From positions 1 through 25,842 of IMG/VR virus record IMGVR_UViG_3300031857_001221: 25,842 nt of DNA; one strand, written 5' to 3'. Under the pieces are notes generated by a model. It saw only the letters and a program-made list of their open reading frames with translations, had not been told where the DNA came from and searched no databases. Positions within the stretch are counted from its first letter, which is position 1. The number at the start of each line of letters is the position of its first letter. The translations under genes and the position numbers were made by a program. Shown here piece after piece: positions 1-25,842 of the stretch. Origin of the DNA: a virus.

Positions 1-606
1 TCCAGCGGAAGCGTGATTGCCCCAATTGTATGCTGTGTTTGCGGTAATAAAAGCACCGTTAGCAAAACTTGCGGCCGAGTTTGCTTGGCCAAAAGCACCA
101 TTAGCAAAAGATGCCGCAGAATTTGCCGTATCGTATGCAGTATTAGCCTGTGTTCTTACCCATGTATCTGTGGAATTATTAGCCTGTGCATAAGCAGCAT
201 TAGCTCTATCAAATGCACCATTGGCAAATGATGCACTAGTATTGGATTGACTAAAAGCCGCATTAGCGGCATCAAAGGCCGCATTAGCAAAGGTTGCTGT
301 AGTATTTTGTGATGCGTATGATGAATTCGCTGTTATGAACGATGAATTGGCAAATGATGCACCAGAATTTGCAACTAAAAATGCACCATTAGCAAAAGAT
401 GAGGCCGAGTTTGCTTGGCCAAAAGCACCGTTAGCGAATGATGAACCTGTATTTGCAACATCATAACCAGAATTAGCTCTATCAAAAGCACCGTTAGCAA
501 AAGATGCCGCAGAATTTGCCTGTAAAAAAGCAGCATTAGCCTGTACAAATGCATCGTTTGCAGTTGTATCATCTATAATAAACGGTTTAATTTTTAATAA
601 TGCCAT
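1..606 (-). CDS. Repeat-rich tail fibre-like protein, 3' end beyond window
   Basis: Reading starts at ATG 606 and stays open for 202 codons to the left edge, so the C-terminus is missing. The protein begins MALLKIKPFIIDD and passes from about residue 17 into heptad repeats of the ANGAFDR/ANSAASF type. These are broken once by a 12-residue spacer containing DTWVRTQ. The last visible residues, AYNWGNHASAG, resemble a motif common in phage tail fibre proteins. From composition and neighbours I infer a fibre or fibre-stalk protein. No enzymatic motif is visible in the part present. The ribosome site is weak (AGAAG just before ATG), but a CATAAATA late-promoter-like box lies 28 bases upstream. The repeat DNA closely matches parts of the genes at 3854-6025, 6385-8013 and 25112-25842. 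Confidence 0.85.
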   Translation of the reverse strand, partial: MALLKIKPFIIDDTTANDAFVQANAAFLQANSAASFANGAFDRANSGYDVANTGSSFANGAFGQANSASSFANGAFLVANSGASFANSSFITANSSYASQNTTATFANAAFDAANAAFSQSNTSASFANGAFDRANAAYAQANNSTDTWVRTQANTAYDTANSAASFANGAFGQANSAASFANGAFITANTAYNWGNHASAG

Positions 607-633
607 CTTCTATTTTTTTTTATTTTATAATTA

Positions 634-641
634 TATTTATG
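634..641 (-). promoter_or_regulatory. T4-type late promoter-like box CATAAATA
   Basis: On the minus strand this reads CATAAATA, one base from the T4 late promoter consensus TATAAATA. It lies in the 59-base gap between the 138-residue gene and the partial fibre gene, 28 bases before the ATG at 606, which suits a short leader. T4 late promoters need only this -10 element, read by the gp55 sigma factor. The assignment is inferred from sequence and position only. Confidence 0.4.
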
Positions 642-665
642 GCAAAAATCCGCAATCAAATTCAT

Positions 666-1082
666 TTAACCTATTGTCCAAAAAGTACTACTAGTACTAC
701 TTTGAACGCTTGGTGTACTAGATGCATTAATTATAAATGAATTTGCTTGCTGTGCTGTGTGAGAACCAAAAGCTATTGGTTGTTCAAGATTAATAAACTT
801 TATTTTGTTAAAAGTAGTTAAATTTATTAATTGATTTAAAGGTAATTCATTTGATGCAACATTAGTGGTATCTGCTAGAACTATATTATTGCTTTGATTA
901 ATTGGTGAAGTACTAAAACCAATTGACTTTATTTTGTCAAAAGTAGTTAAATTTATTAATTGATTTAAAGGTAATTCATTTGATGCAACATTAGTAGTAT
1001 CTGCTAGAACTATATTATTGCTTTGATTAATTGGTGAAGTACTAAAACCAATTGACCTTTTATTCGATGATAAAATTGCCAT
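666..1082 (-). CDS. Small protein with a near-perfect 43-residue tandem duplication
   Basis: 138 residues, not recognised. After a ten-residue leader (MAILSSNKRS) the protein holds two copies of a 43-residue unit, one beginning IGFSTSPINQSNNIVLADTT and the next directly following. The copies differ only at one residue (FDKIK versus FNKIK). A Ser/Thr-rich tail follows, with AQQANSF and ending SSTFWTIG. It is rich in Asn, Ser, Thr and Ile, with no signal peptide or membrane segment, which suits a beta-rich virion appendage protein. No good Shine-Dalgarno sequence precedes the ATG; the start is chosen because it is the first Met after the upstream stop. It sits between the 483-residue protein and a repeat fibre gene, so a minor fibre or tip role is inferred only from position. 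Confidence 0.75.
   Translation of the reverse strand: MAILSSNKRSIGFSTSPINQSNNIVLADTTNVASNELPLNQLINLTTFDKIKSIGFSTSPINQSNNIVLADTTNVASNELPLNQLINLTTFNKIKFINLEQPIAFGSHTAQQANSFIINASSTPSVQSSTSSTFWTIG
798..1055 (-). repeat. 129-base direct tandem duplication, two copies
   Basis: Copy one covers 798-926 and copy two 927-1055. Position by position they differ only at 809/938 (t/c) and 867/996 (g/a). The unit is 43 codons, so the reading frame is kept. Such identity in an AT-rich structural gene points to a recent duplication. Confidence 0.95.
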
Positions 1083-1116
1083 GTTATTTTTATATAACTA
1101 AAAATTTGTTTTATGA

Positions 1117-2568
1117 TTAAGCTGCTCTTATAAAATATAAGTCTGTGTTTGCAGAATGAAACATGGAATTACCAACAAATACTGGTATATAATTTGATCC
1201 GTCAATTATATAAGATGCTAAATTAAGTAAAGGACTGTTGTTAGCAATGCCAAGTTGTCCTTTGTATATACCCAGTGCTCTACCACCTGAATTTCCACCT
1301 GAATTAACACTATTTCCAGAAACACTAAAATTAATTGGATATATTGTTGGCACCATAAGACCTGTAGTAGTATCAAAGCTTGGTCCATCAAACGGCGCAT
1401 TGTAATGATCCCAAGTATTACGCATATGTGTTCCTGATAATGCATTATTTGAGTTCGCCCTTAGGTTAACCAGAGCAGTTGATTGGGCTCGGCCGAATTG
1501 CATTGAAATTGCATCAAATCCTTCTGAACCGTAAGCGTTTTGGTTACCACCCGTAACTGTCCAAAAACTATTTGCTTCTAACTGGTTTCCAGCAACCGTA
1601 TTATAATATAACATTGGTGGACTACTTGCGTAATTTGTGTTTGCTGTGGTGATTGTTCTACTAAATGCTTGTGTAAACGACCTATTGATAACTCCTACTC
1701 CTGGCGAGCCTAACACATGATTTAGATTAGAAAAAGTTTCATGATATGAATGAGTTGTGTTTGCTGCTGTACCTGCATGTCCAAAAGAAACATAATAAGG
1801 GTTATCAGTATAGGCATCTTCCCAAGGCTGAGAGGTTCTTGTACCAAAATACCAAATTGCACCTTCATGAACTAAAAAAATATAATTTTCTGTTGCGCCT
1901 ACATAAAATGGAGTTCGAGTTGCGGTACCAAAATTTGATTCATTGTATCGGTTTGCAAAGTATTGTAGAGAAAAAGGTGACGCCGCAGAAATATTTCTGC
2001 CCCATGTGGTGTTGTTTGTCCCAGCGGTTAATTTTCTAATTCGTGTAATGTCCGATCCTAAAAAGCTACCATCATTGAGTCCCTCCATCGACCGGATACG
2101 CTGTAAACTTCCGTAACCAACATCATAAACACCACAATTTGGCCAATTAGCACTGTTGTCATTAATAGTCTGAACGCCCGAATTCCAAACGCTGGCGCCA
2201 CCGCTGCCAGCAGCGACCCCGCCACAACCAATGGCAAAATATTTAGTATTGGCTTTTCCATTTGAAGTCTGAAGATGTAGTATGTATGAACCCACAGTGG
2301 CAGCTGGCACCACACTTTGAGTAAAGTTATTATTTGGGCCTAAAGTCCATCCACCAGATTCAGTATTAGAAATAACTTCTTCAATAAAACAACCTGGACC
2401 AACTCCAAGAAGCGAAGCTTGTGTATTGGCCACATTGCTAGTGGAAACTCTAGTAATAGTAGGAGTTGTATTTGCGGCCGTGGTTGCTGTTACAAAAACT
2501 GCTTGCATGAGATTCCATAACAAGTCTGTCATAGTGGCAGCCCGAGGCATACTAAATTTTATCAACAT
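1117..2568 (-). CDS. Unrecognised 483-residue virion-type protein
   Basis: I do not recognise the family. The start at 2568 is supported by AGGA 8-9 bases upstream, which overlaps the region of the preceding stop codon; a second Met at residue 7 is less well placed. The N-terminus (residues about 7-28, MPRAATMTDLLWNLMQAVFV) looks like one short amphipathic helix. The remainder is rich in Gly, Asn, Ser, Thr and aromatic residues, with little charge and no helical repeat, as in beta-rich phage appendage proteins. A Gly-rich stretch, SGGNSGGRALG, lies near residues 420-432. Three cysteines sit in GPGCF, AIGCGG and WPNCG. No hydrolase or lectin motif could be identified with confidence. Its place among tail genes suggests a tail or receptor-contact protein. 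Confidence 0.75.
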   Translation of the reverse strand: MLIKFSMPRAATMTDLLWNLMQAVFVTATTAANTTPTITRVSTSNVANTQASLLGVGPGCFIEEVISNTESGGWTLGPNNNFTQSVVPAATVGSYILHLQTSNGKANTKYFAIGCGGVAAGSGGASVWNSGVQTINDNSANWPNCGVYDVGYGSLQRIRSMEGLNDGSFLGSDITRIRKLTAGTNNTTWGRNISAASPFSLQYFANRYNESNFGTATRTPFYVGATENYIFLVHEGAIWYFGTRTSQPWEDAYTDNPYYVSFGHAGTAANTTHSYHETFSNLNHVLGSPGVGVINRSFTQAFSRTITTANTNYASSPPMLYYNTVAGNQLEANSFWTVTGGNQNAYGSEGFDAISMQFGRAQSTALVNLRANSNNALSGTHMRNTWDHYNAPFDGPSFDTTTGLMVPTIYPINFSVSGNSVNSGGNSGGRALGIYKGQLGIANNSPLLNLASYIIDGSNYIPVFVGNSMFHSANTDLYFIRAA

Positions 2569-2578
2569 TTTTTTATTC

Positions 2579-3472
2579 CTATTCTGTTACAAAAGCAAAA
2601 TTACTAAAAGAAATTCTATTTACACCACTTGTATTATATAGTGATTTACTTTTTAAAAGTCCAGGAGGAATAGATACCACACCATATAAGAAGTTTACAT
2701 AATTTCCTGCATTAGGATTACATACAAGCGCTGGATTTTCAATAATTACTGGAGTACGATTTTCATCAAATGCTAAAAAAGATATTGCTGATATTATTGG
2801 TGCATCTGGTGTTGATGTAAAAGGCGCAGCATTAAATATTTTAGTATAATTTGTTAATCCATAACTGGATAATGCACCTAATAATTTATATGTATATGGA
2901 ACTTTAGCATTACTAGTGGTAAAATTACATAAAATAGTTCTCATGCTTGTTGTATATTTTTCAACGACACCATTAGTTGTAATATCTACCCATCCAATAC
3001 AAGTATTATGATTGGATTGTATTAAAATAAGAGATTTATTTGTAACTATAATAATTAGTTCTTCTGGTTTGTCCGCCGTTGGAATATATTGTTTTAAATG
3101 TAAAACTGTATCTGAGAAACCTGTTGTGCTATTAGTAATTGTTGATCCTGAACTCCAGTCTTTACCTAATCCACATGCAGTTGCATTAATACCTACTCCA
3201 AAAGTTGTATCAGTTGAACCACTTAATAAAATGTATGATTGATATGACGTGTTTGCATGATTTTTTTTACTTATAACCGAAGCTGTGGCATCATCCGTAA
3301 AAGAAACTGTATATATTGTACCACTAGGATAGTTACCGGAAAAAATAGTATTTCCTGAAGCACCAGCACTCAGCTGATTCGCTTGTGTTATTGTTCCACC
3401 AATAATACCTGTAATATCCGATATTACATTTGCAGTAACGGTGTTTGATGAGATTCTATACTTCACATACAT
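2579..3472 (-). CDS. Unrecognised 297-residue virion-type protein
   Basis: The start at 3472 has AAGGA about 8 bases upstream and lies two bases after the stop of the 107-residue gene, so the two are probably co-translated. The protein (MYVKYRISSNTVTANVISDI...) is rich in Ser, Thr, Ile and Asn with few charges, and appears to be mostly beta strand. No transmembrane segment, signal peptide, coiled coil or catalytic motif is apparent. Three cysteines occur (ACGLG, NTCIGW, TILCNF) and a fourth in ALVCNPN. The length matches no family I can name. It is one of a group of four genes behind the triple late promoter, so I infer a late-expressed virion or assembly protein without assigning a function. 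Confidence 0.72.
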   Translation of the reverse strand: MYVKYRISSNTVTANVISDITGIIGGTITQANQLSAGASGNTIFSGNYPSGTIYTVSFTDDATASVISKKNHANTSYQSYILLSGSTDTTFGVGINATACGLGKDWSSGSTITNSTTGFSDTVLHLKQYIPTADKPEELIIIVTNKSLILIQSNHNTCIGWVDITTNGVVEKYTTSMRTILCNFTTSNAKVPYTYKLLGALSSYGLTNYTKIFNAAPFTSTPDAPIISAISFLAFDENRTPVIIENPALVCNPNAGNYVNFLYGVVSIPPGLLKSKSLYNTSGVNRISFSNFAFVTE

Positions 3473-3474
3473 TA

Positions 3475-3798
3475 TTATATTCCTTGAGTTTCTTGAGTTT
3501 CTTCACTAAATTCAGTTAATGTTTCTTTTACAATCATACTGTCCGTGTCAAATACTAATTCAAAATTTTCATTAGAAATCAAATTTAATTTGTGTTGTTC
3601 TGTATAAAAATAACAAAGTCCTTGTATATCCGAAATTGATCCAAACAATACATTAGATTCAATACCTAAATCAACAGATAAAAGGTTATGTATATAACTA
3701 AATCTTTCTACATCACTTTCAATGTTATTAGGAATACTTGACAAAAGTTTATAAACTTTTGCAGGTAAACCATTGTAAAAAATTTTTATAAAATCCAT
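3475..3798 (-). CDS. Small acidic hypothetical protein, first gene after tandem late promoters
   Basis: 107 residues beginning MDFIKIFYNGLPAKVYKLLS, not recognised. It is acidic and looks largely helical in the first half, unlike the beta-rich, Asn/Thr-rich fibres around it. The C-terminus is a short acidic run (TEFSEETQETQGI) written in a degenerate gagttt/cttgag repeat. AAGG stands about 8 bases before the ATG. It is the first gene after three TATAAATA boxes and ends two bases before the next start. Its charge and size would suit an assembly chaperone or a small accessory protein for the following genes, but that is a guess from context only. Confidence 0.7.
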   Translation of the reverse strand: MDFIKIFYNGLPAKVYKLLSSIPNNIESDVERFSYIHNLLSVDLGIESNVLFGSISDIQGLCYFYTEQHKLNLISNENFELVFDTDSMIVKETLTEFSEETQETQGI

Positions 3799-3829
3799 AA
3801 AAATACCTTTGTTTTATTTAACATTTATG

Positions 3830-3862
3830 CTCTATTTATACTCTATTTATACTCTATTTATA
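3830..3862 (-). promoter_or_regulatory. Three tandem T4-type late promoter boxes, 11-base period
   Basis: On the minus strand the 11-base unit TATAAATAGAG occurs three times without a break. TATAAATA falls at 3855-3862, 3844-3851 and 3833-3840, each an exact match to the T4 late promoter consensus. A degenerate fourth copy (CATAAATG) follows in the same phase. The first box overlaps the TAG stop of the 723-residue gene, and all precede the ATG at 3798 by 34-56 bases. Exact matches, orientation and place before a gene support promoter function; transcription itself is not shown. Confidence 0.65.
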
Positions 3863-6025
3863 CTCTAAGTCAATTCTTAAATCACTTGCTTGTGACCCAT
3901 TAGTAATATTTACTGTTAAGTAATCGTTTGAAGTTAAATTAATATTTGCTGCCGCTACGGTCATTTTATTTGTGTTAGAGTCTATGTTGTATGTTCCTAC
4001 TACTGACCCGTTTTTAACTACCTCGAAAGTAAAAGTGTTTGCTGATGTGGTGCTCAAACTAGCGTATACATTATTTATAGCTATATTACTAGGCGGATAA
4101 AATCTTACTGTTCCGGTTTTTATGACAATATTACCAGTTTCATTTAAAGTGATGTATCTTATTGAAGCAGTATTTGCTTGAGTGAATGCAGCATTAGCCT
4201 GTATAAATGCTGCGTTAGCAAATGATGCACCAGAATTGGCTGTAATAAAGGCAGCATTGGCTGCAATAAAGGCAGCATTATCAGATGCACCATTCAAAGT
4301 TGTTATTTCAATAAAAGCTGTATTTGGTGGAGTGGAATCAAATGTTAATATGGTACCAGATATATTATAACTTTCTTTTGGTTGTAATACACCTTGTATA
4401 GACACAAACGTAATATTTTTATTCGTTGGTGTTGTTGATAATGTGAAGTTGTTGGATATACCATTCGCAGTAAATGTATCAACAAAACTTGTTAATACAC
4501 CACCTACTCCACTACCCGTATTTGCAGCTGCATAAGCAGCATTGGCTCTATCGAAAGCACCATTGGCAAATGATGCACCAGAATTGGCTGTTACAAATGC
4601 TCCGTTAGCTGTATTGTAAGAGTTGTTAGCCTGATTTCTTACCCACGGATCGGTTGCATTGTTCGCTGCATTGAATGCCGCATTAGCTGTAATGAAAGCA
4701 CCGTTAGCAAACGATGCTGTGGTATTCTGGGATTCATATGATGCATTGGCTGTAATGAATGCTGAGTTAGCAAAGGATGCACCAGAGTTGGCCGTTGCAT
4801 ATGCATTATTAACATAAGGTAATAAATCTATACCTTTAATCGTTATGGTTGTTGATTTTAAATTTGCTTGAAGTGTTGCAATCTTAAATGATGCATGATT
4901 AATATCAATACTATTGTTTGCACCAACCTCAGGTGTATAACCTTCAAACACATGCCATTCTTTGGTGCCAGCATCTCGAATTATACCTGTGTGTGCATTG
5001 GTACCATCGTTGTAATGAGATGAAAAACCAATATCAAGTACATCACCTGAATAGTTTCCTGTACCCATAATAAAGAGTGTATCATTTGCAACAATTTGAG
5101 TTGCACTAGTGCTGAATGCATTACCTAATATACTTAGATTTCCTGTAATGGAAACATCACCAGAAATTGTACCACCTGATGTATTAAATTTTAAGTTTGC
5201 GGCCGCATAAGCACCGTTAGCAAAACTTGCCGCAGAGTTTGCTGTTATAAATGCTGCGTTAGCAAATGTTTGAGCCGAGTTTGCCGTATCGTATGCATTA
5301 TTGGCCTGAGTCCTAACCCAAGTATCAGTAGAATTATTAGCCTGTGCATAAGCAGCATTGGCTCTATCGAAAGCACCATTGGCAAATGATGCACCAGAAT
5401 TGGCTGTTATGAAGGCACCATTTGCAAATAAAGCACCTGTGTTTGCTTGGTCATAACTTGCATTGGCAGTTACAAAAGAACTATTAGCAAATGAACCTGC
5501 CGAGTTTGCTTTGTCAAACGCACTGTTAGCTTGTGTTCTTACCCATGTATCAGTAGAATTATTTGCCTGCGTGAAGGCAGCATTTGCCTGTGCATATGCC
5601 AAATTGGCGTGGTTGGCTGCATATGGACTTTCACCGCCGCCAGTGATGGTTGTTATTTCAACGTTGGCTCCATTATCAAATGCACTATCAAAAGTGACCA
5701 CGTTACCTGTAACAGTATACGTACTTCTTAATTGAGTAATACCATCGACTACTGCAATTATATAATTTTCATCTTCCGGTGATGTACTTAAATTGAATGT
5801 TGACGTATTACCATTGGCAGTAAACACATCAGAATAAATTGTTACTGGTGTACTACTGCCTCCACCACCACTAGTATTCGCCTGTAAGAAGGCCGCATTG
5901 GCCCTATCGAAGGCCGCATTAGCAAAAGAGGCTGCTGAGTTAGCAGTTACAAATGCACCATTAGCAAATGAACCGGTTAACCTTACATCCTTCTTATTTT
6001 GGTTGCCAATGTAAGTAAATTCCAT
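3854..6025 (-). CDS. Modular repeat tail fibre protein (723 residues)
   Basis: A mosaic fibre protein. Heptad AN-x-A repeats fill residues about 15-50, 130-275, 405-510 and 580-620, twice broken by the spacer DTWVRTQAN and once by DPWVRNQAN. Two copies of a small beta module lie at about 56-128 (SDVFTANGNTSTFNLS, then VDGITQL) and 511-580 (VDTFTANGISNNFTLS, then IQGVLQP); such modules are widespread in phage fibres. Residues about 280-405 form a module with DIGFSSHYNDG and HTGIIRDAG that recurs in the 637-residue fibre. The C-terminal 100 residues, ending DLRIDLEYK, look like a beta-sandwich. The start is one base after the stop of the 108-residue gene, with only GGAA as a weak ribosome site. 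I infer a trimeric fibre or baseplate appendage. Confidence 0.85.
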   Translation of the reverse strand: MEFTYIGNQNKKDVRLTGSFANGAFVTANSAASFANAAFDRANAAFLQANTSGGGGSSTPVTIYSDVFTANGNTSTFNLSTSPEDENYIIAVVDGITQLRSTYTVTGNVVTFDSAFDNGANVEITTITGGGESPYAANHANLAYAQANAAFTQANNSTDTWVRTQANSAFDKANSAGSFANSSFVTANASYDQANTGALFANGAFITANSGASFANGAFDRANAAYAQANNSTDTWVRTQANNAYDTANSAQTFANAAFITANSAASFANGAYAAANLKFNTSGGTISGDVSITGNLSILGNAFSTSATQIVANDTLFIMGTGNYSGDVLDIGFSSHYNDGTNAHTGIIRDAGTKEWHVFEGYTPEVGANNSIDINHASFKIATLQANLKSTTITIKGIDLLPYVNNAYATANSGASFANSAFITANASYESQNTTASFANGAFITANAAFNAANNATDPWVRNQANNSYNTANGAFVTANSGASFANGAFDRANAAYAAANTGSGVGGVLTSFVDTFTANGISNNFTLSTTPTNKNITFVSIQGVLQPKESYNISGTILTFDSTPPNTAFIEITTLNGASDNAAFIAANAAFITANSGASFANAAFIQANAAFTQANTASIRYITLNETGNIVIKTGTVRFYPPSNIAINNVYASLSTTSANTFTFEVVKNGSVVGTYNIDSNTNKMTVAAANINLTSNDYLTVNITNGSQASDLRIDLEYK

Positions 6026-6026
6026 G

Positions 6027-6353
6027 TTATGTTATTTCCAATAAACTCACAATAACATCAGCTGCTGAAGCATTACTTGTTGAAACTTTTAGAACATCGT
6101 TGGCTCTCATTACTAATTTCTGTTCACCGCCGATAGTGATTAAAGAATTGCCAGGTTCAATCTCAGCCATCTTAACCATATAGTAGTCTGAACCACCAGA
6201 ATTCAATATCACATTGGCTGTTATGGTTGTGTTTAGTATGTTTGCAATAGTCATACCAATAACTGTGGTCGACACATTGGCACCAGCAGTATAAATGGTT
6301 GCTGGTGATGTTCCGACTGCTGCTTGTAGTTGATTTTTAAATGTATTTGCCAT
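6027..6353 (-). CDS. Small beta-rich virion protein (108 residues)
   Basis: This has the pattern of a small phage structural family: an N-terminal MANTFKNQLQAAVGTSPATIY, then beta strands around TTITANVILNSGG, YYMVKMAEIEPGNSL and GEQKLVMRANDVLKVSTSNA, ending SLLEIT. Proteins with this order occur among tail genes of many tailed phages, usually without a proven function; a decoration or fibre-adaptor role is likely. The family resemblance is from memory of such sequences, not from a search. The start at 6353 has GGGAA about 6 bases upstream. An AATAAATA box precedes it by about 20 bases, and the next gene starts one base after its stop. Confidence 0.8.
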   Translation of the reverse strand: MANTFKNQLQAAVGTSPATIYTAGANVSTTVIGMTIANILNTTITANVILNSGGSDYYMVKMAEIEPGNSLITIGGEQKLVMRANDVLKVSTSNASAADVIVSLLEIT

Positions 6354-6373
6354 ATAAATTCCCTATTATCCTT

Positions 6374-6381
6374 TATTTATT
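6374..6381 (-). promoter_or_regulatory. T4-type late promoter-like box AATAAATA
   Basis: On the minus strand this is AATAAATA, three bases after the TGA stop of the 542-residue fibre gene and 21 bases before the ATG of the 108-residue gene. One base differs from TATAAATA. Its place in a short intergenic gap favours a real late promoter, though an AT-rich genome makes chance matches common. Confidence 0.4.
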
Positions 6382-6384
6382 CTA

Positions 6385-8013
6385 TCAACTAAAGGCGATT
6401 GTGAAGGCAACAATATCAGAGTTTACATCGAGTGCGGTTGTTCCTGTGTTAGCTTTAGCGAAGGCTGCATTGGCTCTATCAAAAGCACCATTGGCAAAAC
6501 TTGCGGCCGAATTCGCTGTAATAAAGGCACCATTAGCAAAAAATTCTGCTGAATTTGCACTATTCCTAGCTACATTATCAACCGAAGAACCTCCAGAAAT
6601 TGTATTTGCAAATGCATATGCAGCATTGGCTCTATCAAAAGCACCATTGGCAAACATGGCACCAGAATTAGCTGCATTGAAAGCACCATTAGCAAACATG
6701 GCACCAGAATTAGCTGCATTGAAAGCACCATTAGCAAACGTGGCACCAGAATTGGCTGTTACAAAAGAACCATTAGCAAATGATGCCGCTGAATTGGCTC
6801 TATCAAAAGCACCATTAGCAAATGATGCACCAGAATTGGCTGTTACAAAAGCACCATTAGCAAACGTGGCACCAGAATTGGCTGTTACAAATGCACCATT
6901 AGCAAATGATGCCGCTGAATTGGCTCTATCAAAAGCACCATTGGCCAGCGAAAAAGCCAAAGTTGTATTACTAGCAACAAAAGAAACTGGTTGTTGTATA
7001 ATAATATTTCCAACCATACCACTATGGTATTGGCATTGATAAACATATGTACTTTCAACTAAAGAGAAAGGAACTTTCCAAAATAATATTCCAGATTCTT
7101 TTCCTTGAGCATTGGAACCTGTTGTTACAACACCTGAAGATGACACGTGTGTTAATCCATCAGAAATATTAGTACCACCTGATGATTGACGAATTAGAAA
7201 TGGATGACCAGATATATCAAGATTGAATGCTATTGTTTCACCACCTGAAATATAAATTGATGGATTATTACCTGAATATTGGTCAATTAAATATGCTGAA
7301 GCACCACTATGAGTTACATTTAATTTTGTTACAGCACTTGTATAGTTAGAATTTGCTTGTGTGAATGCACCATTAGCAAAGCTGGCTGCCGAATTGGCAA
7401 CATCGAATGCTCCGTTGGCAAATGAACCAGCTGAATTGGCTTTGTCGTAAGCATTATTTGCTTGAGTTCTTACCCACGGGTCTGTGGCGGTATTCGCAGC
7501 ATTATAGGCCGCATTGGCTCTATCGAAAGCTCCGTTAGCAAAAGTTGCTGATGAATTGGCCACCACAAAGGCACCGTTGGCAAACGATGCTGTGGTATTT
7601 TGTGAATCATAGGATGCATTAGCTCTTAAAAAAGCATCATTGGCAAAGCTGGCTGCTGAGTTAGCAGTTACAAATGCACCATTGGCACGGTCAAACGCAG
7701 GACCAGGGTCACTTCCACCTGATACTGACGCATTGATTGTGATTGTTTTTGTGGTTGTATTTGTGCTTATGGTAACATTATTACCTGCAACAAAAGACAA
7801 GGTGTCTGAACCACTTCCCGCAAATATTAGGGAGTTGTTTGAGTTGATTGTGTCAAACGAGAATTGGTTGGATATGTATGATGTACCACCAAGACTGTTT
7901 TTATAAAACAGTTTACCATCGGCGTAGTTAAGAGCAACCTCACCAAATGCAAGACCTGATGGTGTGTTTCCTGTTACGCCTGATTTTTTTAACTGTATTG
8001 CTGTGTTTGACAT
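6385..8013 (-). CDS. Repeat tail fibre protein with embedded cupredoxin-like domain (542 residues)
   Basis: Residues 1-48 (MSNTAIQLKKSG..., GEVALNYADGKLFYKNS) form an N-terminal module like that of phage tropism determinant (Mtd) proteins, shared with the 74- and 637-residue proteins here. A short beta part follows, then heptad AN-x-A repeats (about 105-225). Residues about 230-342 are a different fold: GHPFLI with His270, then YQCQYHSGMVGNI with Cys327, His330 and Met333. This is the ligand set and order of a type 1 copper centre, with the C-x2-H-x2-M spacing of amicyanin. Heptad repeats resume at about 350-515 as a 42-base tandem array in DNA. The ribosome site is probably GGCGGA, which encodes the DGG of the upstream gene's C-terminus. 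I infer a trimeric fibre with a domain on its shaft. Whether copper is bound is unknown. Confidence 0.87.
   Translation of the reverse strand: MSNTAIQLKKSGVTGNTPSGLAFGEVALNYADGKLFYKNSLGGTSYISNQFSFDTINSNNSLIFAGSGSDTLSFVAGNNVTISTNTTTKTITINASVSGGSDPGPAFDRANGAFVTANSAASFANDAFLRANASYDSQNTTASFANGAFVVANSSATFANGAFDRANAAYNAANTATDPWVRTQANNAYDKANSAGSFANGAFDVANSAASFANGAFTQANSNYTSAVTKLNVTHSGASAYLIDQYSGNNPSIYISGGETIAFNLDISGHPFLIRQSSGGTNISDGLTHVSSSGVVTTGSNAQGKESGILFWKVPFSLVESTYVYQCQYHSGMVGNIIIQQPVSFVASNTTLAFSLANGAFDRANSAASFANGAFVTANSGATFANGAFVTANSGASFANGAFDRANSAASFANGSFVTANSGATFANGAFNAANSGAMFANGAFNAANSGAMFANGAFDRANAAYAFANTISGGSSVDNVARNSANSAEFFANGAFITANSAASFANGAFDRANAAFAKANTGTTALDVNSDIVAFTIAFS
6641..6976 (-). 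repeat. 42-base tandem repeat array, eight units
   Basis: Units start at 6641, 6683, 6725, 6767, 6809, 6851, 6893 and 6935, exactly 42 bases apart; the last degenerates. Each encodes 14 residues of the ANGAFxx-ANSxAxF type. The 6641 and 6683 units are identical apart from one g/a change. The three-unit block at 6725 recurs 126 bases on at 6851 with few changes, a sign of block duplication. Confidence 0.93.
6988..7326 (-). other. Cupredoxin-like domain within the 542-residue fibre
   Basis: Codons 230-342 of the fibre encode a region free of the AN-x-A repeats. It includes the segments AYLIDQYSG, GETIAFNLDISGHPFLIR, GILFWKVPF and YVYQCQYHSGMVGNIII. His270, Cys327, His330 and Met333 match the His...Cys-His-Met pattern of blue copper proteins. 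The strand pattern and the closing VGNIII strand also fit a Greek-key beta barrel. The domain call is from motif and layout only. Confidence 0.7.
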
Positions 8014-8017
8014 TTAC

Positions 8018-8743
8018 TTAAAACGATCCGCCATCCTTGAGTTCGCCATCAGCACCAACTAAACTTGTTATTGTCGTTGGTGCCACTTCTTTATTCAGCT
8101 GTTCTTCAATTTTTCTTCGTTTGGCAGGAGGTAGTTGTAAGTATTCAATCTTTTCAGTCAATTCGGCAATCTTATTATTCAGATTACCTTTCTCAGCTTC
8201 ATGTCTCTGAATCAACACTCTAACATTTTTATCATTTTCTTCATTAATGCCTTGAATTTTTCCATTCGTTTCGGCATTCATAGAGTTGATTCTATTTTCA
8301 AGTTCTGTTCGAACTCTATTAGTTTCTTCTCGGGCTCTAATCAATTCACCTTTAAACGTTTCGACATGTGTTGCTTGATTCTTAACACTATCATAGTCTC
8401 TAAACTTTGTGTTTAATTCCTCAAGTTCAATACGATGTTTATTGGTCAATTCATTAATGTCGGTACTTTGTTTGGCAACAAGTTTTTCCTTTTCGTCTAA
8501 CTTGTTTTTCAAATCTTGTATGACACTACTTTCATTCGTTGCATTGGCTTGTTCCAATTCTCCAATTAATGTTTGTAATTCATTATTGGATCTTGCCAAT
8601 GCTTCAAGTTTTTCAGTCTGTTCTTTTACAACATCATCAGTAATTTTTTGATTCGCTTGCATTGAGACATTTCGGACAACACAGTCTGTCATTGTTGCCG
8701 TCAATGTCTCAATATAATAATTTAAATACTTTTCATTTGCCAT
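8018..8743 (-). CDS. Long coiled-coil virion-associated protein (241 residues)
   Basis: The start at 8743 has a strong AGGAG seven bases upstream. Residues about 30-205 are almost unbroken charged helix with heptad hydrophobic spacing (EKLEALARSNNELQTLIGEL, then ELENRINSMN and KIAELTEKIEYLQL), so an extended coiled coil is predicted. A basic patch, PPAKRRKIEEQ, follows, and the chain ends in a Gly-rich tail, ADGELKDGGSF. The N-terminus (MANEKYLNYYIETLTATMTD) may be a separate small helical unit. There is no Asn/Thr-rich fibre composition. Lying between two fibre genes, it may be a fibre connector, a stalk or an assembly chaperone; the sequence does not decide. Its codons for DGG may serve as the ribosome site of the next gene, four bases away. 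Confidence 0.82.
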   Translation of the reverse strand: MANEKYLNYYIETLTATMTDCVVRNVSMQANQKITDDVVKEQTEKLEALARSNNELQTLIGELEQANATNESSVIQDLKNKLDEKEKLVAKQSTDINELTNKHRIELEELNTKFRDYDSVKNQATHVETFKGELIRAREETNRVRTELENRINSMNAETNGKIQGINEENDKNVRVLIQRHEAEKGNLNNKIAELTEKIEYLQLPPAKRRKIEEQLNKEVAPTTITSLVGADGELKDGGSF

Positions 8744-8789
8744 TTCAAACTCCTATCATAAAAAAAATCTATTACATTATATAGTCAGC

Positions 8790-10703
8790 TTAGAATTGAC
8801 CTCCGTCCAAAGCGGATGACCAAACAGGAACACCTGCGTTGGTTACTGTAAGTATTTGATTAGACCATGTTTGGTCTGATGTACCTGCCGCAGCAGTAAC
8901 ACCCATTGCACTAGTGCCTGAACCAAATACGATACCGTTTGTGGTGAATGTAGAAGCACCAGTACCGCCTTGTGTTACAGTCAAACCAGAAATGTCTGAA
9001 GCAGTTGCAGCACTTACACGGCCATATTCATCAACAGTCAATGATGTGATTGTCTTAGCAGCACCTAGTGTACCAGTTAATGTGTATGTAACGTTAGCGA
9101 TTGCCTGAATTGCACCAGCGCCATTGCCAACCAACATTCTGCCAGCTGTAAATGTGGATGCACCTGTACCGCCTTGAGCAACTGATAGACCAGAAATTTC
9201 TTGTTGTGAAAATCCTGTTACACGGCCGTATACATCTGTCGTGATGTTGTTAACTGTGTTTGAAGTTGCAACGTTTGTATTAATTGACGCTACGTTTGCT
9301 TGTGATACTAAAGCACCAGACCCGTTACCAATAATAACTTGACCGGCACTAAATGTATTTACACCAGTACCACCTTGGCCAACTGTTAGACCAGAAATCT
9401 GACTAAATGTTGCAGCTGTTGTTCTACCATATGCATCAACAGTTACAGAAGTAATAGTATTGTTTTGTGCGCCACTACCTGTTTCAGTATATGTACTATT
9501 AGCAAGTAGTTTTAATGAGTTTGAACCATCACCAACAAGGATAGAACCTGCTGTGAATGAACTTGCACCAGTACCACCACTAGGAACTTCTAAATCCTCA
9601 GTTAATGTTAGTGATTTTAGTGTTGTTGCACCAGCAACGTTTAATGTACCAACTTGTAATACTGTTGTGTTTGCCCATGCAGCAACTAAGTTAGATTTCA
9701 AGTTTGCTTGACGGAAACTTGCAGATGCAACGTTGATTACGTTACCTGTTGGTTCTGTATCATAGTTGTCGAACAAATAGAAGTAACCATCACCAGCATG
9801 ACGCATCAAACCTGCATGGCGGTCTGCACCGTTATTGTAGTGGCCGTAGAAACCAATATCAACCGCATCGGATGTATTGTTTTTAGCAAGTGCAATCAAT
9901 GAGTCTTCAACAGTAAGTGTTGTAACGTTATATGTTGTAGATGTACCTAAAACCGACAAGTTGCCGCTAAGTATAAGGTCGCCATCAATCGTTTGTAGTA
10001 AACTAGGTGTATTTGCACGAACAACTGTAGTGTCTACACCAAAAGAAACTGCATTATCTGTTACTGCTGATGTTATACCTTCACCACCAGTAAAGGTCAA
10101 TGTGTTATTTGCAAGGTGTACTGTATCTGTACCAGTATCAGCAGCAATACTCAAAGAGGTTGCAATACTTGTATTGGCAATGGCCATAACACGGCCGTTT
10201 GCAGCAACAGTAACAACAGGAATGTTGGTTACACCACCGTATGTACCAGCAGATAGACCAGCAACAGAGTTAAGTGATGCACTTAATGTTGCATTTGCGG
10301 TACCATTAAACAATTGTGCAGAAGCAGTAATGTCGCCACCAGTAACATCAATATATCTGTCGGTCTGAAATTGTGTTGCTGAGTTTGCGTTACCTGAGAA
10401 AGCACCAGTACTTAATGTACCACCATCGGAGAAACTAATGCTTCTAACGTTTGCGTGGCCTAAGAAAACGTTACCAGCTGCATCACGTTTAACAATTGTA
10501 CTAACAGTATTTGAACTGGTAGCTGCATCAATTTGTGACGTATAATATTGACCACCAACATTAACAACACCTGTACCAGATGGTGAACCAATGAATATGG
10601 TATTTGAAAGGTATGAATAACCAAGTTCACCAGCTTGTAAGCTTACTGGTGTGCCTAGCGTGGTGGAACGCTTGATTAGAATTGAGGTGTTTCCGATAGC
10701 CAT
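8790..10703 (-). CDS. Tail fibre protein with GGTG repeats (637 residues)
   Basis: The N-terminal 50 residues (SILIKRSTTLGTPVSLQAGE, then SNTIFIGSP) are the Mtd-like module shared with its 74-residue upstream neighbour. Residues about 240-345 hold the module with DIGFYGHYNNG and RHAGLMRHAG, also found in the 723-residue fibre. From about 375 to 610 come four repeats of 67-68 residues, each with GGTGAS/GVNTF, AGxxxxGNG and TTDVYGRV-like segments; this GGTG and YGR pattern is typical of phage tail fibre shafts. The C-terminus is VPVWSSALDGGQF. AAGGA lies upstream of the ATG at a suitable distance, and a CATAAATA box precedes the gene. A receptor-binding or baseplate-attached fibre is the likely role. 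It has few AN-x-A heptads, unlike its neighbours. Confidence 0.88.
   Translation of the reverse strand: MAIGNTSILIKRSTTLGTPVSLQAGELGYSYLSNTIFIGSPSGTGVVNVGGQYYTSQIDAATSSNTVSTIVKRDAAGNVFLGHANVRSISFSDGGTLSTGAFSGNANSATQFQTDRYIDVTGGDITASAQLFNGTANATLSASLNSVAGLSAGTYGGVTNIPVVTVAANGRVMAIANTSIATSLSIAADTGTDTVHLANNTLTFTGGEGITSAVTDNAVSFGVDTTVVRANTPSLLQTIDGDLILSGNLSVLGTSTTYNVTTLTVEDSLIALAKNNTSDAVDIGFYGHYNNGADRHAGLMRHAGDGYFYLFDNYDTEPTGNVINVASASFRQANLKSNLVAAWANTTVLQVGTLNVAGATTLKSLTLTEDLEVPSGGTGASSFTAGSILVGDGSNSLKLLANSTYTETGSGAQNNTITSVTVDAYGRTTAATFSQISGLTVGQGGTGVNTFSAGQVIIGNGSGALVSQANVASINTNVATSNTVNNITTDVYGRVTGFSQQEISGLSVAQGGTGASTFTAGRMLVGNGAGAIQAIANVTYTLTGTLGAAKTITSLTVDEYGRVSAATASDISGLTVTQGGTGASTFTTNGIVFGSGTSAMGVTAAAGTSDQTWSNQILTVTNAGVPVWSSALDGGQF
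8962..9580 (-). repeat. Four GGTG-coding repeats, about 203-base period
   Basis: The gtaccRcc segments encoding GGTG begin at 8962, 9166, 9367 and 9571, spaced 204, 201 and 204 bases. The spacings are multiples of three, so the repeat is read in frame as 67-68 residue units of the 637-residue fibre. DNA identity is moderate, implying an older expansion than the duplication at 798-1055. Confidence 0.85.
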
Positions 10704-10746
10704 TATTATTATCCTTTTTGTTTAGTTGGATTTAAATCCTATTATC

Positions 10747-10754
10747 TATTTATG
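10747..10754 (-). promoter_or_regulatory. T4-type late promoter-like box CATAAATA
   Basis: Minus-strand CATAAATAG overlaps the TAA stop of the 74-residue gene and lies 44 bases before the ATG of the 637-residue fibre. One base differs from TATAAATA, and its placement over an upstream stop matches the triple box at 3830-3862. Confidence 0.42.
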
Positions 10755-10974
10755 AAAAATTGCCTGCATCAATTATACTAATCGCATTGGCAATGTACTC
10801 TGGTCCACCTATACTCACAATGTTATTGGTGTATAATTGAGTTTCCACATTTAATCTACTGCTACCAATAAAAAGAGTGTTGGAAACAAAAGAAAATGCC
10901 AACTCACCATCTTCTAAATGATTCGGTGCCGTATTTGCGTAAGAACGCAGTATCTGTATTGTTGTATTTGCCAT
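10750..10974 (-). CDS. Small Mtd-like N-terminal module protein (74 residues)
   Basis: The protein MANTTIQILRSYANTAPNHL... with GELAFSFVSNTLFIGSS aligns by eye along its first 40 residues with the N-termini of the 637- and 542-residue fibres. Shared features are an xxIQLxRS start, a Pro near residue 17, GELA or GEVA, and a LFIG strand. It then ends in NAISIIDAGNFS. It is thus either a free-standing copy of a fibre attachment module or the remnant of a longer fibre. No frameshifted continuation is seen downstream, and the stop is overlapped by a promoter-like box. The ribosome site is weak (GAG about 7 bases upstream), and the gene starts eight bases after the stop of its neighbour. A baseplate adaptor or fibre-root role is inferred. 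Confidence 0.8.
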   Translation of the reverse strand: MANTTIQILRSYANTAPNHLEDGELAFSFVSNTLFIGSSRLNVETQLYTNNIVSIGGPEYIANAISIIDAGNFS

Positions 10975-10982
10975 AATTTATC

Positions 10983-11516
10983 TCAAAAGAAACCCATATC
11001 AACACCCTGGAATGCCAAATAAGTTACTGAGTTTGCCACTGCCCGTTGAATTGCATCTTCTGGAATCACACCTTGAATGGTCTGCACTGGTGCAATTCCG
11101 CCAACCGGTGAAATAACAAGCGCAATCGGATTAGGATTTGCTGCTGTCGGTGCAGCTGCAAATGAAATCGCACCTGTTGTTGCTTCAGCTTTAATGACTG
11201 TACCATCCAAGTCAATAGTGTTACCACTTAGAAAGAGACTTCGGAATTTTCTTGTTCTGCTACCAAGGTCGTATGTTCTCGACTCTGTTGGTAATAAATG
11301 ACCACGAACGGGAGTATCCGTGCCAAGGCCTTTTGCACTAAATGTTTTTGTTTCGGAGTTATAAACTATCACATCACCTGTGTTTGCACCAGTAAGTCCT
11401 AGGTCTGTTAAACTTCTAAGTGTTTTTGTACCATATGATAGTGTCTGGACCCTTGATTTTTGTCCTTCTACTCTTACCTTAACGGTTGCTGGTTGTCTAA
11501 CTGTTACTGTTGGCAT
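10983..11516 (-). CDS. Tail fibre-like structural protein (177 residues)
   Basis: AAGGA precedes the ATG. The N-terminus, MPTVTVRQPATVKVRVEGQK, is a beta hairpin-like segment. Residues 36-65 (LTDLGLTGANTGDVIVYN, then TFSAKGL) and 80-105 (RTYDLGSRTRKFRSLFLSGN) are motifs often seen in phage fibre shafts, where 'YDLG...FR.L.LSG' forms a repeat. The C-terminal 50 residues carry an Ala/Pro/Val-rich part and end FQGVDMGFF. No catalytic motif is seen. It sits with two other small structural genes between the 329- and 637-residue fibres. A baseplate or fibre adaptor is the best guess. The family is inferred from motif pattern only. Confidence 0.82.
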   Translation of the reverse strand: MPTVTVRQPATVKVRVEGQKSRVQTLSYGTKTLRSLTDLGLTGANTGDVIVYNSETKTFSAKGLGTDTPVRGHLLPTESRTYDLGSRTRKFRSLFLSGNTIDLDGTVIKAEATTGAISFAAAPTAANPNPIALVISPVGGIAPVQTIQGVIPEDAIQRAVANSVTYLAFQGVDMGFF

Positions 11517-11525
11517 AATGTTCCT

Positions 11526-11867
11526 TTAAAATACAGTAACTTGAGGCAACACGTTCACAATTCCCTCTAAAACTCTTGTAACGTTATTAGAAGAATCTTT
11601 TATAACAACATCATATACATATCTACCAGCAGAAATGTTTGCAGTATTTGCATATGGTAGAGACATAATCAATATACCTTCAGTTGGATCATTAATTGTT
11701 ATTACAAATTGCGCTGTTGTGTTACTTGAATAATAAGATTTTTTCATCACAGCTTTAACTTGGCAATTAACTAATTGAAAAGGCATACCATCGGCCTCAT
11801 CCAATGCGACCGATGTGTTAAAGTTTGAACCTTGTTCTAAAAATAATTCTTGATAACCTGCTGGCAT
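11526..11867 (-). CDS. Ig-like/beta-sandwich virion protein (113 residues)
   Basis: The start has a strong AAGGGG about 8 bases upstream. The chain runs LFLEQGSNFNTSVALDEADG, then KAVMKKSYYSSNTTAQFVIT, then SLPYANTANISAGRYVYDVV and TRVLEGIVNVLPQVTVF. This order (EQG, KSYYS, ISAGRYVYDV, RVLEG) is familiar from small phage tail proteins thought to form a beta-sandwich on the baseplate or fibre. I have no confirmed family name. Neighbours on both sides are fibre-like proteins, and a GATAAATA box lies just upstream. No signal or membrane segment is present. Confidence 0.82.
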   Translation of the reverse strand: MPAGYQELFLEQGSNFNTSVALDEADGMPFQLVNCQVKAVMKKSYYSSNTTAQFVITINDPTEGILIMSLPYANTANISAGRYVYDVVIKDSSNNVTRVLEGIVNVLPQVTVF

Positions 11868-11886
11868 TTTTTAACCCCTTTAGAGG

Positions 11887-11894
11887 TATTTATC
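11887..11894 (-). promoter_or_regulatory. T4-type late promoter-like box GATAAATA
   Basis: Minus-strand GATAAATA begins two bases after the TAA stop of the 329-residue gene and lies 20 bases before the ATG at 11867. It shares the ATAAATA core of the other junction boxes here; only the first base differs from TATAAATA. Confidence 0.38.
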
Positions 11895-11896
11895 AG

Positions 11897-12886
11897 TTAT
11901 TCGGTTCGCATCCAAACATAAAGTGGATCAATATCTGGTGTTGTATTGGCTGTGGCAAAGACTGTGTTGGTAACTGGTACCCAGGTACCAAAACCAAACA
12001 ATGTATTTGGATTAGCACTGTTCAATCCGTTCATATAAATTGAACCAATCGGATAACCAGTGGATAGTGTGTTTATTGTGGTAGGAATAGAAGGTTTATC
12101 TGCCAAATCAAAGTAAGAACCTGATGTGGCCACTGAAGCTAAACCTGCAACAGCTGATGCATTAATTAAAATTGCAATGTTGTTTGCAGAAGTAAGTCTA
12201 CCTCTGTTATCAACAGTAAATCTTGTTGCATGTGATTGTGAACCATATGAACCAGCAGTTACACCTGTTATTGTTAGTCTAGCAGATGGTAAAAATCCTG
12301 TGGTTATATTGGATGCATCTGTAGTATCGGTGGTTGCTGAAGTGGCCAAACCTGTAACTTGTGAAGATGGTATTGATATTGCCACGTTGGCCGCTGATGT
12401 GATTCTACCATAAGAATCAACTACAAACCTTGAGTATGCGGAACCAGCCGAGGAACCATATGTTCCAACAGTTACTGCTGTTGTTGGTAATCTGGCCGCA
12501 GCTAATGTACCTGAAGTAATGTTATCTGCATTGGTTGTATCTGTTGTAGCAGATGTTGCAAAAGTTGGATAACCAGTGATTTGTGAAGTTGCGATTTGAA
12601 TTGGTGTACTGTTCGCTGAAGTAATTCTTCCTTTAGTATCAACAGTAAAACGAGAAACTTGACTTGCGGAACCAACCGATGTTGCAGTTACCTTATCTGG
12701 TAATCTTGCATCAGCAATGGTACCTGATACCAATTGGCTTGTGTTTATTGCAACTGCATTTTGTTCGGCAGCAACAACACGGCCTTGTGCATCAATTTCA
12801 ATTGTTGGTATTTGTGAAGCTGTACCATAAGAACCAGCAGTGACTGCTGTATTTGCCAGTACTGATGGCGTTATCTTTGTTGTCAT
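11897..12886 (-). CDS. Tail fibre protein with repeat shaft and YPIGSIYM tip (329 residues)
   Basis: Residues about 15-230 are four repeats of roughly 50-60 residues with AGSYGxxxx-fxVDxxGRITsA and TDTTNAxNITsGxLxxARL. These repeats also form the C-terminal shaft of the preceding 1410-residue fibre (about 1000-1140), often nearly identically (IATSQITGYPTF). A short linker leads to YPIGSIYMNGLNSANP and TLFGFGTWVPV, ending YVWMRTE. That is the tip domain I know from the C-termini of T4 gp10-like baseplate and fibre proteins. Its ATG overlaps the upstream stop (ATGA), and AAGGA lies before it, so the two genes are probably translationally coupled. Being coupled and repeat-sharing, they may be partners in one fibre, or the result of an old duplication. 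Copper, sugar or enzyme motifs are not seen. Confidence 0.87.
   Translation of the reverse strand: MTTKITPSVLANTAVTAGSYGTASQIPTIEIDAQGRVVAAEQNAVAINTSQLVSGTIADARLPDKVTATSVGSASQVSRFTVDTKGRITSANSTPIQIATSQITGYPTFATSATTDTTNADNITSGTLAAARLPTTAVTVGTYGSSAGSAYSRFVVDSYGRITSAANVAISIPSSQVTGLATSATTDTTDASNITTGFLPSARLTITGVTAGSYGSQSHATRFTVDNRGRLTSANNIAILINASAVAGLASVATSGSYFDLADKPSIPTTINTLSTGYPIGSIYMNGLNSANPNTLFGFGTWVPVTNTVFATANTTPDIDPLYVWMRTE
12883..12886 (-). other. ATGA overlap, probable translational coupling
   Basis: On the minus strand ATGA contains the stop TGA of the 1410-residue fibre and the start ATG of the 329-residue protein. A Shine-Dalgarno AAGGA lies just upstream, inside the first gene's last codons. 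Confidence 0.9.
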
Positions 12887-15800
12887 TTATTCTGTCCTTT
12901 TAAAACTTCAATCTCTGCTTTAAGTTCTTTAATTGCTTCAATCAAAACACCAACAATGTTACCATAAGATACTGACATAAACTGGTCTTCACCTTCATGT
13001 TGCATAACAACTTCTGGAAGAACTTCTTTTATTTCTTGTGCAATAACACCAATGTTCTTTTCACCATTATCAATTCTTTCAAAAGAAACACCACGCATAT
13101 TCATCACTTTATCTAAAGCGTTTTCGATTGTTTGAATGTTTGTTTTTAATCTAATATCAGAGAAAGCAGTTACGTTGCCTGCCATCGTCAAGTTACCTGA
13201 CATGTCCATTTGGAATCTATTAGCACCTGCTGACCAACCGCCAATACGGAACACGTTATCGTTGTCTAGACCCATGTTAATAGCATAATAACCTGGTCTA
13301 TGGAAGGACATAGTTGCGTGGTTTGTACCTATACTACCTTGATTGCCATAAGCAACCAATGTACCTGCTTGACCTTGGGTATTAACTGATGCACTTGATG
13401 TATAATTTCTTGTACCCGTAATAGTGGCTGCGTCTGCCGTGTTTAGAACAGTGGAACCATTGACAATCAGACCTTGGCCAGGTAAATAATAATTTGAACC
13501 ATCATTGTAAAGATACCTATTGCCAGCACTGTTTAAGAATATAACACCAGTTGTACCACCGCTTCTGTATGCATAGATATCACCACTTGTTGTGAGTTGT
13601 GCTGAACCTGTACCATTCACAGATACAGCTCCAGTGAATGATGCACCACTCAATCTAGGCAATCCTGATGGCAATCTAGCATCAGCCAATGTACCTGATG
13701 TAATGTTACTTGCATTGGTTGTATCAGTAAAGACTGGGAAATCAGATATCTGTGATTTCGTAATAGAAATTTGTGAATCACTTGCAGCAGTAATTCTACC
13801 CTTTGCATCAACAGTAAATCTTCCAACCTTATTATTACCACCATATGAACCAGCACTTACTGCTGTTGATGACAGTCGTGCATCAGGCAAAGTACCTGAA
13901 GTAATATTGGTCGCATTGGTTGTGTCTGTGGTTGCTGATGCTGCAAAGGTTGGATAACCAGTAATCTGTGAAGTTGCAATTTGAATTGCAACATTAGTTG
14001 CACTAGTAATTCTACCTTTTGCATCGACAACAAATTTTGGTATTGAACTTGCTGTGCCATAACCTGTTGCAGTTACACCAGAATTATTTAAGTTGGTGTC
14101 AGCAATTGTACCAGAAAGTTTTGATGTTGCGAGACTTGTTAACCAAGATGGATCGGCATATGAACTACTTGAATACAATCCATTTGTTACTGTGCCTGCA
14201 TTACCAGTAATACTATGTGTTAATGTGTAACCAGCATTTGCATATTGGTTTACAAATTGTGTTGTTGCAAATACAGTGTTCGATGTAGTTGATGGCATAG
14301 TCAGACCATTAACACGGCCTGTAAAGGTGCCACCAATTTTTGGCATCTTTCTTGTTTCTAAGTTGTCGATTGCATCTTGAATAGTTGCACCAGACATATC
14401 ACCTGATGCAGGACCATAAACAATATTGTTTGCAAAGTATTCATACACGGCATAACCATCAACTTCAACCAAAATTTTATCACCAGTTACTGGTGGGCTT
14501 GTAAACCAAATAATAGAGTTTGAAGTAAATGCATTGTATTCAGATTCTAATTGACGCACACCGTTAATGTATGCTCTAAGTTGTGTACCAGTACTGAATG
14601 TTGGTGTGGTAAACTTAGCGGTCGAACTATCACCAGTATAAGATAAACGAGCAGAAGAAATTCTAGAACCTGGTTGTGTACCGCCACCACCACCACCACC
14701 GGTACCACCTGTTACCCAAGAATAACTACCAGAACCATCTGTACCAAGAACTTTTCCGGCTTCACCTGAACCTGCTGCAGCAGTTACTGCTAAACCAAAT
14801 AATGATGCATAGGATGTTGTTCCTGTACCACCTTGGCCTACTTGTAGTGGAGTTGACAATGTTAAACCAGCAAACGTTGGTGAACCGGAAGTTCTTAGGT
14901 CTTGTGACGTACTGATTGACAATGTGTTACCTGTATCACCATCATTTGTGGCAAAAATAACAATACCATTGTTACTTCTTAAGGTAACACCAGCATCACT
15001 CGCAGAAATTGAACCTGTTGTTCCTCTGATTGAAGATATAACACTGTTTGCTTTTGCAAATGCTGCATTGGCCTGTGCAAATGCTGGTGCAACTTGAGGT
15101 GCCACATTGTTTGCAGATTCATATGCTGCGTTTGCATGTCTAAATGCTGCGTTTGCAAATGATGCGGTTGTATTTTGAGCCGCATAAGATGAGTTGGCTC
15201 TTACAAAGGCACCGTTTGCAAAACTGTTGGTTGAATTTGTGACCGATGTAAAATAATTATTTGCTGTTTGTATTTTTACATCTAGTGTGTTTGCAGCCAA
15301 TGATGATGCAATGACCAATGGATTGGTAGAATCCAATGCGTCACTAAGGTGTTCATCACTTAAAATTCTATAGTAGTCACCTGTGTGTACACCATATACT
15401 TCCCACCATTCTTGTGATTCGTTCCAAAAAATTTCTGCATTTGCACCAGTGATACCTCTGTTTACAAAGATGGAAGCAAATTGGCCTTCATTTGATGCTG
15501 CGTTTAATGTAAACACATTTGAGTTGTACACTGTTGTGCCATTGATAACAAAATCTCCACCAACAGATAACTGACCTAAAGTTTGTAGGTTGTTTACAAA
15601 AACTGATGCGTCATTAGCATCAATCTTGTTTGTAACAAACATTGTTGCAGTGTTTACAGATGTGTTTGCTTGTAATCTATTTGTAAAAGTATTGCTTGTG
15701 ACACTTATTGATTGTGCATTTACTGTACTGTTTGCTTGGAATCTATTTGAATAAGCAATTGTCGCAACACTTAAAATGTCAGTGTTAACTGATGTGTTGG

Positions 15801-17115
15801 CTTGTACTCTATCAATCAATGCACGTTGAGTCACAGATAAAGTTTCTGTATTTGCCGAAGTGTTGGCTTGTAAAGTATTAGTATGTGTCTTACCTGTTAC
15901 AGCAATACCTGCTGTAGTAACTAATGTATTTGCGACCAAATAATTTGTCCAGCTGGTGTTAACAACACTTGAGTTGGATGTATTCATTGACGAATTTGCT
16001 TGTACAAAACGTGTCAATGTGGTACCTTCAACGTCTATTGAAGGTGTATAAATGTGTAAGTTTGCAGTAAGATAATCACCATAACCTTGTACAAAATGTA
16101 ATGTTGGTGTGGTTATATTTGCTGCAGCAAAGAATGATGTTGAGTTGGTGTTACCAACAGTGAGACTATTATTTTGTATGTAAACGGTATTTGCAAATAC
16201 TATATCACTGAACATTGTGTTTGCTGCATAGACATTATCATCCACATATGTGGATGAATTTACAAAGAAATTATTGCTCACATATGCATTACCTGATATA
16301 AAGGCTTCAGGTACACGAATGGATGAATTTGCAACTATGTTATTAGCGAATACTGTGTTAACAACGGATACATTTGATGTGTTTACGGATGAGTTTGCTT
16401 GTACTCTATTTACATACAACGTATTAACAATAGAAGCATTTGATGTGTTAACGGATGAATTGGCTTGTAACGAGTTGCCAAAGATACCAGTTGTTATAGA
16501 AATGGTCGCAGCGTTAATAACGGTGTTGGCTTGAATTTCTGTGGTTGTTATAGAAGTGTTTGATTGCAAACGACTTGTGAAGATACTACTGTTTGCGGTA
16601 AGTACACCTGTAACAACTTGATTATTTGCTTGCAGTTTATTGGTAAACGTTGAACCAGTAACAGATAAGGTCGATGTGTTAACTTTCTGACGAGCTTCTA
16701 GAATATTTAAATCTAGGTCACCACCAACATACAAATTACCATCAACCTCGGCATCATTAACAACTCTAAGACCATATCCTAAACCAGATACTGTTAATAC
16801 TTTATCAATTTGAACATTACCTGATGCAGTCAAACTTAATTCCGTATTGGTAAATAAACCTTGGCGTTGAACAGTTAAATCATTCTGTACAACAGCATAT
16901 GAACCAACACCTTGAACACTCAATACTTTTTGTACAATAACATTACCGTTTGATTGTAATGCGTTCAGTGTGCCTTCGGAAAGATAAATTGTTCCCGAAT
17001 CTTTCACATAATTGTCTTTAGCCAATGCATTATTTTCAGCAATCAATGCATTAGTTGACGTTAACCAATGGCCGAATGTATTGGCATAACTTAATGAGGT
17101 AACTGTATTAGCCAT
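12883..17115 (-). CDS. Large tail fibre protein with C-terminal S74 intramolecular chaperone (1410 residues)
   Basis: AAAGG precedes the ATG. Residues about 145-510 hold 22-residue repeats (QANTSVNTxxLSVT-xxFTNRL). About 518-585 is a module with NAEIFWNESQEWWEVYGVHT. AN-x-A heptads run over about 628-692 and one GGTG repeat lies near 755. A poly-Gly linker sits at about 800-812 and a beta module with INGVRQLESEY at about 817-884. AGSYG/DAKGRITSA repeats follow at about 1000-1140. About 1165-1318 carries SFHRPGYYAINMGLDNDN and GGWSAG, as in many marine phage fibres. The last 92 residues are an endosialidase-type chaperone (Peptidase S74). Ser1319 and Lys1324 in SDIRLKT form the known self-cleavage dyad, followed by IGVIAQEIKEVLPEVV and a final coiled coil. 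I infer a trimeric receptor-binding fibre that matures by cleavage before Ser1319. Confidence 0.93.
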   Translation of the reverse strand: MANTVTSLSYANTFGHWLTSTNALIAENNALAKDNYVKDSGTIYLSEGTLNALQSNGNVIVQKVLSVQGVGSYAVVQNDLTVQRQGLFTNTELSLTASGNVQIDKVLTVSGLGYGLRVVNDAEVDGNLYVGGDLDLNILEARQKVNTSTLSVTGSTFTNKLQANNQVVTGVLTANSSIFTSRLQSNTSITTTEIQANTVINAATISITTGIFGNSLQANSSVNTSNASIVNTLYVNRVQANSSVNTSNVSVVNTVFANNIVANSSIRVPEAFISGNAYVSNNFFVNSSTYVDDNVYAANTMFSDIVFANTVYIQNNSLTVGNTNSTSFFAAANITTPTLHFVQGYGDYLTANLHIYTPSIDVEGTTLTRFVQANSSMNTSNSSVVNTSWTNYLVANTLVTTAGIAVTGKTHTNTLQANTSANTETLSVTQRALIDRVQANTSVNTDILSVATIAYSNRFQANSTVNAQSISVTSNTFTNRLQANTSVNTATMFVTNKIDANDASVFVNNLQTLGQLSVGGDFVINGTTVYNSNVFTLNAASNEGQFASIFVNRGITGANAEIFWNESQEWWEVYGVHTGDYYRILSDEHLSDALDSTNPLVIASSLAANTLDVKIQTANNYFTSVTNSTNSFANGAFVRANSSYAAQNTTASFANAAFRHANAAYESANNVAPQVAPAFAQANAAFAKANSVISSIRGTTGSISASDAGVTLRSNNGIVIFATNDGDTGNTLSISTSQDLRTSGSPTFAGLTLSTPLQVGQGGTGTTSYASLFGLAVTAAAGSGEAGKVLGTDGSGSYSWVTGGTGGGGGGGTQPGSRISSARLSYTGDSSTAKFTTPTFSTGTQLRAYINGVRQLESEYNAFTSNSIIWFTSPPVTGDKILVEVDGYAVYEYFANNIVYGPASGDMSGATIQDAIDNLETRKMPKIGGTFTGRVNGLTMPSTTSNTVFATTQFVNQYANAGYTLTHSITGNAGTVTNGLYSSSSYADPSWLTSLATSKLSGTIADTNLNNSGVTATGYGTASSIPKFVVDAKGRITSATNVAIQIATSQITGYPTFAASATTDTTNATNITSGTLPDARLSSTAVSAGSYGGNNKVGRFTVDAKGRITAASDSQISITKSQISDFPVFTDTTNASNITSGTLADARLPSGLPRLSGASFTGAVSVNGTGSAQLTTSGDIYAYRSGGTTGVIFLNSAGNRYLYNDGSNYYLPGQGLIVNGSTVLNTADAATITGTRNYTSSASVNTQGQAGTLVAYGNQGSIGTNHATMSFHRPGYYAINMGLDNDNVFRIGGWSAGANRFQMDMSGNLTMAGNVTAFSDIRLKTNIQTIENALDKVMNMRGVSFERIDNGEKNIGVIAQEIKEVLPEVVMQHEGEDQFMSVSYGNIVGVLIEAIKELKAEIEVLKGQNK
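13154..13161 (-). other. Predicted S74 self-cleavage site (Ser1319-Asp)
   Basis: The codons for FSDIRLK fall here, with Ser1319 at 13159-13161 and Lys1324 five residues on. In endosialidase-type fibres this Ser-Lys pair cuts the chain just before the Ser to release the chaperone. Only the motif match is seen. Confidence 0.75.
15640..16680 (-). repeat. Array of 66-base repeats in the S74 fibre
   Basis: Repeated segments encode QAN-S/T-S/T-V-N-T followed by S/T-x-x-x-V/I-T/N with a 22-residue period. Adjacent QANSS units around the SVNTSNVSVVNT segment are 22 residues apart, and so are the RLQANTSVN units. DNA copies diverge, but the frame and period are kept. This is probably the shaft of the fibre. 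Confidence 0.78.
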
Positions 17116-17116
17116 T

Positions 17117-17338
17117 TTAACCTTTTTCTAATAGTTTTAGTAACAAACTTTTTATTTCTGTCATGTCTTGTTTCATTTCTGTGATATCAGACTTTACTTT
17201 ATTTATTTCTTCCTTTTGAGACTCCATACCACGGCGTCTAGCCAGATAGTCATCTAGTCCTGTTTTATCTTGGTTGATAATGGCACCACTTCTAGGATCC
17301 CTCACTAGTTTAGTGCCTTGTACCTTCAGTAGTTGCAT
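17117..17338 (-). CDS. Small coiled-coil protein (73 residues)
   Basis: MQLLKVQGTKLVRDPRSGAI... starts with a short basic region (KLVRDPRSGAIINQDKTG, then DDYLARRRG). It turns into a heptad helix from about residue 38 (EEINKVKSDITEMKQDMTEI and SLLLKLLEKG). I recognise this arrangement, a 'VRD.....N.D..GL.DY' head and a coiled-coil tail, from small proteins between structural genes of T4-like cyanophages. Their function is unknown to me, perhaps a connector or a trimerisation helper. No Shine-Dalgarno precedes its ATG, two bases after the stop of the DUF4815 gene, so it probably relies on coupling. Its own stop is one base before the next ATG. Confidence 0.85.
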   Translation of the reverse strand: MQLLKVQGTKLVRDPRSGAIINQDKTGLDDYLARRRGMESQKEEINKVKSDITEMKQDMTEIKSLLLKLLEKG

Positions 17339-17340
17339 AA

Positions 17341-20300
17341 TTAGAATACAGTGTTAGTATTTGGTGGTAAAGCAATACATCTTATGTCAGACAAATATGG
17401 AACAAGGGTACTGTCTGTCGTTGTTAATACAACTTTGATAGCAAACTGACTGAATGTGTAGTATGTTTGACCATTGTTACTTAAATAAGAAACAAAACCT
17501 TGTTCTTTACCTAAAGTTCCTGGTGCAAATGTGTATTCATGTAGGTTATTTCTTGATTGTGAATATAATCCATCACTACTGTTTGTTTTTGTCATTAACT
17601 GCCAATAACCATCATCAAAACCTTGTGTATCATTTCTACTCAAGACTTTATAATACACGTTAACATCGGTTCCCAAAGGACGATATGCGGACAAATAAAC
17701 ATTTAGGTCACCTGAATCAAATCCACCTTCTAATACAACCTTCTTGGTGATGTATCTTGTTGCGGCTGGACCACCCTTAACAGAAGTTTCACCAGCAACA
17801 ACAGCTGTTGCGCCAGTTCCTGGTGTGTTATTTGCATCAACGATTGTGATGGTTGGTGTTTCGATGTAACCTGCACCTGGTGTGGTAATATAAATTGCAT
17901 CAATAACACCACCAACCACATTAGCTGATGCGTAAGCTTGTTCACCATTTTTACCAGTTGGTGGTGAAATTGTAACTGTTGTGTTTTGAACATTGTAACC
18001 ACTACCACCACTAGTGATAGAAATTAAACCGTTTGACAATTCACAGTTGTTGATATCATATTCGATTGTGAATACTGAAGTGCCTGCATCAGAAATAATT
18101 GGTGATACCGCATCGTCAGTTGAAATCAAGTATGCATACATCGAGAAAGATGTTGTTGAATTGGCCTTGATAATTCTTTGACCCTTATTATCATTCAAAT
18201 AAATGTGTTCGTACATTGTTGTACCATATTTACCTGGATTAATATTCACCTCTGAGGTGTCGGTGCCATTTTGTAATGTTGCTGAATATGTGTAATTAAT
18301 ACCTGTTGATGAAGGAACAAAATCTGTGGTTGTCAAGTTGAAAGCATCAACTAATAAGTCAACATCAGAAGTTGTACCAACATTGTTGACCATGGTATTA
18401 GCATTTGTGAAATAATCAATTTGATTTTCCACTAATGTTCTCTGTGGCATCTTCTTAGGAACAATCATTCTAATTGAAGGTGTTTTTGTTATGTCAAATT
18501 TTGCACGTTCAATAGTAAACATCAAACTTTGGTTTTGATCCGCTGTCCATGTTTGAGAATTCTGTGACAAAAATAATGATCCGACATAAGGTGCTGCACC
18601 AATTTTTGTAATTGAACTTGGATATGGATCAGTTGCAAGATTCTTAACTGAAGAAGGTAATGCTATGTCTCCGTTGGAGGCTGTGTATAATAAGTATTCG
18701 TTTGAAGATGATTTCAAAACAATTGAATACATCACTTCAGATTGGATGTACACAGGTGATTTGAAAGTAAATTCTGTGTATGTAGTTTCATCCAAATATT
18801 GTGGAGATTCAGAGGTTTTAATTTTGTATGCTGGTAGAGTAACAATTGAATTGTCTAATGTTGATCCATTTGGATAACCATTGAGTGTTCCAACAATTGA
18901 TAATGTTACTGGCGCAGCATCACTGGTTGGTTTTTGTTTAAAGAATATTCTAACAGAGGTAATAAATGCACCATTTGAAAAATTGTCTTTATCTATGATG
19001 AAAGTCTGTGCTACCGGATCTCTTGGCTCAGGTGGGATAAATGTGAATGAAGATGTGGTGGTTACATCAACAGTTGTTTTGTAAGTTACTACATCTCTCT
19101 TTTTACTTTGTGTGAATGTGTCTTTTGCTCCGGAAGGTGATGCACCGAAATCTATATTTTGTGCATTTGTTTGTAAACCGGAAGCATAGAATGTACCTTC
19201 TGCATATGTCGTTATAGTAGATTCGTTTCCATTGAAACGATTGTCCATACGGAACACTCTAGTACCTGTGTGGAAAGTATTTGCAGGTATTGTAAATATA
19301 CCAAAGAAACTACCTTCTTCATTGGTTACAAATGTTCCTATTGAGTATAGGTCATTCACTGCACAAGATATTGGTGTCGCCAATGTAATCACTTTGGTTG
19401 ATCCGTTATAACCGTTGATTACTGCTGATTGTCCTTGGCCAGTACCACTATTGATATATAAAGTTTGACCAACATAGTCTGTGTTTGTTGAAGATGCAAG
19501 TGTTGATAATGTTAATTGCGTTGTGCTGCCAACAGTGCGAATCAAACCACCATTATGTTTCTGACTACTAAAAGTACCTTGTGCTGTGCTGGCTTGATAA
19601 ACACCTTCAGCATTAAATGTAGAATTTACTAAAGCATTTCCGTTATGGTATGTTGTAGTTTTACCGTCACCTGCAACATACAATCTCATACTATTTGAGT
19701 TTGGATAATCATATACACCAATAACAATACCTGTTGGTACAAAAGTGCCAGCTGAGTAATAACCAACAATATCATTTGGTTGGAATGTACCAACAACATT
19801 GGTCAATTCAATTTCATTTGTTTTCTTGATGTATTTGTCTGTACTAATTGTATCAAAGAAACTATAAACCCGTGTCTTGTATAACATCCCCTCAGCACTG
19901 ATAGTAATTTCTTGCGGTCTTATCCATGGTAGAATACTAATGTCATTAATGTAACCATTATTCAATGAATAAGTATTGTCTAGTTTACTATATGCACCAA
20001 GTATATCTGTACCAGCTTGATTTGTTACAGTTTTATATGTTGATGTTGTAGTTGTTTGCTTAACATTTTCTGTTGTTATACCTGTAAATCGGCCACCAGT
20101 TACGTTAGACCAAGTTGTTTCCGAAGAATTTTGTTTATCTAATGTGGTTGTACCACCAACTGTTTGCCAATCACCTGACACTAATGTATTAACTGTGTTT
20201 GAACTTTGCCAAACGTGTAGATTCGGATCAACAATTAATAGTGAAGGAGAATAAGTTGTATCAACCCAATTGTCAACGTTAGGTGACAATGCAACCAATC

Positions 20301-23300
20301 CTTTTGATTCTGTGACAGAGAAAGGATTAATGTTGACTGTTCTACTTGCCAATCTTTGTGCAATAATATTTGTTGATGTGTATGGTAAAGAGAAGTAGTT
20401 GTTATAACCGGATGATGTTCGTGCAAAATTCAATAAAGAAATTGCACTACTTGTTGCTTTTTCCATGTTATAAGCTAACGCCAAACTCTTTAACGGGAAG
20501 TTTTTGACAGTTTGTTTTGCTGTCATGCGCTTTGTTCTACGATTGATAGATGCATTAAAGTCTGCAACTCCAGAATCGGATGCTGAGTAACCAGAAAAAT
20601 CATCAACCATAATACCGTTTTTAAATCTGTTTAATCCATATGCATCAGAAATCTGCAATGAATTTGCATTTTGTTCCAATGCATTTAACGCTGTATAGTA
20701 TTCAATTCTATTAATTCTTGTATCCAATCCAGCAATATCTGACATGGTATAACGGCGATTTTGTACCGATTCTATAGACAAATCGGATAGTCCAGTTGAG
20801 ATTTCTGTTGGAACATATCCTGTATATGGTCTATGTGTAATGTTGGCCAAAACTAGTGATCCATCTGGTGCATTAGGCAACAATGGATTAATAGAAGGTG
20901 AACCCTCAATGATTTGAATTGATTTATCTTTTGATATAATCAGTTTGTCTTTACGTCCAAGATAATAAGAATAGTCACAAATAAAGGTTGACAAATCTGC
21001 TGGCTGTAATGTACCTAATCTAGTTGAAGAAGGATTAGAATAACGGAAAACAAATTGTGTTTGTGCATTGAGTATTGAAGGTCTAAAGTCTATACAATCT
21101 CTCAATGAATACACGGCACCATGTTTACTGGTGTATGATGGAATCTCATTGTAGTTTTCTGGTGAACTTGAGTTATCAATGTATGACATTTTACTAAAGT
21201 AACCATCACCACCACTGTGTTTATAATAGTCTAGAATAATAAGAAGGTTGCCTGTAGGCTTAACAGCACCCGGTCTTAATGTTAATGATGCATGGTCATA
21301 ATAACTATCTCTTTGACCATTATCAAATGTGTATCTGTTTGTAACATCATAAGAACTGTTTGTTAACATATCCAGAGTTGGATACACATTGGTTTTTGTG
21401 TCAATAATTTTTATAATTTGTTTAACATCAGACAAATATAATGATTGTTTTAAACCATTAGCCAAAACACCAGCTGCCTTAATATAAACGTGACCTGTTG
21501 AACTTGCTGAGTCATCAACAAATGTATTTGTAGCTACAGTAGTCATATAACCAGAAGCATTACTTGATACTGCTGTTGTATTTCCTGTGACTAGATTCTT
21601 AATTCTTAGTACGTGACTAGTGTTAGTACCATCAACAACAAACACCTTTGCAATAATTGTTGCAGTAAATGCGGTCAAATCTGATGTTGGTGTTGTGAAT
21701 GTTGCAACCGAACCATCATTGTTTAAGGTAACACTTCTACCATTCAATGTCCAAGGAACAACTTGACCATTAGTCAGTGTACTATTTGATTGTCTGTCTG
21801 TAACAATAATTGTATAACATTGTTCAACAACATCACCTGATAATGTTGTGCCTTCATTACCCAAATGTTTAATAACGTTGGCGTAACTACTTGTGTAAGA
21901 CAATTCAGCTGACAGAGTTGAACCAGAAACGTTAAAATTTATACCTTTAATTTCTTGATATGTTGTATAAGATGGTGATGAAATCTCAGAAACAAATGGA
22001 TTACCAATTGGGTAAATCATTTCTGGTATATTTGGATTTTCAAAAATGGCATCACCTGATGGTATGTTACCAACTTTTCCTTGATTGTCAATCTTTGCAC
22101 TGGCATATCTTACTTTTGGATATGTGTTATCACTGTTTGTAAACACCATAGATTCAATATCTGGTGTATCAAAGTTTAAAACATATACTGATGAACTATC
22201 AGGTGTAACACTCCATGATTGGCTTACTGTTGCAACTCTTGTGGTGCCATTGTAATTTGAAATAGTTCTGGTCTCACCTGCATTGGTTCCTCTGGTGATA
22301 GTAACATCAACACCTTCATACGCACCATCTACCGATGATGTTATACCATTAATGCTAGCCAATACTATTGATGTTGCATTTGCTGAGATAACATTTGCTG
22401 AAATTGATTTGTTTTCAATATCATAAACGTGTGCTTTGAAAACATAAGTTGACGCATCACTGTTTGATGGTGTGCTATCTAATTGTAGTCCACGAATGTA
22501 TGCTGTTGCAACTAATGTGGAATTATAAGTTGAGGTGTTTGCAGTATTGATATTTGTATTGGCCACACAATGGAAATCTACTGTGTTGGCTGTTGTTACA
22601 GGAAATGTGGCTGTACCTATACCGGCAACGTTACTAACCAAAAAATAACTACCATAATCTATGAAAGATGGTTCGTTATTTTGGGATGCTGTTGTTCTTG
22701 CACGATTGGAGATGATGTTAATTGGTGATGGATTTTCCACACGATATCCGTGTACATAAGCCAGACCTTTACCAACGTTCATGGTATATTTGTCTTCATC
22801 ATCTGCATAAGTTTTTGGTGTTAATTTAAAATCTTGAATTATATAATCACCATTAGTTTCATAGTCACGTTTCGCAAAGTAATCATCAATGGTTGCATAG
22901 ACTGAACCATCAACCATTCTGTATACACTACCTTCCTCAATTCTAACCAATTCAATAAACAAAGAATCGTCACCAAAAAATAAAGGTCTTGAAGATATCT
23001 GTAAACTAATTACATAACGGTCTGCACCTGGTGCTTGATAGTTGGATGCACCAACTGCTGGATCCAACAATGAATTATCGTTTGCATAATCGAATATTGT
23101 TTCGGTTATTTCCAAACCAACTCGTCTTGATGGTGTATTACCATACTTGTCCAAGATAACTGTTTGTGGAGTTACTTGAACAAAGTTACCTAGTACATAG
23201 AAAACGCCTTGTGAAATGGATGCAATTGATGATGGACCTACCGCTTCACTTGGCATAGCCTGACAGGCTAGATTTGAATCTGAATCATAAATGATATCGT

Positions 23301-23712
23301 TGTCGGTAAATTGTGTTCCGGTTTTGTATGAAACAATCAATGTTGCCGCATCACCTTCGCCTGCGGTGCCTGTTGCTACCGCAGTTGTTATAACTCTAGC
23401 AACAACAGTTCCATCAGCATTTCTAATTAATTTATTTTCAAATTGTTCGATATCAATATTGATACCTTCAAATGATTCTTGAATCTTAATATACTTTACA
23501 TCAAAATTGGTCGTAACCTGTCCACCTGTAACAGGAGAATTTTGTTTGAAAATGTTGTCCGCAAAACTGGTGATTTGATTTTGTAATATAGTTTGCGCTT
23601 GTGTTAATTCTCTTGCTTGTACAGCAACACCAGGTTTAAACAATATACGATGGAAGTTTTTTGCTCCATCGAAATCGTCAAAGTATGGATCAACGTTAAA
23701 ATTTAAAGCCAT
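17341..23712 (-). CDS. Giant DUF4815-type virion protein (2123 residues)
   Basis: The N-terminus, FNVDPYFDDFDGAKNFHRIL, then FKPGVAVQARELTQAQTILQ, is the hallmark of the DUF4815 family of phage structural proteins. A helical stretch near 990-1015 (LDTRINRIEYYTALNALEQN) is also a family feature. Near residues 1561-1690 lies a beta module (DPVAQTFIIDKDNFSNGAFI, FFKQKP, SPVYIQSEVMYSIVL) known from other phage tail proteins. Near 1895-1970 are two GSGY/GAGY repeats (Tyr1906 and Tyr1949), as in gp8 here. The C-terminus ends PPNTNTVF. The ribosome site is AAGGG. It follows gp8 directly and is the largest gene in the window, so it probably forms a peripheral part of the baseplate or a long tail appendage. 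The role is inferred from family and position. Confidence 0.9.
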   Translation of the reverse strand: MALNFNVDPYFDDFDGAKNFHRILFKPGVAVQARELTQAQTILQNQITSFADNIFKQNSPVTGGQVTTNFDVKYIKIQESFEGINIDIEQFENKLIRNADGTVVARVITTAVATGTAGEGDAATLIVSYKTGTQFTDNDIIYDSDSNLACQAMPSEAVGPSSIASISQGVFYVLGNFVQVTPQTVILDKYGNTPSRRVGLEITETIFDYANDNSLLDPAVGASNYQAPGADRYVISLQISSRPLFFGDDSLFIELVRIEEGSVYRMVDGSVYATIDDYFAKRDYETNGDYIIQDFKLTPKTYADDEDKYTMNVGKGLAYVHGYRVENPSPINIISNRARTTASQNNEPSFIDYGSYFLVSNVAGIGTATFPVTTANTVDFHCVANTNINTANTSTYNSTLVATAYIRGLQLDSTPSNSDASTYVFKAHVYDIENKSISANVISANATSIVLASINGITSSVDGAYEGVDVTITRGTNAGETRTISNYNGTTRVATVSQSWSVTPDSSSVYVLNFDTPDIESMVFTNSDNTYPKVRYASAKIDNQGKVGNIPSGDAIFENPNIPEMIYPIGNPFVSEISSPSYTTYQEIKGINFNVSGSTLSAELSYTSSYANVIKHLGNEGTTLSGDVVEQCYTIIVTDRQSNSTLTNGQVVPWTLNGRSVTLNNDGSVATFTTPTSDLTAFTATIIAKVFVVDGTNTSHVLRIKNLVTGNTTAVSSNASGYMTTVATNTFVDDSASSTGHVYIKAAGVLANGLKQSLYLSDVKQIIKIIDTKTNVYPTLDMLTNSSYDVTNRYTFDNGQRDSYYDHASLTLRPGAVKPTGNLLIILDYYKHSGGDGYFSKMSYIDNSSSPENYNEIPSYTSKHGAVYSLRDCIDFRPSILNAQTQFVFRYSNPSSTRLGTLQPADLSTFICDYSYYLGRKDKLIISKDKSIQIIEGSPSINPLLPNAPDGSLVLANITHRPYTGYVPTEISTGLSDLSIESVQNRRYTMSDIAGLDTRINRIEYYTALNALEQNANSLQISDAYGLNRFKNGIMVDDFSGYSASDSGVADFNASINRRTKRMTAKQTVKNFPLKSLALAYNMEKATSSAISLLNFARTSSGYNNYFSLPYTSTNIIAQRLASRTVNINPFSVTESKGLVALSPNVDNWVDTTYSPSLLIVDPNLHVWQSSNTVNTLVSGDWQTVGGTTTLDKQNSSETTWSNVTGGRFTGITTENVKQTTTTSTYKTVTNQAGTDILGAYSKLDNTYSLNNGYINDISILPWIRPQEITISAEGMLYKTRVYSFFDTISTDKYIKKTNEIELTNVVGTFQPNDIVGYYSAGTFVPTGIVIGVYDYPNSNSMRLYVAGDGKTTTYHNGNALVNSTFNAEGVYQASTAQGTFSSQKHNGGLIRTVGSTTQLTLSTLASSTNTDYVGQTLYINSGTGQGQSAVINGYNGSTKVITLATPISCAVNDLYSIGTFVTNEEGSFFGIFTIPANTFHTGTRVFRMDNRFNGNESTITTYAEGTFYASGLQTNAQNIDFGASPSGAKDTFTQSKKRDVVTYKTTVDVTTTSSFTFIPPEPRDPVAQTFIIDKDNFSNGAFITSVRIFFKQKPTSDAAPVTLSIVGTLNGYPNGSTLDNSIVTLPAYKIKTSESPQYLDETTYTEFTFKSPVYIQSEVMYSIVLKSSSNEYLLYTASNGDIALPSSVKNLATDPYPSSITKIGAAPYVGSLFLSQNSQTWTADQNQSLMFTIERAKFDITKTPSIRMIVPKKMPQRTLVENQIDYFTNANTMVNNVGTTSDVDLLVDAFNLTTTDFVPSSTGINYTYSATLQNGTDTSEVNINPGKYGTTMYEHIYLNDNKGQRIIKANSTTSFSMYAYLISTDDAVSPIISDAGTSVFTIEYDINNCELSNGLISITSGGSGYNVQNTTVTISPPTGKNGEQAYASANVVGGVIDAIYITTPGAGYIETPTITIVDANNTPGTGATAVVAGETSVKGGPAATRYITKKVVLEGGFDSGDLNVYLSAYRPLGTDVNVYYKVLSRNDTQGFDDGYWQLMTKTNSSDGLYSQSRNNLHEYTFAPGTLGKEQGFVSYLSNNGQTYYTFSQFAIKVVLTTTDSTLVPYLSDIRCIALPPNTNTVF

Positions 23713-23721
23713 TTTTTTCCC

Positions 23722-25101
23722 TTAGAAACCTAATACGAATCTGAATTGTTCTATGCCATCAGTACTTCTTTGAACACCGGATCTATTCTGTACATAAATC
23801 ATATAACCAGAATGAACTGCAAAATTTGGAGTACTATATGACAATAATGTTCTTGTTGTCTTTGAATCTTGGCCAAATATTGGACTGTTATTTGCTGGAG
23901 TTCCTGTAGTATTTATCAGCTTAATTAGATTGGAACCACCATCAAAACTCAAAACGTTTGCATAAAATGTTGGATTGGCCAACGTACCTTGATATACGAA
24001 TTCATCTGGTGTATAACCTGCATCTGAACCTGGAGCCACAACAATATTTGTTGTTGTGCTATAGATGATACCGTTAGCTGGGTTTGGATTGAATTGTTTT
24101 GTGGTTGGATTTACTATGATGCCTACTTGGTGATAGTCTATGTCTGTTGGTATAAAACCATTTTCATCACCATCGAACTCAGCGGTCAACATAACATGTT
24201 CACAACCTAACTCAGAAATAGGATCAAAACCATGGCCACCAATCGGTGATGTTGCCCATGTAACGTTGGCATTACCACCAATGGCCGAAGTCACCGCAAT
24301 ATTGGCATAGGTATAATTACTACCTGGATTTACCACGATAATATCTCTAACTGAACCACCATCCACCAAAGACTCCACGTTTGCGGATGCACTTGCGCCT
24401 GTGCCATCACCTGTGATAGTAACATACACGACCGCATTGACCGTGTCGTATCCTGACCCACCATTTATGACGTTGATAACATCTATACTGCCTGCACCTG
24501 CACTGGTAACCAATGGGTTCGGTGTATTGGAACCAACTTGTACTGGCATCCATTCTCTGTCCATAAACTTTAGTTTTAGACCGGTGTCAATGGTGTACAT
24601 GAATTTCCATTTGTAACCATCGTCACCTTGGAAAATTCTGTTAGCTGAGTAAGTACCTGGTTCAAAATAAGGTTCTCTTGTTGATGCACCAGCATTATTG
24701 TTCCACAAACACTTAAAGACTTGGTCGTATTTGTTCTTTACATAGAATGTTTTGGTTATAAAACCATTTACATCTTTGGCCAACATGTCTACATCATCAC
24801 GAAAATAATCATACACTGTGCCTGTGGTCCAGTCAACTCGTTGAATGACTGGTGATATATCACTGGTCTTAATTTGTTTTGCAACAAATATATTCTTTTG
24901 AACTTGTTTAATGGACTTCAAGTCACCAGTCGGCATGGTTGGATTATCATTATCTGCCCATGGAGTTGGCTTGGCCAAGAAACAATAGTAAGAATGAATT
25001 GGTATTGTAATTGCTGGCGGTACCACTGCAACTGGTGCATAATACAACAGGTCTATCTGTGAAACCTTTGATGCGCTTGTGAGTATGTTTTTATTTGCCA
25101 T
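23722..25101 (-). CDS. gp8: Baseplate wedge protein gp8 homologue
   Basis: Residues 38-60 (YYCFLAKPTPWADNDNPTMP) and about 80-105 (DISPVIQRVDWTTGTVYDYF) match the conserved core of T4-like gp8, a wedge protein that joins the outer parts of the baseplate and holds fibres. At 459 residues it is longer than T4 gp8 (334). The excess includes an insert near 205-290 with GGSGYD (Tyr218) and GSNYT, similar to the GSGY repeat in the adjacent DUF4815 protein. The C-terminal part, GYMIYVQNRSGVQRSTDGIE, then FRFVLGF, closes as in the family. The ATG at 25101 has no clear Shine-Dalgarno; only AATAAATAAATC lies upstream. Confidence 0.88.
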   Translation of the reverse strand: MANKNILTSASKVSQIDLLYYAPVAVVPPAITIPIHSYYCFLAKPTPWADNDNPTMPTGDLKSIKQVQKNIFVAKQIKTSDISPVIQRVDWTTGTVYDYFRDDVDMLAKDVNGFITKTFYVKNKYDQVFKCLWNNNAGASTREPYFEPGTYSANRIFQGDDGYKWKFMYTIDTGLKLKFMDREWMPVQVGSNTPNPLVTSAGAGSIDVINVINGGSGYDTVNAVVYVTITGDGTGASASANVESLVDGGSVRDIIVVNPGSNYTYANIAVTSAIGGNANVTWATSPIGGHGFDPISELGCEHVMLTAEFDGDENGFIPTDIDYHQVGIIVNPTTKQFNPNPANGIIYSTTTNIVVAPGSDAGYTPDEFVYQGTLANPTFYANVLSFDGGSNLIKLINTTGTPANNSPIFGQDSKTTRTLLSYSTPNFAVHSGYMIYVQNRSGVQRSTDGIEQFRFVLGF

Positions 25102-25105
25102 GATT

Positions 25106-25113
25106 TATTTATT
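25106..25113 (-). promoter_or_regulatory. Possible late promoter-like box AATAAATA before gp8
   Basis: Minus-strand AATAAATA overlaps the TAA stop of the upstream fibre gene. It lies only 4 bases before the ATG of gp8, so a transcript from here would have almost no leader. The sequence is otherwise like the other junction boxes, but spacing argues against it as a normal promoter. Confidence 0.2.
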
Positions 25114-25842
25114 ATTGATATGTGGCTGCGACATATGTATTTGCTAGGTCATTGTTAAAACTAAAATATCTTAGATAACATGTTCTTGTTGCTGCTAAGT
25201 TAAATGTTGTTGCGCCCATTGAAGAATTAATTTCTGTACAACCGTGTGTTATTGTTCTTTGTTGACCTGATGTGTTGGTAATAATAACATCAGTGAATTT
25301 TCCTGGTACAAAAGAACTTAAAGTCACGACCAAATCTGCTGCGATGTTTGCTTTAACCATACTAGAATTGGAAAATCCAATATCAATTGCAGTTTGTGAA
25401 CCTGGAAATATATTTGGAGTTCTTATTGTATTCGCAGCATACAAAGGTCCATTAACAGTTAGTATACCTGGTACTGTTAAGTTTGTATTAACAACAATTG
25501 TGGAAGTATTTTGCAATGATGTATTTGCTTGAGTGAAAGCACCGTTGGCAAACGATGCAGCACTATTGGCCTGTTCATAACCAGAATTGGCTCTTGTAAA
25601 GGCTGCATTTGCAAAGGTTGCTGTGGTATTCTGGGATTCATATGATGCATTAGCGGTTACAAAGGCACCATTAGCAAATGCAGAGGTTGTATTCTGTGAT
25701 GCATAAGAGGCATTCGCTGTCAAAAAGGCACCATTAGCAAACGATGCTGCTGCATTGGCTGTTATGAATGCCGAATTTGCAAAGGATGCACCAGAATTGG
25801 CTGTTACGAAAGCACCATTAGCAAACAATGCATTCGAGTTTG
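25112..25842 (-). CDS. Repeat-rich tail fibre-like protein, 5' end beyond window
   Basis: The frame is open through the right edge (reading NSNALFANGAF...), so the start is not in the window. About 120 residues of AN-x-A heptad repeats come first (ANGAFVT/ANSGASF/ANSAFIT), with ASYASQNTT and ASYESQNTT variants. They are followed by a region with LTVPGILTVNGPLYAANTIR, a DIGFSNSS segment and a C-terminal beta-rich part (FTDVIITNTSGQQRTITHGC, ending YVAATYQ). It ends 11 bases before gp8, an unusual place for such a protein, and is most likely a fibre or a baseplate-attached appendage. Repeat DNA closely matches that of the genes at 1-606, 3854-6025 and 6385-8013. Confidence 0.83.
   Translation of the reverse strand, partial: NSNALFANGAFVTANSGASFANSAFITANAAASFANGAFLTANASYASQNTTSAFANGAFVTANASYESQNTTATFANAAFTRANSGYEQANSAASFANGAFTQANTSLQNTSTIVVNTNLTVPGILTVNGPLYAANTIRTPNIFPGSQTAIDIGFSNSSMVKANIAADLVVTLSSFVPGKFTDVIITNTSGQQRTITHGCTEINSSMGATTFNLAATRTCYLRYFSFNNDLANTYVAATYQ

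Follow-up and report, generated by a model that had tools for sequence, protein, structure and literature searches.

A cupredoxin with a predicted type 1 copper site as an optional module in a T4-like phage fibre

Introduction

What would a complete set of type 1 copper ligands be doing inside the shaft of a phage fibre? Blue copper centres are electron carriers and parts of enzymes, and the locus studied here places the ligands of such a centre between alanine-rich repeats. Our source record, whose 25,842 bases we call the window, holds T4-like structural genes in a minus-strand run, with a series of fibre genes among them. In one of these the first-pass annotation, made from the letters of the DNA alone, had picked out a domain at codons 230-342 (window 6988-7326), and these coordinates agreed with ORF 8013-6385(-) when we checked them.

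Among the open-access PMC papers listed by our searches, judged by titles and abstract openings, none describes a type 1 copper or other cupredoxin domain as part of a phage particle. Passages in PMC10436341 concern a copper grid and petE, those in PMC4535781 halocyanins, those in PMC9605863 the cupredoxin genes of Borgs, and those in PMC2984593 and PMC5083919 phage petE plastocyanin, a metabolic gene. None of the best 60 of 71 matches of our family profile in the PDB was named as a phage protein. The fold and the type of site are already known in kind; what is new in this analysis is that the module is optional and changes gene, and that its metal site is kept nearly everywhere.

Results

The domain sits within an alanine-rich fibre

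Fibre gene A (6385..8013, minus strand) encodes 542 aa with the cupredoxin module inside, and was recognised from its ORF, its tail-fibre PHROG matches and a gene order like that of its sister phages. We infer the location of its product on the virion from gene order and fibre families. The same run of genes includes a gp8-like baseplate protein (25101-23722, minus strand), whose identity with the gp8 proteins of cyanophages and a Stenotrophomonas phage is about 30%.

From its N-terminus, the fibre consists of an anchor (residues 1-110; 7684..8013, minus strand) that is near-identical in module-bearing and module-free sister phages, a left AN-x-A shaft (residues 106-228; 7330..7698, minus strand), the cupredoxin domain (residues 229-343; 6985..7329, minus strand), a right shaft that is AN-x-A for the most part (residues 344-519; 6457..6984, minus strand), and the C-terminal tail KANTGTTALDVNSDIVAFTIAFS (6388..6456, minus strand), retained in the sister phages give or take a few residues. 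The limits of the domain were set by its homologues, in keeping with the predicted fold, and AN-x-A repeats lie on either side of it. Both shafts were assigned from the sequence, from a Pfam Alanine_zipper match in the fibre and from a low-confidence helix prediction; when the module and its flanks were predicted together the flanks came out as helices, but at a mean pLDDT of 57, domain part included, which is too low to establish the structure of the shaft. Cys327 is the sole cysteine among the 542 residues of the fibre, which has only four histidines.

The neighbouring fibre gene B (723 aa; 3854..6025, minus strand) has other stretches, free of cysteine, between the same kind of repeats. Elsewhere in the window, a stretch of roughly 43 residues, starting SIGFSTSPINQSNNIVLADTTN, occurs twice in near-identical form in a 138-aa ORF at 666-1082 (minus strand), and the C-terminal end of a 1,410-aa fibre at 12883-17115 (minus strand) presumably resembles an S74-type chaperone domain.

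The predicted fold is that of a cupredoxin

Modelled from an 89-sequence alignment, the domain was all-beta, with a mean pLDDT of 97.2 and a pTM of 0.89, and showed the Greek-key beta-barrel of the cupredoxin superfamily. All 26 matches at E<=0.001 in a fold search of the PDB were cupredoxins (rusticyanin, amicyanin, plastocyanin, copper nitrite reductase, laccases and others), and VIA gave a Z of 10.9 for a nitrite reductase domain (rmsd 2.2, 103 residues), 9.6 for AcoP, 9.4 for CotA and 9.3 for CueO, which bears out the cupredoxin barrel implied by the initial blue copper reading. Foldseek TM-scores were modest, at 0.42-0.62 among the 50 matches listed.

A single-sequence search of the PDB with the window domain gave nothing at E<=10, so a profile was needed. 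The family profile, which was built from ligand-keeping members, matched 71 sequences at E<=1, and the best 60 of these 71 comprised 59 cupredoxin-type copper proteins and one antibody chain. Against curated models the window domain stayed under the cut-offs, scoring 16 bits where the Pfam gathering cut-off of PF00127 (plastocyanin/azurin) is 21.2 and 12.5 bits where that of plastocyanin TIGR02656 is 87.85, and it was not among the matches of the amicyanin model TIGR02657. Among its 89 family relatives, 17 matched PF00127 and 12 matched TIGR02657 at E<=0.01.

Four residues form a predicted type 1 copper site

The residues on which the first-pass annotation had based its proposal were all found at the positions claimed when the ORF was read directly: His270, in the motif GHPF (7204..7206), Cys327 (7033..7035), His330 (7024..7026) and the predicted axial ligand Met333 (7015..7017), all on the minus strand. 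Their assignment as predicted type 1 ligands draws on conservation and on the alignment with azurin-like proteins. The spacing of the last three had been called amicyanin-like, and the ligand loop of fibre A does read C-x2-H-x2-M, the spacing of the amicyanin loop. The gap of 57 residues from His to Cys, noted as longer than in amicyanin, was also confirmed; its length is not unusual. A relative in P-SSM2 has 46 (H41 to C87), and in known type 1 proteins the distance ranges from about 39 to 66 residues.

The model places His42 (270) in the loop that joins strands 32-38 and 44-47; Cys99 (327) closes strand 93-99, His102 (330) follows in the loop after that strand, and Met105 (333) immediately precedes strand 106-112. 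The window domain has the His in a loop ahead of a strand, followed in the final hairpin by C-x(n)-H-x(m)-M, and the modelled loop placement of the four residues is the usual arrangement of a type 1 site. Profile alignment with two Marivirga azurin-like proteins placed GHPF on GHNW and C, H and M on C, H and M, at an E of about 1e-4 and an HHalign probability of only 30-42%.

The clade of the window carries a hairpin inserted at about domain residues 61-80, identified from the alignment of homologues (residues 289-308; 7090..7149, minus strand). It contains His289 (7147-7149), which is invariant in 48 of 48 window-like rows and belongs to a hairpin missing from the cyanophage rows of the 18-domain alignment described below; this residue may lie near the metal site or form another contact.

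To gauge how easily such an arrangement arises at random we shuffled the sequences, and H-x(30-80)-C-x(2-4)-H-x(2-4)-M turned up in 26 of 20,000 shuffles of the domain and in 3 of 20,000 shuffles of the whole fibre. Conservation is a stronger argument for the site than these shuffle statistics.

The ligands are kept in distant homologues

Eighteen diverse domains, 28-72% identical to the first row of their alignment, share eleven invariant columns, six of which are H, P, F, C, H and M; the rows came from tblastn hits and from a pattern search whose patterns include ligand peptides. Our wider census, from which matches shorter than 70 residues or containing X were dropped, comprised at least 371 hits and at least 279 distinct domains. 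One group alone was collected in a ligand-free manner, with peptide patterns that avoid the ligands, and in its 58 distinct domains, among the matches listed, both histidines and the cysteine were each present in 58 of 58 and the methionine in 52, with Gln in the other six.

The remaining census groups were gathered by patterns that include ligand peptides or by tblastn. All four ligands were present in 51 of 51 domains of the window-like group and in 14 of 14 of the phage-record group (from 12 records). In a further viral group, among the matches listed, the first His was kept in 62 of 62 and C, H and M in 60 of 62 each, while each of the four was kept in 92 of 94 cellular domains. Twelve further cyanophage isolates, hand-picked from lists and spread over the search rankings, had the full set without exception (11 connectors and one long-tail-fibre protein). 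The 18-domain alignment, the 58-domain set and the twelve isolates together show that the ligands seen in the window are maintained in distant homologues. Another alignment, A5, consists of members chosen for keeping all four ligands, and its invariant columns are therefore no test of conservation.

Some copies have lost ligands, namely the second copies in L142 and L145, those in L202 and L246, and that in L213, which is itself incomplete. Gln takes the place of the axial Met in six distinct domains of the gp9 scan (L275, L296, L300, L305, L307 and L311), within the motif WCHHHTGQG in five and WCHFHTNQG in L300; L275 and L296 also have a second, Met-bearing copy.

Cysteine is concentrated in the domain. 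In 62 distinct ORFs of window-like loci there were 62 cysteines in 7,116 domain residues, compared with 12 in 26,630 residues outside. This contrast is weaker in other phages (1.09 vs 0.24 and 0.95 vs 0.14 cysteines per 100 residues, domain vs outside) and absent in cells (0.98 vs 1.0). Within the window-like group the median dN/dS was 0.21 over 757 of 1,225 pairs, with a largest value of 0.83. Across 48 window-like rows (two L080 rows being omitted) the ligands were constant, whereas positions 328, 329 and 331, beside His330, were variable, with entropies of 1.6-2.1 bits.

The domain is common in cyanophages and occurs in cells

The supposition that such domains might be widespread in marine phages held up well. 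By tblastn, the window query found the domain in 164 phage records at E<=0.01, and at E<=1e-5 the gp9 domain of P-TIM40 found 315 and a domain of P-SSM2 found 341, in addition to at least 600 matches in each of two scans of IMG/VR. Nearly all of these phage records are Synechococcus and Prochlorococcus phages. For scale, a gp8 search reached 458 cyanophage-named records against up to 341 for the domain, which makes it common in cyanophages without showing it to be general.

In 30 records spread over the ranking, 26 of the carriers were annotated as tail fibre connectors, and in the cyanophage connector genes that we read the domain stood at the C-terminus, in some cases with a short tail after it. 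Other carriers were a long tail fibre proximal subunit, tail-fibre-like proteins, subtilase-domain proteins and a lake actinomycete phage. Synechococcus phages S-H9-1 and S-BM3 (L084:1309-3321 and L090:2086-6282) join the domain with a subtilase (Peptidase_S8) in one protein. A single copy per polypeptide was the rule, found in 245 of 259 viral ORFs among the matches listed.

Cellular carriers were mostly Bacteroidota, with PS1-clade bacteria, Myxococcota, haloarchaea and others, and often looked secreted, judged from N-termini by eye and from the companion domains of eight of them via Pfam. In three bacterial and archaeal carriers (L174, L201 and L237) the domain is joined with DUF7282, CHRD, or GLUG and PKD repeats. 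The domains of the window fell with gp9-type domains in the tree (support 95/86), and the starred branches require at least three changes between cells and viruses. This tree rests on few columns, leaves 40 of its 104 inner branches unresolved, has an unsettled bootstrap and puts row L079_406, from the window search, outside the group used.

As to the host, none of eight long related records had a Photo_RC gene. The gp23 of one of these relatives, G009, is nearest among named phages to Methylophilales phages (67.6%); Synechococcus phages follow so closely (66%) that this signal, like the first, only hints at a non-cyanobacterial host.

The module is optional and changes gene between close relatives

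A search with the N-terminal 105 residues of fibre A returned 70 loci. At E<=1e-40 the anchor was found in 49 ORFs, three of them cut by a contig end, and only six of the 49 carried the cupredoxin; all six lie on contigs with a domain that matches that of the window exactly or almost exactly. Uncut counterparts of fibre A in L348-L395 ranged from 136 to 1,376 aa behind nearly the same anchor.

In six sister phages (L353-L356, L359 and L360) the counterpart of fibre A is only 159 aa long and has no module, yet it begins with the same anchor and closes, to within a few residues, with the same C-terminal tail. The DNA upstream of their fibre A is 86-89% identical to the window over 3.5-4.3 kb, and gene order around fibre A is unchanged in the sister phages. 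In the comparison with L353, shaft, cupredoxin and shaft (6499..7679, minus strand) are replaced by about 32 nt: the bases matching window positions 7680 and 6498 are 33 nt apart in L353 and 1.18 kb apart in the window, the exact borders being uncertain because of the repeats. The domain as a core structural part of fibre A was considered as well, and is ruled out by these counterparts with the same ends and no module.

In L358, gene A encodes a module-free protein of 187 aa, and it is the counterpart of fibre gene B that bears the cupredoxin; in L381, L389 and L390 the cupredoxin is in another ORF of the same stretch. The cupredoxin is thus an optional module that changes gene between close relatives. 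Since the shaft of fibre A has long exact words in common with fibre B (33 nt to the left of the domain and 32 nt to the right), while the domain itself has none above 13, recombination in the repeats is probably the route of this change of gene.

Finally, we searched eight long records bearing the anchor or a relative of it, G009 with its 179,754 bases included, which were selected by length from those whose retrieved stretch lacked the module. None gave a copy at E<=1e-3, in records that are possibly incomplete, and the same search recovered 3 of 3 known copies. G009 retains its fibre genes and has no cupredoxin copy at that threshold.

Discussion

The explanation towards which we lean, with modest confidence in it as a whole, is that of a copper-locked cupredoxin knob with a complete type 1 site in the alanine-rich shaft of a T4-like phage fibre. 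Its parts differ in strength. That the domain belongs to the cupredoxins and maintains a type 1 site is almost certain, and that the predicted site binds copper is likely; the role of the module as an accessory contact knob is a tentative proposal. Close relatives have the fibre gene without the module, whose role should therefore be accessory. Nearly every copy of the module retains the site, and the metal should therefore matter for that role. A site kept in the relatives found in hundreds of phages suggests that virus particles may bind copper for a purpose.

We envisage that the polypeptide, as a product of the cytoplasm, would encounter copper chiefly once the cell has lysed, and that a site with type 1 affinity could load it from the surroundings, such that copper (or another thiophilic metal) would be taken up after the virion leaves the cell. 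The bound copper would hold the ligand loops rigid, the knob would make an accessory contact with the host surface or with particles, and recombination between the AN-x-A coding repeats would move the module between fibres. Several observations sit less comfortably with this proposal. The window domain scores under the PF00127 cut-off and its Foldseek TM-scores are modest. Conservation at the dN/dS level seen here is not usual for a diversifying receptor binder, the presence of the same domain on the cyanophage gp9 connector, where it is common, fits poorly with an optional knob, and a few copies have lost ligands (the second copies of L142 and L145, and those of L202 and L246).

The metal site might instead be structural only, the domain being a stiff spacer whose fold needs copper or zinc and which has no special contact role. 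Invariant ligands among otherwise variable positions, conserved domain ends and the cysteine-free stretches between like repeats of the sibling fibre B would all suit a spacer. We nevertheless regard this as rather unlikely, given that the fibre tolerates the complete absence of the module and that apo-cupredoxins usually fold without metal, which makes four invariant ligands for folding alone unexpected.

Less likely again is a redox or trigger device, in which the copper site would exchange electrons with, or be reduced by, a component of the host surface and so help to fire or regulate adsorption. In known proteins type 1 sites serve electron transfer, and the domains that fall together with the window's in the tree sit C-terminally on gp9-type connectors, between baseplate and tail fibre; the frequency of the domain on cyanophage gp9 keeps the idea alive. 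However, we noticed neither an electron partner nor a further redox centre in the module, G009 dispenses with any copy detectable at E<=1e-3 in its 179,754 bases yet keeps its fibre genes, and the residues adjoining His330 vary while the ligands stay constant, which argues against one fixed redox partner. We favour the copper-locked contact knob over a redox device. We are sceptical of a broader proposition, under which marine and lake phages of the T4 type, among them many cyanophages, would have functional type 1 copper centres on their adsorption apparatus (gp9 connector and fibres), with copper or its redox state active in host recognition or in the triggering of infection.

Capture or detoxification of copper by the particle, with copper or reactive oxygen scavenged near the host, seems very unlikely: the copper affinity of type 1 sites is very high and many cellular carriers look secreted, but with one copy in nearly every viral polypeptide there would be few sites per particle, and an open catalytic site is not expected with this ligand set. 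A dead fold, that is a cupredoxin scaffold reused for binding with its four residues retained by inertia, is barely credible, for although phage fibres often borrow beta-sandwiches and a few copies do lack the full ligand set, the four ligands are invariant across the 18 diverse domains, the main exception is a change from Met to Gln, which is still a copper ligand in stellacyanin, and these fibres nearly avoid cysteine elsewhere.

If selection maintains a type 1 site on virion appendages, one present in more than 300 cyanophage records and optional in the lineage of the window, the adsorption apparatus would have a metal cofactor that goes unseen under such present labels as 'baseplate wedge tail fiber connector' and 'hypothetical protein'. 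The comparison of sister phages also illustrates clearly how a module changes gene within a set of fibre genes that have coding repeats in common.

Among known systems, the domain is closest in kind to the blue copper cupredoxins (azurin, amicyanin, plastocyanin and rusticyanin), which it resembles in predicted fold, ligand order and loops, and from which it differs in having an extra hairpin, in sitting in a phage fibre and in being without a known redox partner. It is also like the multicopper oxidases (laccase, CotA and CueO) in fold, with Z of 9.3-9.4. Multicopper oxidases have an HPF-like motif at the first His, a parallel supported by the fold match; profile comparison with Cu-oxidase_2 domains gave no usable alignment. 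A multicopper oxidase has two or three cupredoxin domains with the His motifs of type 2/3 copper, whereas fibre A, with one domain and four histidines, does not belong among them. The At5g54830-like domain (PF25489) is matched by 20 of the 89 family members at E<=0.01, and a Halobellus protein exceeds its cut-off, while the window domain itself has no listed match to it. The nearest phage system is the gp9-type connector (PHROG 677), to whose C-terminal domain the window domain is homologous (E 1.2e-24) and with which it shares its group in the tree. Over the full profile the best stretch covered positions 201-410 of 412, the first 200 being unmatched by fibre A; the domain is terminal in the connector, whereas in fibre A it is an optional module within the shaft.
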